Below, piece after piece: positions 1 through 64,000 of a DNA stretch of 64,000 nt. The stretch spans positions 2,790,001 through 2,854,000 of the forward strand of contig NZ_CP147505.1 of NCBI RefSeq assembly GCF_037201915.1, written 5' to 3'. This DNA comes from Haloplanus sp. CK5-1 (GTDB lineage: Archaea > Halobacteriota > Halobacteria > Halobacteriales > Haloferacaceae). Made by a program: the position numbers and the translations under genes. Positions within the stretch are counted from its first letter, which is position 1; the number at the start of each line of letters is the position of its first letter. The notes beneath the pieces are model-generated. The model saw only the letters and a list, made by a program, of their open reading frames with translations, was not told the DNA's origin and did no database searches.

Positions 1-530
1 CCGACGGTCTCGACCTCGACGGTCGGGCGTTCCTCCACTCCTACGACTGGACGACCGATCCGGACGGCGACGCTCTCGAAGCGATCCTGACCGGGCCGTT
101 GATCGTCACCCAGTGGATCAACGCCCAGTACTACTTCGCGACGGTCGACAACGCGGCCTACGGGAGCGGCTCGAAGGTGACCCAGAACCCCGTCGGGAAC
201 GTCGGCGTCTACCAGGGGAACGGCGGCGACCTGTTGACCGGACTCCCGCTCCAGTCGCTGATGAGCGCCGACGGCGAGCCGTACCACCAGCCGCTCCGCC
301 TCTCGACGGTCGTCCACGCGCCGACCGACCGTGTGACCGAGGTGCTGGCCGACCACGAGGACGTGGCCGGGCTGCTGGACGACGGCTGGCTGTCGCTGAC
401 CGTCGTCGACCCGCAACGGGACGACCGCGCGTTCCACTACGATGGCGGCCTCGAGTGGACGCCGGCGTCGGGTCGCCGCGAGGCCGCTGTGTCCGAACCG
501 GAATCGGAGCCCGCGGTCGCGGACGACTGA
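1..530 (+). CDS. dabA: DabA-like inorganic carbon transporter subunit, C-terminal part
   Basis: The gene enters from the left edge, so only about the last 175 residues are visible. They contain the block [12 protein letters not shown], then [15 protein letters not shown] and [17 protein letters not shown], followed by GLPLQSL. These are landmarks of the DUF2309/UPF0753 family. DabA proteins of this family pair with a membrane NADH-dehydrogenase-like DabB to take up dissolved inorganic carbon as bicarbonate. The tail after about residue 150 is acidic, as expected for a haloarchaeal cytoplasmic protein. A dabB gene would be expected just upstream, outside the window. Family assignment is strong; the transport role here is inferred from the family. 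Confidence 0.85.
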
Positions 531-574
531 CCGGTAACGGTACTTTCATGTCGGCCACGCGCCGATTCCTGTGC

Positions 575-1324
575 GTGCCCTCCACACTCGACCTCTCCCA
601 GACGTTTCGGTACGCGTTCGGTCGTATCGCCACTCGAAACGGTCTCCTCTTGGTCGCCGCCTACGTGTTCGTCCAACTCCTCAGTCAGGCGACCACCCAG
701 TCGCTGGCCGCACGGCTCACGGCCGACCGGCTTCCCGCCGACGCTGTCGGGAGCCTGTATCCGCTCGCCGTCGACCTTCCCGTGGCCGTCAGCGGCGGCC
801 TCACCGTGGTCCTGTTCCTCTGTGGCACCGTCCTCGGCGTCCTGACCGTGCGCGCGTTCCACCGCGACCTCGAGGCCTTCCCGACGGCCGACCACACCCG
901 TCGACTCGCCCGGACGACCGTCGTCGCGCTCGTCGTGTCGCTGATCGTGTTCCTCGCGATCGTGGTCGGGACGTTCCTGTTCGTCTTCCCGGGGATCTTC
1001 CTCGCGGTGAGCCTGGTGTTCGCCGTCCTCGTGGTCGCCGTCGAGGATGCGGGCGTGATCGAATCGCTCAAGCGGAGTTGGGCGCTCGCGTCGGGCAACC
1101 GCATCCGTCTGTTCGCCATCGGGTTCGTCCTCGTCGTCGCGAGCGGGATCGTCGGCTTCGTCTTCAGCGCCATCGGAGCCGTCGCTCCCCTCGTCGGCGA
1201 GGTCACCGGTGCGGTCGCGACGGGTGTGATCGGTATCTTCGGGATCGGACTCGTCGTCGGCGCGTACCGTCAGATCGCGCCGGCGACGGCCGACGCGGTC
1301 GATCCCACGTCGACGGCGCTCTGA
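575..1324 (+). CDS. haloarchaeal polytopic membrane protein (unknown function)
   Basis: About 249 residues with a short cytosolic start (STLDLSQTFRYAFGR) and roughly six hydrophobic segments. A glycine-rich stretch (FLFVFPGIFLAVSL) is followed by an EDAGVIESLKRSWALASG loop. That loop, reading 'x-ES-x-K-S-W-x-L-x-G', is typical of small membrane proteins resembling the glycerophosphodiesterase membrane domain. I chose the GTG at 575 because a TATA-like TACTTT sits about 30 bases upstream, fitting leaderless transcription. An in-frame ATG at 548 is the alternative. It lies 44 bases after the dabA-like gene. Function unknown. Confidence 0.65.
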   Translation: MPSTLDLSQTFRYAFGRIATRNGLLLVAAYVFVQLLSQATTQSLAARLTADRLPADAVGSLYPLAVDLPVAVSGGLTVVLFLCGTVLGVLTVRAFHRDLEAFPTADHTRRLARTTVVALVVSLIVFLAIVVGTFLFVFPGIFLAVSLVFAVLVVAVEDAGVIESLKRSWALASGNRIRLFAIGFVLVVASGIVGFVFSAIGAVAPLVGEVTGAVATGVIGIFGIGLVVGAYRQIAPATADAVDPTSTAL

Positions 1325-1331
1325 TCCGACC

Positions 1332-2231
1332 GTGTCACGGCACACGCGCGGCTCGCTCCGCCCCGCGGCCACCGAGTTCGTCGTGGTCGCGGCCGTGTTG
1401 GTCGTGCTGTACCTGTGGCAGCGGCTCCTCCGTCTCGCCTCGTCGGTCGCGTTCGGATCGCTCCCGGTCGCCGGCGGCGTGTCCGGCGCGCTCTTTCTCG
1501 CCGGGGTAGTCGCCATCATCGGCGGGTACGCCAGGGTTCGGCACGTCGACTGCGGGTTGAGGCCCCCGACCGCCGGCGACCTCCCGTGGATCGGTGTCGC
1601 GGCGGGTTCGCCGCTCGGTCTCGTCACGCTCACGGCGCTCGTGTCCCGGGCGACCGGCGTCCGGTACGGCTCGCTGACGGGGACGGCCGTCGCCGCCGAC
1701 CCGCCGCTGGTTCCGGTGGTGACCGTCGCCGGCCTCGGCCTCCTCGTCGGTATCCCGTCGCTCGTGGTGGTGTGTCAGGTGCTCGTCCAGGGGAGCTTCG
1801 CTCGCGTCGTCGATGGCGACGCTGTCGTCGTCCCGACGACGGCCGTGACCGGGTTCGTGACCGTGAGCGACACCGGCGGATTGGCCGCCATCCCCGGCCT
1901 CGGGCGGCTCGGTGGCGTCGTCGTGTTCGCGGTCCTCCTCGGCGGTGCAGCGCTGGCGAACGAACGCATCGACCCCCACCGTCGCGGGCTCCGAGTGCTG
2001 GCGTACCTCCCGGTGGCGGCGCTCGTGGCGCTCGCCGTCGGGTCGGGCGTCGCTGGCCTCGGGTCCGTCGCGGCCGGGCTGTTCGCGGCGACCCAGTTCG
2101 TGACTCTGGGGGTCGCCGCGTACGCCTACGCCCGTACTGGTTCCCTCCTCGTCCCGGCGTTCGCGTACGCGGCACTGCTGTCGGCGAACCGTGTCGTCGT
2201 GGTCGCCTTCGAGGCGGGGGCGGGACTGTGA
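1332..2231 (+). CDS. CPBP-like (Abi/CAAX protease-type) membrane protein with degenerate active site
   Basis: A GTG-started protein of 299 residues with about eight membrane segments. Its layout matches CPBP-family intramembrane glutamic endopeptidases: a central helix with QVLVQGSFAR and a last helix with LLSANRVVV. In active CPBP proteases the first motif is EExxxR; here the two glutamates read Cys-Gln and the arginine reads Gln, so catalysis looks lost. It starts 7 bases after the preceding membrane-protein gene and is probably cotranscribed. Family assignment is tentative because it rests on motif position and topology only. Confidence 0.5.
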   Translation: MSRHTRGSLRPAATEFVVVAAVLVVLYLWQRLLRLASSVAFGSLPVAGGVSGALFLAGVVAIIGGYARVRHVDCGLRPPTAGDLPWIGVAAGSPLGLVTLTALVSRATGVRYGSLTGTAVAADPPLVPVVTVAGLGLLVGIPSLVVVCQVLVQGSFARVVDGDAVVVPTTAVTGFVTVSDTGGLAAIPGLGRLGGVVVFAVLLGGAALANERIDPHRRGLRVLAYLPVAALVALAVGSGVAGLGSVAAGLFAATQFVTLGVAAYAYARTGSLLVPAFAYAALLSANRVVVVAFEAGAGL

Positions 2232-2275
2232 CCGCTCCCCGAGTGGCGATCATCGGTTGTGGCTGACGGGGGACT

Positions 2276-2550
2276 TCACCCGCTCGGGTGGTCGTTGAAG
2301 CGGTCGAGGATCGCCCGGTAGGGCGCGTTCCGCGTCCACCGGCGCGGGTGGCCATCTCCTCGCCGATCCGCTCGTCCGCGACCCGTTCTGTCGCCGCCGA
2401 CGCGAAGATCAGGTCGGTCTCCCGGACTTCGGTCGTGAAGAAGTCGATGGCCGCCACGTCGCCGTGGGTGTCGCCGATGGCGATCCGGTCGCCAACCCCG
2501 TCGGGTCATCGGTGACGATGTACAGCCGCCCACGAGCGAGAGATGGACGC
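2276..2550 (-). pseudogene. decayed gene fragment downstream of the CBS gene
   Basis: On the minus strand, well-formed haloarchaeal coding sequence is spread over different frames. RLYIVTDDPTG is in one, GDRIAIGDTHGDVAAIDFF running on to ASAATERVADERIGEEMAT is in a second, and YRAILDRFNDHPSG with a TGA stop is in a third. No single frame covers the stretch, so at least two frameshifts separate the pieces. The product is not recognised. It lies immediately downstream of the CBS-domain gene on the same strand. Sequencing error cannot be excluded. Confidence 0.4.
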
Positions 2551-2790
2551 TCACTCGGCCGATACTGGCCCCTGACTCCCCTCCAGCGAGAGCGTTTCGC
2601 CCGTCCAGTCGATCTCGAGTCGGTGACGCGAGAGGTACGGCAGGAGGTCGTCGCGAACGACGAGGCCGACGTACGTTCCGTCGTCGTCGACGACCGGGAG
2701 GCGGCTCACGCCGTCGTCGCGCATCCTGTCCGCCGCGAGGCCGACCGGTGCCACGTCGGCCATCACTGACGAAACAGGGAAGTCGATCAT
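2551..2790 (-). CDS. single CBS-domain protein
   Basis: A 79-residue protein made of essentially one CBS motif: VSSVMADVAPVGLAADRMR, then SRLPVVDDDGTYVGLVVRDD, then a short acidic tail. CBS domains usually work as pairs that bind adenosyl ligands, so this one should dimerise or be a remnant of a longer protein. The AT-rich stretch 2791-2850 just upstream is its likely promoter. A decayed coding region follows directly after its stop. The specific role is unknown. Confidence 0.6.
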   Translation of the reverse strand: MIDFPVSSVMADVAPVGLAADRMRDDGVSRLPVVDDDGTYVGLVVRDDLLPYLSRHRLEIDWTGETLSLEGSQGPVSAE

Positions 2791-2885
2791 ATGGTGATAT
2801 TATTCCATATACAATTAATTATTTCGGGGGAATACCTCCGTATCTGCTACGTGTATGCAGAAATAGATGAGAACTGGAATTTCGG

Positions 2886-3020
2886 ATGTGTGCTCAGAGC
2901 GGCGGGCTCAACGCAGCGCGGTGGGACCTCGGATACCTCTTCGGGGCGTTCCGACTCCTCGGTGGCGGGTTCGTCGTCGCCGGCCTCGGACTCGTCGCGT
3001 GGCGTCGACACTGCCGGTGA
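2886..3020 (+). CDS. small membrane protein (44 aa)
   Basis: A short reading frame with ATG start and TGA stop encodes MCAQSGGLNAARWDLGYLFG followed by one hydrophobic helix (GGGFVVAGLGLVAW) and a basic end (RRHCR). Codons end almost entirely in G or C, as in neighbouring genes, and an A/T-rich AGAAATAG lies about 27 bases upstream, where a TATA element is expected. It ends 2 bases before the convergent MFS gene. This looks like a real small single-span protein, but no family was recognised. Confidence 0.45.
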   Translation: MCAQSGGLNAARWDLGYLFGAFRLLGGGFVVAGLGLVAWRRHCR

Positions 3021-3021
3021 G

Positions 3022-4323
3022 TCAGTCCACCGTCGGTCGACTGCCCGAGCGCGACTCGCGGCGGTGGAGCACCACCGCGGCGACGGTGGCGACGACGCCG
3101 GCCAGCGTCGCGATACCGAACGCGACCCGGTAGCCGAAGACGGTGTACACGCGCGCACCGTTGATCATCTCGCCGGTCCAGTACGCGTCGAGGACGGCCC
3201 CCATGACCCCCGGGAGGACCGCCGCCCCGAAGTAGCCGACGCCGTTGACGACGCCCGTGATAGTTCCGGCGACCCTCGGTGCGTGGCGCTCCTTCCCGAC
3301 GGTGAACACGAGGGCGACCCCGCCGTTCCCCAGCAACGCGACGAACAGGGCGGCCGCGACGATCGGGAGCGGTGGCACGAACAGGAGTACACCGTACGCG
3401 GCGGTGAAGGCGAGCGCCGTGGCGACGATCAGTTCCGTCCGCCGGCCGAGCCGATCCGAGAGCGCGCCAAGCGCCGGCGAGCCGAGGACGAACCCGACGT
3501 TCCCGACGAGGACGAACGTCGAGGCACGGGCGATGGAGATGCCGTACGTGTCGACGAGGAAGGGAACGCCCCAGAGACCGAGGACGGTGAAGTTCACCCC
3601 GAGGACACAGAACAGCGCGATTCCCATCAGCCACGTCTCGGGCTCGACGACGACGCGCCGGACGTTGGCGAGGGTTTCGGCGGCCGAGGCGACCCGTCTC
3701 TCCTCACCACGGCCGACGTCGACGACCGCCGCCTCCGCGTCGGACGGTTCGTCTCGGACGGCGACGGCGATGGCGACGGTGAGCACGCCGGTCGCCGCCC
3801 CCGCCGCGAGCATCGCCGTCCGCCACCCCACGCGCTGGGTCGCGAGTGCGAGCGGCGTCGTCGCGAGGACCCCCCCGACCCCCGCCGCGGCGACGGTGTA
3901 TCCGGTCATGGTGGCGTACTCGTCGGCGCGAAACCAGTTGGCACAGAAGCGCAGCGTCGAGATGTACAGCACGCTCCCGCCCAGCCCGACGACTGCCCGG
4001 GCGAGGTAGCCGGCGACGAGCGTCTCCGCGACGGCGAAGGCGACGACACCACCGGTCAACACGCCGAGGCCGACGGCTCCGACTCGACGGGGACCGTACC
4101 GGTCGACGATCAGCCCCGCCGGAAGTTGGAGGGGAGCGTAGACGTAGAAGAAGGAGGCGTGTAACAGCCCCAGTTCCGCCCCCGTCGCGTCGAACGCCCG
4201 TGCGAGCGGGTCCGCGAGGACGGCCGTCGTCGTCCGGTGGAAGTTGACGAAGAGGAACCCGCCCGCGAGCAACAGCCACAGTCCCGCACGCCGGCGTCGT
4301 GTCGAGAGCGAGAGCGAGGGCAC
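3022..4323 (-). CDS. major facilitator superfamily transporter
   Basis: A 433-residue protein with twelve predicted membrane helices and the loop 2-3 signature GLIVDRYGPRR of MFS carriers; a second copy of the loop motif (GALSDRLGRR) lies in the C-terminal half. The N-terminal helix FLFVNFHRTTTAVLADPLAR resembles transporters of the nitrate/hexuronate-like branch, but the substrate cannot be told from sequence. The start is GTG; a TATA-like CTTTTGTTTC on the minus strand around 4340-4352 sits about 25 bases upstream, supporting it. Confidence 0.8.
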   Translation of the reverse strand: MPSLSLSTRRRRAGLWLLLAGGFLFVNFHRTTTAVLADPLARAFDATGAELGLLHASFFYVYAPLQLPAGLIVDRYGPRRVGAVGLGVLTGGVVAFAVAETLVAGYLARAVVGLGGSVLYISTLRFCANWFRADEYATMTGYTVAAAGVGGVLATTPLALATQRVGWRTAMLAAGAATGVLTVAIAVAVRDEPSDAEAAVVDVGRGEERRVASAAETLANVRRVVVEPETWLMGIALFCVLGVNFTVLGLWGVPFLVDTYGISIARASTFVLVGNVGFVLGSPALGALSDRLGRRTELIVATALAFTAAYGVLLFVPPLPIVAAALFVALLGNGGVALVFTVGKERHAPRVAGTITGVVNGVGYFGAAVLPGVMGAVLDAYWTGEMINGARVYTVFGYRVAFGIATLAGVVATVAAVVLHRRESRSGSRPTVD

Positions 4324-4374
4324 GTCACCCTCTCCGCGATTCGAAACAAAAGAGGGTCCGGTTTCGCGGTCGGC

Positions 4375-6645
4375 CTAGTGGAAGGTCCGACTCGAATCGG
4401 CGCCGTTCGCCGGGGTCGCTTCCTCGGTGGAGAACCGCTGTTCGATCTCGCGGTAGCGCTCGCGGATCTCCTCGGTCACGCTCGCGACGACCTCGTCGAG
4501 CGCCCGCTCGAAGTGGTCCATCGTGATCCGGACGTTCCCCAGCGACTCGCCGATCTCGTCGGGCGAGACGCTGTTGATGAACTCCCGGGAGGCGGCCATC
4601 GAGGCTTCGCGGCAGACCGCCTCGATATCCGCGCCGACGTAGTTCTCCGTCCGCCGCGCGAGGCGGTCGAGGTCGACGTCGTCCGCCAGCGGCTTGTCGC
4701 GGGTGTGGACCTCGAAGATGGCCCGGCGCGCCGTCTCGTCGGGCACGGGCACGTGGACGTGTCGGTCCAGCCGCCCCGGACGCAGGAGCGCCGAGTCGAT
4801 GAGGTCCGGCCGGTTCGAGGTGGCGATCACGACCACGTCCTCCAGGGTCTCCAGCCCGTCGAGTTCGGTCAGGAGTTGGGAGACGACGCGCTCGGAGACG
4901 CCGGAGTCACCGGTGTTCTGTCCCCGCTCGGTCGCGATGGCGTCGATCTCGTCGAAGAAGATCACGGTCGGGGCGTTCTCGCGAGCCTTGCTGAAGATCT
5001 CGCGGACGCCCTTCTCGCTCTCCCCGACGTACTTGTCGAGCAACTCGGGTCCTTTCACCGAGATGAAGTTGGATTCGGCTTCGTTGGCGACGGCCTTCGC
5101 CAGGAGGGTCTTCCCCGTCCCCGGCGGGCCGTACATGAGCACGCCCTTCGCGGACTCCATGTCCATGGCCTCGAACACCTCGGGGTAGTCCAGCGGCCAC
5201 TGGATCGTCTCGCGGAGGCGCTCTTTGGTGTCCTCGAGGCCGCCGACGTCGGCCCAGGTGACGTCGGGCACCTCGACGAACACCTCCCGGAGCGCGGAGG
5301 GTTCGATACCCTTCATCGCCTCCTGGAAGTCGTTCTGGTCGACCTCGAGGGATTCGAGGATCTCGGCGTCGATCTCCTCCTCTTCGAGGTCGATCTGCGG
5401 GCGAATGCGCCGGAGGGCGCTCATCGCGGCCTCCTTCGCGAGGCTCTCCAAGTCCGCGCCGACGTAGCCGTGGGTGGAGTCGGCGAACCCTTCGACGTCG
5501 ACGTCGTCCGCGAGGGGCATGTTGCGGGTGTGGACCTGCAGGATCTCGCGGCGGCCGTCGCGGTCCGGGACGCCGATCTCGATCTCGCGGTCGAACCGGC
5601 CGCCACGCCGCAGCGCGGGGTCGATGGCGTCGACCCGGTTGGTCGCGCCGATCACGACGACTTCGCCGCGGTCCTCGAGGCCGTCCATGAGGCTCAGGAG
5701 TTGTGCGACGACACGCCGCTCGACGTCGCCGCCCGCCTCGCCGCGCTCGGGGGCGATGGAGTCGATCTCGTCGATGAAGACGATCGCCGGGGCCTCCTCC
5801 TCGGCCTCCTCGAACACCTCGCGGAGTTGCTCCTCGCTCTCGCCGTAGTACTTCGACATGATCTCCGGGCCGCTGATGTTGTGGAAGGAGGCGTCGATCT
5901 CGTTGGCGACGGCCTTCGCGATCAGCGTCTTACCCGTGCCCGGCGGCCCGTGCAGGAGCACGCCCTTCGGCGGGTCGATCCCCAGCCGTCGGAACAGCTC
6001 CGGGTGGCGCATCGGCAGTTCGATCATCTCGCGAACCTGTTCGAGTTCGCGGTCGAGGCCGCCGATGTCCTCGTAGGTCACGTCGGGCGTGTCGCCGTGG
6101 GCCTCGCCCTCCGTCTCCTCGCGGATCTGCTCGGCGGGCTTCTCGCTGACGGCGATCTCCGTCGAATCGGTGACGACGACCGTCCCCGATGGGTCGGTGT
6201 CGGCTACCTTCATCGGGAGCGCCTTGCTCTGGCGACCGCCCATGAACCCGAACCCGAAGGGGACTCGCAGGGTCTGTCCCTTCGTGATCGGCTTGTCCGT
6301 GAGTTTGTCGCGGAGGTAGTGGCCGATGTCGCCTCGGATGCCGATCTGCTGGGGGAGCGCGACCGTCACGCGCTCGGCGGCCTTCACCTCGGCCTTCTCG
6401 ACCTCGACGCGGTCGTCGATGCCCACGTCCGCCTGCTGGCGGAGTTGGCCGTCGATACGGATCACGCCCGTGCCCTGATCCTCGGGGAGGCCGGGCCAGA
6501 CGCGAGCGATCGCGGTGCCCTCCCGCCCCTCGATCCGGACGTAGTCGCCGACCTCGAGACCCATTTCGGCGGCGGCCGCGCGGTCGATGGCGGCCAGTCC
6601 CCGCCCGGCGTCCTTCTGTTTCAGGGGTTTGACGGTGAGCTTCAT
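4375..6645 (-). CDS. cdc48: Cdc48/p97-type AAA+ ATPase
   Basis: A 756-residue unfoldase with the complete Cdc48 layout: a double-psi barrel N domain (about 1-180) and two AAA modules. Each has GPPGTGKT (Walker A at 233-240 and 506-513) and an acidic Walker B (IDEID near 291; FFDEID in the second). Archaeal Cdc48 extracts and unfolds proteins for the proteasome. The start [14 protein letters not shown] is the usual haloarchaeal one, and its ATG overlaps the TGA of the upstream small gene by ATGA-type coupling. The Ser-rich C terminus (SSRTFH) lacks the HbYX proteasome-docking motif. Confidence 0.96.
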
Positions 6646-6872
6646 TCGCCGCGCACCTCCAGCACACCGTTGTTCGTGTCGACGCGCTCGACCGATCCGG
6701 GGAGGTCCAGTTCGGCCTCGGTCTCCCCGTCGACGACCACGATGGCCGTCCCGTCGACGATGTCGACGTCCAAGTGGTCGCCGCCGACGTCGGCCGCCAT
6801 CACCCACTCGTCCTCGTAGTCGTACCGCCGCACGAACGTCTCGGATTCTCCGGCGTATTGCTGATTCACCAT
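6642..6872 (-). CDS. small Hsp20-like partner of Cdc48 (DUF7127-type)
   Basis: A 76-residue protein (start [20 protein letters not shown]) with alternating beta-strand pattern and a closing [17 protein letters not shown]. This resembles the end of an Hsp20/alpha-crystallin fold and the short DUF7127 family. Its stop codon overlaps the Cdc48 start, so the two are translationally coupled and probably act together. A TATA box about 36 bases upstream makes the ATG at 6872 more likely than the one at 6890, which would lie ahead of the predicted transcript start. The function is inferred only from gene coupling. Confidence 0.65.
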
Positions 6873-6902
6873 GATACTTCTTAACTCCAAGTTAGTTACC
6901 TA

Positions 6903-6912
6903 GATATATAAA
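6903..6912 (-). promoter_or_regulatory. TATA box for the DUF7127-cdc48 operon
   Basis: On the minus strand this reads TTTATATATC, a strong archaeal TATA element in an otherwise G+C-rich context, about 35 bases before the start codon of the small coupled gene. Confidence 0.65.
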
Positions 6913-7028
6913 GATTTCGTAGGACAATCGCAATACAGCGTCGGGAGAAGAGAATTAGAATGCACTTGCGGTTCACATGTACTCCCCGCGGGAGGCGGCT
7001 TTATCAGTCTGCCCCGGTAATCGGTCGT

Positions 7029-7808
7029 ATGGAGACAGTCACACACCACGGCCGGGAGACGGCTTACCGTCGCTTCGACCCGGGTGGCGACGGGGAGCCA
7101 CTCCTCTTGATCCACGGAAGCGGTGGTTCGCACGTCGTCTGGAGCGCACAGACTCCCCTCGCCGCCGACCGTCCGGTGATCGCTCTGGATCTGAGCGGGC
7201 ACGGCGAGAGCGAGGACGTGGACGCCAGTCCGGGCTACGAGACGCTGTCGGCCTACGTCGACGACACCCTCGCCGTCGCCCGCGCGACCGACGCGCGCTT
7301 CCTGTGTGGGCACTCGATGGGCGGTGCGGTCGTCCTCTCCCTGCTGATCGAGCGCGACGCCGACCCCGGCGGCGTGGTCCTCGCCGGAACGGGCGCGCGA
7401 CTGGCCGTCCTCGACGACCTCCTCCGGTGGCTCCGCTCGGACTTCGAGCGGGCGGTCGAGTTCCTCAACGGTCCCGACCGGCTCTTTCACGACCCCGACG
7501 ACCGGCTCCTGTCGGCCGCCAGCGAGGCACTCCACGAGACGGGACGGGCCGTCACCCACCGCGACTTCCGGACCTGCCACACGTTCGACGTGCGCGAGCG
7601 ACTGGACGAGGTCGACGTCCCCGCGCTGGCGGTCGTGGGCGAACACGACGCGCTCACGCCGCCGTGGTACCACGAGGCCCTCGCCGAAGGTATCCCGGAC
7701 GCGGAGTGGACGACCGTCGACGACGCGGCCCACCTCGCCATGCTCGAACGGCCCGAGGCGTTCAACGCGGCAGTGTCCACGTTCCTCGACGGAATCGCCA
7801 CGCATTAG
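7029..7808 (+). CDS. alpha/beta-fold hydrolase
   Basis: A 259-residue hydrolase with the full catalytic triad visible: nucleophile Ser96 in GHSMGG, Asp207 in GEHDALTP and His235 in DDAAHLAMLE. The oxyanion-hole strand is LLIHGSGGSHVVW. This is the pattern of the esterase/haloperoxidase branch (BioH/RutD-like), but the substrate is unknown. The start METVTHHG was preferred to upstream in-frame codons because the fold begins there. It stands alone between the cdc48 operon and a small membrane-protein gene. Confidence 0.85.
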   Translation: METVTHHGRETAYRRFDPGGDGEPLLLIHGSGGSHVVWSAQTPLAADRPVIALDLSGHGESEDVDASPGYETLSAYVDDTLAVARATDARFLCGHSMGGAVVLSLLIERDADPGGVVLAGTGARLAVLDDLLRWLRSDFERAVEFLNGPDRLFHDPDDRLLSAASEALHETGRAVTHRDFRTCHTFDVRERLDEVDVPALAVVGEHDALTPPWYHEALAEGIPDAEWTTVDDAAHLAMLERPEAFNAAVSTFLDGIATH

Positions 7809-7832
7809 CGCGTCGCCCGCCTATCGAGATGC

Positions 7833-8078
7833 GTGCCACAGCGCGTCGATCGGACCGATCCCGAGGGCGTCGACTTCGGGTGGGTGATGCAGGTGACGTT
7901 CGTCGCGACCATCGTCGTCGGCGCGCCCTTGGTGGCTGCCCTGTCGACGACCACGCCCCTTCCGACGTGGGACGCGCGGGCGGTCTTCGCCGTCCGGGTC
8001 GGCGCACTCGTCTGGTTCGTCACCGCGCTTCTCGCCTACGTGTACGCCCGGCACGCGACGGATGCGGACGCAGACTGA
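7833..8078 (+). CDS. two-helix haloarchaeal membrane protein (DUF5822-like)
   Basis: An 81-residue GTG-started protein: a conserved-looking head PQRVDRTDPEGVDFGWVMQV, two membrane helices (about 19-40 and 50-70), and an acidic tail. The head resembles the haloarchaeal DUF5822 family of unknown function. It lies 24 bases after the hydrolase gene and may share its transcript. Confidence 0.65.
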   Translation: MPQRVDRTDPEGVDFGWVMQVTFVATIVVGAPLVAALSTTTPLPTWDARAVFAVRVGALVWFVTALLAYVYARHATDADAD

Positions 8079-8131
8079 CGTCCCGTCCCCGAGGCCGGAA
8101 CCTCTTTGCCACGGACACGACACCACTCCGT

Positions 8132-8980
8132 ATGATCGACGAGACCATCGAGGAAATCCGCCGGATGGAGACACACAGTTCGTCGGTGGTCGCGGTCAAG
8201 GCCACGGCCGCGCTGGGCGAACTGCTCGATCGCGAGTATCGGAACGTCGAGGAGTACGAACGCGACCTCGAACGCAACGCCGGAGCGCTCCGGCGGGCCA
8301 ACCCCTCGCATGCCTCGCTCCACAAGGCGATGCGGGAGGTCGTCGACGCCGTCCTCGAGGCGGCCGACACCGTCGAACAGGCCAAGGCCCTGACCGAGGC
8401 CGAAATCGATCGGGTCACCGAGGACATCGAGACGGGCAAGCGGCGGGCGGCCGACCGCGCGGCCGACACGTTCGAGGACGGCGAGACGTTCCTCACACAC
8501 GACTTCTCCTCGACCGTACTGGAGGCCATCGAGACGGCGGCGGCCGACGGGCGACACCTCACGGCCTACGTCACCGAGGCACGCCCCCGGTATCTCGGCC
8601 GCAAGACTGCCCGACGCCTCGCCGAACTCGACCGGGTCGATCCCCACCTCCTCGTCGACAGCGCCGCCGGCTACGTCCTCGACCGCTGTGACCGCGTGAT
8701 CGTCGGCATGGACTGCATCGTCGAGGACACCCTCTACAACCGAGTCGGCACCTTCCCCCTCGCCGCCGCCGCCGACGTGGTCGGCGTCCCGGTCACCGTC
8801 GTCGGGTCGGGGTCGAAGGTGATCGAGGAGGACTTCGTCTTCGAGAACGAGACGCGGCCGCCGGCCGAGGTGGTTCGCGAACCGATCGAGGGCATCACCG
8901 TCGAGAACCCGGCGTACGACGCGACGCCCGTGTCACTGATCGACGAAGTGGTGACTGACCGCGAGCGCTACGAGCCCTAG
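8132..8980 (+). CDS. IF-2B / ribose-1,5-bisphosphate isomerase family protein
   Basis: A 282-residue protein with a helical N-terminal half and the Rossmann-like IF-2B domain: FSSTVLEAIETA, then AYVTEARPRYLGRKTA, then IVGMDCIVEDTLYNRVGTF, then VVGSGSKV. The family covers eIF2B regulatory subunits, methylthioribose-1-phosphate isomerase and the archaeal ribose-1,5-bisphosphate isomerase of AMP degradation. This one is shorter than typical isomerases, so the reaction is left open. A TATA-like CCTCTTTG sits about 30 bases before the ATG. Its TAG overlaps the stop of the convergent acetyltransferase gene. Confidence 0.75.
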   Translation: MIDETIEEIRRMETHSSSVVAVKATAALGELLDREYRNVEEYERDLERNAGALRRANPSHASLHKAMREVVDAVLEAADTVEQAKALTEAEIDRVTEDIETGKRRAADRAADTFEDGETFLTHDFSSTVLEAIETAAADGRHLTAYVTEARPRYLGRKTARRLAELDRVDPHLLVDSAAGYVLDRCDRVIVGMDCIVEDTLYNRVGTFPLAAAADVVGVPVTVVGSGSKVIEEDFVFENETRPPAEVVREPIEGITVENPAYDATPVSLIDEVVTDRERYEP

Positions 8981-9453
8981 CGCCGGATCAACTCGGAGAG
9001 TCGGTCACGGAGGCGTTCGTCCGGGCCGAGTCGGAGGTAGTAGGCGTCGCCATCGTCCTCGTAGTACCCTTCGATGCGGCGTTTGATCTCGAAACCGATC
9101 GTCTCGTAGAAGGAGAGCGCCCCCTCGTTCGTCGCTCGCACGTGACAGGTCACGGTACGGTGGTCCTCGGCCACCTCCGCGACGAGGCGTCGGCCGAACC
9201 CCTCGCCGCGGTGGTGGGGGGCGACGGCCAGAAAGAGGATGTAGCCGTCCCGTCGCGTCGTCGCGAACCCCGCCAGGTCGTCACCGAGATAGAGGAGGTG
9301 GGTCGTCGACCGTCGGTAGGCGTCCATGAAGAAGCGCTTTCGCTGTTTCAGGACGCCCTCCTCCCGCCGGATGCGCTCCTTGAGTTCCCACGCCTCGTCG
9401 GCGTACTCGGTCGCGCCGGGCCCATCCACTCGCTTCTCGACGGTGACGCTCAC
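8977..9453 (-). CDS. GNAT family N-acetyltransferase
   Basis: A 158-residue single GNAT domain. The acetyl-CoA binding segment is ILFLAVAPHHRGEGFGRRLV, with the R/Q-x-x-G-x-G loop as RGEGFG. It is followed by TCHVRATNEGALSFYETIGF, the usual beta5-alpha4 region with the conserved N and Y. It is most like RimI-type acetyltransferases; the acceptor is unknown. The GTG start was chosen because a clear TATA box (GTTATAAC) sits 27 bases upstream. Longer forms reading into the archease promoter are not supported. Confidence 0.85.
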   Translation of the reverse strand: MSVTVEKRVDGPGATEYADEAWELKERIRREEGVLKQRKRFFMDAYRRSTTHLLYLGDDLAGFATTRRDGYILFLAVAPHHRGEGFGRRLVAEVAEDHRTVTCHVRATNEGALSFYETIGFEIKRRIEGYYEDDGDAYYLRLGPDERLRDRLSELIRR

Positions 9454-9478
9454 TACGACCACGCTAGTGTGTGCGTTC

Positions 9479-9486
9479 GTTATAAC
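9479..9486 (-). promoter_or_regulatory. TATA box of the GNAT gene
   Basis: The palindromic GTTATAAC lies about 27 bases before the GTG start of the acetyltransferase, which sets the expected transcript start at or next to the start codon (leaderless). Confidence 0.6.
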
Positions 9487-9598
9487 TTCATCGTCCCCGT
9501 CGCTCGTTGCCGCCGCCCCGTGCCGAGGTCGACGAGGAACCGTTTTTAAGCTGGCCGTCCTGTCTCCGGCGACCGGTCCAACCTCCGGTCGACCCACC

Positions 9599-10009
9599 AT
9601 GCCCTTCGAACTCCGACCCCACACGGCCGACGTGGCCGTCGCGGCGACCGGCGACGACCTCGGCGGGACGTTCGCCGCCGCCGCCGACGGCCTCGCGGCC
9701 GCCACCTGCGATGACATCCCCGACGTGGGCGATCGATTCTCGCTCACCGTCCGCGCCGAGGGACGGGAGGCGCTCCTCTTCGACTACCTCGATCGACTCA
9801 TCTACGAACGCGACGTTCGGGGCGTCCTCCCCGCCGGCAACGCGGCGACGGTCAGTGAGGTCGACGGCGAGTGGCTGATCGAGGCGACTGCCCGCGGCGT
9901 GCCCTTCTCGACCATCGAGGCCCGCGACGTGAAGGCGGTGACCTACTCCGAAATGCGGATCGGCCGCGTCGACGACGGCTGGGAGGCGTACGTCGTCCTC
10001 GACGTGTAG
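9599..10009 (+). CDS. archease, RtcB cofactor
   Basis: A 136-residue archease. FELRPHTADVAVAATGDDL is the conserved N-terminal block, with the acidic and histidine metal ligands, and DVKAVTYSEMRI is the conserved C-terminal block. Archease speeds guanylylation of the RNA ligase RtcB and broadens its nucleotide use. The rtcB gene starts 36 bases downstream, which fits this role directly. An A/T-rich GTTTTTAAGC at 9541-9550 is the likely TATA element of the operon. Confidence 0.93.
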   Translation: MPFELRPHTADVAVAATGDDLGGTFAAAADGLAAATCDDIPDVGDRFSLTVRAEGREALLFDYLDRLIYERDVRGVLPAGNAATVSEVDGEWLIEATARGVPFSTIEARDVKAVTYSEMRIGRVDDGWEAYVVLDV

Positions 10010-10044
10010 TAACGTATTCCCGCGTCGGTCACGTCGCCCCACAC

Positions 10045-11550
10045 ATGACCACACGCGAGTTCGACGGGATCCGTCTCGAACGGGTCCGGGAGTTCGTCTG
10101 GGAGATTCCACGGGAGGGTGAGATGGGCGTCCCCGCGCGGGTGCTCGCGAGCGAGGCGTTGCTGGAACAGATCGGCGACGACAAGACGCTCCAGCAACTG
10201 AAGAACGCGACTCACCTTCCCGGTATGACCGGCCACGCGATCTGCATGCCCGACGGCCACCAAGGGTACGGCTTCCCCGTCGGCGGCGTCGGGGCGACAG
10301 ACGCCGAGAACGGCTGTATATCGCCCGGAGCGGTCGGATATGACATTAATTGCGGGGTGAGAATGATGAAAACAAACCTCACCTACGACGACGTGCGCGG
10401 CCACGAGGAGGAACTCGTGGAGGCGCTGTTCGCGAACGTCCCGTCGGGACTGGGTGGCGGCGGCGTCGTCGACGGCGACATTGACACCGTCGAAGCGGTC
10501 CTCTCCCGCGGCGTCGACTGGGCCCTCGAGGCGGGGTGGGCCGTCCCCGACGACCTCGAACACTGCGAGGACGAAGGGCGGCGGCCCGACGCCGACCCCA
10601 GTGCCGTCTCCCAGAAAGCAAAGGACAGAGGGAAGAACCAACTCGGCAGTCTCGGGAGCGGCAACCACTTCCTCGAAGTCCAGCGTGTGACGGACGTCTA
10701 CCGCGACGACGTGGCGGCGTCGTACGGCCTCGAAGCCGACCAAGTCGTCGTCCTGATCCACTGTGGGAGCCGAGGACTCGGCCACCAGACCTGCACCGAC
10801 TACCTCCGGAAGATCGAGAAGCGCCACGACGACGTACTCGCGGCCCTCCCGGACAAGGAACTCGCGGCCGCGCCCGCCGGGTCGGAACTCGCCGAGGAGT
10901 ACTACGGCGCGATGTGTGCCTGCATCAACTTCGCGTGGGTGAACCGCCAACTGATCATGCACCGGACCCGACAGGTGTTCGAGCGGGTGTTCGATCGCTC
11001 GTGGGAGGAGATGGGGATGGACCTGCTGTACGACGTGGCTCACAACATCGCCAAGCGGGAGACCCACACGGTCGGGGTCGACCCGCAGGGGCGGCCGGTA
11101 GGAGGCGGCGTAGCCGCCGACCGCGAGGAGCGCGAACTCTACGTCCACCGCAAGGGAGCGACACGTGCGTTCCCCGCCGGCCACCCGGAGGTGCCGGCGG
11201 CCTACCGCGACGTCGGTCAGCCGATCATCATCCCCGGGAGCATGGGCGCGGGGAGCTACGTCCTCCGGGGCGGCGACGACTCGATGGACCTCACCTTCGG
11301 GTCGACCGCCCACGGTGCCGGCCGACTCATGAGCCGAACCCAGGCCAAACAGGAGTTCTGGGGCGAGACGGTCCAGGACGAACTCCGCGACCAGCAACAC
11401 GTCTACGTCAAGGCCCAGAGCGGTGCGACCGTCGCCGAGGAGGCCCCCGGCGTCTACAAGGACGTCGACGAGGTGGTCCGGGTGTCGGACGCCCTCGGCA
11501 TCGGCGACCGGGTGGCGCGGACGTATCCGGTGTGTAACATCAAGGGGTAG
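10045..11550 (+). CDS. rtcB: tRNA-splicing RNA ligase RtcB
   Basis: A 501-residue RtcB that joins 2',3'-cyclic-phosphate (or 3'-phosphate) and 5'-hydroxyl RNA ends, as after intron removal from archaeal tRNAs. Key features are ICMPDGHQGYGFPVGG, GYDINCGVR with metal-binding Cys103, GSLGSGNHFLEV, IHCGSRGLGH, YDVAHN and the guanylylated histidine in HGAGRLMSR. Length matches intein-free RtcB. Codons at 10315-10377, which flank Cys103, are oddly AT-rich (ATA, TAT, ATT, AAT, AGA, AAA, ACA) compared with the rest of the gene. It forms an operon with archease. Confidence 0.97.
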   Translation: MTTREFDGIRLERVREFVWEIPREGEMGVPARVLASEALLEQIGDDKTLQQLKNATHLPGMTGHAICMPDGHQGYGFPVGGVGATDAENGCISPGAVGYDINCGVRMMKTNLTYDDVRGHEEELVEALFANVPSGLGGGGVVDGDIDTVEAVLSRGVDWALEAGWAVPDDLEHCEDEGRRPDADPSAVSQKAKDRGKNQLGSLGSGNHFLEVQRVTDVYRDDVAASYGLEADQVVVLIHCGSRGLGHQTCTDYLRKIEKRHDDVLAALPDKELAAAPAGSELAEEYYGAMCACINFAWVNRQLIMHRTRQVFERVFDRSWEEMGMDLLYDVAHNIAKRETHTVGVDPQGRPVGGGVAADREERELYVHRKGATRAFPAGHPEVPAAYRDVGQPIIIPGSMGAGSYVLRGGDDSMDLTFGSTAHGAGRLMSRTQAKQEFWGETVQDELRDQQHVYVKAQSGATVAEEAPGVYKDVDEVVRVSDALGIGDRVARTYPVCNIKG

Positions 11551-11556
11551 TCGTCG

Positions 11557-11919
11557 TCAGCGGCCCGGACCGGGGCCGGGATCGAACCCCGGCCCGGACG
11601 ACGCCGGCCCGCCGGATCCGCCGCTCAGTTCGACGAACTCGCTCGCCGGAACCGGTTCGACCGCCTCGCCGTTCTCGTACCGGAGGTAACTGAGGTAGAA
11701 CGTCGCGCCACAGCCCTCGGCGTCGTCGTCACGAAGCGTCCCGTCCTCGCCACAGACGAAGCGCACGCCGTCTTCGCTCTCGATATCGCCGTCGGCGTCG
11801 ACGTACGTCCACCCAGAAAGCGGGTACGGCGTCACCGACTTGTCTTCGAGATATCCTTCGCGTTCGAGTTCGACGATGGCCGCACACTCCGGACAGTGGT
11901 AGGTGACGGGATATCCCAT
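11557..11919 (-). CDS. zinc-ribbon protein, unknown function
   Basis: A 120-residue protein beginning [19 protein letters not shown], with a first CxxC. A long insert follows, then a further C...C pair (FVCGEDG and EGCGATFYL) that could complete a zinc knuckle. The C terminus is a low-complexity Gly/Pro tail ([12 protein letters not shown]). No family was recognised. It is convergent with rtcB, 6 bases away, and lies downstream of the uspA gene on the same strand. Confidence 0.6.
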
Positions 11920-11965
11920 GATCGCAGTAGGGGCGAGACGGACTTATACTGTCGGCTCCGCGGCG

Positions 11966-12385
11966 TCACCGCACGACGGTCACCGGGATCGGCGACTTGC
12001 GGACGACCGTCTCGGCGACGTTGCCGACGAACAGCCGCTCCATCAACCCGCCGCTGTGGCTCCCGAGGACGATCCCGTCGAACTCCTCGGCGCGGTCGAG
12101 GATCGTCCGCACCGGATGGCCGACCCGGACCTCGGTCGTGATCTCCGCGTCGTACTCGGTGGCGACGGTCCGAGCTCGGTCCAGCGCGTCCACGGCGTGG
12201 TCGTCCGCGACCCCTTCGGGATCCTCCGAGAGGGCGATTTCGGTCGCCTCGCCCATCATCGGCGACGGGCCGCCGCTGACGTGGAGCACGGTGATCTCTG
12301 CCTCCGGGAAGACCTCCAGTGCGTACCGGAGTGCACGACCGGCCATCTCGGAGTCGTCCATCGGCACCAGGACGCGAGCTATCAT
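11966..12385 (-). CDS. universal stress protein (UspA family)
   Basis: A 139-residue single-domain UspA protein. It starts with the first strand [20 protein letters not shown] and ends with the nucleotide-binding loop [18 protein letters not shown], which follows the G-2x-G-9x-G(S/T/N) ATP-binding pattern. It therefore belongs to the ATP-binding rather than the ATP-free subgroup. The final strand SPIPVTVVR is standard. It is divergent from the lsm-rpl37e promoter. Confidence 0.88.
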
Positions 12386-12447
12386 ACGATGAGTACGGTC
12401 GACCGAGGAATAAAGACTCGCCCGTCGCGTGGCGTGACCTTCGGTAC

Positions 12448-12455
12448 GTTTATTA
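12448..12455 (+). promoter_or_regulatory. TATA box of lsm-rpl37e
   Basis: GTTTATTA is centred 28 bases before the lsm ATG, the spacing of a leaderless haloarchaeal transcript. Confidence 0.65.
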
Positions 12456-12479
12456 TTCCGACCCCCAGCCTTTGTTGGC

Positions 12480-12722
12480 ATGAGCGGACGACCCCTCGAC
12501 GTGCTGGAGGCCTCACTCGACGAGGATGTGACGGTACATCTCAAGGACGGCCGGGCGTTCCACGGCGTCCTCGGCGGCTACGATCAGCACATGAACGTCG
12601 TGATCGAACCGGTCGACGACGTCGACGACATCGACGAGGGCGTCCTCGGCGATCCGGACCTCGAACGGATCGACAACACAACCATTATACGCGGAGACAA
12701 CGTCGTGACGATAACGACATGA
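12480..12722 (+). CDS. lsm: archaeal Sm-like protein (Lsm)
   Basis: An 80-residue Sm protein with the Sm1 motif ([23 protein letters not shown]) and the Sm2 motif ([10 protein letters not shown]), separated by a long acidic insert (DDVDDIDEG). Archaeal Lsm rings bind U-rich RNA and act in RNA metabolism. Its TGA overlaps the ATG of rpl37e, a lsm-L37e pairing conserved in haloarchaea. It has its own TATA box. Confidence 0.93.
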
Positions 12723-12892
12723 CGGGAGCAGGAACGCCGACTCAGGGCAAGAAGAACAAGACGACCCACGTCAAGTGCCGACGCTGTGGTGAGAAATCGT
12801 ACCACGTCCGAAAGAAGGTCTGTTCGTCGTGTGGCTTCGGCAAGTCGGCCAAGCGCCGCGACTACGAGTGGCAGAGCAAGGCCGGCGAGTAA
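12719..12892 (+). CDS. rpl37e: 50S ribosomal protein L37e
   Basis: A 57-residue protein with the L37e zinc ribbon [20 protein letters not shown] and the basic tail [10 protein letters not shown]. It starts inside the lsm stop codon (ATGA), so it is translationally coupled. The length is normal for archaeal L37e. Confidence 0.97.
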
Positions 12893-13005
12893 TCGACCGG
12901 TTCGGTTCACGACTCTCCCCCTCGACACCCCTCCGTCGTACGCTCACGCCCCGAGACGCGGATTTCGCCCGACTATCGGTCGGCTCCGGTCGGCGTAATA
13001 ACGTG

Positions 13006-13014
13006 GATTTTTAC
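13006..13014 (+). promoter_or_regulatory. TATA box of purF
   Basis: GATTTTTAC sits 28 bases before the ATG at 13038. This spacing supports the longer PurF start, which carries a 16-residue propeptide. Confidence 0.55.
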
Positions 13015-13037
13015 CCTCCCGCACAGTATCCTCGCCC

Positions 13038-14516
13038 ATGGCACACGGGCGGGACCACCGTTCCCCGGACGGGATGACCGAGAAATGTGGCGTCGTCGGC
13101 GTCTCCCTCGCCGACCGCGACGCCGCGCGACCCCTGTACTACTCGCTGTACGCGCTCCAGCACCGGGGCCAGGAGTCGGCGGGAATTGTCACGCACGACG
13201 GGTTCCAGCAACACAGTCGCGTCGAGATGGGGTTGGTCGGTGACGTCTTCGACGCCGACGATCTCGACCAGTTGAACGGCCCGGCCGGTATCGGTCACGT
13301 TCGCTACCCCACGTCGGGCGGCGTCAACGCCTGTTGCGCACAGCCGTTCTCGGTCTCGTTCAAGTCCGGATCGCTCGGCCTCGCACACAACGGCAACCTC
13401 GTCAACGCCGGCGAGATTCGGTCGGAACTGGAGGCGCTCGGCCACGCCTTCACCTCGAACGGCGACACCGAGGTGATCGCCCACGACCTCGCACGGAACC
13501 TACTGGAGGAGGATCTGGTCCGCGCGGTCAAGCGGACCATGGGCCGCATCCATGGCTCCTACGCACTGACGATCATGCACGACGACGCCGTCCTCGGCGT
13601 GCGCGACCCCGAAGGGAATCGCCCCCTGTGTATCGGGAAACTCGACGACGGCTACGTCCTGGCCTCCGAGTCGGCGGCCATCGACACGCTCGACGGCGAA
13701 CTCGTCCGGGACGTTCGCCCGGGCGAACTCATCGTCCTCGCACCCGACGGCTCCGGCTTCGACTCCTATCAACTGGTCGACCGCGACGCCACGGCCCACT
13801 GCTTTTTCGAACACGTCTACTTCGCCCGCCCGGACTCGATCATCGACGACGGCCTCGTCTACGACGTGCGCCGGGACCTCGGCGGGGAACTGTGGGCCGA
13901 GACCGGCATCGAGACGGACGTGGTGATGCCCGTCCCCGACTCCGGACGCTCCTTCGCCTCGGGGTACGCCGAGGCCGCCAACGCCGACGGCGCGGACGTG
14001 GAGTTCGCGGAGGGGTTGATGAAGAACCGCTACGTCGGCCGCACGTTCATCATGCCGACACAGGACGAACGCGAACGGGCGGTACGGCTGAAACTCAACC
14101 CGATCAGGAGCACCGTCGAGGGCAAGACCGTCACGATCATCGACGACAGCATCGTCCGGGGGACCACCTCGACGCAACTGGTCGACCTGATCCGCGAGGC
14201 GGGGGCCGAGGAGGTCCACGTCCGCATCGGTGCGCCGCCCATCGTCGCCCCCTGTTACATGGGGATCGACATGGCGAGCCGCGACGAACTCATCGCGGCC
14301 GACAAGAGCGTCGAGGAGATTCGGGAGATCATCGGGGCCGACAGCCTCGCCTACCTCTCCGTCGACGCCATCGCCGGCGTCCTCGAGCGGTCGCGTGACG
14401 ACCTCTGTCTGGGCTGTGTCACCGGCGAGTATCCCTACGACATCGACGGCGAACGGACCGACCGAGAGGTGACTCGGCCCGCCGTCGGTAGTGAGTCCGC
14501 CCCCGCGGACGACTGA
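13038..14516 (+). CDS. purF: amidophosphoribosyltransferase PurF
   Basis: This 492-residue enzyme catalyses the first committed step of purine synthesis, PRPP plus glutamine to phosphoribosylamine. The glutaminase domain begins after a short propeptide with the catalytic cysteine in EKCGVVGVSL; LQHRGQESAGI and SLGLAHNGNLVN follow. The phosphoribosyltransferase half holds the PRPP loop VTIIDDSIVRGTT. An Fe-S type C-terminal cysteine pair (DLCLGCVTGEYPYD) is present, as in the Bacillus-type enzyme. The start at 13038 is supported by a TATA box; an internal ATG two codons before Glu-Lys-Cys is the alternative. Confidence 0.96.
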   Translation: MAHGRDHRSPDGMTEKCGVVGVSLADRDAARPLYYSLYALQHRGQESAGIVTHDGFQQHSRVEMGLVGDVFDADDLDQLNGPAGIGHVRYPTSGGVNACCAQPFSVSFKSGSLGLAHNGNLVNAGEIRSELEALGHAFTSNGDTEVIAHDLARNLLEEDLVRAVKRTMGRIHGSYALTIMHDDAVLGVRDPEGNRPLCIGKLDDGYVLASESAAIDTLDGELVRDVRPGELIVLAPDGSGFDSYQLVDRDATAHCFFEHVYFARPDSIIDDGLVYDVRRDLGGELWAETGIETDVVMPVPDSGRSFASGYAEAANADGADVEFAEGLMKNRYVGRTFIMPTQDERERAVRLKLNPIRSTVEGKTVTIIDDSIVRGTTSTQLVDLIREAGAEEVHVRIGAPPIVAPCYMGIDMASRDELIAADKSVEEIREIIGADSLAYLSVDAIAGVLERSRDDLCLGCVTGEYPYDIDGERTDREVTRPAVGSESAPADD

Positions 14517-14596
14517 CCTGTCAGCGGCCCTGAAAGCGGCAACCGGAGGCGAAACCGGCAACATTTTTGAAGGGTTGTGTGTATCCATAATCGACA

Positions 14597-15343
14597 ATGA
14601 CCGAGGAACGCGAGGCTCGACTGGGACGACGACGGCTGTTGCGGGCGAGTGCCGGTGCCGTGGGAGCCGGTCTGGTGGGTACCGGGGCGGCCGGAACGGC
14701 AGCCGCGCAGTCGGAGCCGTTCGACGGCTGGCTGAGCAACGTGGGTAACTACGAGGGGCTCGTCGACGAGACGGGGAGCGACGAGGTGACCGTCGAGGTC
14801 GGCGTCGAACAGGGCAGCGGTGCCTTCGGCTTCGGACCGGCCGCGGTCCAGGTCGACCCCGGGACGACCGTCGTCTGGGAGTGGACCGGCAACGGCGGCG
14901 TCCACAACGTCGCCGCCGAGGAGGGGGCCGACTTCTCAAGCGAGAACAGCCAGGAAGCGGGGTTCACGTTCGAGCAGACGTTCGAGGAGTCGGGCGTCGT
15001 CAAGTACTTCTGTCAACCCCACCGGGCACTGGAGATGAAAGGTGTCGTGGTCGTCGGCGACGTCGACACCGGCGCGGAAGTGGTCGGCGGTGGCGGTAGC
15101 GGTGGCGGCGACAGCGGGGGCGGTGGCGGCGACAGCGGGGGCGGTGGCGGCGACAGCGGGGGCGGTGGCGGCGGCAGCGGTAGTGGAAGCGGCGGCGGTG
15201 GGCTCGTGATGTCGCTGACGGTCGGCGGGGCCACCGTCGCGGCATTCCTCTCGCCCATCGTCTTCGGACTCGTGTTGATGCTCCGTGACGTGTCGGACGA
15301 CGCGCCCGAGGACGCTGCCGAGCACGGCGAGTCGAGCCACTAA
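14597..15343 (+). CDS. Tat-exported, membrane-anchored halocyanin-like blue copper protein
   Basis: A 248-residue protein. Residues 1-38 are a twin-arginine signal (RRRLLRASAGAVGAG) ending in AAAQ. Residues about 40-155 are a halocyanin domain with type 1 copper ligands His103 (GVHNV), Cys139 (YFCQPH), His142 and Met147. A Gly/Ser/Asp linker built from repeats follows, then one C-terminal membrane helix (about 203-230) and an acidic cytosolic tail. Halocyanins carry electrons on the outer face of the membrane. With nirK 3 kb away, it is a natural candidate donor to the nitrite reductase, though that is inference. TATA-like CATTTTTG lies upstream. Confidence 0.88.
   Translation: MTEEREARLGRRRLLRASAGAVGAGLVGTGAAGTAAAQSEPFDGWLSNVGNYEGLVDETGSDEVTVEVGVEQGSGAFGFGPAAVQVDPGTTVVWEWTGNGGVHNVAAEEGADFSSENSQEAGFTFEQTFEESGVVKYFCQPHRALEMKGVVVVGDVDTGAEVVGGGGSGGGDSGGGGGDSGGGGGDSGGGGGGSGSGSGGGGLVMSLTVGGATVAAFLSPIVFGLVLMLRDVSDDAPEDAAEHGESSH
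15107..15169 (+). repeat. three tandem 21-bp repeats in the halocyanin linker
   Basis: Three identical 21-bp units follow one another, each encoding Gly-Asp-Ser-Gly-Gly-Gly-Gly. Exact identity between copies suggests recent expansion, so the linker length may vary between strains. Confidence 0.85.
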
Positions 15344-15972
15344 AACTCGGTGTCGTCGACGAACGCCCGTATTATCGCGCCCTCGGCACGGTGGAGACGT
15401 TCGCTGGCGGTCGACTTCGCGATGTCGAGGTGGTCGGCGAGTTCCGTCAGCGTGCACTCCCGCGGCGTGTCGTAGTACCCCCGCCCGACGGCCGTCTCGA
15501 TCAGCTGCCGCTGTTCCTCACTCACCACCGAATCGGGGTCGAGCGACGTGCGGATCGACCGCACGTCGAACTCCAGTCCGAACGTTCGGAGTTGGTCGCC
15601 CAGTGACGACAGGCGGTCGCGCGAGGCGGTGATTTCGAGGTTCGCGACGCCGTCCCGGACGGTCACCGGCGGTTCGAACGGCGCACGGGAGTTCCGGATC
15701 GACAGCAACAGGAGCGGTTCGTCGGTCTCGAACTGGACGAGCGCCCGGTCGTCCCCTCGGTGGAGCACCTCGAAGACGCGGACGCCCTCGGTCTCGTCGA
15801 GTTGCGAGAGCAGGGTCCCGATGTCCTCGGCGGTTATCTCGACCAGGCCGACGCCCGTATCGCCGTCGGGGAGCGCCGCCAGGACACGCCAAGTCGCCTC
15901 GGGAAACCGCGTAGAGAGCTCTGCGATCCAGATGGAGTCGGGGAGCGTCACGGCGAGTTTCGCAGTCGGCAT
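15340..15972 (-). CDS. HTH_10 (bacterio-opsin activator-type) transcription regulator
   Basis: A 210-residue regulator with a mixed alpha/beta N-terminal sensor-like region and a C-terminal HTH_10 domain: SEEQRQLIETAVGRGYYDTP, then ECTLTELADHLDIAKSTASERLHRAEGAII. This is the Bat-type helix-turn-helix found in haloarchaeal regulators. It is convergent with the halocyanin gene, their stop codons overlapping by 4 bases, and lies in the nirK neighbourhood. It may respond to redox or respiratory conditions; that is inferred from position only. Confidence 0.85.
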   Translation of the reverse strand: MPTAKLAVTLPDSIWIAELSTRFPEATWRVLAALPDGDTGVGLVEITAEDIGTLLSQLDETEGVRVFEVLHRGDDRALVQFETDEPLLLLSIRNSRAPFEPPVTVRDGVANLEITASRDRLSSLGDQLRTFGLEFDVRSIRTSLDPDSVVSEEQRQLIETAVGRGYYDTPRECTLTELADHLDIAKSTASERLHRAEGAIIRAFVDDTEF

Positions 15973-16072
15973 AGTGGACGGAGGGGCGCCGTGACCATAA
16001 GCGTCGACGGCGCCCGGAGTGGCATGTCGCCGCTCGATGGACGGGGGTGTTCAGCATAATTCAAGGTGGAGC

Positions 16073-16115
16073 CTCCGACCTCAAGGAGCGAGCGTAGCGA
16101 ACGAGTAGGTCGGAG
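16073..16115 (+). repeat. left-end hairpin of the IS200/IS605-type element
   Basis: A 9-bp inverted repeat, CTCCGACCT paired with AGGTCGGAG, is separated by 25 bases. Imperfect subterminal hairpins are what single-strand transposases of this family recognise. Confidence 0.6.
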
Positions 16116-16351
16116 AGGAAACCGACACGCTACTGCACCAACTACGTTCGATGGCTGTCCAACTCCCCTATCGAATCGTCACTAGTATAACAACATAGGC
16201 CTATATCTGAAACACGGATGGAGGTACGTCGCACCGTCCCCGTCAAACTCGACGTGGCCGACAGCGACGCCGACCTTCTCCACGAAACCATCTCCGAATT
16301 CTTGTGGGCCGCCAACTACGTCGTCGACCACGCGTGGCAAGGTGAGTACAA

Positions 16352-16374
16352 GACCACAGAGGGTGTCATAGAAC
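16352..16374 (+). repeat. target duplication and left inverted repeat of the inner IS
   Basis: Seven bases GACCACA followed by the 16-bp left inverted repeat starting GAGGGTGTC. Confidence 0.9.
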
Positions 16375-17427
16375 AGTTCGCATACCAAAGAGCAGGGTGA
16401 ACGCTGAGGTGGAATGAGTTCAGCGACCCTGCAAGATGATCCTTCGGTAGAATCGTTCTTCAATGCCGTGGAAACGGAGACGTTGGCGTTGTTCGAGCAC
16501 CTCTCCTTCGAGTTTCTTGAAGGGTTCGACGTGTTCGCCCCGGCGGAGACGGGGCGAACACGAGATCTTGAGCCGCCCGAGATGATGCGTGGCTTTCTCC
16601 ATTGCTATTACAAGAACATCTACGGTATCCGTCCGGTTGCACGAGAACTGAACAACACCGTTGTCTGGCTCAGCTGTAGCTTCGATCGACCGCCGTCGAG
16701 AGACGCGGTCGATCGATTCCTCACTGATCTTGAGCACGTTGTTGACCGGGTCTTCGACCATCTCGTCGAGCAGGCCGCCTTGCGGGGCCTGCTCGACTTG
16801 ACGTATTCTATCGATTCAACCGACGTGAGAGCGATGCCCGCCGATCCAGACGCATCGAAGTGCTATGATCCAACCGATGACGAGTACTACTACGGCTACG
16901 GCTGCACGATCGTCTCAACCGGGCAAAAGATCCCGATTGCAGCCGAGTTCACCGAGAGCAAACAAGCACCAGAAGAGACGGCGATGCGCGTCACGCGTGA
17001 CGCGCTCGCCGTCGGGAAACCGATGTGGATGCTTGGAGACAGTGCCTACGACACGCTCGACTGGCACGACCACCTGCTGGCCGCAGGGGTCGTGCCAGTC
17101 GCTCCGTACAATCCACGAAACACCGACGACCCGAAAGATATCGAGTACAGGGTAGAAGACCGCATTGAAAAACACAGCAACGACGTTCAGCTGAAGCAAT
17201 CAACGCTAGACGAGACGTACAACCGCCGGAGTGGCGTCGAACGAACCAACGAATCAGTCAAGGGCTGCGGCCTCGGGCGAACGCACGCCCGAGGCCGCGT
17301 CCATGCACGAGCGCAGGTGTTCCTCGCGTTGTGTCTGCGCCTCGTCGTCGCAATCACCAACTACGAACGCGGAGACAATCCGGGAAGCACAATCATCACG
17401 GTGTGAGAAGAGTTCTATGACACCCTC
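16359..17427 (+). mobile_element. complete ISH11-like insertion sequence nested in tnpB
   Basis: A 1069-bp element with perfect 16-bp terminal inverted repeats (GAGGGTGTCATAGAAC at each end, inverted) and a 7-bp target duplication (GACCACA at 16352-16358 and 17428-17434). It encodes one intact transposase. From memory, size, repeat length and 7-bp duplication resemble the Halobacterium element ISH11 (about 1068 bp). Intact ends, an intact gene and an exact duplication point to a recent insertion. Confidence 0.92.
16414..17406 (+). CDS. DDE transposase of the inner IS
   Basis: A 330-residue DDE transposase. The first Asp lies in [19 protein letters not shown], the second in [15 protein letters not shown], and the Glu in [18 protein letters not shown]. 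That last block fits the Y(2)R(3)E(6)K signature of the IS4/IS5-type group. The start [15 protein letters not shown] lies 55 bases inside the left end. All catalytic residues are present and no frameshift is seen, so the element should be active. Codon choice is less G/C-biased than in neighbouring genes (GTTGACCGG, TTGACGTAT), consistent with a mobile origin. Confidence 0.92.
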
Positions 17428-17434
17428 GACCACA
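17412..17434 (+). repeat. right inverted repeat and target duplication of the inner IS
   Basis: The inverted repeat GTTCTATGACACCCTC is followed by the second GACCACA copy. Immediately after it the tnpB frame resumes. Confidence 0.9.
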
Positions 17435-18537
17435 AGCAAAGCCAAACTCCAGCGCGAAACCTACGACGACGTGCGGGCCGAAACAGGGCTCCAAGCTAAC
17501 CTCGTTCAGAACGCTCGCAACAAGGCCGCCGACGCCGTACAGAGCATCGTCTCTCGGTGGAGGCAAGGTGACGACGCGGGGAAACCACACTTCACTGCCC
17601 CGACGCTCGTCTACGACAAGCGGTGTGCGACGTTCAACGACGACCACGCGACGCTCTCAACCGTCGAAGGGCGTATCACCGCCAAGTACGTCCTCCCCGA
17701 CGAGAGCCGCGAGACGCCCCACTCGGAGTACCTGTTCAACGATGATTACGAAGTGACGGGCGGGGAACTCCACTACTGCGACGGTGAGTTCTACCTTCAC
17801 GTCCGAACAAAGGCGGACGTGGAGTTCGAGACCGCCGACAAAGGCAACGACGGGCACAACACAGTCCTCGGCGTTGACCTCGGCGTCGAGAACGTCGCCG
17901 TCACCTCAACTGGCGAGTTCTGGAACGGGTCGGGGTTGAACCACTGGCATCGCGAGTTCGAGAAACGGCGTGGGTCGCTCCAACGGCGCGGGACGCGGGC
18001 CGCCCACGAAACCATCCAGTCGGTCGGACGCACCGAGACGGGCCGCTACGACCACGTTTTACACACTGTCTCGAAAGAACTCGTCGCGGAAGCCGTCGAA
18101 TACGACTGTGACGTAATCGCGTTCGAGAACCTGACTGGGATTCGTGAGCGGATGCCGAACGCCAAGAAGTTCCATGTGTGGGCGTTCCGCCGACTGTTCG
18201 AGTACGTCGAGTACAAAGCCGAAGTCGTCGGCATCTCGGTTGAACAGGTGAGTCCCGCATACACGAGCCAGCGGTGCTCTAAGTGCGGCTTCACTCACGA
18301 AAACAACCGCCCGGCCTCGGACGGACAGGACGTATTCGAGTGCCTGAAATGCGGGTACTCACCACACGCGGACTACAACGCGGCGAAGAATATCGGCCTG
18401 AAGCATCTCCGCACGGCGCAAAAGTCGTCGGGCGGAGGCGCACCCGTAAACGTGCGCTTGAATCGCGGGACATTGAACGTGAACGGCAATTACCAGCCTG
18501 CCGCCGACGGCGGCCAGAACGGGAGTCCACGCGAAAG

Positions 18538-18587
18538 CCCCACCCTCAACGAAGCGAACGGTGGAGCCGTGAGCGAGTAGGGTGGGG
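18538..18587 (+). repeat. right-end hairpin / candidate omegaRNA 3' stem
   Basis: CCCCACCCT pairs with AGGGTGGGG across the last codons and stop of tnpB. In IS200/IS605 elements the RNA guide scaffold ends at this right end, and the flanking DNA acts as the guide. Confidence 0.5.
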
Positions 18588-18591
18588 TAGT

Positions 18592-19707
18592 TTACGCGTA
18601 CTGTGGCCCCTCCTGGCTGCTGTCGTGGGCGTCGGGGTCGTAGATCTCCTCGTTCTCGTCGCCGACCACGTCGACCTCGGCGAGCATCCCGCGGCGAGCG
18701 ACGCGGCTGAGGGCGTGGTCGACGAGTTTGATCCGCTCGGGGACCGGCGTGTCCATCTCGCCGATCATACAACTTCCCGGCGGGACCTTCACCGTCTGGA
18801 TGTTCTTGTCGGCGTAGGCATCGAGGTCGCCGTCCTCCGGGACGCCGCCGTCGCGGTAGGCCCGCTTCCAGACGTTCCCGATCGGGTGGAAGTTACTGGA
18901 GTAGTTCGGCCCGCCGTCGACCATGAACACCCTCACCCGGTCGCCCTGATCGACCTCGATCGGACCGCGGTTCGCGGCCGCCCACGCGTACTTCTCGCCG
19001 TTCAGGAGGACGTACGTCGGGTTCTCGTTTCGCATCCCCTCCATGTCGAAGCTGTGTTTGCCCTCTTGACCGACGTCCCCGTCGGTGTACACTTCGTGCT
19101 GTCCGAAGTAGAGTTCCCGATCCACTTCTGGCAATCCGTCGCGCGGCTCGACGACGATCATGCCGAACATCCCCGCGCTGATGTGCATGTCCAGGTTCGG
19201 CACGGCACAGTGGTAGATGAACGCGCCGGGGTAGTCGGCCCGGAACCGCATCGCGTTCTCCTCGCCCGGCGCGGCGGTGGTCGCCACCGATCCGCCGCCA
19301 GTGCCGTAGACGGCGTGGAAGTCGACGTTGTGAGGCAGCGCGTTCTCCGGCGGGTTCTCGACGGTCAGATCCACGGTGTCGCCCTGGCGGACCCGCACCA
19401 TCGGACCGGGGATCTGACCGTCGAACGTCATGAAGTCGAACGTGACGCCGGGCTCGATCTCCGCCGTCACCTCCTCGTAGCGGAGCGTGATCTCGTGGGT
19501 CGTCGGTTCGTCGCGGTCGATCGGTTCCGGTAGGTCCGTCGGGTCGGCCGCGACCTGATCGGCAGTTGGGGTCGCGGTCCCCTCCATCTGCCGTCGTTCC
19601 GTTTCAGTCTCCGCCGCCGTCGGAGCCTGGGTGCTGCACCCTGCAACGGTCGCCGCACCGCCGAGACCGAGCGCTTGCATCGCCCGGCGGCGGGTGGTAT
19701 CGAACAT
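18592..19707 (-). CDS. nirK: copper-containing nitrite reductase NirK
   Basis: A 371-residue two-cupredoxin-domain enzyme that reduces nitrite to NO outside the membrane. A twin-arginine lipoprotein signal starts it (TTRRRAMQALGLGGAATVAGC, lipid Cys24). Type 1 copper ligands are His126, Cys167, His175 and Met180; type 2 ligands are His131, His166 and His274 (SNFHPIG). The catalytic Asp129 (HNVDFH) is present. The second-domain active-site histidine (His255 of Alcaligenes) has no obvious counterpart; the aligned stretch reads NRGPIEV. The gene lies directly after the IS element. A CGAAC-N2-GTTCG dyad lies 82 bases before the start. Confidence 0.95.
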   Translation of the reverse strand: MFDTTRRRAMQALGLGGAATVAGCSTQAPTAAETETERRQMEGTATPTADQVAADPTDLPEPIDRDEPTTHEITLRYEEVTAEIEPGVTFDFMTFDGQIPGPMVRVRQGDTVDLTVENPPENALPHNVDFHAVYGTGGGSVATTAAPGEENAMRFRADYPGAFIYHCAVPNLDMHISAGMFGMIVVEPRDGLPEVDRELYFGQHEVYTDGDVGQEGKHSFDMEGMRNENPTYVLLNGEKYAWAAANRGPIEVDQGDRVRVFMVDGGPNYSSNFHPIGNVWKRAYRDGGVPEDGDLDAYADKNIQTVKVPPGSCMIGEMDTPVPERIKLVDHALSRVARRGMLAEVDVVGDENEEIYDPDAHDSSQEGPQYA

Positions 19708-19788
19708 TGGGAGTCACCTCTACACCTGCAGTTCGGGGTGCCAGGGGTATGAACCGGGACGTCGATTCCCTCCGGCTGAGACGACCGC

Positions 19789-19800
19789 CGAACCTGTTCG
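19789..19800 (-). promoter_or_regulatory. CGAAC-N2-GTTCG dyad upstream of nirK
   Basis: CGAACCTGTTCG, a near-perfect 12-bp dyad, lies in the 172-base gap between nirK and the MoaD-like gene, upstream of nirK. Its arms match the dyad before the neighbouring gene. Haloarchaeal denitrification promoters are reported to carry a dyad linked to the regulator NarO; I recall this core but could not check it. Confidence 0.5.
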
Positions 19801-19879
19801 GGCCGAGGAGGTCGTGGGGACGACGTGGCCGTGGCCTGCGGTGGTGGCGGTAGCGATACAGGGACCGGGATCGGCCCCG

Positions 19880-20284
19880 TCAGCAACAGAAGATGAACGG
19901 GTAGACTAGGCTCACGCGGTCGCCGTCCTCGATCTCCGTGTCGAACCCGTCCAGAACCTCGTTGAACTTCCCGTCGATCAACACGCGTGCGTAGGGTTTG
20001 GTCTGTTCTCCCTCCGGGTTCTTGTGCCACTTTCCGGGGAGGTTCTCGGGCGGTTCGGCCCACCCGCTCGTCGTCGCTTCGGCCTCGGTTTCGGCGATCA
20101 GCATCTCCGCGAGTTCCGGCCGTTCGTCGAACAGCGTCTCCAGCAGGTCTCGGAGCGTGTCGCCCTCGAACGAGAACTCCTGGTGGGGTTGGTCCATCCG
20201 GTCGCGGACGTGCCCCGTCGCGTGGAGCGCGACCGTCGTAGTCTTCCCCTGGCTCTCGACTTCGGCCTCGGTTGTCGTGCTCAT
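19880..20284 (-). CDS. MoaD/ThiS-like beta-grasp protein ending in Cys-Cys
   Basis: A 134-residue protein with the outline of a ubiquitin-like MoaD/ThiS protein. The first strand is TTVALHATGHVRDRM, then FSFEGDTLRDLLETLFDERPEL, a longer middle insert (SGWAEPPENLPGKWHKNPEG), RVLIDGKFNEVLDGFDTEIE and DGDRVSLVYPFIFCC. Family members that carry sulfur or modify proteins end in Gly-Gly; here the last residues are Cys-Cys. It lies upstream of nirK on the same strand with its own dyad-containing promoter, so a role in NirK maturation or copper handling is possible but inferred. An upstream in-frame ATG at 20365 would read through the promoter dyad and was rejected. Confidence 0.7.
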   Translation of the reverse strand: MSTTTEAEVESQGKTTTVALHATGHVRDRMDQPHQEFSFEGDTLRDLLETLFDERPELAEMLIAETEAEATTSGWAEPPENLPGKWHKNPEGEQTKPYARVLIDGKFNEVLDGFDTEIEDGDRVSLVYPFIFCC

Positions 20285-20325
20285 GACGTACTCCGATACG
20301 CGGTCATCACCCGAAAAGGTGTGTC

Positions 20326-20337
20326 CGAACATGTTCG
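20326..20337 (-). promoter_or_regulatory. perfect CGAACATGTTCG dyad upstream of the MoaD-like gene
   Basis: A perfect 12-bp palindrome, 41 bases before the MoaD-like start. A TATA-like CCTTTTCGG (minus strand) lies between the two, so a bound activator would sit just upstream of the TATA-binding proteins. The gene-proximal position and the same arms as the nirK dyad suggest shared control. Confidence 0.6.
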
Positions 20338-20382
20338 ACGGGGGAGAAACGGCCGTGGCGATCAAACGGCGGGTCTAAGTGA

Positions 20383-20399
20383 CTCCCTCAGTCAGGGAG
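20383..20399 (+). promoter_or_regulatory. inverted repeat just before the winged-helix gene
   Basis: CTCCCT and AGGGAG are separated by 5 bases and end 4 bases before the ATG. The position, over the expected transcript start, suits an autoregulatory operator. Confidence 0.4.
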
Positions 20400-20402
20400 A
20401 GT

Positions 20403-20780
20403 ATGGTGCGCGATCCGCTGTCGGGCGACGACTCGCCCGATCTGCAGTCGGTCCTCGACGCCCTCGACGACGCCGACTGCCGGACCATCATCAGACACTT
20501 CGACGAGCCGATGACTGCCACCGAGGTGTCCGAGAAATGTGATATTCCCATGTCGACGACATACCGAAAGCTCGATCTGCTCACCGACGCCTCGCTGCTC
20601 GTGGAGGGTACGGAGATCAGGCCCGGCGGCCACCACGCGACCCGATACGAACTCGACTTCGAGACGGTTTCGGTCGGCGTAACCGACACCCAGGAGCTCG
20701 AAGTGTCGATCGACCGACCGGCACGCACCGCGGACGAACGCCTCGCGTCGCTGTGGGGGGAGGTTCGCAAGGAGACATGA
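20403..20780 (+). CDS. ArsR-type winged-helix regulator
   Basis: A 125-residue regulator: helix region SPDLQSVLDALDDADCRTII, recognition unit MTATEVSEKCDIPMSTTYRK and wing GGHHATRYELDFETVSV. Haloarchaeal regulators of this kind are often translated together with a three-helix membrane protein, and here the next gene overlaps by ATGA. It is divergent from the MoaD-like gene, with a palindrome in the shared 118-base region. Confidence 0.85.
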   Translation: MVRDPLSGDDSPDLQSVLDALDDADCRTIIRHFDEPMTATEVSEKCDIPMSTTYRKLDLLTDASLLVEGTEIRPGGHHATRYELDFETVSVGVTDTQELEVSIDRPARTADERLASLWGEVRKET

Positions 20781-21052
20781 GTCACCTCGACATCGCACTG
20801 ACGGCGGTCAAATCCGGGACGCTCCTGCTCGGCAGTCTCATCGTCCTCCTCTCGTTGAAGGCGTACCGCCGAACGGGGGCCACCGCTCTGCGGGCGCTCA
20901 CCGTCGGTTTCGGCTTGATCACGCTGGGGGCCATCGCCGCCGGCGTCGGCCACCAGTTCACGTCGCTCTCGCTCGCACAGTCGGTCGTCATCGAGAGTTC
21001 GCTCACGTTCGCCGGCTTCGCCGTCATCGTCTACTCGCTGTACGTCGAGTGA
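20777..21052 (+). CDS. three-helix membrane protein coupled to the regulator (DUF7521-like)
   Basis: A 91-residue protein with three membrane helices (about 7-27, 40-60 and 66-88) joined by a basic loop KAYRRTGATALRA. Its ATG overlaps the regulator stop codon. It resembles the haloarchaeal DUF7521 family. Such pairs suggest membrane control of the regulator, but the mechanism is unknown. It is convergent with the DUF420 gene with no spacer. Confidence 0.75.
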   Translation: MSHLDIALTAVKSGTLLLGSLIVLLSLKAYRRTGATALRALTVGFGLITLGAIAAGVGHQFTSLSLAQSVVIESSLTFAGFAVIVYSLYVE

Positions 21053-21613
21053 TCAGTAGACGACGTACAGCAGGGCGTAGACGGCGTTTCCGAGGACGAA
21101 CGAGATCACCCAGAGGCTCGCTGCGACCCGGCCGACACGGGCGTGTGCGGTGTCCGTGAGCGCTCCGACGGGGTGGGTCGTCCCGAGCAACAACACGTAG
21201 TACAGCAACGGGATGCAGACGACGGCGAGCAGGATGTGGATCGCGAGCAAGGGGAGGTAGAGCCGTCGGTACACGGTGTCGGGCCCCGGGAACGCCGCGG
21301 GGCCTTCGAGGACGACCTTGTAGAGGTACAGGAGCAGAAAGACGGCGAACAGCCCCGCCGAGAGGAGCATCGCTGCGCGGTGGCGGCCGAACTCGCGGCG
21401 CCGGGCGAAGGCGACGCCGGCGGTGATAGTGACGACGGCGACGGTGCTGAGGACGGCGTTGACGTGCGGGATGGCGGCGAGGACTGCGTCGGGGGCACGC
21501 GGGATCGCTGCGCGCGGGATCATCCCGAGGGCCGCCGCGAACACGAGTGCTAGCGACGTCAGCGAGAGAGCCACGGTCAGTTCCGGGACCCGATCGCGTG
21601 CGTTCGAGTACAT
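21053..21613 (-). CDS. DUF420 membrane protein
   Basis: A 186-residue protein with five membrane helices. Histidines lie near membrane faces (AIPHVNAVLST, LAIHILLAVVCIP), together with the loop RRREFGRHRAAML. This matches the DUF420 family, often found with heme-copper oxidase or denitrification genes, where it may serve assembly. The location beside the nirK cluster fits. The start MYSNARDRVPE is preferred over an alternative 8 codons upstream. Confidence 0.8.
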   Translation of the reverse strand: MYSNARDRVPELTVALSLTSLALVFAAALGMIPRAAIPRAPDAVLAAIPHVNAVLSTVAVVTITAGVAFARRREFGRHRAAMLLSAGLFAVFLLLYLYKVVLEGPAAFPGPDTVYRRLYLPLLAIHILLAVVCIPLLYYVLLLGTTHPVGALTDTAHARVGRVAASLWVISFVLGNAVYALLYVVY

Positions 21614-21774
21614 GGCGGATCTGCGTGGGCGATCCACAAAATCCCCGCGGCTTCACGCCGCCGAACTCCGTGGTGGCGGCGGGACGCTCGACTGTGGGAG
21701 GGGCAAAAGGAAAGCCATTTCAAATACCCCCGTCAAGGAGCGTATGCGTTCGACGCGACACAGAACCCACGCGA

Positions 21775-21859
21775 GCGTGGGTAGCCAAGCTAGGCCAACG
21801 GCGCAGCGTTGAGGGCGCTGTCCTGTAGAGGTCCGCCGGTTCAAATCCGGTCCCACGCA
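21775..21859 (+). tRNA. tRNA-Leu (GAG)
   Basis: An 85-base cloverleaf. The acceptor GCGTGGG pairs with CCCACGC (discriminator A), the anticodon loop is TTGAGGG on a CAGCG/CGCTG stem, the variable arm is long as in leucine tRNAs, and the T arm holds GTTCAAATCC. U8 is present. Confidence 0.96.
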
Positions 21860-22011
21860 TCGCACTGGCGGGTCACACACCCGCTGTCCACCCACACGGG
21901 TGGCGATGCCGGTGATTCCCCTCCGGGACATCACCCACGCACAACTTCTCCGACGTGCCGATCGACGAGTCAGCGAAGCGTTCAGGTGCCGTCCGTCCGA
22001 ACGTTCGGCCG

Positions 22012-22344
22012 ATGGCGCTCTACCTGCACGCGGTCCCGGGGGTCGACTCGGCCTCGATCGGTCTCGTCGCGGTCGTCACCGTCGCGGCCATCGGGGCGGC
22101 CACGCTCCTCGGCCTCGCCTTCGCTGCGTTCGTCCGCCGACGGTCGCGGCCCTACCTGCTCCTCGTCGCCGCCTTCGCGGCGCTGCTCGGGCGGTCGGCG
22201 GTCGTCGTGGCCAGCCTGTTCGGTCTGCTCTCGCCCGCGAACCACCACGTCTTCGAGCACGGACTCGACGCCGTGCTCGTCGCACTCGTCGTCGCCGCCG
22301 TGTACTACGCCCGGACCGTCCGGCGGGAGGCGTCGGCGTCGTGA
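22012..22344 (+). CDS. small membrane protein coupled to a winged-helix regulator
   Basis: A 110-residue protein with three membrane helices: VVTVAAIGAATLLGLAFAAF, YLLLVAAFAALLGRSAVVVA, and a last one near DAVLVALVVAAVYYA. It overlaps the next gene by GTGA. The arrangement mirrors the regulator/membrane pair 1.5 kb upstream but in the opposite order. It resembles haloarchaeal proteins of unknown function. Confidence 0.75.
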   Translation: MALYLHAVPGVDSASIGLVAVVTVAAIGAATLLGLAFAAFVRRRSRPYLLLVAAFAALLGRSAVVVASLFGLLSPANHHVFEHGLDAVLVALVVAAVYYARTVRREASAS

Positions 22345-22853
22345 CCCGACACCGCGACCGCATCCGACGACACGTCGCGTCCAACCCCGGCGTCCACTTC
22401 AATCGACTCGCCCGCGACCTCGATTTGGCGACCGGGCAGGTCCAACACCACCTGAAGACGCTCCGGCGGGCCGACGACCTGATCGCCGAACCCCGCTACG
22501 GGCGCACTCACTACTACACCCCCGAGTACGGCCCGTGGGAGCGCGGCGCGCTCGCGGTGATCCGGCGCGAGACGGCACGCGACGTCCTCGTCCATCTGAT
22601 CGAGCACGGCCCGAGCGCGCCCGGATCGGTCGCGTCGGCCCTCGACGTGGCCCGGAGCACGCTGGAGTGGCATCTGGACCACCTGACCGAACAGGACCTC
22701 GTCGAGAAGCGCCGCGACGACGGCGGCCGCGTGACGCTCGCGCTCACCCGTCCCGAGGGGACCGCCCGACTCCTTGGACTGGTCGAGCCCTCCCTCCCCG
22801 AACGGTTGGTCGACCGCTTCACCCGACTGGTCGACGGGCACGCCGACGAGTAG
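22341..22853 (+). CDS. tandem winged-helix transcription regulator
   Basis: A 170-residue GTG-started regulator with two winged-helix units: NPGVHFNRLARDLDLATGQV with wing PRYGRTHYYTP, then SAPGSVASALDVARSTLEWH with wing KRRDDGGRVTLALT. This is typical of haloarchaeal two-domain MarR/ArsR-like regulators. Coupling to the preceding membrane protein suggests signal transfer from the membrane. Confidence 0.85.
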   Translation: MTRHRDRIRRHVASNPGVHFNRLARDLDLATGQVQHHLKTLRRADDLIAEPRYGRTHYYTPEYGPWERGALAVIRRETARDVLVHLIEHGPSAPGSVASALDVARSTLEWHLDHLTEQDLVEKRRDDGGRVTLALTRPEGTARLLGLVEPSLPERLVDRFTRLVDGHADE

Positions 22854-22916
22854 CGGCCGTCTTCGAGAGCCGAACCACAACCGGGATGGGGACGAGCCCC
22901 CAACGTTCGTCGACTG

Positions 22917-24200
22917 ATGTCCGACGGCGACCTCCCACGACGGACCGTCCTGAAAGCTGCCGTCGCGATCGGTAGTGCTGGCGCGCTGAGTGCCTGTCTC
23001 GACCGCTCCGACGCGGGGGACGCGCCGACCGGCGACCCCGACGCCAAACCGTCGCGACAACACGCCTGGCGGGAGTACGTCCGTCGCGACGAGCACGGCA
23101 ACACGCAGTTGCCGTCCCACCAGATCCTCCTCTACGTCGACTTCGACGGCGACGGCCCACCTACCGCCGACGACCGGGCCGCCCTCGCCGAGACGCTCGA
23201 CGGTCTGGACCGTGCCTACGAGTGGAGCAACGAAGGACTCCTCCACTCGATGGCCTACTCGCCGTCCTACTTCGACCGGTTCGACGCCGACCCCGCCGGC
23301 GTCTCCCTCCCGGAGCCGCGGGCACTCTCGCCGTTCGAGTCACCGACGTTCGACCGGCAGGACGCGGTGCTCCACCTGGCGAGCGACCACCCCGAAGTGG
23401 TGCTGACCGCCGACCGCGCCCTGCGGGGCGAACGCGAGACGGCCAACGGAGTCACCGTTCCGTCGCTGACCGACGTGGCGACCGTCGACTCCCGGCGAAC
23501 CGGCTTCGTCGGTGCCGGCCTCCCCGCCGAGAACCAGGACGCCACGGGCATCCCCGACTCCCAGCCCGTTCCCGAAGCCTCGCCGCTCTTCATGGGCTTT
23601 ACCGCCGGCTTCCGTGGCAACCAGGCGACGGAGTCATACGTCACCCTCGACTCCGGCCCCTTCGCCGGCGGGACGACGAAGGTAATCGCCAACTTCCGGC
23701 AACGCCTCGACGACTGGTACGACGAGCAGTCCTACGACGAGCGGGTGACGGAACTGTTCAGCCCGGGTCACGCCGAGAACGACCTGGTCGAGGGCGTCGG
23801 CGAGAACCTCGGGGCCGACAGCGACATCGATCGGTTCGTCGACGACGTCGTCGCCGACGCGAAGGAGTACGGCCGCGTGGGACACGCCCAGAAGGCGGCG
23901 CGGGCGAACCGCGACCCGGAGGGGAACGTCCGCCTCCTCCGTCGTCACATCGAGTCGACCGACGACATCGAGTCGGAGGAGAAGGTCGCGAGCCTCCACT
24001 TTCCGTCGCTCCAGCGGGACATCGCCGCGTTCGAGACGGTCCGGCGATCCATGAACGGCACCGACGCGACGGCGGCGACGCCGGCGGTCCGACAGCGCGT
24101 CAACAACGGCATCCTCGAGTACATCTTCGTCCGGCGCCGGGGGTACTTCCTCGTCCCGCCGCGCCGACACCGGGTGCTCCCGACGCCCGATCCGGAGTGA
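22917..24200 (+). CDS. Tat-exported DyP/EfeB-like lipoprotein (DUF7405-type)
   Basis: A 427-residue protein with a twin-arginine lipoprotein signal (RRTVLKAAVAIGSAGAL, lipid Cys27). The body resembles dye-decolorising peroxidases such as EfeB in its C-terminal half: GHAQKAARAN in the proximal-histidine region, LRRHIES, FPSLQRDIAAFETVRRSM and RRGYFLVPP. The usual GxxDG catalytic Asp is not seen; the equivalent reads GFTAGFRGN. EfeB-type proteins extract iron from heme or oxidise ferrous iron during uptake. The next gene encodes a P19-like iron-binding lipoprotein, supporting an iron role by inference. Confidence 0.65.
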   Translation: MSDGDLPRRTVLKAAVAIGSAGALSACLDRSDAGDAPTGDPDAKPSRQHAWREYVRRDEHGNTQLPSHQILLYVDFDGDGPPTADDRAALAETLDGLDRAYEWSNEGLLHSMAYSPSYFDRFDADPAGVSLPEPRALSPFESPTFDRQDAVLHLASDHPEVVLTADRALRGERETANGVTVPSLTDVATVDSRRTGFVGAGLPAENQDATGIPDSQPVPEASPLFMGFTAGFRGNQATESYVTLDSGPFAGGTTKVIANFRQRLDDWYDEQSYDERVTELFSPGHAENDLVEGVGENLGADSDIDRFVDDVVADAKEYGRVGHAQKAARANRDPEGNVRLLRRHIESTDDIESEEKVASLHFPSLQRDIAAFETVRRSMNGTDATAATPAVRQRVNNGILEYIFVRRRGYFLVPPRRHRVLPTPDPE

Positions 24201-24253
24201 CGGTTCGACGACCGGACCAGAACGGGTTTTCCCGCCCGGCTCCGAGAACGGGT

Positions 24254-25321
24254 ATGGAGCGTCGAGATTTGCTTCGGGCCGGCGGCGTGATGGCGGCGGC
24301 GTCGATGGCGGGCTGTTCCGGCCTCGTCGAGACGCAGGCCGGGAACGTCCCGCCGGTCCTCGAGGACCGTCCCGATGGGGTGTATCACCCGACGCACGTC
24401 GAGGGGATGGACGTGGTCGACACGGCTACCGGCGGCGACTACGCCGTCGGCCTGTTCTACAGCTACCCCCACCGGTTCTGGAACGTCAACGGCGACGACG
24501 TCTCGATCACGGAGATCGACCGCGACGACGCCGTCCACCTGATGGCCAGCGTCTGGGATCGCGAGACCGAGACGGTCCTGCCCGACACCGGCCTGTCGGC
24601 CGAGATCTACCGCGACGGCTCGCTCGTCTCCCAAGAGGCGATCTACCCCATGCTCTCACAGCCGATGGGCTTTCACTACGGGGCGAACTTCGGGCTCGAC
24701 GGCGACGGGACCTACGACGTGCGGTTGAGCGTCGGCGCGATGGCGACCCGTCGGACGGGCGCGTTCGAGGGCCGGTTCACCGATCCGGCGACCGTCGAGG
24801 TCCCCTTCGAGTACAGCGAGAGCGCGAAAGCCGAGATCGACTTCCGGCAACTCGACGACGCCGGGGCTCCCGGCGCGGTCGACCCGATGTCGATGGGATC
24901 GATCCCGACGGCCGTCGCTCCCGCCGAATCGGGCCTGCCGGGGACGGTCCTCGGGGCGGGAACCAGCGACGACGCGCGCCTCGTCGTCACCGCCCTCGAC
25001 GACCCGCCGGCGGGCGTCGACGGGACGGGAACCTACCTCGCCGTCTCGGCGCGGACCCGTTACAACCGGATGGTGATCCCGGCGATGGCGCTGTCGGCGA
25101 CGCTCGACCGCGACGGGGAGACGGTCGTCGAGGCCGACCTCGAACGGACCCTCGACCCCGAGTTGGGCTACCACTACGGGGCGGCCGTCGAGCGCGTGAC
25201 CTCGGGCGACGAACTCACGCTCTCGGTCACCGTCCAGCCCCAGACCGCTCGCCACGAAGGGTACGAGACGGCCTTCGGCGGCCTACTCGGTGGGATGTCG
25301 GACGTGACGATCCGCGTGTGA
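24254..25321 (+). CDS. lipoprotein with two P19-like (Fe2+/Cu transport) domains
   Basis: A 355-residue protein with a Tat-type lipoprotein signal (ERRDLLRAGGVMAAASMAGC, lipid Cys21). Residues about 60-165 carry YPMLSQPMGFHYGANF, which matches the metal-site region of the P19/Tp34 iron-transport family (M-V-A-S-D-G-P-HYGAN). A second copy appears near the C terminus as ELGYHYGAAV, so the protein looks like an internal duplication with one canonical and one altered site. It follows the DyP-like gene by 53 bases. Together they resemble an extracytoplasmic iron capture pair, though no permease is beside them. Confidence 0.65.
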   Translation: MERRDLLRAGGVMAAASMAGCSGLVETQAGNVPPVLEDRPDGVYHPTHVEGMDVVDTATGGDYAVGLFYSYPHRFWNVNGDDVSITEIDRDDAVHLMASVWDRETETVLPDTGLSAEIYRDGSLVSQEAIYPMLSQPMGFHYGANFGLDGDGTYDVRLSVGAMATRRTGAFEGRFTDPATVEVPFEYSESAKAEIDFRQLDDAGAPGAVDPMSMGSIPTAVAPAESGLPGTVLGAGTSDDARLVVTALDDPPAGVDGTGTYLAVSARTRYNRMVIPAMALSATLDRDGETVVEADLERTLDPELGYHYGAAVERVTSGDELTLSVTVQPQTARHEGYETAFGGLLGGMSDVTIRV

Positions 25322-25330
25322 ACGACAAAG

Positions 25331-25339
25331 GATTTAGCC
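25331..25339 (+). promoter_or_regulatory. TATA box of artA
   Basis: GATTTAGCC lies about 26 bases before the artA ATG, so artA has its own leaderless promoter. Confidence 0.5.
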
Positions 25340-25360
25340 GTCGATACCGTTCGTCCGCCC

Positions 25361-26305
25361 ATGGTCGGCCCACTCACCGACGCACTCGCTTGGGCCGTCG
25401 TCGGCCTCTTCCTCACCGGCGCGCTCCTCAGGCGGTCGGATCGCGCCGGTGCGCGAGGGGCCACCGTCGGCGCGTGGGTCGCCTTCGCCCTCTTCTGGGC
25501 CGCGCTGGTCCCCCACTTCGCGTTCGAGCAGAAGAGCTTCGTCGAGGGCTTTCTCTCCCTCGCCGCCGTCCCGGCGTCGCTGTACGTCGGCTGGCTCCTC
25601 CACTCGGGCCGTGACTCGCTGTTCGTCCTCTCGACGGCCGTCGCCGTCATGGGCGTCGTCTACCTCCCCTTCGAGACGATTCCGGCGGTGACGGTCGCCG
25701 GTCTCTCGCTTCCCTCGCCGCGCTATGTCCTCATCTCCCACACGACCGCACAGACCCAGTGGGCGATGGACTTACTCGGCTACTCGCCGACGCTCGTCGA
25801 GGGGGATCAGGGGTATCTCAACACGTTCAAGTTCGTCACCGAGGGCGGGCACGTCATCCTCTTCTCCATCATCCTCGCGTGTACGGGGCTGGGGAGCATC
25901 GCCATCTTCGTCGGTCTCATCGCCGCCGTCGACGCGCCGCTCTCCCGGAAGCTCCGCGCCCTCGCCGTCGCCGTGCCCATCATCTACGTCCTCAACATCA
26001 TGCGGACGACGTTCATCGCCGTGATGTTCGGCAAGCAGTACATGCAGTGGTTCGTCGACGAGGTCCTCTTCCTGTTTGGCGGGACCGATCCCTACAAGGT
26101 CTCCTTCTACCTCTCGGATCGGGTCATCAGTCAGGTGCTCGCGGTGGTCGCTTTGATCGGCATCACGTTCCTCGTGATCCGAGAGCTCCCCGAACTTCTG
26201 ACGATCGTCGAGGACGTCCTCTACATCGTCACGCGGGAGGAGTACGACCTCCGCGAGGCGCTCGACCTGCCCGACGAGAGCGAACTCGGTCCCGGTGCGG
26301 ACTGA
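25361..26305 (+). CDS. artA: archaeosortase A
   Basis: A 314-residue membrane protease/transpeptidase that removes the PGF-CTERM anchor of S-layer glycoproteins and links the C terminus to archaeal lipid. The catalytic residues are Cys174 (ILACTGLGS), Arg215 (LNIMRTTFIA) and Arg254 (FYLSDRVIS), in the positions of Haloferax ArtA. About eight membrane helices and an acidic cytosolic tail are visible. Confidence 0.95.
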   Translation: MVGPLTDALAWAVVGLFLTGALLRRSDRAGARGATVGAWVAFALFWAALVPHFAFEQKSFVEGFLSLAAVPASLYVGWLLHSGRDSLFVLSTAVAVMGVVYLPFETIPAVTVAGLSLPSPRYVLISHTTAQTQWAMDLLGYSPTLVEGDQGYLNTFKFVTEGGHVILFSIILACTGLGSIAIFVGLIAAVDAPLSRKLRALAVAVPIIYVLNIMRTTFIAVMFGKQYMQWFVDEVLFLFGGTDPYKVSFYLSDRVISQVLAVVALIGITFLVIRELPELLTIVEDVLYIVTREEYDLREALDLPDESELGPGAD

Positions 26306-26358
26306 CCGGACCGAGTTCGGCGTCGGCCTTACCCGGCTGGCGGCCGTATCGCCGGCTC

Positions 26359-26451
26359 ATGACGGGAGCTGACCGGTTCATGTTCTGGGCGCTGGTCGTC
26401 GTCTTCGTGGGTATCGCGCTGGGCCTGGCGCTCGCGGTCGTCGCTCCCTGA
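26359..26451 (+). CDS. very small membrane protein (30 aa)
   Basis: The reading frame MTGADRFMFWALVVVFVGIA continues with LGLALAVVAP and a TGA stop: one hydrophobic span with almost no soluble part. Codons are G/C-ending. It stands 53 bases after artA and 1 base before the convergent dph5 stop. It may be a real microprotein; no family was recognised. Confidence 0.4.
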   Translation: MTGADRFMFWALVVVFVGIALGLALAVVAP

Positions 26452-26452
26452 T

Positions 26453-27247
26453 CTAGTCGTCCGGGAGCAGGTCGGCCGGCGCGCCGGCGAGCGTCCGCAG
26501 GGCGTCGGCCTCGACGTGGTGGATCTCGCCCGGAATCACCAGGAGGTGGAGCGGGTCGCCGAACGATCGGTCGGCGAGCGCGGAGAGTCGGTCCGCGACG
26601 ACCACTGGGTCGGGACTCCCCGCTCGCGCCACCGCCACGGCCAGCCGATCGGGCCACTCTTCGGCCAGCAACTCCGCCGCGCGGTCGGCGGCCATGTACG
26701 TCTCGCCCGCATCCGCGCCGCGGCAGTCGTCGACCTTGATGTCGAGATAGACGAGCGTGTGGAGGCCCCGGTCGCGGTTCGACGCGACCGACTCGACGAC
26801 GGACGCGGGGACGGCGTCGCCGCCGTGGGCACGGGGGAAGGGGAGAGTCACCGCCTTCCCGAAGCGGTAGTTCTGGAGCCCGGTGAGGCCGCTCGCGGCC
26901 GACGCCGCGGAGACGCCGTGGATCACTCGGGTGTCGATCCCACGGTCGATGGCCCGCAGGCGGAGGTCGACGTGGGTCGTCGAGATCATCGAGTCGCCGG
27001 CGGTCAGGAAGACGGCGTCGCCCTCGGCGGCGGCGTCCAAGATGGGTGTGGGATCACGCTCGACGCCGGCGCGGTCTCGCACCGCGATGTCGACGCCGTG
27101 GTGGGCTTCGAGGTCCGGGACGGACGTCCCGACGAGGCGACTGGTGTAGAACTCCGCGAAGGCGCGGTCGGCCCGACGGAGGGCGTCCCGTCCCTCGACC
27201 GTGATCGACCGCTCGTCGTAGAGACCGAGGCCGACGAAGGTGAGCAT
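26453..27247 (-). CDS. dph5: diphthine synthase
   Basis: A 264-residue SAM-dependent methyltransferase of diphthamide synthesis on elongation factor 2. It shows the tetrapyrrole-methylase fold marks MLTFVGLGLYDERSITVEG, AFAEFYTSRL, FLTAGDSMISTTHVDLRLRA, GVSAASAASGLTGLQNYRFG and YLDIKVDDC. The length is that of archaeal DphB/Dph5. Confidence 0.95.
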   Translation of the reverse strand: MLTFVGLGLYDERSITVEGRDALRRADRAFAEFYTSRLVGTSVPDLEAHHGVDIAVRDRAGVERDPTPILDAAAEGDAVFLTAGDSMISTTHVDLRLRAIDRGIDTRVIHGVSAASAASGLTGLQNYRFGKAVTLPFPRAHGGDAVPASVVESVASNRDRGLHTLVYLDIKVDDCRGADAGETYMAADRAAELLAEEWPDRLAVAVARAGSPDPVVVADRLSALADRSFGDPLHLLVIPGEIHHVEADALRTLAGAPADLLPDD

Positions 27248-27316
27248 ACGGGTCGTGGGGGACGGGGCCGGTTAAGCGTGGGCGATCCGCTCTGCTTCGC
27301 TCTGCTCCGCTCCGAG

Positions 27317-27472
27317 TTACTGCCGTCTCGCGCGCGCCTGCCGGACGTCGGCGCCGTCGCGGACCAAATCCTCGCAGTTCGGGCAGACGCGCGGTTCGGT
27401 CATTCCGGTCGGCGCGAACACTCGGACGTAGTCGTCGGTGACGAACGAGCCACAGTTCTGACAGCTCGGCAT
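27317..27472 (-). CDS. small zinc-finger protein (DUF7563-like)
   Basis: A 51-residue protein with two CxxC knuckles, [17 protein letters not shown] and [10 protein letters not shown], followed by a basic tail. It is typical of the many tiny zinc proteins of haloarchaea. It is divergent from cofD. Confidence 0.75.
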
Positions 27473-27591
27473 ACGTGCCAAACAGGGATATCGGCCGGTA
27501 TGTACGTTACGGCTATCGGCGTGTCGACCCCGACGATTCGGGCGACGACCGCCGCCCAAAGGCACAAATCCACCGGGATGTTACCCCGTCC

Positions 27592-28584
27592 ATGGTCACC
27601 TTTCTCGCCGGCGGGACGGGCACGCCAAAACTGCTTGACGGGGTCGACGCCGCCTTCGACCCCGCGGCGGTGACGGTCGTCGCCAACACCGGCGACGACG
27701 TGGAACTCGGCGGCCACCTCGTCTGTCCCGACCTCGACACCGTCCTCTTTCAGGGCGGCGGCGTCCTCGACCGCGAGACGTGGTGGGGGATCGACGGCGA
27801 CACGACCGCGACCCACGACGAACTCGGCCGCTTGGCGTCGGCCGTCGACCTCGAAGCGGGACCGCGCTATCTGCCCCCGGAGCGCCAGACCGAGGGCAGA
27901 CGGCTGGCCCGGTGGCGGCGCTTCTCCGCCGTCGCGGAGTTCATGGAGATCGGCGACCGCGACCGGGCGGTCCACCTCACCCGAACCAGCCTCCTCGACG
28001 AGGGAGACACCCTCACCGAGGTCACCCGACTGCTCGCCGACGCCTTCGACCTCGATTCGACGCTCCTCCCGATGAGCGACGACCCCGTCGCGACGATCGT
28101 CCACACCGAGGCGGGCGCGATGCACTTCCAGGAGTACTGGGTCGCACGCCGCGCCGCCCCGACAGTCGTCGACGTGAAGTTCCGGGGAGCCGAGACCGCC
28201 GAACCGACGCCCGAGGTGCTCGACGCGCTCTCCGATCCGGTCGTGATCGGCCCCTCCAACCCCGTCACGAGCGTCGGGCCGATCCGCGCGCTCCCGGGGG
28301 TCGACGAGGCCCTCGACGCCACGCCGGTCGTCGCCGTCTCCCCCTTCGTCGAGGACGAGGTGTTCTCCGGCCCGGCCGCCGAGTTGATGCGCGGCGTCGG
28401 GCGCGACCCCTCGACCGCCGGCGTCGCCGCCGCCTACCCCTTCGTCGACGCGTTCGTCCTCGACGCCGACGACGGGACCGACCTCGCCCGGCCGGTCGTC
28501 CACACCGACACCCGAATCGACGACACCGACGACGCCCGGCGGGTGGTCAGCGCCGTCGCGGACGCCCTCGCGGAGGCCCCGTGA
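27592..28584 (+). CDS. cofD: 2-phospho-L-lactate transferase CofD
   Basis: A 330-residue enzyme that transfers the phospholactate unit onto Fo to give F420-0. It has the diagnostic [15 protein letters not shown] start, [27 protein letters not shown] and [13 protein letters not shown]. The ATG at 27592 precedes the first strand. Its TGA overlaps the ATG of the next gene (TGATG), starting a run of four coupled genes. Confidence 0.96.
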
Positions 28585-29359
28585 TGCTCGCCCTCGCCAG
28601 TCTCAGCGGGGTGGCCGACGCGGCGTGGGCACGGGACGGGACGCCCCACGCCGACCTCGCCGTCCTCGGCGGCATCGCCCTCGACGACGCCTCGCAGTCG
28701 GCCGCACGGGACCTGGTCGCCCGCGGCCGCGAGGAGTTCCTCCCCGCCGACCCCCTCGCGTTCGTCGACGACCAACTCGACGCCCTCGCCGACGCCCCGA
28801 TCCGGGCGGGAATGAACGTCCGGAGCGCGACCGTCGATCCGGTCCGCGAGGCCGCGGAGATCTGTGCCGCCCACGACGCTCTCCTCGAGATCAACGCCCA
28901 CTGTCGACAGGACGAGCTCCGCGCGGTCGGCTGTGGCGAGACGCTCCTCCGCGACGCCGACCGACTGGCGCGGTACGTCGCCGCCGCGAGCGACACCGGG
29001 ACGACCGTGAGCGTGAAGGTGCGGGCGGAGGTCGAGGGTGTCGACCTCCCGACGGTGGCCTCGCGACTCGCGGACGCGGGTGCGGACGTCCTCCACGTCG
29101 ACGCGATGGACTCCGAACCCGTCGTCGCCGACGTCGCCGCCGCTGCACCCGATCTCTTCCTCCTCGCCAACAACGGCGTCCGCGACCGGGCGACCGCGTG
29201 GGAGTATCTCGCCTACGGCGCGGACGGCGTCAGCGTCGGCCGGGCGAGCGACGATCCGGCAGTCCTCCGGCGGGTGGCCCGCACCGTCGACGACTGGCAG
29301 CGACGCGAGGGGGACAGCGACGGGGTCGACCCCACACTCGACGGCCCGGAGGTGACGCG

Positions 29360-29363
<4 letters not shown>
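28584..29363 (+). CDS. tRNA-dihydrouridine synthase-like TIM-barrel protein
   Basis: A 259-residue protein with a Dus-like layout: LASLSGVADAAWARDG, LLEINAHCRQDELRAVGCGE (cysteine region), TTVSVKVRAEVEGVDLP, DVLHVDAMDSEP and LLANNGVRDRATAWEYLAYGADGVSVGRAS. The last matches the FMN phosphate-binding end of the barrel. It is shorter than classic Dus and lacks the C-terminal helical domain, so the substrate is uncertain. It is coupled to cofD upstream (TGATG) and to the citG-like gene downstream (GTGA). Confidence 0.75.
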
Positions 29364-30267
<904 letters not shown>

Positions 30268-30271
<4 letters not shown>

Positions 30272-30879
30272 GCGACGAGTCGACTCCCGACGGATGGCCG
30301 GTCGCGCTCCGTGGCGTCACCGAGTCCGTGGTGGCGACGCTCGGACCGAACGACCGCTGGAACCAGGCGGCGCTCGGCCTCCACGCCCCCGACGACGGCG
30401 GTCCAGTCACGGCGGTGACGTGGGGTCGAACCCGGACTCGCGGCAACTTCGAGCGACGGGACGGTGGCGTCGTCCAGTTCACGACCGATCCCCGCGAGTT
30501 CGTCGACGCCGCACTCGACGTGACCGAAACCGAGGAACCGGTTCGGGACGGCGCGGCCGCGTGGGTCGAGGTGGACGCCGAGCGGGTGGCCGAGGGCGAA
30601 GACGGCGGGACCGAGTGGATCCGCTGGGCGCTCACGCCCCGGTCGTCGAGCGTCGTCGAGCGGACGGTGCCGACGATCAACCGCGGGTTCTACGCCGTCG
30701 TCGACGCGACGGTCGCCGCCTCACGACTCGACGTGTCGGCCTACGACACCGCGGCCCTGCTCGATCGACTCGCGTACTTCGCGGAGACGGTCGAGCGGTG
30801 TGGCGGGCATCGGGAGCGGACGGCGTTCGCCCGGATCGACGACCTGACCGACTGGCGCGACCGGAACGAATCGCTTTAG
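30268..30879 (+). CDS. DUF447 family protein
   Basis: A 203-residue GTG-started protein: LRGVTESVVATLGPNDRWNQ, TWGRTRTRGNFERRDGGVVQFT, DPREFVDAALD and RTVPTINRGFYAVVDATVAASRL. This matches DUF447, a flavin-reductase-like fold found in methanogens and haloarchaea. It is the last of four overlapping genes after cofD. The conserved partner is the CitG-like gene; the pathway they serve is unknown. Confidence 0.8.
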
Positions 30880-30880
30880 T
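30873..30880 (+). promoter_or_regulatory. TATA box of rps17e
   Basis: GCTTTAGT, overlapping the preceding stop codon, is 28 bases before the rps17e ATG. Confidence 0.5.
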
Positions 30881-30904
30881 GGCCCACCCGCCCAACGTAC
30901 CGAC

Positions 30905-31099
30905 ATGGCGATCAAACCCAAGTACGTCAAACAGCTCGGTGGGCTCCTCTTGGAGCGGTATCCCGAGGCGTTCAACGCCGACTTCGAGACGAACAAGGAG
31001 AGCGTATCGAAGTTGACCAACGTCGAATCGAAGGGCGTTCGCAACCGGATCGCGGGCTACATCACGCGGAAGAACGCTGGCCCGGCGCAGGGTTCCTGA
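30905..31099 (+). CDS. rps17e: 30S ribosomal protein S17e
   Basis: A 64-residue S17e: MAIKPKYVKQLGGLLLERYP, then DFETNKESVSKLTNVESKGVRNRIAGYITRK. Full length for archaea, and monocistronic with its own TATA box. Confidence 0.97.
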   Translation: MAIKPKYVKQLGGLLLERYPEAFNADFETNKESVSKLTNVESKGVRNRIAGYITRKNAGPAQGS

Positions 31100-31142
31100 A
31101 CCGGCCGTCTTCTCGAAGTTCTCTTCGGCTCGTAGCGTCGGC

Positions 31143-32698
31143 TCACTCCGGGCGTTTGAGCTCGACGGTGAACACGACGCCGCTCGGTTCGTTGGCGTCG
31201 GCCCACACCCGACCGTCGTACTCCCGGACGAGGACGTCGACGATGGACAGCCCGAACCCACCCCAGTCGCGGGCGTGGCCGTAACGTTCCTCCCCGAACA
31301 GTTCGGTCCGTCGCTCCGGCTGGATGCCGTCGCCGTCGTCGGCGACGGTGACCGTGACCGTCTCCGGTTCGGCCTCGACCCCGACGGTGACGGTGACTGC
31401 GGCGGGGTCGTTGTGTTCGACTGCGTTCGTCAGCAGGTTGTCGAACACCGTCTCCAGCATGTCGTCGGCGCGGACGCGGAGTTCCCCGTCCGGAGGTGTG
31501 TACTCGACGGTCGCGTCCGGATACGACTCCCGGACGGACGCGACGGCATCCTCGAGGGGATCCGATGGGTCGATACACCGGTCGACCTCCACGTCGACCG
31601 CGAGGCGACGTGCGGTCTGGACGAGGTCGACCACCTCCTCGCTCCGGTGGCGGATCACGTCGAAGTCAGCCTGCCGGTCCTCCGGCACCGACGGTTCGAG
31701 CGCGTCGAGTTTCGCCATCACGAGGTTCATGCCGTTGAGGACGTTGTGTCTGAGCAGCCGGTTGAGAAACCGGACGCGAGCCCGCTCCTCGACGACTTCG
31801 GCCTCGCGTTCGGCGCGGTCGGTTACGTCGTGGAGTGCCGACAGGTGGTAGCCGGGCAGGACGTTCGCCGTGGCGGCGAAGGCGACGGTCCGCGTCTCGC
31901 CGTCCGGCCGCAGGAGGTCGATTTCGCCCCGCCGTCGGTCCTCGTCGGCGAACGGAGCGTCGCTGTCGAGGAAGTCGCCGACGTGCATGCCGATCAGTTC
32001 CGACCGCGGGAGCCCGAACAGATCCGCCGCAGCCGGGTTCGCGGCCACGTACCGTCCCTCGTCGTCGGTGATCACGAGGGCGTCGAGCGTTCCCTCGAAC
32101 ACCGCCCGGAACTGGCGTTCCCGGCGGCTCAGCCGTTCGTGTCGGCATCTCGCGCGCACGTCGTACCGGCTGACGAGGAGGCCACCGACGGCGCCGAAGG
32201 CCGCCAGTTCGTACACGAGAAACAGCGGCGAGTCGACGACGTGGCCGTGGCTGGCAGCGGCGAGTCGACGACGTGGCCGTGGCTGGCGTGGAGCGTGACG
32301 ATGTACAGCGAGCCGACGCCCACCGCCCCGAACCCGGTCGCCACCCAGAACGCCGTCACCGGCGGCGCAGGGGGGTCCGCCTCGTAGTAGAGCCACACCG
32401 ACGTTCCGACCAGAATCGCTCCGAACACCAACGGCACCGCGTCGCCCAACACCCCTTCGACCGATCCACCGTGTCGGAGCAGGTGGTACAGGGGAGTGCC
32501 GAGGAGGACGACGCCGACGGCGAGGACGACACCACTCCCGAGACGACGGCGACGCCGAGCCGACACGTCGGGGACGACCGAATCCAGCCAGCCGGTCAGT
32601 CCCGCCTGCGTCGGTCGCTCGCCGAGGAGACCGGCGAAGGCGTCCTCGCCGGGCCGCCCGACGGTCACGTCGTCGGTTCCCCCGTATCGTTCGCTCAT
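31143..32698 (-). pseudogene. sensor histidine kinase broken by a 32-bp tandem duplication
   Basis: The 5' part (from MSERYGGTDDVTVGRPGEDA) encodes a linker and about three membrane helices up to LHASHGHVVDSPL, then runs out of frame. The 3' part resumes in another frame with HVVDSPLFLVYELAAFGAVG, a PAS domain (FRAVFEGTLDALVITDDEGR to LSALHDVTDRAE), an H-box (LNRLLRHNVLNGMNLV) and HATPase boxes (FDNLLTNAVEHND, DDGDGI, GGFGLSIVDVLV). The break coincides with two exact 32-bp copies. Removing one copy restores a 507-residue kinase. No response regulator gene is adjacent. Confidence 0.9.
32225..32288 (-). repeat. exact 32-bp tandem duplication
   Basis: Two identical adjacent 32-bp copies (32225-32256 and 32257-32288), beginning AGCGGCGAGTCGACGACG on the plus strand. 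Since 32 is not divisible by 3, the duplication shifts the kinase frame. Confidence 0.97.
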
Positions 32699-32788
32699 TC
32701 GATCCTGTGGGCGGCTACACGTGATGGCCCTATATGCGTACGGGTACTATTCACCTGACAGACACGTCGGAGCGTCGCTCCGGGCCGA

Positions 32789-33061
32789 TCAGAGGCGGTC
32801 GGCCCGGCCGGCAGCGGTCCACTCGTCGGTCGGTGTCCCGTCGGTGACCCGGACCGACTGCCCTTGGAGGGTCGCGAGTCGGCCGGCGAAGACCCACCGG
32901 CCGTCGGCCCAAGTGTCGGCCTCTTCGTCCGCTGTGGCGGCCGCGGCGAGGTAGCCGTCGCGAACGTGTGCGCCCACGGCGGCCGCGATGGCCGCGGCCT
33001 CCTCGTCGTCGGCGTCCTCCGGGACGTCGAGGTCGAGGTCGGGAGCGGGCGTTCGGGCCAT
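32789..33061 (-). CDS. pccX: propionyl-CoA carboxylase small subunit PccX
   Basis: A 90-residue acidic protein: [20 protein letters not shown], then [20 protein letters not shown]. It starts inside the pccB stop (ATGA). Haloferax propionyl-CoA carboxylase needs a third small subunit, PccX, encoded next to pccB; size, position and the helix plus WxFAGR tail fit. Similar tails occur in the epsilon subunits of actinobacterial acyl-CoA carboxylases. The pccA (biotin carboxylase) gene is not in the window. Confidence 0.8.
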
Positions 33062-34611
33062 CAGATCGGGATGTTGCCGTGTTTCTTCTCGGGCGGGTTC
33101 TCGCGTTTGGTCTTGAGCATGTGGAGGTCGTCGACGAGGCGCGTCCGGGTCTCCTGTGGTTCGATGACGTCGTCGATGAACCCCCGGTCGGCGGCGGTGT
33201 AGGGGTTGGCGAACTCCTCGCGGTACTCCGCGACGAGGTCGGCTCGGCGGGCCTCGGGGTCGTCGGCCGCGTCGAGTTCGTCGCTGTAGAGGATGTTCAC
33301 TGCGCCCTCCGGGCCCATCACCGCGAGTTCGGCGGTGGGCCACGCGTAGTTCACGTCCGCGCCGAGGTGTTTCGACGCCATGACGCAGTAGGCGCCGCCG
33401 TAGGCCTTCCGCGTGATGACGGTGAGGAGTGGAACGGTCGCCTCGGAGAAGGCGTAGAGGAGTTTCGCGCCGTGGCGGATGATCCCCCGGTGTTCCTGGT
33501 CGGTGCCGGGCATGTACCCCGGCACGTCGACGAAGGTGACGATGGGGACGTTGAACGCGTCACAGAAGCGGACGAACCGCGAGGCCTTCATGCTGGCGTC
33601 GACGGTCAGCGTCCCGGCGTTCGACCGGGGTTGGTTGGCGACGACGCCGACGGAGTGGCCGTCGAGGCGGCCGAACCCGACGACGACGTTTCTCGCCCAG
33701 TCGGCGTGAATCTCGAAGAACGAGCCCTCGTCGACGACGCCACCGATCACGTCCCGCATGTCGTAGGGTTTCCGTGGCTGATCGGGGACGACGTCGGTGA
33801 GTTCGTCCGCCGAGCGGTCCGGGTCGTCCCACGGGTCGACCCGTGGCGGGTCCTCGACGTTGTTCTGGGGGAGATAGGAGAGCAGACGGCGGATATTGTC
33901 GAGTGCCGTCTCCTCGTCCTCGTAGGCGCCGTGGGCGACACCCGTCTTCGAGGCGTGGGTGGCCGCCCCGCCGAGTTCCTCGAAGGTCACCTCCTCGCCG
34001 GTGACCGTCTCGATCACGTCCGGGCCGGTGATGAACATGTGACTGGTGTCGCTGACCATGAACACGAAGTCCGTGATCGCGGGGGAGTAGACCGCACCGC
34101 CGGCACAGGGGCCCATGATCCCCGATATCTGTGGGACGACGCCGCTCGCCCGTTCGTTGCGGTGGAAGATGTCGGTGTAGCCCGCGAGGCTCCGGACGCC
34201 CTCCTGAATGCGCGCCCCCGCGGAGTCGTTGAGGCCGACGATCGGTGCGCCGACGTCCATCGCCTTGTCCATCACTTTACAGATCTTCTCGGCCATCACC
34301 TCGCCGAGCGACCCGCCGAAGACGGTGAAGTCGTGGGCGAAGACGAACGTCTTGCGGCCGTTCACGTCGCCGTACCCCGTGACAACACCGTCGCCGGGGA
34401 GTCGTTTCTCTTCCATGCCGAACTTGTGGGTTCGGTGGGTGCGGAACTGGTCGAACTCGGTGAACGTGCCGTCGTCGAGGAAGTAGTCGACCCGCTCGCG
34501 GGCGGTCATCTTCCCTTTCGCGTGTTGGGACTCGATGCGGTCCTCGCCGCCGCCGAGGAGGGCCCGCGCCCGCTTCTCGCGAAGCTCCTCGATGCGGTCC
34601 TCCATGGTCAT
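33061..34611 (-). CDS. pccB: propionyl-CoA carboxylase carboxyltransferase subunit PccB
   Basis: A 516-residue carboxyltransferase that carboxylates propionyl-CoA to methylmalonyl-CoA, for propionate use and 3-hydroxypropionate-type routes. The N and C carboxyltransferase halves are clear: [36 protein letters not shown], then [38 protein letters not shown] and [17 protein letters not shown]. The start [15 protein letters not shown] has an alternative ATG two codons on. Coupled to pccX downstream. Confidence 0.94.
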
Positions 34612-34675
34612 GGTCGACCACCTATCATCGTACGATAGAGGTTCGACCGGCGGCAAAAGGATTCCGACGCCGGGA

Positions 34676-36100
34676 TCAGACCGCGGCCCGCCGACGTCGG
34701 AGGCCGACGAGGGTCGCGCCAACGGCGACGCCCACGACGCCGACGGCGGCGCCAACCGTCGGCCAGAAGCCGACGCGCCCGTCGACGCCGGCGGTCGTCA
34801 GCAGCGTGAACACGAGGAACGTGGGGATGGCGACGCCGACGGCGAACAGCCACGGCGTCGCGAGGCGGGACGCGAACGCCCCGGCACCGGTCAGGTACTC
34901 CTCGATCGCGTCGCGGCCGAGCACCCACCCCGCAAAGAGGAGGAAGGCGATCAGGCCGACGGTGAGCAACAGGTCGACGAGGGTGCCCGCGACGAAGTCG
35001 AAGAGGCCCGGTCGGAGCGCAGTGACGCTTCCGGTCGTCGCGATCAGTGCGAGGAGCGACCCGACCGCCCGTCGCCGCGACCACCCTCCTTCGTCGACGA
35101 GGACGGCGACGGGGATCTCCAGCATGCTGATCGAACTCGACAACGCAGCGAGGGTGACGACGCCGAAGAAGACGACTGCCAGTGCTTCGCCGCCGGGGAG
35201 GGCGGCGAAGGCGCCGGCGATACCGACGAACAGCGCCCCGGGGCCGCCCGTCCCGGGGTCGACGCCCTGCGAGAACAGCAGGGGGAAGACGACGAGGCCG
35301 GCGAGGACGCCGACGCCCGTGTTGAGCAGGGCGATGACCGACCCGTCGAAGGGGAGCGAGCGATCCTCGTCGAGGTAGGACGCGTAGGTGATCATCGTCC
35401 CGGCACCGACCGAGAGGGTAAAGAGTGCCTGTCCGGCCGCCGGGCCGAGGACCGCAAAGAGGTTCTCCCGCAGGCCGTCGAGGTCGAACGCGAGGAAGAA
35501 GTCGTAGCCTGCACCGGTGCCGGAGCGTGTCGACACCCAGGCAGCCATCCCGACCAACAGGACGAGGACGGCGGGCACCATCACTTTCGTCCCGAGTTCG
35601 ATGCCCCGGCGAACCCCGCCGAGAACGATGGCCCCCGTCACGCCGAGAAACAGGAGGTGGTACGCGACGGCGTGAGCGCCGAAGGAGACGCTCCCGAAGT
35701 AGGCACCGGGGTCGGCGAGGTAGGCCGCCCCGCCGGTGAACGGCCCCACGAGGGAGACGAGCAGGTACCGGAGGATCCACCCGCCGACGACGCTGTAGAA
35801 AGAGAGGAGGGCGACGCCCGTGAGTGCGGAGAGTCCGCCGACGGCGGCCCACCGCCGTGATCCGGACAGATCGTGTAGCGCGCCCACGGGGTTGCGCCGG
35901 GCGCGACGCCCGATCACGAACTCCCCGAGGAGACCCGGCACCCCGACTGCGAGGATGATCAGTAGGTAGACCACGAGGAAGGCGCTCCCGCCGTTCTCGG
36001 CAGTCATCCAGGGGAACCGCCAGATGTTCCCCAGTCCTACCGCACTCCCGGCGGCGGCGAGGATGAAGCCGCTCCGCGTGGCCCACGTCTCTCGTGCCAT
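34676..36100 (-). CDS. NSS family sodium-dependent transporter
   Basis: A 474-residue LeuT-fold transporter. TM1 carries the unwound GSAVGLGNIWRFP, followed by ENGGSAFLVVYL and GEFVIGRRARRNP. About twelve membrane helices are visible. NSS (SNF) proteins take up amino acids or amines with Na+. A related gene lies directly upstream on the same strand; the two are clearly paralogous but diverged, so substrates probably differ. Confidence 0.9.
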   Translation of the reverse strand: MARETWATRSGFILAAAGSAVGLGNIWRFPWMTAENGGSAFLVVYLLIILAVGVPGLLGEFVIGRRARRNPVGALHDLSGSRRWAAVGGLSALTGVALLSFYSVVGGWILRYLLVSLVGPFTGGAAYLADPGAYFGSVSFGAHAVAYHLLFLGVTGAIVLGGVRRGIELGTKVMVPAVLVLLVGMAAWVSTRSGTGAGYDFFLAFDLDGLRENLFAVLGPAAGQALFTLSVGAGTMITYASYLDEDRSLPFDGSVIALLNTGVGVLAGLVVFPLLFSQGVDPGTGGPGALFVGIAGAFAALPGGEALAVVFFGVVTLAALSSSISMLEIPVAVLVDEGGWSRRRAVGSLLALIATTGSVTALRPGLFDFVAGTLVDLLLTVGLIAFLLFAGWVLGRDAIEEYLTGAGAFASRLATPWLFAVGVAIPTFLVFTLLTTAGVDGRVGFWPTVGAAVGVVGVAVGATLVGLRRRRAAV

Positions 36101-36164
36101 CGTCTCCCATTCGGTCGAAGCGCCTCAAGTGGGTTTCGAGTCGCGAGGCGTCAGCGGATCGAAA

Positions 36165-37502
36165 CTACACCACTGCGGCGTCCAAGAGGCCGGCGTCGAC
36201 GGCGAGGGTCTGCAGACCGAGCAGGAGCGTCACCAGGACGCCGAGGGGTACGAGCGTGCGAACGAACCAGAGCCACGCAACCGCTCCCGACTCGCTCAGC
36301 CCGGTCCCACGCCGGAGTTCGCTGACGGCGGCGTCGGCGTCGACCCAGCCGACGAACAGGAGGAGAGTGAGCACCGACAGGGGAAGCAGGAGGTTGTAGG
36401 CGATGGCGTTGTACCAGCCGAGGATCGACAGGCCGAACGCGCTCGGCACGCCGAGTGCGAAGATGGCGACGCCGAGGGCGACGGCGATGGTCGAGCGTTC
36501 GCGGTCGGTGTTGTCGACCAGGTAGGACGTGACGACTTCGAGGAGACTGATCGCCGAGGAGAGCGCGGCCAACAGGAGGACGAGGAAGAACGCGACGCCG
36601 AGGATGCGCCCGGCGGGCAACTGCGCGAACGCGCCGGCGAGCGTGATGAACGCCGCCCCCAGCCCGCCGCTCCCGGGTTCGATCCCCAGCGAGAACAGGA
36701 TGGGGAAGACGACGAGGCCGGCGAGCAGACCGACGACCGTGTTGAGGACGACGATGGTTCCGCCGTCGACCGGCAGGGAGTCGTCGCGGCCGATGTAGGA
36801 GGCGTAGGTGATCATCGCACCCATCCCCAACGAGAGGGTGAAGAAGGCCTGCCCCACCGCCGCGGGAAGGATCGTACCGATGTTCGCGACTAGTGCGTCG
36901 ATGTCCGGCGAGAGGTAGTAGGCGTACCCGGCGGCCCCGCCGTCGAGACCGCCCGCCCACACCGCGAGCCCGATCAGGAGTGCGACGATACTCGGCACCA
37001 TCAGTTTCGTCGAGCGCTCGATACCGTCGGTCACGCCGAGGGCGACGACGCCGACGGTCACCGCCATGAACAGCGCGTGGAAGCCGACCGCCTCCGGCCC
37101 GGCGGAGATCGCCCCGAAGTACGCCTCGGAGCCGGAGAAGTACGTCCCCCGTGCGCTCCCGACGACGTACCGGATCACCCAGCCGCCGACGACGCTGTAG
37201 AAAGAGAGGATCCAGAACGCCGAGAGCGTCCCGAGGACGCCGACGATCCGCCAGTCGCGGTGGCCGAGGCGGGCGAAGGCATCGATCGGATTGCGCTCGG
37301 CGCGCCGACCGACGACGAACTCCGAGAGCATCGCCGGGAAGCCGATCAGAAAGACGGCGGCGAGGTAGACGACGATGAACGCCGCGCCGCCGTTGGCCCC
37401 CGTCTGGAACGGGAACTGCCAGACGTTACCTAGCCCCACGGCGCTGCCGACGGCCGCGAGGATGAAGCCGAGTCTCGTTGCCCACGTCTCTCGTTGTGAC
37501 AT
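36165..37502 (-). CDS. NSS family sodium-dependent transporter (second copy)
   Basis: A 445-residue paralogue of its neighbour: MSQRETWATRLGFILAAVGS, GLGNVWQFPFQTGANGG and SEFVVGRRAERNPIDAF. The TM1 motif reads WQFP instead of the usual WRFP. It is shorter by about 30 residues, mainly at the C-terminal end. The separate spacer (64 bases) allows either cotranscription or its own promoter. Confidence 0.9.
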   Translation of the reverse strand: MSQRETWATRLGFILAAVGSAVGLGNVWQFPFQTGANGGAAFIVVYLAAVFLIGFPAMLSEFVVGRRAERNPIDAFARLGHRDWRIVGVLGTLSAFWILSFYSVVGGWVIRYVVGSARGTYFSGSEAYFGAISAGPEAVGFHALFMAVTVGVVALGVTDGIERSTKLMVPSIVALLIGLAVWAGGLDGGAAGYAYYLSPDIDALVANIGTILPAAVGQAFFTLSLGMGAMITYASYIGRDDSLPVDGGTIVVLNTVVGLLAGLVVFPILFSLGIEPGSGGLGAAFITLAGAFAQLPAGRILGVAFFLVLLLAALSSAISLLEVVTSYLVDNTDRERSTIAVALGVAIFALGVPSAFGLSILGWYNAIAYNLLLPLSVLTLLLFVGWVDADAAVSELRRGTGLSESGAVAWLWFVRTLVPLGVLVTLLLGLQTLAVDAGLLDAAVV

Positions 37503-37556
37503 TTGCCGACCGTACTCGGAGTGTGTAAAAAAGTCCCACGGTCCGGACGCGCCGTC

Positions 37557-38264
37557 TCAGGCCTCGCCGTACACCGGGACCGCCGCGCCACTCGTTGCCG
37601 TCGTCGCGCCGGAACAGAGCGCGAGGACGGTCCGTGCGATGTCGGCGGGGTCGACCCACTCGTCGTGGTCGGCGTCGGGCATCATCTCTCGGTTCGCCGG
37701 GGTGTCGATGACGCTCGGCATGATCGCGTTCGCCCGGACGGCACCCTCGTTCTCCGCGGCGATCGTCTCGGTCAACAGGCGCACTGCGGCCTTCGACGCC
37801 CGGTACGGCCCGTCGCCCTCACCTCCCGAAAGCGACGACCGCGAGGCGACGCTCACGACGCTCCCCTGCCGAGCCCGGAGGTGTGGAAGGGCGTGTTTCG
37901 AGGCCAGGAACATCGTCTTGCAGTTCACGTCGAACAGGAAGTCGAACGTCTCGACGTCGGTCTCGTGGATCGGATCTCCCCCGCGCCACGTCCCGGCGAC
38001 GGTACAGAGGTGGTCGAGGCCACCGTGGTCGTCTACGACCGACTCGACGACGCCCGCGACGTCGTCCTCGTCGGTAAAGTCGCCCCGGTAGTAGTCCACC
38101 TCCCCGGGGTTGACGAGCGATCCCTCGTCGTCCGGCGCGACGACGTCCGCCCCACAGACGGTCGCCCCGGCGTCGTCGAACGCCGTCGCGATCGCGCTCC
38201 CGAGCGCACCGCTCGCGCCCGTGACCAGTACCACCCGATCCTCGAAGTCAAAGGATGTCGACAT
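37557..38264 (-). CDS. short-chain dehydrogenase/reductase
   Basis: A 235-residue classical SDR. The cofactor loop is TGASGALGSAI, with Asp at ADVV pointing to NAD(H) preference; VAGTWRGGD stands in place of NNAG, and the catalytic Ser (VASRSSLSG) and YRASK (YxxxK) are present. The substrate is unknown. It starts at MSTSFDFEDRV; an upstream ATG nine codons earlier is less likely. It is downstream of the quinone oxidoreductase-like gene on the same strand, 54 bases away. Confidence 0.88.
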   Translation of the reverse strand: MSTSFDFEDRVVLVTGASGALGSAIATAFDDAGATVCGADVVAPDDEGSLVNPGEVDYYRGDFTDEDDVAGVVESVVDDHGGLDHLCTVAGTWRGGDPIHETDVETFDFLFDVNCKTMFLASKHALPHLRARQGSVVSVASRSSLSGGEGDGPYRASKAAVRLLTETIAAENEGAVRANAIMPSVIDTPANREMMPDADHDEWVDPADIARTVLALCSGATTATSGAAVPVYGEA

Positions 38265-38318
38265 GCCAAACTGTTCGGGGGCGCGACACAAAAGCCCGAG
38301 GCCGATCCGGTTCGGCGA

Positions 38319-39290
38319 TCAGAGCGTCACGACGAGTTTGCCGAGGAAGCTGTCTGCCATCACGTCGCGGTGGGCGTCGGCCACCTCGTCGAGGTCGTAC
38401 GTCCGGGCCACCTCGATCGTGAGGTCGCCCTCGCCGAGCAGGTGGGCGACCCGTTCGAGCGGACGGGCGAGCGTCGGCGTGTTGAACATGCTCATGAACT
38501 GGTAGGTGAGTTCCTTCCCGCGCGCGACGCCGTCGTTCGAGAAGCCGATTTCGGGGTCGTTCTCGCCGATGCCGACGATCCGGGCGTCCTGGGCGGCTAC
38601 GTCGGCGTCGAACTGGAGGTAGTCGTCGAGGCGGTGGTCGAGGATCACGTCCGGGCCGTCGCCCCCACTCGCCGTCGCGACGGCGTCCCGGAGGTCGTCG
38701 CGCGCGTAGTCGAGGGCGGCGTCGGCCCCGAGCGATTCGAGGCGGTCGTGGTACTCGGGGGCGGCGGTGGTCACGACGCGCGCACCGGTCGCGGCGGCGA
38801 TCTGGACGGCGGCGTGGCCGACGCCACCGCTTCCGCCGTGGATCAGCGCCGTCTGTGCGGGTTCGAGGTCGCCGTGGTCGATCAGCGCGCGCCACGCCGT
38901 CACGGCCGCGACACCCGCGCCGCCGGCCGCGACGGGGTCGACACCGTCCGGGAGGACGGCGGCGCGGTCGGTCGGCACGGCGACGTACTCGGCACACCCG
39001 CCGTAGTGGTCCTTGCTCAGGCCGGTGGTGACGACGGCGTCGCCGGCAGCGAACCCCGCGTCCGCGGCGTCGGCGCCGGCCGCGACCACCTCGCCCGCGG
39101 CGTCGACACCGGGGATCATCGGGAGGGTGAAGGGTTCGTACGCACCCTCCCGGAAGTAGGTGTCGACGGGGTTGATCCCCGCGGCGGCCACCTCGATCAC
39201 CACCTCGTCGTCGGCCGGGTCCGGGCGATCGATCTCGTCGACTCGCAGTACGTCGGCTCCGCCGTGGTCGTGGTATCGGACGGCGCGCAT
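38319..39290 (-). CDS. NADPH:quinone reductase-like MDR oxidoreductase
   Basis: A 323-residue medium-chain dehydrogenase/reductase without the zinc ligands of alcohol dehydrogenases: AAGINPVDTYFREG, PGVDAAGEVVAAG, then the nucleotide loop LIHGGSGGVGHAAVQIA. The glycine pattern and lack of zinc cysteines place it with the quinone oxidoreductase (Qor/zeta-crystallin) branch. It is divergent from sucC. Confidence 0.87.
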   Translation of the reverse strand: MRAVRYHDHGGADVLRVDEIDRPDPADDEVVIEVAAAGINPVDTYFREGAYEPFTLPMIPGVDAAGEVVAAGADAADAGFAAGDAVVTTGLSKDHYGGCAEYVAVPTDRAAVLPDGVDPVAAGGAGVAAVTAWRALIDHGDLEPAQTALIHGGSGGVGHAAVQIAAATGARVVTTAAPEYHDRLESLGADAALDYARDDLRDAVATASGGDGPDVILDHRLDDYLQFDADVAAQDARIVGIGENDPEIGFSNDGVARGKELTYQFMSMFNTPTLARPLERVAHLLGEGDLTIEVARTYDLDEVADAHRDVMADSFLGKLVVTL

Positions 39291-39469
39291 ACGCGTCGGC
39301 TACGCGGGGCTGGCGAATAAAGCTGGGCGGTTACGGCTTCACCGTCTCCGGCACTCGGTCGTCGCGTGCCGCGCGCCGACGGACCGCCGGCAGTCGCGGG
39401 GTGATCTCCCCGTGGTGGATGGCGCCGACCGATACTACTAACTCCCGGTCGTCGGAAACGGCACCTCAC

Positions 39470-40615
39470 ATGAGACTCCACGAGTATCAGGCGAAGGGTG
39501 TCTTCTCGGACGCCGGGATCCCCACGCCGGACTCACGCCTCGCGACGAGCGTCGACGAGGTGGTCGACGCCGGCGACGACCTGGGTTATCCGGTGGCGGT
39601 GAAGGCACAGGTTCACGTCGGCGGCCGCGGCAAGGCCGGCGGGATCGAGATCGCGACGAACGGAGAGGAACTCCGCGAAGCCGCGGAGTCGATCCTCGGG
39701 ATGGACCTCAAGGGTTACCACGTCGACCGCGTCCTCGTCGAGGCGGCGGTCGACTTCGTCGACGAACTCTACCTCGGGGTGACGATGGACCGGAGCGAGG
39801 GCGAACCCGTCGCCATGGTCTCCTCGGAGGGTGGCGTCGACATCGAGACGGTCGCCGAGGAGACGCCGGACGCGATCGCGCGCGAACACGTCGATCCGGC
39901 CTTCGGGATGCATCCCTATCAGGCGCGCAAGGCGGTGTACGACGCTGGCATCGACGGCGACGTGGCCAGCGACGTCTCGTCGGTGCTCTCGACGCTGTAC
40001 GACCTCTGGGCCGACAGCGACGCCAGCGAAGCGGAGATCAACCCGCTGATGGTGACCGACGGGGGCGAGGTGGTCGCCGCCGACGCCGTGATGAACGTCG
40101 ACGACGACGCACTCTTCCGCCAACCCGACCTCGCGGAGATGGAAGAGGAGTCCTACAGCGACGACCTGGAGCGCAAGGCCGGCGAGTACGGCTTCGACTA
40201 CGTCCGTCTGTCGGGCAACGTCGGCATCATCGGCAACGGTGCGGGGCTGGTGATGGCGACGCTCGACCTGGTGGACCACTACGGCGGCGCCCCCGCGAAC
40301 TTCCTCGACATCGGTGGCGGCGCGAAGGCCGAACGCGTGGCCAACGCGCTCGATATGGTGTTCGCCGACGACAACGTCGATTCGGTCGTGTTCAATATCT
40401 TCGGCGGTATCACCCGCGGCGACGAGGTGGCCCGCGGTATCAACGAGGCGCTCTCGCAGTTCGACGAGATACCGAAACCCGTCGTCGTCCGTCTCGCGGG
40501 CACCAACGCCAGTGAGGGGATGGAGATCCTCGACACCGAACTCGTCCAGGTCGAGCGGACGCTCGAAGAGGCGGTCCAGCGTGCGGTCGCCAACGCCGAG
40601 GAGGTCAACTCATGA
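39470..40615 (+). CDS. sucC: succinyl-CoA synthetase beta subunit
   Basis: A 381-residue ATP-grasp subunit: [57 protein letters not shown] and [16 protein letters not shown]. With SucD it makes succinate, CoA and ATP in the TCA cycle. A TATA-like GATACTACTAA lies about 35 bases upstream. It overlaps sucD by ATGA. Confidence 0.97.
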
Positions 40616-41481
40616 GCGTATTAGTCGACGACGACACCCGCGTCGTCGTCCAAGGCATCACGGGCGGGGAGGGGAAGTTCCACGCCGAGCAGATGATCGA
40701 GTACGGGACGAACGTCGTCGCCGGCGCGGTCCCCGGCAAGGGCGGGCAGGAGGTCGCCGGCGTCCCCGTCTACGACACGGTCCACGAGGCGGTCCGCCGG
40801 GAGGACGCCGACGCCTCCGTCGTCTTCGTCCCGCCGGCCTTCGCCGGGGACGCGCTGTTCGAGGCGCTCGACACCTCGCTCGATCTGGTCGTCGCCATCA
40901 CCGAGGGCATCCCGACCCAGGACATGGCGAGGGTGAACCGCCGCCTCTCGGAGACGGACACGCACCTCGTCGGCCCGAACTGTCCCGGCGTCATCACGCC
41001 GGGCGCGGCGAAACTCGGTATCCTGCCGGGCAACATCTTCTCGGCCGGCAACGTGGGGCTGGTCTCCCGGTCGGGGACGCTCACCTACCAGGTGGTCGAC
41101 AACCTCTCCAACCGTGGCATCGGCCAGACGACCGCCATCGGCATCGGCGGCGACCCGATCATCGGCACCTCCTTCGTCGACGCCCTCGAACTGTTCGAGG
41201 CCGACGAGGAGACCGAAGCGGTCGCGATGTGTGGCGAGATCGGCGGCGAGGACGAGGAACAGGCCGCGAAGTACATCGCACGCGAGATGGACACGCCAGT
41301 CGCCGCGTTCATCGCCGGGAGGACGGCACCGCCCGGCAAGCGCATGGGCCACGCCGGAGCCATCGTCTCCGGGAGCGGCACGGGGACCGCCGAGAGCAAG
41401 ATCAACGCGCTCAACGACGCCGGCGTCCCCGTCGGCGCCACCTTAGAAGAGGTCGCGGACCACATCGAAGGGTTCCTGTAG
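40612..41481 (+). CDS. sucD: succinyl-CoA synthetase alpha subunit
   Basis: A 289-residue subunit with the CoA-binding Rossmann fold ([18 protein letters not shown]), [20 protein letters not shown] and the phospho-histidine site [20 protein letters not shown]. Coupled to sucC. Confidence 0.97.
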
Positions 41482-41512
41482 GCTTTTCTCCGGCGGCCGC
41501 CCATCCCGTCGC

Positions 41513-41786
41513 GTGACAGACCCCGTCCGGACCACGGCTACGCCGCCGGCGTGTGTTCCGTCTGTACCACAGCTCCCGGGAACGTCGACGCCATCGAGGC
41601 CGAGGGACTGCGGCCGATCCGGTCGCGTTCGCCGTCGACAGCGCGGAACAACGTTCCGCGAGCAGTCGGCTGGAAGCCGACGACGCGGCGTCGCTCCGCG
41701 CCGACCGACGGGTGACGGAGCGCGGTCCCGGAACGTACACGGTCGATCGGGTGCCGCCGAGGCACCTGACGCCCGTCGACGACTGA
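41513..41786 (+). pseudogene. small frameshifted gene after sucD
   Basis: Three stretches with normal haloarchaeal codon use lie in three successive frames: GTG-started TDPVR, HGYAAGVCSVCTTAPGNVDA then IEAEGL, and DPVAFAVDSAEQRSASSRLE running to a stop after HLTPVDD. A TATA-like GCTTTTCTCC is about 30 bases before the GTG. The intact ancestor would have been about 90 residues with one CxxC. Not recognised. Two frameshifts (or sequence errors) separate the parts. Confidence 0.4.
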
Positions 41787-41789
41787 GCC

Positions 41790-42626
41790 TCAGGTGGCGT
41801 CGTCGGCGACGGCCTCGTCGGCCTCCGCGCCGGGGGCCACCTCGACCGACGAGAAGGGGCCGCGGTGGATCGACCGGTAGCCGAAGAGGGTGTCGTGGCC
41901 ATGATCGGACATGAGGACGGGCCAGAACGCCTCCTCGGCGACGAGTGGGTCGCCGTCGACGGTCGCGAACCGCTCTCCCTCGTCGACCCGTTCGAAGTTG
42001 TCGCCGAGGAAGAGGTAGTGTCGACCCGGCTCCTTGTAGATCGGGTCGATCACCTCGTAGAACGGCGGATCGGGGTCGGGTGGGTCGCCGTCGAGGACGC
42101 CGGCCGTCCGGAGGAAGGCGAGGAGGCAGTCGTAGGCGTTGTCGACCGCCGCCTCGGACCCCTGTCGCCCGGCCTCGATGTCGACGAACCGGGGCAGTTC
42201 GACCGATCGGCCGTCGGCGACGACGGTGAAGTCGACGACGCCGTCGACGGGGAGGTGGGCGGCCACCTCCCGTTTTCGCTCGTTCAGATACGCCACGTTG
42301 GCGAAGGCGCGGTCGTAGGACACCGTCGAGTGGATACCGAGCGCCGTACACCCCTCGACTTCGGCCAACAGTTCGTGTGCGAGGCGCTCCTCGTACAGCT
42401 CGCTCTCGGGGTCGCCGGGCAGCGCCCGATTCAGATCGGTATCGACGTAGCGGACGCCACGCTCCAGTGCGCGCTCGTTCGCCACGATCAGTTTCGCCGC
42501 GCGTTCGACGGCGACATCGGCGTCGAGAAACCGTTCGATCGCCCGCACACCGCAGGGTTCGTCGCCGTGCACCCCACCCACGACCGCCACCTCCGGGGTG
42601 CCCGACCCGACCGTGTGGACCTGCAT
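41790..42626 (-). CDS. succinylglutamate desuccinylase/aspartoacylase family metallohydrolase
   Basis: A 278-residue zinc carboxypeptidase-fold amidohydrolase. Zinc ligands are His20 and Glu23 (GGVHGDEPCG) and His99 (GIHSTVSYD); the substrate-binding DLNRALPG (Asn66, Arg67) is present. The family includes AstE and aspartoacylase; which acyl-amino acid is cut is unknown. The start at 42626 is backed by a GGTTTTTCG box about 27 bases upstream on the minus strand. Confidence 0.88.
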   Translation of the reverse strand: MQVHTVGSGTPEVAVVGGVHGDEPCGVRAIERFLDADVAVERAAKLIVANERALERGVRYVDTDLNRALPGDPESELYEERLAHELLAEVEGCTALGIHSTVSYDRAFANVAYLNERKREVAAHLPVDGVVDFTVVADGRSVELPRFVDIEAGRQGSEAAVDNAYDCLLAFLRTAGVLDGDPPDPDPPFYEVIDPIYKEPGRHYLFLGDNFERVDEGERFATVDGDPLVAEEAFWPVLMSDHGHDTLFGYRSIHRGPFSSVEVAPGAEADEAVADDAT

Positions 42627-42722
42627 GATCGCTACTGAAACGCCCACCGCCGAAAAACCGTCCGGTCGATCGGGGTGACGGGATAACAAGGTTGATGCCG
42701 GTCGCCGGGCACGTCACGCGCA

Positions 42723-43895
42723 ATGAAGCCCCTCGCCCGCCGACTCGCCGGGGTCGACCGTCTCCCCACCGCCCAGCGGGCGGTGCTCGGGTACTACGCC
42801 GAGACCGGCCGGATCGACTACCGGGCACTCGCGATCAAATCCGCGGTCGACGACCGGATGGAGACGATCCTCGACGACGTGTACGACGACTGCGCGGCGG
42901 CCCTCGCCGAGGCGTTCGAGGTCGACGCCGACGCCGTCTCCTTTCGCTACGAGACGAAACTCACCCTCCCCGCGGAACTGACGCTTGGCTACCTCTACCG
43001 CCGGGCGCTCGCACGCTCGGCCCCGGGGTACGATCCGATCGACGACGAGACCACGGGCGTCCGGGGACTGCTCCGCGCCGCGGACCCGTCGGCTCCCGCC
43101 AACGCCGAGTCGCGGGCCTACGTCGAGCGTGCGGAGGAGGCGACGGCGCTCATCGTCCAGGCGCTGCTCGACGGCGACATGCGCGACGCGATCAACGACG
43201 ACGAGTTCGAGGACTTTGAGGTGTCGATCCCCGGCGAGCCGACTCCCGACCCCCGACGGGTCGCGACCTGCGTCCAGACCCACTTACAGGGCGTCGTCGA
43301 GGTGGCGTTCGCCCGCGCGCCCGACGCGGTCCGGGACGCCTACGACGACGCAGTCGACCGCTCGGAGGCCCACCAGGAGCGCGACGAGCGGTTCCGCGAG
43401 GCGTTCACCGACGCCCTCGACGGCGTCGAGGGGGCCACGGAGCGGATCGAACGCGAGTACAAGTTCGCGCCAGTCCCCCAGGATACACCCTTCGCGGAGC
43501 GGGAGCGAGACCTGCCGTACCTGAAGACCCAGTACGACCGCGTGGGCGTCATCTACGACGGGATGCTCGACGCCTACCGGGGTATCGGCTTCGAGCTTCC
43601 GGAGGCGTTCGGGCGGTCCATCGTCCTCGCGATCATCGGCGCGCAGATCTGGTTGGACGACGTCGACGACTACGACGACGACGTCGCGGAGGGGCAACTC
43701 ACGCCGGTCACCGCGGAGTACGTCCTCCACGACGACGACGCGGCCGCCTACGACGAGGTGGTCTCGATCACGAACCGCTACTTCGATCTGGCGCGGTCGT
43801 ACGCCGAGGCCGCGGACTCGCCGCTCAACGGCATCGCGGTCGAGTACATCCTCCGGTCGGGGGAGCCGGAACGGTTGCCGGGGAGCGGGGCGTAG
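42723..43895 (+). CDS. helical protein with aspartate-rich motif, unknown function
   Basis: A 390-residue, very acidic, mostly helical protein. The C-terminal third has IVLAIIGAQIWLDDVDDYDD followed by D and VAEGQLTPVTAEY. The DDxxDxxDD cluster on a hydrophobic helix is reminiscent of the metal-binding motif of class I isoprenoid synthases and phytoene/squalene synthases. A second acidic cluster, ILDDVYDDC (49-57), lies near the start. No catalytic family can be assigned; the resemblance may be chance in an acidic proteome. Confidence 0.7.
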   Translation: MKPLARRLAGVDRLPTAQRAVLGYYAETGRIDYRALAIKSAVDDRMETILDDVYDDCAAALAEAFEVDADAVSFRYETKLTLPAELTLGYLYRRALARSAPGYDPIDDETTGVRGLLRAADPSAPANAESRAYVERAEEATALIVQALLDGDMRDAINDDEFEDFEVSIPGEPTPDPRRVATCVQTHLQGVVEVAFARAPDAVRDAYDDAVDRSEAHQERDERFREAFTDALDGVEGATERIEREYKFAPVPQDTPFAERERDLPYLKTQYDRVGVIYDGMLDAYRGIGFELPEAFGRSIVLAIIGAQIWLDDVDDYDDDVAEGQLTPVTAEYVLHDDDAAAYDEVVSITNRYFDLARSYAEAADSPLNGIAVEYILRSGEPERLPGSGA

Positions 43896-43972
43896 GGCCG
43901 AGACGAGCCTGCGACCCCGCCGTCTCGGGACCGACCGCCCCGGGTCGGAGTCCCCTCCGCCACCGATCGAAC

Positions 43973-43980
43973 CTATATAT
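43973..43980 (+). promoter_or_regulatory. TATA box of the methyltransferase gene
   Basis: CTATATAT lies about 26 bases before the ATG. Confidence 0.65.
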
Positions 43981-44002
43981 TCGAGACCGCCGATCGTCGC
44001 GT

Positions 44003-44713
44003 ATGGCCGATCCGTTCGGGCGAGCGATCCTCGACCATCACCGCGGCGAGCGGACCGCTCCACTCTGGCAACTCGACGGCGACGACCGGAGAGAACACCC
44101 TATCGAGCGGTTCTACTTCGACGAGCGCGACGCCGGCGGTGAGTGGACCGTGTGGTTCGAATCGTCGTTCGACGGTCCACACCTGGATATGGGTGCCGGT
44201 GCGGGTCGGGACGCGCTGTACTACCAGCGACGGTTCGAAACCGTGGCAATCGAGGTCAGCGAGCACCTCGTGACGGTGATGAACGAACGGGGTGTCGCCG
44301 ACGCTCGCCGAGCGGATATGTTCGACCTGCAAGCGACGTTCGGTGCGAACCGGTTCCGATCGGCACAGGCGTTCGGTACGCAGACGACACTCGCGTTCGA
44401 CGACGCCCGACTGCGGCGGTTCCTCGACGACCTCGCGGTCGTCACGACCTCCGAGGGCACCGCCGTCTTGGACGCGTACGACCCCGAAGGCGACGGAGCC
44501 ACGGATCTGCTCGGGTTCCGCGGGACGCCCGAGTCGGGGGTCGCCTACCGCGTCTTCCACTTCGAGTACGAGGGCGAGGTCGGCGAGACGTTGCTGTTTC
44601 GGCTGCTTTCCCCCGACCGATTCCGAACGGTCTGTCGGGAGACCCCTTGGACGGTCCGCGAGATCGAATACGCGACCGACTACCACTACAACGTCGTCCT
44701 CGACAAGTTCTAA
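44003..44713 (+). CDS. class I SAM-dependent methyltransferase
   Basis: A 236-residue protein with the SAM motif I HLDMGAGAGRDALYYQ, the acidic loop of motif II at VAIEVSEH, and AQAFGTQTTLAFDD near motif IV. The C-terminal beta sheet (ESGVAYRVFHFEYEGEVGET) is typical of small-molecule methyltransferases. The substrate is unknown. Leaderless promoter. Confidence 0.8.
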   Translation: MADPFGRAILDHHRGERTAPLWQLDGDDRREHPIERFYFDERDAGGEWTVWFESSFDGPHLDMGAGAGRDALYYQRRFETVAIEVSEHLVTVMNERGVADARRADMFDLQATFGANRFRSAQAFGTQTTLAFDDARLRRFLDDLAVVTTSEGTAVLDAYDPEGDGATDLLGFRGTPESGVAYRVFHFEYEGEVGETLLFRLLSPDRFRTVCRETPWTVREIEYATDYHYNVVLDKF

Positions 44714-45027
44714 TCGGACCCTCCCGTGGCCGACTACGCGTGGCCCTCTCCTACGCGGAGGAGGGAGTGATCGTTCATGCAGGCTCTCGGGGTGGGCCGA
44801 CGACCCGACCGCGTCGGGCGGCAAGGACGGGAGCGGATCGGTCGCCGTCCACACCAGCCCGGCACCGAGCGATCACCAGCCGTGGAGGTGACCGGGACGA
44901 CGACGAGGGTGCCGGACTGGATCGTCCGGCCGCTTTTCGGCGCACTACCTGCCGAAGACACGTCCCGTATCCACCACGAGTGACGCCGATCTCCGACCGA
45001 GGCGTTCGACACCGCCTGCGCTCCCGC
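44714..45027 (+). other. 314-bp gap without a recognisable gene
   Basis: Short open frames exist on both strands, but their amino-acid content (arginine-rich, not acidic) does not look like haloarchaeal protein and no start/TATA pairing supports them. There is no tRNA-like structure. It may hold gene debris. Confidence 0.5.
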
Positions 45028-45669
45028 TCAGTTCCGCCCCAGATCCAGCGTCGCCCCGTCCTCGACCAGGACGCCCCGATCGATCGCCGTCTCGAGGATC
45101 CGCTCACACTGTGGCTCGGAGACCTCGTAGGCGGCGGTCACTAGCGTCGTCAACTCCGCACGCTCCATCGGGAACTCGCGGTTCTGGAGGAGTCGAAGCA
45201 CCTTGTAGTACGCCTCCGGCACGTCCGGTTCCTCCTCGGCAGTCGAATCCCCCGCCCCCAGGTCGGCGCTCTCGCCTGCCCTCTCGTCGCCGGTCGCGTC
45301 GGTGTCGTCCCCGGCCTCCGCTCCGCGTCCCGCGTCGTCGGTGGATTCCCCGTCTTCGCCCGCGTCGTCGGATCCGTTCCGGTCGGTCGGCAGGCCTGCC
45401 TCCGTCTCGTCGCCCCTGCCGGACGACGCCCCGTCCGCGCCGAAGGTGATCGGTTGGGTCGACGATGGCTCGCCGACCGTACCGCCCGACCCCTCGCTCG
45501 ACGACGCGTCGGTCAGCGGTTCGAGCACCCGACGGAGTTTCTCGTGGCAGGTCGAACACAGGACGGCCGAGTGCGATCCCTCCGAAACGGTGTCGTCCGG
45601 CGCGAGGTCGTACTCGCGAAGCGAGTCGCCGACGGCACCACAGAAGTAACACGACCGCAACTGGGGCAT
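45028..45669 (-). CDS. zinc-finger protein with acidic linker and C-terminal winged helix-like end
   Basis: A 213-residue protein in three parts. The N-terminal zinc unit is LRSCYFCGAVGDSLREYDL with AVLCSTCHEKLRRVLEPL (CxxC plus CxxC, HNH-like spacing). A long Asp/Glu/Ser/Gly linker (about 50-145) comes next. The C-terminal helical part is EAYYKVLRLLQNREFPMERA followed by LTTLVTAAYEVSEPQCERIL. The last part looks like a small winged-helix. It may bind nucleic acid; unproven. Confidence 0.65.
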   Translation of the reverse strand: MPQLRSCYFCGAVGDSLREYDLAPDDTVSEGSHSAVLCSTCHEKLRRVLEPLTDASSSEGSGGTVGEPSSTQPITFGADGASSGRGDETEAGLPTDRNGSDDAGEDGESTDDAGRGAEAGDDTDATGDERAGESADLGAGDSTAEEEPDVPEAYYKVLRLLQNREFPMERAELTTLVTAAYEVSEPQCERILETAIDRGVLVEDGATLDLGRN

Positions 45670-45786
45670 ACACGTTGGATCCCACAGCGTCGTGCTAAGT
45701 GTTTCCCTCACCGTCGACTCGGCGAACACCGACCGATCGTGGCGTTATTAGTGTTTCAACGGTCGCATGTCGAAGTATCACGGAAA

Positions 45787-45795
45787 TATTTAATT
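45787..45795 (+). promoter_or_regulatory. TATA box of the 40-residue zinc protein gene
   Basis: TATTTAATT lies about 31 bases before the ATG at 45822, in a short A/T-rich island. Confidence 0.6.
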
Positions 45796-45821
45796 GGTAC
45801 GGCACCGTACCGGTCGACGTG

Positions 45822-45944
45822 ATGGCTCGGTACGTCTGTCCAGGCTGCGATCGGGAGATCGAAGCGAGTCCGTTTCGGATGACCTGCACGATCTGTGGCG
45901 GACGACTGGTAAACGAGCGACGGTCCCGCGATCCCCGTCAGTGA
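45822..45944 (+). CDS. rubrerythrin-like zinc-ribbon microprotein (DUF7129-like)
   Basis: A 40-residue protein, MARYVCPGCDREIEASPFRM then TCTICGGRLVNERRSRDPRQ: two CxxC knuckles in rubredoxin-like order. Its end overlaps the convergent regulator gene by 7 bases. A good TATA box supports it as a true gene. Confidence 0.75.
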   Translation: MARYVCPGCDREIEASPFRMTCTICGGRLVNERRSRDPRQ

Positions 45945-46732
45945 ACGAGTTCGTCCTCGTCGACGGGGGACGCGGCGTTCCAGTACCGGTCGAACGTGTC
46001 GTGTGCCCACGCGCGGACGATCGGGTCGTCGCTGTCGATGGACGCTCGCAGAACCCCGTCCTCGTCCCGCAACAGCATGTGGACCACGTCGTCGGCGACG
46101 GTCACGGCCACCGGAATCTCCGCCTCCCGCACCCGAACGTTCGTGCCCGGCGCGTCGAGGAGGGAGTCGAGACGCCGCCGCAGGCCGGCGTCGTCGGCCA
46201 CCGCGTCGAGGGCGCGCCGAGAGAACACGCCCTCGAACGTCGACTCGCCGTCGGTCACCCGTTCCTCCACGACCGTGAGGCTCCCCTCGTTGAACGCGTG
46301 GGAGAACGCCCGGATCTCGTCGGCGTCCCGGAGGAGGTCGAGGACCCGACTCACGGGGGCGTTGGGTTTCGTTCCGCTCGGAACGGTGATGGTGGCGTCG
46401 TCGAAGCGACGCAAGTCGAAGTCGATGGCGTCGGTGGGGAGGTAGCGAACCACGCTCCGAAGTTCCACCTCGGTCTCCATGATCTCCAGCAAGTCGAGGA
46501 AGCCGTCGGCGACGAGTTCCCCCGTGGCCGTGGCGGTGTATCCGCCGTCGACGCGTTCGATCCACGACCGGTCCTCGAAGTCCCGGAGGATGCGCCCGAG
46601 AGTCGCCTGCGAGGCACCGGTGGCCATCGCGAGGTCCCCCCGGGTGTGTCGTCCGTCGACGAGACGCCGGAGTACTGCCACCCGGTTCGCCGAGAGCGCG
46701 AGGAACTCGATCTCCGACAGTGCGGACTCCAT
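45938..46732 (-). CDS. FilR1/MarR-type transcription regulator
   Basis: A 264-residue regulator. The N-terminal winged helix (LALSANRVAVLRRLVDGRHT, then ATGASQATLGRILRDFEDR with a wing at DGGYTATATG) precedes a large effector-like domain (DADEIRAFSHAFNEGSLTVV to VHMLLRDEDGVLRASI). This is the pattern of the FilR1 family of archaeal regulators. It is divergent from the EamA transporter gene, its probable target. An extended dyad covers its own promoter. Confidence 0.8.
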   Translation of the reverse strand: MESALSEIEFLALSANRVAVLRRLVDGRHTRGDLAMATGASQATLGRILRDFEDRSWIERVDGGYTATATGELVADGFLDLLEIMETEVELRSVVRYLPTDAIDFDLRRFDDATITVPSGTKPNAPVSRVLDLLRDADEIRAFSHAFNEGSLTVVEERVTDGESTFEGVFSRRALDAVADDAGLRRRLDSLLDAPGTNVRVREAEIPVAVTVADDVVHMLLRDEDGVLRASIDSDDPIVRAWAHDTFDRYWNAASPVDEDELVH

Positions 46733-46750
46733 ACCCACACGGAGACACCC

Positions 46751-46776
46751 CACGGGAAAACCGTTTTCGTCCCGTG
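46751..46776 (-). promoter_or_regulatory. nested dyad over the regulator promoter
   Basis: Outer arms CACGGGA and TCCCGTG enclose inner arms GAAAAC and GTTTTC around a single central base. On the minus strand GGTTTTCC lies about 27 bases before the regulator ATG, where the TATA box should be. Occupation would block transcription, so autorepression is likely. Confidence 0.55.
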
Positions 46777-46947
46777 AAACGATTGCACACCGCGAGCAGC
46801 CGTCACCGATCGCGCCCGTTTCTTATCGTGCAATATTTTATGAATTAAACTAAACGTCCCCGGTCCGTAGGAAGGTTCGATGAGTACTCGTCTTCGGAGT
46901 TCACCGAACGAAACGCGACGCCAACCGACCGTACACGGGGGTGTGGA
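46777..46947 (+). promoter_or_regulatory. A/T-rich upstream region of the EamA gene
   Basis: This contains CAATATTTTATGAATTAAAC (46831-46850), the most A/T-rich stretch between the divergent genes and a candidate TATA region. It would give a leader of about 80 bases, which is unusual here. No coding sequence was seen. Confidence 0.4.
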
Positions 46948-47946
46948 GTGACCGCGGCCGACCGTCGTTCGCTGGTCGCGTTCGCGGCCACGAGCATTTT
47001 CTTCGGCGGCACGTTCGTCGCCGCGAAGGCCGGTCTCGCCTACTTTCCGCCGCTGCTGTTCGTCGCGCTTCGCTTCGACGTAGCGGCGGTTGCACTGCTC
47101 GGCTACGCGGCCGTCACGACGCCGCGTACCGACCTGCTGCCACGGACCCGGCGCGACGCCGCGGGCATCCTGGCGACCGGCGTCCTCGCCATCGGTCTGA
47201 CGAACGCGCTCCTGTTCGTGGGCCAAGAGTACACCACCAGCGCCGCCGCCGCCATCGTCTTCAGCCTCAATCCCATCCTGACGCCGGTGTTCGCCGCGTT
47301 CCTCCTCGCGGACGAACGTCTCTCCCTCCGTGGTGTCCTCGGCATGGCCCTCGGCTTCGTCGGCGTCGCCCTCGTGGTCGACCCCGATCCGTCGACACTC
47401 CTCGGCGGCGGCGTGGGACAGGCCATCCTGTTTGCGGGCGCGGTGAGCGGCGCGCTCGGGAGTGTCCTCATCCGGCGGGCGGGCGACGGTCTGTCGAGCA
47501 CCGTTCGGACCGCGTGGGGACTCCCCTTCGCCGCGGTGCTCTGTCACCTGCTCAGCCTCGCGGTCGGCGAGTCGCCGGCGGCCGTCGAGTGGACACCCAC
47601 GGCGATGGCCGCACTCGGATACGTCGGCCTCCTCGCCGGGGCCGTCGCCTACATCGCCTACTTCGGCCTCCTCGACGATGCGGGGGCGATCCGGGCGAAC
47701 CTCGTGTTCTACGCCGTCCCCGTCGTCGCGGCGCTCGGCGGGTGGATGCTCCTCGGTGAGACCATCTCCGCAGTCGCCGTCGCTGGCTTCGTCACCATCT
47801 TCACCGGCTTCCTCGTTCTCGGCAGCGAGTCGGCCGACCTCCCCACGCAACGGGGGCGGATCACCCGTCTGGGCGGGATCGATCCGACCGGTGCGGTCGA
47901 TCCGCCCGATGTCGTAGACGAGCCCAGAGGATTCGAAGCTGACTGA
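46948..47946 (+). CDS. EamA/DMT family transporter
   Basis: A 332-residue GTG-started protein with ten membrane helices in two EamA repeats (FFGGTFVAAKAGLAYFPPLL and GVLGMALGFVGVALVVDPDP in the first; VFYAVPVVAALGGWMLLGET in the second). DMT carriers export amino acids, metabolites or drugs. An acidic tail follows. The divergent FilR1-type regulator probably controls it. Confidence 0.88.
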   Translation: MTAADRRSLVAFAATSIFFGGTFVAAKAGLAYFPPLLFVALRFDVAAVALLGYAAVTTPRTDLLPRTRRDAAGILATGVLAIGLTNALLFVGQEYTTSAAAAIVFSLNPILTPVFAAFLLADERLSLRGVLGMALGFVGVALVVDPDPSTLLGGGVGQAILFAGAVSGALGSVLIRRAGDGLSSTVRTAWGLPFAAVLCHLLSLAVGESPAAVEWTPTAMAALGYVGLLAGAVAYIAYFGLLDDAGAIRANLVFYAVPVVAALGGWMLLGETISAVAVAGFVTIFTGFLVLGSESADLPTQRGRITRLGGIDPTGAVDPPDVVDEPRGFEAD

Positions 47947-48146
47947 TCGATCATCTACGACAATCAATAATTAATTATAGTTTCAGTGAACTTTAATCGG
48001 ATCGAATCCGTCGCTCGATCCGAGAGGGGGCCGGTGTCGGCGGGCTCTGAGTCGGGAGACACCCGACAACGATATGCCATCGAGATCAGGACGTCACCCC
48101 GCCCACGAAAGCGTCGTCGTCACCTCTCGATTTTTTGTCGACTACG
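47947..48146 (+). other. gene-free A/T-rich stretch with a hairpin
   Basis: CAATCAATAATTAATTATAG is followed by a 9-bp inverted repeat (TCGGATCGA at 47997-48005, TCGATCCGA at 48015-48023). It could end the EamA transcript or hold an unannotated small RNA. No coding sequence was recognised. Confidence 0.4.
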
Positions 48147-48212
48147 AGTCAGGGGTGGGATTCGAACCACGGTCGTTCCACGTCGCTCCACTTCCTGATT
48201 CGAATTCACCCC
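48147..48212 (-). repeat. copy of the tRNA-Thr 3' end forming a hairpin
   Basis: Positions 48147-48168 repeat the last 22 bases of the tRNA-Thr gene with one mismatch. An inverted copy of part of the T arm (TTCGAATTCACCCC, 48199-48212) follows, so the stretch can fold on itself. It lies about 80 bases downstream of the tRNA in the tRNA direction. Confidence 0.75.
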
Positions 48213-48245
48213 GTGGTTTCGCTGCTCACGTCGTTCGCAGTGGAC

Positions 48246-48319
48246 AGCCAGGGGTGGGATTCGAACCCACGAAGTCTCGATTACAAGTCGAGTGCATGAA
48301 CCGCCCATGCTCCCCTGGC
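48246..48319 (-). tRNA. tRNA-Thr (TGT)
   Basis: A 74-base cloverleaf on the minus strand. The acceptor is GCCAGGG/CCCTGGC with discriminator T, the D stem is GCAT/ATGC, the anticodon loop is CTTGTAA on CTCGA/TCGAG, and the T arm is GTGGG-TTCGAAT-CCCAC. Positions 8, 14 and 21 read G, G and C instead of the near-universal U, A and A. It begins 13 bases after the acetyltransferase gene and may be cotranscribed. Confidence 0.93.
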
Positions 48320-48332
48320 ACGCCACGACGGG

Positions 48333-48818
48333 TTATCGCTCCGCCCGAGAGTGCTTATCGGTTTCGACCTCTCGCTCGAAACCGATCCGGTGTGGATGGT
48401 AGCCTCGGTCCTCGTAGAACCGGACGGCGTCGTCGTTCGCCGCCAGTGCCTCCAGTCGGATCACGTCGACGCCACTGTCCCGCAACGCCGCCTCCGCGGC
48501 GTCGAGAAGCGTCGATCCGATCCCCGACCGGCGGTGGGCCGGCGCGACGTAGAGATCACGGACGACACCGTGGGTGACCGCCACGGCCAACGGACCCTCC
48601 TCCACGCCGTACCGGACGAACCCGACGACGTCGCCGCTGTCGCGCGCGACCGAGAGCCCTCCCTCGACGGCGTGGTGCGCCACCGACTCCCTGATCGCGT
48701 CCCGGTTCGGGTCGGCGAGCAGATGCGAGCCGTACCGGCGCTGTTCGCGCGCGAGGTCGACCCAGAGGTCGGCGACGGCGTCGGCGTCGCCCGGCGTGGC
48801 CGTCTCTACCGCGACCAT
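48333..48818 (-). CDS. GNAT family N-acetyltransferase
   Basis: A 161-residue GNAT domain: VVRDLYVAPAHRRSGIGSTL (acetyl-CoA loop RRSGIG), then IRLEALAANDDAVRFYEDRG. The substrate is unknown. It starts MVAVETATPGDADAVADLW. A tRNA-Thr gene follows 13 bases downstream on the same strand. Confidence 0.87.
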   Translation of the reverse strand: MVAVETATPGDADAVADLWVDLAREQRRYGSHLLADPNRDAIRESVAHHAVEGGLSVARDSGDVVGFVRYGVEEGPLAVAVTHGVVRDLYVAPAHRRSGIGSTLLDAAEAALRDSGVDVIRLEALAANDDAVRFYEDRGYHPHRIGFEREVETDKHSRAER

Positions 48819-49023
48819 GGTGTCGGTACGGCCACACGGGACAAATCAGTTCCGTCGCACGACCGCGATACACGATACAAGAAACAGTCACCCCGGGTAC
48901 GAGATGGAGACCGCCGAGTCGGTGACCGGAGGCGCGGGAGCAACGCCCGGACGGACGCGTCGGCTGTTCGACAACTTCGCCGACCCCGTCGTCGACGGGG
49001 GGTCGACGGGCGGCGACCGTGTG

Positions 49024-49338
49024 TCAGGCGTCCCCGACGAACGCCTCGGAGCCCTCGTAGAACCAGTTGCCGTTCTCCCGCATCGCCTCGCCGAGGAGCC
49101 GGTGGAGGGTCTCGAAGTCCTCTACGGTCTCGGCGTCGACGCCTTCGAACACCTCCCGGAGTGGGACGACCGTCTCCGAGTCGATGCGGACCGGATCGTC
49201 GCCGTACTCCGCGACGAACGCCGGCACGTCGAGTGGGAAATCCTCCGTCTCGTCGATCTTCTTCGCCACGACGGCGTGGCCGTACTTGCGTCGGCCCTCG
49301 CTCCCCTCGTCGCCGTCCGGATCGTGTGGCCAGTCCAT
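49024..49338 (-). CDS. DUF5785 family protein
   Basis: A 104-residue protein: MDWPHDPDGDEGSEGRRKYG, then HAVVAKKIDETEDFPLDVPA, then RIDSETVVPLREVFEGVDAE. This matches my memory of the haloarchaeal DUF5785 family; function unknown. No cysteines, no membrane segment. Confidence 0.7.
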   Translation of the reverse strand: MDWPHDPDGDEGSEGRRKYGHAVVAKKIDETEDFPLDVPAFVAEYGDDPVRIDSETVVPLREVFEGVDAETVEDFETLHRLLGEAMRENGNWFYEGSEAFVGDA

Positions 49339-49389
49339 ACGAACATCTCGGACGGCCGCCGCAAAACCGTTACGCTCGGTCCGCCGATC

Positions 49390-49509
49390 TCACCGCGGCG
49401 TGAATCGGTGTACATCGCGGGCGTGTGCGAGGAGTTCCGCCGTCGAGTCGAAGCACTCGCCACACCCACAGCGGTGCAACGCCGCCGACGTCGAACCCTG
49501 TGTCGACAT
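49390..49509 (-). CDS. C2H2-type zinc-finger microprotein
   Basis: A 39-residue protein ending HRCGCGECFDSTAELLAHAR then DVHRFTPR: a CxCxxC/HxxxxH knuckle of C2H2 type. The ATG at 49509 is 27 bases downstream of a strong TATA box, which argues against longer forms reaching into the tRNA region. Confidence 0.65.
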   Translation of the reverse strand: MSTQGSTSAALHRCGCGECFDSTAELLAHARDVHRFTPR

Positions 49510-49533
49510 ACGCACCGGTAGGTGACCCGCGAA

Positions 49534-49543
49534 TTTATAATTA
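49534..49543 (-). promoter_or_regulatory. TATA box of the C2H2 microprotein gene
   Basis: TAATTATAAA on the minus strand, about 27-30 bases before the start codon. Confidence 0.6.
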
Positions 49544-49634
49544 TTGTTCGTGTGTTTTGGTGGCACGGGCCGGGGGATACAGCGATCGAGTGGGACATCT
49601 GCGACCGAGACGAACGGAGTGAGTCGAGGGAAGT

Positions 49635-49707
49635 CGGTGGGACTGGGATTCGAACCACGGTCGTTTCGCTCGCGTTCGCTCACTCCACTCCCTGATCCGA
49701 ATCCCAG
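49635..49707 (-). repeat. copy of the tRNA-Ser 3' end forming a hairpin
   Basis: Positions 49635-49656 are identical to the last 22 bases of the tRNA-Ser(TGA) gene at 49742-49763. CTGGGATTCG (49643-49652) pairs with CGAATCCCAG (49698-49707). The piece between shares ACGGTCGTT and CTCCACT with the matching structure beside tRNA-Thr. Confidence 0.8.
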
Positions 49708-49741
49708 CGGCCGCTTTTCGCTCACTAGCGTTCGCGAAAAC

Positions 49742-49825
49742 CGGTGGGACTGGGATTCGAACCCAGGAAGCCGTGAGGCTACCTGCTTTCAAGGCAGGCG
49801 CAATAGGCCGCTCTGCCATCCCACC
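49742..49825 (-). tRNA. tRNA-Ser (TGA)
   Basis: An 84-base cloverleaf. The acceptor GGTGGGA pairs with TCCCACC, the discriminator is G, U8 is present, the anticodon loop is CTTGAAA on CCTGC/GCAGG, the variable arm is long, and the T arm is CTGGG-TTCGAAT-CCCAG. Confidence 0.96.
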
Positions 49826-50094
49826 GCGTAGTGTGGAGGGGCCGCCGTGTCGTACGGGTACATGAATCCGAACAGTCCGCAAAAAGTTGAAGCTATCGCT
49901 CCCGATTCCAGCCCGTCACGCGAATCGTCCGACGGGCGTGGCGGGATGGAATACGGTGGCCGCGTCGACGCGGCACTCGGTCCCGAGGCACGCGAAGTGA
50001 AAGCGGCTTCCCAACCGCCGGTCGGAAAAACCCCTCGCCAGGAGTGCCGTGCGAGGGATGGGAGAGTGTGGGATCGGACTGACTCGGTGGTCGC
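49826..50094 (+). other. gene-free stretch upstream of tRNA-Ser
   Basis: About 270 bases between the tRNA and the pilin gene. ACTTTTTGCG (minus strand, about 49879-49888) may be the tRNA promoter. The open frame on the plus strand has no supporting codon bias. Confidence 0.4.
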
Positions 50095-50631
50095 CTACGT
50101 CGCGGTCAGCGTCTCCTTGATCACGACCGACTCTGTCGGCGTGTGAACGACGCGAACCGTTACGCTATCCCCGTCGCCGAGTTCACATTCCGTGCTCGCA
50201 AGTCGAAAGGTGGCAGTTTCGCCAGCACGCCACGTGCCGTCTGCGCTCGTGTCGAGTTGCCCCCCGTCAGGACTGTAGTAGTCGAAAATATCATCACCGT
50301 TGTAATTTGCTGACCCGAGCGTGGTCGTCGGGAGGTTCACGATCCGGGATCGTTTCCCGCAGGCATCGGTTGCATCGACAGCGATCTCCAAGTTGGTCAC
50401 ATCCAACCGATCACCGGCGACGTGAGTAATTCGAACGATTTGGTCGTTCGATCCCGGCCGGTTGTACACGAGCTCACCGGTCGATTGACCGACCATCGGG
50501 CCGGGCTGGTTGGTTTCGTCAGCCACCCCGAGCACGAACACCGAAATCGTCGCCGCGAGGATAACCACGACGGCGACTAGCAAGACGCTCGCTATGACCG
50601 GTGAGACGGCCCGTGACGACGGTCGATTCAC
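50095..50631 (-). CDS. type IV pilin-like protein (archaeal pilin N-terminal domain)
   Basis: A 178-residue GTG-started protein. The head SSRAVSPVIASVLLVAVVVI is the class III signal of archaeal pilins, cut by PibD just before VSPV, leaving a hydrophobic helix for filament assembly. The soluble domain is beta-rich with two cysteines (DACGKRS, STECEL) that could pair. Codon use here is looser than in neighbours (GAAAATATCATC-type triplets), hinting at transfer. No pil operon is adjacent. Confidence 0.85.
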   Translation of the reverse strand: MNRPSSRAVSPVIASVLLVAVVVILAATISVFVLGVADETNQPGPMVGQSTGELVYNRPGSNDQIVRITHVAGDRLDVTNLEIAVDATDACGKRSRIVNLPTTTLGSANYNGDDIFDYYSPDGGQLDTSADGTWRAGETATFRLASTECELGDGDSVTVRVVHTPTESVVIKETLTAT

Positions 50632-50706
50632 CGTATTCGGTTCACCAATCCAGTCACACTAATTCCTTCTCATTGCCGTACCGTCCGCCGATCGGTCGCG
50701 TCGCTG

Positions 50707-51009
50707 TCAAAAGATGCTGAAGTCGCCCGCGTCGTGTCGTCGCTCCACGTACTGTCGGGGGAACTCCCCCTCCATGCGCATCATCGTCCCCGACATCTCG
50801 AGGAGGTCGATGATCGCGCCCGTCTCGTCGTCGGTGACGGTGTCGCCGGGCGAGAGCGTCCGCCGCAACCGGTCCGGATCGTTCCCGGTTTCGGCGGCGA
50901 AGTCGTCGATAGAAATCGTCATCCGGAGTCGCACGACGTCCTTGCTCACCGCCGTGACTTCGGCCCGATACCCCGACGCGTCGCGGAGTACGTCCCCTTC
51001 GGAAAGCAT
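50707..51009 (-). CDS. small acidic protein, unknown function
   Basis: A 100-residue protein: MLSEGDVLRDASGYRAEVTA, then DDFAAETGNDPDRLRRTLSP, then GEFPRQYVERRHDAGDFSIF. No cysteines or membrane segment. Probably a single small beta/alpha domain. The ATG at 51009 was preferred over the adjacent TTG. Not recognised. Confidence 0.6.
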   Translation of the reverse strand: MLSEGDVLRDASGYRAEVTAVSKDVVRLRMTISIDDFAAETGNDPDRLRRTLSPGDTVTDDETGAIIDLLEMSGTMMRMEGEFPRQYVERRHDAGDFSIF

Positions 51010-51124
51010 CAATTCCCGGTTTCCGGTGCACCACCGAAAGCGTGGTGGTCACCGTGCGGCGCCGGGGTCCCCACCGGCGCGTACCGCTTTCGGCGATCCT
51101 CGGGCGACGCGGCCGAACGCGTCT

Positions 51125-51146
51125 CCGAGGGCGGGTCCGCCCTCGG
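51125..51146 (-). terminator. perfect hairpin after the DUF2064-like gene
   Basis: CCGAGGGCGG and CCGCCCTCGG are separated by two bases, directly downstream of the stop codon of the minus-strand gene. There is no T run, so termination is uncertain; it may act in RNA end protection. Confidence 0.4.
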
Positions 51147-51147
51147 C

Positions 51148-51903
51148 TCAGCTCCGGACCAGTCGCGGCTCCGACCCGTCGTACGACACCCGCAGGTCGA
51201 GGTCGTCGAAGAAGGCCGCCGTGTTTCCAGGTACCGCGCGTTCGCCGTCGATCCGCGCGTTCAGGATCGGCAGGGCGTCGAGGAGGTCCTCGCCAGTCTC
51301 GATCACCGGTTGGACGGGCAGGAAGTCGACGTCGTGGCCGACCGACCGGCCGCGGGTGGTGAGCGTCTCCACCGCCGGGCGCGCGAACGCGCCGTCGAAG
51401 TCGACCGGTTCGGTGAATCCGGCGTAGTACCGCCGGCCGCCGGTCGACGGCCCGAGGACGACTTCGGCACGCCGGAGTTTCATCGCGGCGTTGTCGATCA
51501 GCGTACGCGTCAGGAAGGGGGCCGATCCCTCGACGACTGCGACGGAGTTGACGCCCTCCTCCCGGAGGAGATGCGTGACGGTGTTGCCGGCGCGCGCGTC
51601 GAACGACGACCCGACCTGCGGTTCGAATCGTACGTCGCCGATGTCGTCGAGGGCCGAGGCCGCGAGCGCTCGAAGCGCCGCCTCCGAGGACGTCTCGGTG
51701 ACGTGATCGTCGGGCAGGAGGTCGTCGGGCCGGTAGTTGACGAGCAACTCCCCGCCGGAACGGGAGACGGCGACGAACACGTCCGACAGGCCTGCGGCGT
51801 AACACTCCGCGGCCTCGGCCTCGGTCAGCGGACTCGTCGCCGCGAGGTCTGTCGCGACGAGGCCCTCGCGCGGCGGGTCGGCGAGTACGGCGATGGTGGT
51901 CAC
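51148..51903 (-). CDS. DUF2064 / glycosyltransferase A-like protein
   Basis: A 251-residue GTG-started protein: TTIAVLADPPREGLVATDLA, GLSDVFVAVSRSGGELLVNY, NSVAVVEGSAPFLTRTLID and EVVLGPSTGGRRYYAGFTEP. The pattern (D-x-P near the start, V-VEGSAP, GPS-GG-YY-G) resembles DUF2064 proteins, which share the nucleotidyltransferase-like fold of CofC and MobA. The reaction is unknown. Confidence 0.7.
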   Translation of the reverse strand: MTTIAVLADPPREGLVATDLAATSPLTEAEAAECYAAGLSDVFVAVSRSGGELLVNYRPDDLLPDDHVTETSSEAALRALAASALDDIGDVRFEPQVGSSFDARAGNTVTHLLREEGVNSVAVVEGSAPFLTRTLIDNAAMKLRRAEVVLGPSTGGRRYYAGFTEPVDFDGAFARPAVETLTTRGRSVGHDVDFLPVQPVIETGEDLLDALPILNARIDGERAVPGNTAAFFDDLDLRVSYDGSEPRLVRS

Positions 51904-51957
51904 GACTCTCGCTCGTGGCGGCGTGGCCTTGAACGCGCCGATCCGGTCACCGGTCGG

Positions 51958-52608
51958 TCAGTCGCGGGCACCGCTCCGTCCCTTCGTCTGCCGGTAATCC
52001 CGACCGAGTACCGACTCGGCGACGTGTTCGACGAACGCCTCCGTCTCGGCGTTGGTCTGGTCGGCGAGCGAGCGCATCGGGACGAGTTCGAAGCCCCGCC
52101 CGCGGATGGTGGTGGCGTGGGATTCGGTCGCGTCGAGTTCCGCTGCGGCCCGGGTCGTGTGTTCGACCGCGATACCCCGGAGCGCGCGGTCACCGATCGG
52201 GACGATGATCTCCGGGTTGATCATGCGCACGTCGGCGGTGAGGTAGGGGTCGCAGGTGGCCACCTCCTCGTCGGTCGGCCCGCGGTCGGGGTGTCGACAC
52301 CGGGTGAGGTAGGTGAGGTAGGCGTCGTCCAACTCCGGCCGGGCGGCGTCGGGTGGCGATTCCGAGAACTCCAACTCCCCGAGGATGCGTTGGAGCCGTT
52401 CGCCGGCCGGGTCGCCGGTGAAGGGGACGCCGGTGCGGTCCGACCCCGGTCCGGGACGGCCGCCGACGAAGAGGAAATCCGCGCCCACGTCGCCGTAGCC
52501 GTGGACGACGTTCGTCCGTTCGTCACAGAGGTTCGGACAGTTCCGGCAGTCGGGGTCCATGCCGAAGGGGTTGTCGGGGTGATCCTGTGCTGGGTCCACA
52601 CGGGCCAT
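51958..52608 (-). CDS. uracil-DNA glycosylase superfamily protein (Fe-S type)
   Basis: A 216-residue protein with the four-cysteine iron-sulfur arrangement of family 4/5 UDGs: Cys21 and Cys24 (DCRNCPNLC) near the start, then TRCRHPDRGPTDEEVATCDP. Motif A is VGGRPGPGSDRTGVPFTGDP with the GDPAGERL loop. The canonical GEAPG reads GGRPG, so substrate preference may differ. It removes uracil from deaminated DNA in the known family. Confidence 0.8.
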   Translation of the reverse strand: MARVDPAQDHPDNPFGMDPDCRNCPNLCDERTNVVHGYGDVGADFLFVGGRPGPGSDRTGVPFTGDPAGERLQRILGELEFSESPPDAARPELDDAYLTYLTRCRHPDRGPTDEEVATCDPYLTADVRMINPEIIVPIGDRALRGIAVEHTTRAAAELDATESHATTIRGRGFELVPMRSLADQTNAETEAFVEHVAESVLGRDYRQTKGRSGARD

Positions 52609-52638
52609 CGACGCCCCGGGAACAAAAGCGGTCGGGAC

Positions 52639-53667
52639 CTACGGGTTCGAGACGCGACGCCGGTTGACCACACCGACGTTGTTGGCCACGCCCTCGGTGA
52701 CGACGCGGAAGGCGTCTGCGGTCGGATTCCCGTCTGTCAGCACCATCGGTTCCGTTCCGGTTCGGATCTCCGGGTCGAGTGGCACCCCGCCGAGGTACGG
52801 GAGGCCGTTCGCCTCCGCCAGCCCCCGCCCGCCGCCGGAGCCGAAGACGTCGTGTTCACCCCCACAGTCCGGGCAGACGAACGAACTCATGTTCTCGACG
52901 AGGCCGAGTACGTTCGTGTCGTGTTTGCCGAACATCCGGATCCCCTTGCGGGCGTCGTCGACCGCCACCTCCTCGGGTGTCGTGACGATGACCGCACCGG
53001 TCAGCGGGAGCGTCTGGAGGATGGTGAGTTGCGTGTCGCCCGTCCCCGGCGGCAGATCGAGGACGAGGTAGTCGAGTTCGCCCCACTCGACGTCCTCGAC
53101 GAGTTGGGTCAGCACCTGGTGGACCATCGGCCCGCGCCAGATCACCGGGTCGTCCTCGCCGACCATGAACGCCATGCTGACGAGTTTCACGCCGAAGCGT
53201 TCCGGCGGGACGATGGTGTCGTCGTCGGTGGCGGTCGGCGGATCCTCGGCCCCCAACATTCGGGGGACGTTCGGGCCGTAGACGTCGGTGTCGAACAGGC
53301 CGACCCGTGCGCCGAGTTTCGACAGGCCGGCGGCGAGGTTCACGGCCACCGTCGACTTGCCCACACCACCCTTCCCCGAGGCGACGGCGATCACGTTCTT
53401 CACGCCCGGCAGTACCTCGTCGTCGCGCGACGCCGACGGGAGTTTGGCCGTGAGTTCGACGTCCAGGCCCGCGTCGCCGAGGACTTCCCGTACCTCGGCG
53501 GCGATGGTGCTCTCCGACGGCGCGTACGGCGCACCGAGCGCCAGCGACACCTTCGCGACACCGTCCTCGACGGCGACGGCGTTGACCAGGCCGAGGGAGA
53601 CGAGGTCGTCGCCGAGGTCTGGATCCTCGACCCGACCGAGCAACTCCCGTACGTCGCTTTCGTCCAT
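52639..53667 (-). CDS. Mrp/Nbp35 family iron-sulfur carrier ATPase
   Basis: A 342-residue P-loop ATPase that binds and delivers Fe-S clusters. An N-terminal DUF59/MIP18 domain (about 1-75, with VEDPDLGDDLVSLGLV) precedes the deviant Walker A GKGGVGKS (98-105), DTDVYGPNVPRMLG, DLPPGTGDTQL and the cluster-ligand CxxC (FVCPDCGGEH). It is upstream of the UDG gene on the same strand, 30 bases away, consistent with cluster supply, though that link is speculative. Confidence 0.93.
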   Translation of the reverse strand: MDESDVRELLGRVEDPDLGDDLVSLGLVNAVAVEDGVAKVSLALGAPYAPSESTIAAEVREVLGDAGLDVELTAKLPSASRDDEVLPGVKNVIAVASGKGGVGKSTVAVNLAAGLSKLGARVGLFDTDVYGPNVPRMLGAEDPPTATDDDTIVPPERFGVKLVSMAFMVGEDDPVIWRGPMVHQVLTQLVEDVEWGELDYLVLDLPPGTGDTQLTILQTLPLTGAVIVTTPEEVAVDDARKGIRMFGKHDTNVLGLVENMSSFVCPDCGGEHDVFGSGGGRGLAEANGLPYLGGVPLDPEIRTGTEPMVLTDGNPTADAFRVVTEGVANNVGVVNRRRVSNP

Positions 53668-53792
53668 GCGGTGACGTGGGCGTGAGATCCGGATAAGGGT
53701 TTTGTCGCGACCCCGTCGGCGGAACGATCGAGAGTGACGCGTCGCGAGAAGAGTAACTACAGATGGTTACGTGAGACGGTTTCGATGGGGCC

Positions 53793-53800
53793 AATTTAAG
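53793..53800 (+). promoter_or_regulatory. TATA box of moaA
   Basis: AATTTAAG is about 30 bases before the moaA ATG. Confidence 0.55.
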
Positions 53801-53826
53801 CCTCTCCGGACGAAGAATCGGGTAGA

Positions 53827-54795
53827 ATGCTGGAGGACGATTTCGGTCGAGAGGTGACGGGTGTTCGGGTCTCACTCACCGACCGGTGTAATTTCGACTG
53901 TGTCTACTGCCACAACGAGGGCCTCGGCGATACGCGCGGACCGATGGAGCCACAGGACGACGAGATGTCGACCGACGACATCGTCCGCTTCCTCGAGGTG
54001 GCCGCCGAGTTCGACGTCGACAGCGTGAAGTTCACCGGCGGGGAGCCGATGCTCCGCGACGACCTGGAGGAGATCATCCGACGGACGCCCGATTCGATGG
54101 AGGTGTCGATGACGACCAACGGGACGTACCTGCCGGGCCGAGCCCAGGACCTCGTCGACGCCGGCCTCGAACGCGTCAACGTCTCGCAGGACGCCCTCGA
54201 TCCCGACGAGTTCGCGGAGATCACGAAGTCGGGCGCGTACGACAAGGTGATGGAGGGTGTCGACGCAGCGCTGGACGCGGGACTCGACCCCGTCAAACTC
54301 AACATGGTCGTCTTCGAGCACACCGCCGGCTACGTCGAGGGGATGGTGAACCACGTCGCCGAGAACGACGGCCTCCAACTCCAGTTGATCGAGTACATGC
54401 CCGAACTCACCGGCAAGCCCGAGTGGAACATCGACATCGCTCGGGTCCACGACTGGCTCGCCGACATCGCCGACGAGGTCGAACACCGCGAGATGCACGA
54501 CCGCAAGCGCTACTGGGTCGACGGCGGCATGGTCGAGATCGTCGATCCCGTCGAGAACCCCACCTTCTGTGCCAACTGCCACCGCGTGCGCGTCACCCAC
54601 GAGGGGTATCTGAAGGGATGTCTCAACCGCAACGACGACCTCCGGTCGATGGGTGAGATGACCAGAGACGAGATCCGCGAGACGTTCCGCGAGACGGTCG
54701 CCAACCGCGTCCCCTACTACGGCGAGTACATGGTCAAAAACGACGACGGCGAGTGGGAGATCAACGAGGAGTACATCGGCGCGCCGACCCCCTAG
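53827..54795 (+). CDS. moaA: GTP 3',8-cyclase MoaA
   Basis: A 322-residue radical-SAM enzyme of molybdopterin synthesis. The first cluster motif is CNFDCVYC (Cys21, Cys25, Cys28), followed by [10 protein letters not shown] and TTNGTYL. The C-terminal second cluster uses [22 protein letters not shown] is rearranged to cyclic pyranopterin precursor with MoaC. Leaderless promoter. Its stop overlaps that of the convergent transporter gene. Confidence 0.96.
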
Positions 54796-56246
54796 AACGC
54801 GACGACCCGATCGACCCACGGCCAGTACACCGTCCATCCGAACGCGACCACCAGTACCCCGAGTGCGAGCGTGACCAGTCCCAGCCCGAACACCTCGCGG
54901 GCGTCCAGCGGCCCCCGTTCGTAGGCGACGAGGACGACCGGATTGTTGAAGGGGAGAAACGTCGCGGCCATCAGGATCGTCGTCAGCGCGAAGGAGACGT
55001 ACAGCGGCGTCAATCCCAGCCCCGACAGCGCCTCCAGGACGATCGGAAAGAGGACGACGAACGAGGCCGACACCGACGAGAACGTCCCGCGGACGAGGAC
55101 GGCGATACCGAAGACGACCCCCACAACGACGACCGGGGACGCGCCCGCGGGCACGACGACGGCGAGGCCGTCGACGAGCAGGTCGAATGCACCGACGTCG
55201 CGCATCACTTTGAGCAGCGACAGCATCGCTCCGACGAGGAAGATGATGCCCCAGTTGATGTCGCTCACGTCGCCGGCGTCGATGATACCGACGCCGGGGA
55301 GGGCGAAGACGGCGACGACCAAGACCGCGGGGACGAGCGTCGGGACGCCGGTAAAGGAGCCGACGATCCACAGACAGATCGCGCCCCCGAGCGTCCCGAG
55401 GACGAGTTTCTGCTCGCGGGTGAGCGGGTCGGGCGTGATGTCCTCGGGCGTTTGTGACGCGTCGGGGGCCGCACCCTCGCTTCCGGCCTCGGCCCCGCCC
55501 TCTCCGTCGAGGACTGCGTCGACGTCGTAGAGGAACACCCCTGCGACGGTACAGGAGACGAAGAGGAGCGTCGCCGTCGGGGCCATGTAGAGCGCCCACT
55601 CGACCCACGTGATCGGGCGGACGGAGGCGTTGATCAACTCCGCCGTCGCGATGGCCATGCCGCCGCCGGTCATCAGCGCGAGCGAGGCGACCGGGTTCAG
55701 GTGTCCGACGACGTAGTAGGCGAGCCGGCGGAACTGGCTCCCGTCCGACGCGCCGTAGGAGGCGTTGATCCGGTCGATGACGGGCATGAACGTCACGCCC
55801 CGGGCCAGCCCCGACGGGAGAACGAAGGCGAGGGCGAGGAGCATCGCCGCCAGGCGGGCGACCGACCCGCGGGGCGTGCTGCTCGCGGCGATGAGCCGCG
55901 AGGCGGCCCACCCGTCGAGGCCGACGTTCGCGACGCTTTGCCCGACGAGGAGGAGGACGACGAAGAAGAACACGAGCGTCGACGCGAAGCCGCTCACGGC
56001 CGCCTCGAACGTCTCGGTCACGCCGAGCGCGTAGACGAGGACGACACAGAGCAGGCTCGAGACCGTGTACGGGACGGGTTTGGCGATCCAGAACACGAGC
56101 GTCGACGCGAACACCGCGAGGACGACCTGGACCGTTCGGTCGACGCCGCCGAGCGTCGGGCCGAGGGTGCCGCCGCCGAGGACGGCGACCGCGACGAGCA
56201 GTCCGATCACCTGCGTGAGACGTGGCTCGGTCGTCGCGCGGGTCAT
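54792..56246 (-). CDS. DASS/SLC13-type anion symporter
   Basis: A 484-residue protein with about eleven membrane helices. The C-terminal signature [20 protein letters not shown] fits SLC13 (divalent anion:Na+) carriers. The N-terminal signature is weaker ([20 protein letters not shown]). A cytosolic acidic loop lies near the middle ([12 protein letters not shown]). It carries sulfate, phosphate or dicarboxylates in known members; the substrate here is open. The start [13 protein letters not shown] is at the edge of the conserved region. Confidence 0.85.
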
Positions 56247-56316
56247 AGTGCGTACCGCCCGGTGGACGGTAATAGGGATGTCGACTCCGCCCACGCCCGA
56301 TCCCGGCCCTTTCGTG

Positions 56317-56326
56317 ATGTTTAAGT
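56317..56326 (+). promoter_or_regulatory. promoter of the tRNA-Ser/ribosomal operon
   Basis: TGTTTAAGTA is a good TATA match, about 105 bases before tRNA-Ser(GCT). The tRNA would then be cut out of a longer transcript that continues into rps13. Confidence 0.5.
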
Positions 56327-56430
56327 ATCGCCCCCGGATTGGTTCGACTGCATACGCTGCAGGGGCGTCCGGTCCCGAGTCCGAGAACCCGTCGGGTTCA
56401 CGCGGGCGACGATACGACACGAACGCAGGT

Positions 56431-56515
56431 GTTGCGGTAGCCAAGCCTGGCCCAAGGCGCAGGGTTGCTAACTCTGTGGCGTCAAGCCTCCGGGGTTCGA
56501 ATCCCCGCCGCAACG
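56431..56515 (+). tRNA. tRNA-Ser (GCT)
   Basis: An 85-base cloverleaf. The acceptor GTTGCGG pairs with CCGCAAC, the discriminator is G, U8 is present, the anticodon loop is TTGCTAA, the variable arm is long, and the T arm is CGGGG-TTCGAAT-CCCCG. It lies 20 bases before rps13, an arrangement conserved in haloarchaea. Confidence 0.96.
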
Positions 56516-56535
56516 CTCGCACCAACCCCATACCC

Positions 56536-57063
56536 ATGAGTGCAGAAGAACCACAGGACGGCTCCCCCGAGGACGACGAAGACCTTCGGTACTTCGTCCG
56601 AATCGGACAGACCGACCTCGACGGGACGAAGGCCGTCGAGCGGAGCCTCACCGACATGAACGGAATCGGCAAGCGCACGGCGCGCATCGTCGCCGACGCG
56701 GCCGACGTGGATCGAACCGCCACGTTCGGACGCCTCGACGACGACGAAATCGACCGCGTGATCGAGGTCGTGGAGAACTTCGAGGACCAGGTCCCCGAGT
56801 GGATGGTCAACCGCCGGAACGACTTCTACACCGGCGAGAACAGCCACCGCGTCGGCTCCAACCTCAGTCAGACCCGCACCCAGGACATCAACCGGATGAA
56901 GATGATCGACTCCTACCGCGGCGTCCGACACAAGCGCGGCCAGAAGGTGCGCGGCCAGCGGACGAAGTCCACCGGCCGTACCGAAGGCACCATCGGCGTC
57001 AACGTCGAGGCCATCAAAGAGGACATGGCCGAAGAGGAAGCCGCGGAGGACGACGAAGTATGA
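56536..57063 (+). CDS. rps13: 30S ribosomal protein S13
   Basis: A 175-residue S13 with the helix-two-turn-helix [20 protein letters not shown] and the tail [20 protein letters not shown]. An acidic extension at both ends is normal for haloarchaea. ATGA overlap with rps4. Confidence 0.97.
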
Positions 57064-57587
57064 CCACAGGCAAGAACACCAAGTTCTACGAGACGCCCAA
57101 CCACCCGTACCAGGGCGAGCGCATCGCCGAGGAGGCCGACCTCCTCGGACGCTACGGGCTGAAGAACAAGGAGGAACTCTGGCGTGCCCAGTCCGAACTG
57201 CGATCGATGCGCCGCGAGGCGCGACGACTGCTCGGCGACGCCCAGGGTGACGTCGAGGTCGCGGGCGAGGCGGGCGGCGAGTTCGTCGCACGCCTCCAGC
57301 GACTCGGCATCCTCGGCGATCAGGACGACATCAGCGACGTCCTGTCGCTGGAAGTGACGGACCTGCTCGAACGGCGGCTCCAGACGGTCGTCTACCGGAA
57401 GGGGCTCGCCCACACGCCCCACCAGGCCCGCCAGTTCGTCAGCCACGGACACATCACCGTCGACGGGGCTCGCGTCCAGCGACCCTCGAAGAAGGTGGAG
57501 GTCGACGAGCAGTCGGCCGTCGCCTTCGACGAGACGAGTCCGCTCGCGGACGACCTGCACCCCGAACGCGCGGAGGCCCAAGAATGA
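57060..57587 (+). CDS. rps4: 30S ribosomal protein S4
   Basis: A 175-residue S4 with the RNA-binding S4 domain ([20 protein letters not shown], then [14 protein letters not shown]). Overlaps both neighbours by ATGA. Confidence 0.97.
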
Positions 57588-57976
57588 GTGCCGAAGAACC
57601 GCAGGACAAGTGGGGTATCGCCCACGTCCACGCGTCGTTCAACAACACGCTCATCACGGTCACTGACCAGACCGGTGCGGAGACCATCGCCAAGTCGAGC
57701 GGTGGGACGGTCGTCAAGCAGAATCGGGACGAAGCGTCGCCGTACGCGGCGATGCAGATGGCCGAAGTGGTCGCCGAGGAGGTCCTCGCGGCCGGCGTCG
57801 AGGGCGTGCACGTTCGCGTGCGCGGCCCCGGCGGCAACGGCAACAAGTCCCCGGGACCGGGTGCACAGGCGACGATCCGAGCGCTCGCACGCGCCGGTCT
57901 CGAGATCGGTCGCATCGAGGACGTGACACCGATCCCGCACGACGGTACTCGTGCGCCCAAAAACAGCCGCCTCTAA
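57584..57976 (+). CDS. rps11: 30S ribosomal protein S11
   Basis: A 130-residue S11: [20 protein letters not shown] and [20 protein letters not shown], ending in the conserved [11 protein letters not shown]. Confidence 0.97.
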
Positions 57977-57980
57977 CATT

Positions 57981-58736
57981 ATGGTCGCCGACTTCGAGGT
58001 CGAGTTCGTCGAACGCGACGACCGGAACGCACGCTTCCTCGTCAGAGGGGAGGGCGTTACGCCGGCCTTCGCCAACGGCATCCGCCGGGCGATGATCGCC
58101 GACGTGCCGACCTTCTCCATCGACACCGTCCGGTTCGTCGAGAACTCGTCGGTGATGTTCGACGAGATGATCGGCCTCCGTCTGGGGCTGGTGCCGCTGA
58201 CGACCCCGCTCGACGACTTCGAGACGGGCGAGACGGTGACGCTGGCGCTGGACGTCGAGGGTCCGGCGACGGCCTACTCGGGGGACATCGAAACCTCCGA
58301 TTCGATGGTCGAACCGGCCGACGACGACATCCCGATCATCGAACTCAAGGAGCAACAGCGGATCGAACTCGAGGCCGACGCGGTGCTCGACCGCGGCCGC
58401 GAACACGCCAAACACCAGGGTGGCGTGGCCGTCGGCTACCGACACCTGCAACGCGTCGAGGTCGTCGGCGACGCGGGCGAGTTCGACGACGGCGAACCGA
58501 ACATCCTGCGCGGGGTCATCGAGACGGAAGACGGCGAACTCGTCGCCACCGACGAGTTCGATCACGACCTCACGAAGCGATACCCGGGCAAGGAGATCGA
58601 ACTACACGACGTCCCCGACGCGTTCGTCTTCCACGTAGAGACGGACGGGTCGTTCAGCGTCGAGGAACTGGTCACGCGCGCCGCCGAGTCGATCGGCGAC
58701 CGCGCGGCGGAACTGGAATCGAAAGTCGCAGTCTGA
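57981..58736 (+). CDS. rpoD: RNA polymerase subunit D (Rpb3/Rpo3)
   Basis: A 251-residue subunit equivalent to bacterial alpha-NTD and Rpb3: [20 protein letters not shown] in the dimerisation region, then [15 protein letters not shown]. There is no cysteine at all, so the iron-sulfur domain found in some archaeal RpoD proteins cannot form here. Part of the S13-S4-S11-RpoD cluster. Confidence 0.96.
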
Positions 58737-58872
58737 ACGCGAGGACCCCAAATGCCCCGACACCCACACCCGTCGACGCCCGCCCGACCGGTCGCCCACA
58801 GCGGCGCGACCGCGACGCGCGGGCCGGGGACCGAAAGTGGTTTGAAGGGGCGACGGATACTGCGCAGTGCGT

Positions 58873-58957
58873 GCAGGGATAGCCAAGTCAGGCCAACGGC
58901 GCAGCGTTCAGGGCGCTGTCCCATAGGGGTCCGCAGGTTCAAATCCTGCTCCCTGCA
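58873..58957 (+). tRNA. tRNA-Leu (CAG)
   Basis: An 85-base cloverleaf inside the ribosomal operon. The acceptor GCAGGGA pairs with TCCCTGC, the discriminator is A, the anticodon loop is TTCAGGG on CAGCG/CGCTG, and a long variable arm is present. Body and stem are nearly the same as tRNA-Leu(GAG) in this window. Confidence 0.96.
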
Positions 58958-58966
58958 CTCCCTTTT

Positions 58967-58972
58967 GGAGGT
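58967..58972 (+). promoter_or_regulatory. Shine-Dalgarno site of rpl18e
   Basis: GGAGGT, five bases before the ATG. After tRNA processing the message needs internal initiation, which this site can provide. Confidence 0.55.
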
Positions 58973-58977
58973 AGACA

Positions 58978-59328
58978 ATGAGTAAGACGAATCCGAGACT
59001 CAATAGTCTCATCGCCGAGTTGAAGGCGGTTTCCCGCGAGTCCGGTGCCGGAGTCTGGCAGGACGTCGCGGACCGCCTGGAGAAGCCACGGCGCACCCAC
59101 GCGGAGGTCAACCTCGGGCAGATCGAACGCTACGCCCGCGAAGAGGAGACCGTCGTCGTCCCCGGCAAGGTGCTGGGGAGCGGTGTGCTCGAAAAAGAAG
59201 TAACGGTCGCCGCTGTCGACTTCTCGTCGACGGCGCGACGGAAGATCGAACAGGTCGGTGACGCCCAGGGATTGGACCACGTCGCCGAAGCGAACCCCGA
59301 GGGATCGAACGTGCGGGTGATCCGATGA
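58978..59328 (+). CDS. rpl18e: 50S ribosomal protein L18e
   Basis: A 116-residue L18e: [20 protein letters not shown], then [20 protein letters not shown] and [20 protein letters not shown]. Overlaps rpl13. Confidence 0.96.
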
Positions 59329-59762
59329 GTCTCGCCGAGTTCGACGCCGACGTGGTCGTCGACGCCCGGGACTGCATCATGGGCCGGGTCGCCAGCGAGG
59401 TGGCCCAGCGCGCCCTCGACGGCGACCGGGTCGCCGTCATCAACGCCGAACACGCGGTCATCACCGGCAACGAGGAGTCCACGATGGAGACCTACCGCAA
59501 GCGCGCGGAACTGGGCTCCGACAGTGGGCCGTACTACCCCAAGCGGCCGGACCGCATCTTCAAGCGGTCGATCCGCGGCATGGTGCCGTACAAGAAGCCG
59601 CGTGGTCGCGAGGCCTTCGAGAACGTCCGCGTCTACGTCGGCAACCCCTTCGACGAGGACGGCGACGTGCTCGAAGGGACGTCGCTGAACCGGCTCTCGA
59701 ACATCAAGTTCGTCTCGCTTGGAGACGTCTCCGAACAACTGGGAGCGAACGTCACATGGTAA
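59325..59762 (+). CDS. rpl13: 50S ribosomal protein L13
   Basis: A 145-residue L13: [33 protein letters not shown] and [20 protein letters not shown]. Overlaps rps9 by 7 bases. Confidence 0.97.
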
Positions 59763-60154
59763 CCAACACGAGCGGCAAGAAGAAGACGGCCGTCGCCCGC
59801 GCGACCGTGCGCGACGGCGAGGGTCGTGTCCGAATCAACTCCCGACCCGTCGAACTGATCGACCCGGAGATGTCCCGCCTGAAGATGCTGGAGCCGTTCC
59901 GCATCGCTGGCGACGACCTCCGGGACGGCGTCGACATCGACGTGTCGGTCTCCGGCGGCGGCTTCGCCGGCCAGGCCGACGCGGTGCGAACCGCCATCGC
60001 ACGCGGGTTGGTGCAACACTACGGCGACGCCGAACTCCGGAGCGCGTTCATGGAGTTCGATCGGTCGCTACTGGTCAACGACGTGCGCCAGTCCGAACCC
60101 AAGAAGTGGGGCGGCCCCGGCGCACGGGCCCGCTACCAGAAGTCCTACCGCTGA
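59756..60154 (+). CDS. rps9: 30S ribosomal protein S9
   Basis: A 132-residue S9: [40 protein letters not shown] and the basic end [17 protein letters not shown], whose last residues contact P-site tRNA. Confidence 0.97.
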
Positions 60155-60161
60155 GGTGATC
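60153..60161 (+). promoter_or_regulatory. very strong Shine-Dalgarno site of rpoN
   Basis: GAGGTGATC is fully complementary to the 3' end of archaeal 16S rRNA and overlaps the rps9 stop codon, five bases before ATGATG. Confidence 0.7.
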
Positions 60162-60166
60162 CACCT

Positions 60167-60358
60167 ATGATGATTCCGGTCCGGTGTTTCACGTGCGGGA
60201 AGGTCATCGGCGAACACTGGGAGGAGTACCAGGCCCGACTCGACGAGGGCGAGGACTCCGCCGACGTGCTCGACGACCTGGGCGTGACCCGGCACTGCTG
60301 TCGACGGATGTTCGTCTCGCACAAGGACCTGGTCGACGTGGTCTCCCCCTACCAATGA
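60167..60358 (+). CDS. rpoN: RNA polymerase subunit N (Rpb10/Rpo10)
   Basis: A 63-residue zinc protein: [20 protein letters not shown] and [20 protein letters not shown]. The CFTCG and HCCRR motifs hold the zinc. Overlaps rpoK by ATGA. Confidence 0.97.
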
Positions 60359-60534
60359 GCCAGGGACGCTACAACCGCTACGAGAAGGCGCGGATCCTCG
60401 GGGCGCGAGCCCTGCAGGTGTCCTACGGCGCGCCGGTGCTCGTCGACACGGAGCAAAGCGAGCCGATCCTCGTCGCGGCCGAGGAGTACGACGCCGGCGT
60501 GTTGCCCTTCACGGTCAGGCGGGAGGGCAAATGA
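60355..60534 (+). CDS. rpoK: RNA polymerase subunit K (Rpb6/Rpo6)
   Basis: A 59-residue omega/Rpb6-type subunit: [20 protein letters not shown], then [20 protein letters not shown]. Overlaps eno by ATGA. Confidence 0.96.
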
Positions 60535-61736
60535 CGCTGATTCGCTCGGTGAGCCTGCGCCGCGTCCTCGACTCTCGGGGGAACCCGACGGTCGAGGCGG
60601 ACGTGCTGACGGAGTCCGGCGGCTTCGGCCGCGCGGCCGCACCGAGCGGTGCCTCCACCGGCGAGTACGAGGCGATCGAACTGCCGACGGGCGAGGCAAT
60701 CGCCGCGGCACGCACGCACGCGGTTCCCCGCCTCGTCGACGAGGTCCACGCGGGCAACCAGCGCGACGTGGACGCCGCCCTGCGCGGTGCGGACGGTACC
60801 GACGACTTCTCCGAGATCGGGGCCAACAGCGCGGTTGCCATCTCGATGGCGGCCGCGAAGGCCGCGGCGGACGTGCTCGGTGCCCCCCTCTTCCAACACC
60901 TCGGTGGCACGTTCCGGGGCGACGACTTCCCGGTCCCGCTGGGGAACGTCCTCGGTGGCGGCGAACACGCGAAGGCCGCGACCCACATCCAGGAGTTCCT
61001 CGCCGTTCCTTACGGCGCGCCGAGCGTCTCGGAGGCCGTCTTCGCCAACGCCGCGGTCCACGACCGGATCGGCGACCTGCTTGACGAGCGGGGGATTCCG
61101 GCCGGCAAGGGCGACGAGGGGGCGTGGGCTCCCGCGGTCACGGACGCCGAAGCGTTCGAACTCGTCGCCGAGGCGACCGACGACGTGGCCGCGGACGTCG
61201 GCTTCGACGTGGCGGTCGGTCTCGACGTGGCGGCGTCGGAACTGTACGACGCCGAGAGCGGGGTCTACCGCTACGGCGACGTCGAGCGGACGCCCGACGA
61301 ACAGGTCGACTACGTCGCCGGACTCGTCGACGAGTACGAACTCGCGTACGTCGAGGACCCCGTCGAGGAGGACGACTTCGACGGCTTCGCCGACCTGACC
61401 GATCGGGTCGGCGACCGGACGGTCCTCTGTGGCGACGACCTCTTCGTCACCAACGTCGACCGCCTGCAGCGGGGCATCGACGAGGGGGCGGGCAACGCCA
61501 TCCTCGTCAAGCCCAACCAGATCGGCACGCTCTCCGACGCGGTCGACGCGGTGGAGCTGGCGACCCGCAACGGGCTGGAGGTCGTCGTCTCCCACCGCTC
61601 GGGCGAAACCGAGGACACGACCATCGCACACCTCGCCGTCGCGACCGGCGCCCCCTTCATCAAGACGGGGACCGTCGGCGGCGAGCGAACCGCCAAACTC
61701 AACGAACTCATCCGCATCGCGGAGGACGCAGTATGA
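60531..61736 (+). CDS. eno: enolase
   Basis: A 401-residue phosphopyruvate hydratase. Marks are [49 protein letters not shown]-type helix, [14 protein letters not shown], the catalytic Lys in [10 protein letters not shown] and [17 protein letters not shown]. Coupled to rpoK and rps2. Confidence 0.97.
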
Positions 61737-62512
61737 CAGACAACGATAACGAACTCGAAACCCCAGACGACGGCGAAAACGAGGCGGCCGACGCCGACTC
61801 CGACGCCGACGCTGTGGAGGAACCGACCGCCGAGGCGGCCGACGAGGCGGCCCCGGTCGAGACAGACGCCGACGACGAGGTCGAGGAGGACGACGCGTCG
61901 CCGTTCGACGAGGACGTGATGCCCGACGACGAGGCCGACCTCCTCATTCCGGTCGAGGACTACCTCGGGGCGGGTGTCCACATCGGGACCCAACAGAAGA
62001 CCCAGGACATGGATCGGTTCATCCACCGCGTCCGCGACGACGGCCTCTACGTGCTGGACGTGAGCCAGACGGATTCGCGCATCCGGACGGCCGCGGACTT
62101 CCTAGCGAACTACTCGCCCGAGCAGGTCCTGGTGACCTCCTCGCGGCAGTACGGCCGGTTCCCGGCCGAGAAGTTCGCCGAGGCCATCGGGGCACGCGCC
62201 CGCACCGGACGGTTCATCCCGGGGACGCTCACCAACCCCGACTACGACGGCTACATCGAACCCGACGTGGTCGTCGTCACCGACCCCATCGGCGACGCGC
62301 AGGCGGTCAAGGAGGCCATCACGGTCGGCATCCCCGTCATCGCCATGTGTGACTCGAACAACCAACTGAGCAACGTCGACCTCGTCATCCCGACGAACAA
62401 CAAGGGCCGACGTGCCCTGTCGGTCGTCTACTGGTTGCTGGCAAACGAGACGCTCGACCGGCGCGGCGCCGAACCCGGCTACGCCCTCGACGACTTCGAG
62501 GCCGGCATCTGA
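61733..62512 (+). CDS. rps2: 30S ribosomal protein S2
   Basis: A 259-residue S2. The first 65 residues are an acidic tail ([20 protein letters not shown]). The S2 fold follows with [20 protein letters not shown] and [20 protein letters not shown]. The extension is longer than in most archaeal S2 and typical of haloarchaea. Confidence 0.96.
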
Positions 62513-62553
62513 GCGCACGGAAACGTTTTCAGTCGCAGTCGACTTCTTCCGAC

Positions 62554-63528
62554 ATGAATCTCCTTCGGAGCGTCAGAGCCGTCACCGGCGCGTCGGGCGA
62601 CGGCTTCGTCGACTGGCAGGCGGTCGCCGAGGCGGCGAAGTCGGGTACCGAACCGGGATCACTCGATCTGAGCGACGCCGACCGGTCGGGGTACGCCGCC
62701 GACGTGCGCGAGGCCCGGCGACGACTCCAGACGCTCGGCGGCGTCGAGTTCGATCTCCCCGAGACGATCGAGATACAGAACCGCCACCACTGGATCGACG
62801 AGAACGTCGACACGTTCCGCCGGGTGATGGCTCCCGTTGAGCCCGGAACCGGTGGCGGGCCGGTCGGCCCGGCGCTGTCCGGCCTCTCCCGGGTCGTCAA
62901 CACCGGCACACTCACGGTGATGATGGCGTTTCTCGGTCGGAACGTCCTCGGCCAGTACGACCCCCTCCTCCTGGCGGACGCCGATCCCGGCGAACGTGAC
63001 CACGCACTCTACTTCGTCCACCCGAACATCGTCGACGTGGCGAGCGCCCTCGACGTCTCACTCCCGCGCTTTCGCCGCTGGATCGCCTTCCACGAGGTGG
63101 CCCACGCCGCCGAGTTCGGGGCCGCGCCGTGGCTGCCGACCCACCTCGAAGACCGTTTGGAACGCGGTCTAGACGCCCTCGCGGCCGGAGGACTGGACCG
63201 GGAGGCGTTCGCCGAACTCGACGCCGCGATGACCGCCGTCGAGGGGTACGCCGAACTGTTGATGGACCGGGCGTTCGACGACGACTACGCCGACCTGCGG
63301 GCGAAACTCGACGCCCGCCGGCAGGGTGGTGGCCCGGTCGCACGCCTGACCCGGCGACTGCTCGGTCTCGGGTTGAAGCGACGGCAGTACGAGCGTGGGG
63401 CCGACTTCTTCCGGGTCGTCGCCGACGCCCGCGGCATCGACGGTGCGAGCGTCGTCTGGGAGCGCCCGGAGAACCTGCCGACCGACGCGGAACTCGACGA
63501 TCCCGAACGGTGGCTGGCGCGGGTCTGA
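62554..63528 (+). CDS. zinc-dependent metalloprotease (DUF2342-type)
   Basis: A 324-residue zincin-like protein. The zinc motif is HEVAHAAEF (His180, Glu181, His184), with AVEGYAELLMD probably supplying the third ligand. DFFRVVADARGIDGASVVWE near the end matches the DUF2342 family, also annotated as coenzyme F420 biosynthesis-associated. No signal peptide, so it would be cytosolic. The natural target is unknown. Confidence 0.8.
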   Translation: MNLLRSVRAVTGASGDGFVDWQAVAEAAKSGTEPGSLDLSDADRSGYAADVREARRRLQTLGGVEFDLPETIEIQNRHHWIDENVDTFRRVMAPVEPGTGGGPVGPALSGLSRVVNTGTLTVMMAFLGRNVLGQYDPLLLADADPGERDHALYFVHPNIVDVASALDVSLPRFRRWIAFHEVAHAAEFGAAPWLPTHLEDRLERGLDALAAGGLDREAFAELDAAMTAVEGYAELLMDRAFDDDYADLRAKLDARRQGGGPVARLTRRLLGLGLKRRQYERGADFFRVVADARGIDGASVVWERPENLPTDAELDDPERWLARV

Positions 63529-63531
63529 CGG

Positions 63532-63753
63532 TCAGCGCGTCCGCCGCCACTCCGCGCCGACGGAGACGAGATACCACAGGAGCACGCCCCCGACGGCGAG
63601 ACCGACGGCGAGAGCGACGAGTACCTGTACCGTCGTCGCGCCGCCGGCGAGGGCGACGAGGCCGGCCGAGGCGCCGACGAGACCGACGAACCCGAGTTTG
63701 AGTCGACGGGACGCGACCCGTCGCTTCTCCTCGGAGAGGCTCGGGCCGACCAT
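63532..63753 (-). CDS. two-helix membrane protein
   Basis: A 73-residue protein: basic head MVGPSLSEEKRRVASRRLKL, two membrane helices (LGFVGLVGASAGLVAL and VLVALAVGLAVGGVLLWYLV) and a basic end. It starts inside the stop of the next gene (ATGA), so the two are coupled. Unknown function. It lies 3 bases from the convergent metalloprotease stop. Confidence 0.7.
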   Translation of the reverse strand: MVGPSLSEEKRRVASRRLKLGFVGLVGASAGLVALAGGATTVQVLVALAVGLAVGGVLLWYLVSVGAEWRRTR

Positions 63754-64000
63754 CAGCCGTCGACGTACGGCGTGCTCACGTGCATGCCGACGAACAGCCA
63801 GTCCCCGTCGTCCCCACGCCGTTCGAGCGACCCGCTCCATCGGGTCGAGAGGTCGTACTCGTGGTCGCGGGTCGTGTCGGTCCACGCCATGCGCACCGAG
63901 TCCGAGAAGTGGGCGTGGTCGTCGTCGCCGACCACCCGGAGCGCCCGGCTCTCGACGGTCCAGTTCTCGGTCGTCCGGGTCTGGGTCCGGAGGCCGTCCT
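63753..64000 (-). CDS. NTF2/SnoaL-like protein, C-terminal part (runs off the window)
   Basis: The visible 81 residues read TTENWTVESRALRVVGDDDH, then RMAWTDTTRDHEYDLSTRWS, then GDWLFVGMHVSTPYVDG. Alternating strands and the closing W-F-x-x-x-H-x-S match the NTF2-like (SnoaL/YybH-type) fold. The start lies beyond the right edge. Coupled to the two-helix membrane protein gene. Confidence 0.65.
   Translation of the reverse strand, partial: DGLRTQTRTTENWTVESRALRVVGDDDHAHFSDSVRMAWTDTTRDHEYDLSTRWSGSLERRGDDGDWLFVGMHVSTPYVDG

Follow-up and report, generated by a model that had tools for sequence, protein, structure and literature searches.

A 32-bp tandem duplication breaks the reading frame of a sensor histidine kinase gene in Haloplanus sp. 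CK5-1

The kinase locus and its flanks

The region analysed, referred to here as the window, is a stretch of 64,000 nucleotides from Haloplanus sp. CK5-1, carried on a single contig of 3.24 Mb (G000, C1), of which it covers bases 2790001-2854000. Within it is a gene for a sensor histidine kinase, the parts of which lie in two different reading frames (Table 1). Pfam identifies a PAS domain (PAS_8, 4.9e-10) and a HATPase domain (HATPase_c, 6.2e-19) in the kinase, and the H-, N- and G-boxes are visible in the alignment with its orthologues, intact as the original prediction described them. Among the NCBIfam matches listed, no family is above the cut-off apart from the general PAS (sensory_box) domain.

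The order of the neighbourhood is largely shared with related genomes, running from a 203-aa protein through a small ORF and the kinase to a carboxyltransferase-like protein. The 203-aa protein, which we take to be DUF447-like, is present in the examined stretch of 7 of the 9 kinase-bearing relatives. The small ORF is presumably ribosomal protein S17e-like. On the other side, the carboxyltransferase-like gene, assumed here to encode an acyl-CoA carboxylase carboxyltransferase-like product, was found in all of the relatives compared.

Table 1. Features of the kinase locus, in window coordinates.
Feature	Position	Strand	Basis or remarks
Conserved 203-aa protein, flank on one side	30268..30879	+	84-88% identity in relatives
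Small conserved ORF, flank	30905..31099	+	The G009 and G010 intervals have it too
Sensor histidine kinase gene (membrane segment, PAS, H-box, HATPase), frame-shifted	31143..32698	-	ORFs, Pfam, collinear with nine intact orthologues
C-terminal part, other frame: end of membrane segment, PAS, H-box LLRHNVLNG, N-box, G-boxes	31143..32246	-	ORFs, Pfam, alignment
Membrane-part ORF, truncated, 189 aa; tail of out-of-frame residues and TGA at 32131-32129	32129..32698	-	ORF list
First 32-bp copy (plus-strand order)	32223..32254	-	TRF and direct comparison; boundary ambiguous by 1 base
Second 32-bp copy, identical	32255..32286	-	TRF and direct comparison; repeat reaches 32287, 1 base further
Carboxyltransferase-like protein, flank on other side	33061..34620	-	About 91-95% identity in relatives

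The duplication

A tandem repeat with a period of 32, 2.0 copies and 100% matches is reported by TRF at 32223-32287. Direct comparison gives a maximal repeat of 65 bp, made up of the two identical copies and 1 extra base. The two exact, adjacent 32-bp copies that had been predicted are therefore present, although their placement at 32225-32288 was off by 1-2 bases. The duplication shifts the frame of the kinase gene after about 150 residues. As had been proposed, this separates the membrane part from the PAS-HATPase part, with the 189-aa ORF ending at a TGA and the PAS and HATPase domains in the other frame. The gene spans 1556 nt (32698 to 31143); without one copy it would be 1524 nt long, which is 507 codons and a stop, in agreement with the 507-residue protein expected from a single-copy gene.

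Since the repeat runs on by a single base, the two ends of the unit would have had 1 base in common in the ancestral sequence. Because the unit ends share so little, the duplication probably did not arise by slippage between existing repeats.

Intact orthologues in the genus

An uninterrupted, single-copy orthologue of the kinase is found in nine Haloplanus relatives, with 63-70% identity over the C-terminal part. In all nine the membrane part and the kinase are continuous in a single frame, which they are not in Haloplanus sp. CK5-1, and the broken frame set against intact syntenic orthologues is what is seen in a pseudogene. Since nine orthologues have it, the single-copy intact form is ancestral. 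The 32-bp duplication is absent from all nine; the repeat is thus neither conserved nor variable in copy number among these relatives, as it might be at a phase-variable locus.

Both pieces of the kinase align end to end with the orthologues and have no further stop or frameshift. The suggestion that the gene has no other damage holds to that extent, but seven PAS residues common to 9 of 9 orthologues are missing from the Haloplanus sp. CK5-1 kinase, as are 1-3 residues of the linker. Both differences are in frame.

A protein search of 79 genomes of the family with a cut-off of E 1e-60 found the kinase in Haloplanus alone. A search of genome contigs gave one true orthologue, from H. ruber; the other matches were distant kinases from other phyla, and none came from a conspecific strain.

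Loss of the kinase in relatives

Two relatives have the flanks with little or nothing of the kinase between them. In G010 the flanks are about 790 bp apart and the sole trace of the kinase is a remnant of 36 C-terminal residues (L107:1650-1757), which matches kinase residues 330-365 with 64% identity (E 3e-10). In G009 there are about 640 bp between the flanks and no convincing kinase match in this interval, the best being 26 residues with an E of 0.009. In a PccB nucleotide tree, Haloplanus sp. CK5-1 and G010 are sisters (support 0.999) and G009 groups with G007, which carries the kinase. The losses in G009 and G010 are therefore separate, and the kinase has been lost at least twice outside the Haloplanus sp. 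CK5-1 lineage. Given the remnant in the sister genome and the syntenic absence in G009, the kinase is dispensable in the genus.

Age of the break and constraint on the gene

The ratio of differences at codon positions 1 and 2 to those at position 3 is 0.48 in pairs that include Haloplanus sp. CK5-1, compared with 0.50 +/- 0.05 (sd) among the other pairs. This ratio dates the break loosely, most of the divergence counted being older than the duplication. The further decay or relaxed constraint of a pseudogene is not seen, the ratio being equal to that of the orthologues, as expected if the break is very young. The kinase thus evolved under its normal constraint until not long before it was duplicated in part, and the break is young. 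The identity of the copies, the single-copy form in nine orthologues and the undiminished codon constraint bear out the earlier view that the event is recent. The lack of further decay fits a young null allele and a reverting allele equally well.

Rarity of frame-shifting duplications

The search for perfect tandem repeats (unit 12-500 bp) covered 40 sampled stretches and the window, amounting to 864 kb of the Haloplanus sp. CK5-1 genome. There are 26 with a unit of 12 bp or more, 23 of which have a period divisible by 3. The 32-bp repeat in the kinase is the only frame-shifting perfect tandem duplication inside a gene in this sample. Duplications of this kind are rare in this genome, which would be expected if most of them do harm.

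Interpretation of the interrupted kinase

It is very probable that a membrane sensor histidine kinase, restricted to the genus and dispensable there, was recently inactivated by a 32-bp tandem duplication that arose by chance. From the sequence, translation would end at residue 189, which cuts the PAS and kinase domains off from the membrane part, and the cell would presumably lose signalling through the kinase. The loss may have been neutral, or may have been selected in culture or in nature. Loss of the gene appears to have been caught at its very first stage; in two relatives of the same genus the gene is already absent or reduced to a remnant. As it stands, this is an ordinary loss-of-function allele and annotators should mark the kinase as frame-shifted. 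Once formed, a 32-bp direct repeat could be removed by slippage or recombination, and exact removal of one copy could restore the gene, probably at a low and unprogrammed rate. In Halobacterium pyrE2 a deletion hotspot lies at a short direct repeat (PMC2816208), and haloarchaeal mutation normally includes small indels (PMC9997560); reversion would therefore be possible, but not programmed.

The original prediction suggested that this may be a reversible on/off switch, a reading that is not supported. The kinase would then be phase-variable, with the duplication arising and collapsing at a sufficient frequency to serve as the device. The exact tandem copies in an otherwise undamaged frame favour this, as does the Halobacterium pyrE2 hotspot. 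There is also a parallel in the pneumococcal capsule genes, where short intragenic tandem duplications are described as inactivating the genes and controlling phase variation (Waite et al. 2001, 2003, as cited in PMC4022640). There too a short tandem duplication within a reading frame turns a gene off, but switching has been observed in culture, whereas for the archaeal kinase there is one state in one genome. In S. pombe ssp1, according to the review in PMC13207564, microhomology-mediated tandem duplications turn the gene off and can collapse. The kinase shares with ssp1 a two-copy tandem duplication in a coding region, reversible in ssp1, but the ssp1 units are bounded by microhomology pairs and the homology flanking the kinase repeat is 1 base. 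Because of that single base at the unit ends, re-formation at the same site is not favoured. Only two copies of the unit are present, none of the nine orthologues has the repeat, and the gene has been lost in the sister G010 and in G009. Any exact tandem duplication can collapse precisely, and this is not evidence of a switch. A device of this kind is thus quite unlikely, and it is very doubtful that an archaeal kinase phase-varies here as a 32-bp intragenic duplication comes and goes, the many chromosome copies of a polyploid cell perhaps carrying a mixture of alleles. If switching were shown, a signalling gene controlled by duplication and collapse would be known from an archaeon. Phase variation of gacS by tandem duplication has been reported; a literature search for it found no paper that could be confirmed.

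An assembly error, or a mutation selected during growth of the sequenced strain, is unlikely, though less so than a switch. The singularity of the duplication in the 864 kb sampled would fit such an origin, as would the intact remainder of the gene with constraint like that of its orthologues. Against an error, an exact 32-bp duplication is atypical of sequencing errors, and reads of all common types are longer than the array. With regard to selection during growth, virus escape mutants of Haloferax gibbonsii had in-frame tandem duplications of 15 and 48 bp in an S-layer gene (PMC9973310). These are likewise short tandem duplications in a haloarchaeal gene, and arose spontaneously, but they are in frame, alter the protein rather than breaking it, and were under a known selection, unlike the kinase duplication. 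It is also conceivable, but extremely improbable, that the gene now encodes a split working kinase, a membrane stub and a soluble PAS-kinase made by translation restart near 32159. A GTG at 32159 is in the kinase frame, just ahead of the TGA of the first ORF and so overlapping its end, and the 338 codons that follow include the PAS, H-box and HATPase. However, GTG codons of this sort should be common in a frame rich in G+C, the split form is found in no relative, and the restart product is a prediction. The knockout of a dispensable kinase by a chance duplication remains the preferred explanation.

Other tandem repeats

Two other repeats in the sample have frame-incompatible periods and were rejected as in-gene cases. 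One directly follows a tRNA-Gly (CCC) and has a 65-bp unit in 7.5 copies without mismatch (L043:5201-5690; G000:C1 about 653201-653690), each unit opening with bases shared with the tRNA 3' end. The other is a perfect two-copy duplication of 95 bp (L058:5688-5877; G000:C1 about 1463688-1463877) that appears to sit between two membrane-protein genes in divergent orientation, where it may cover their promoters. Within the window, the 6-bp unit GCCGAC is repeated 9.3 times without mismatch at 29546-29601, in frame in a 548-aa ORF, where it encodes alternating Ala-Asp.
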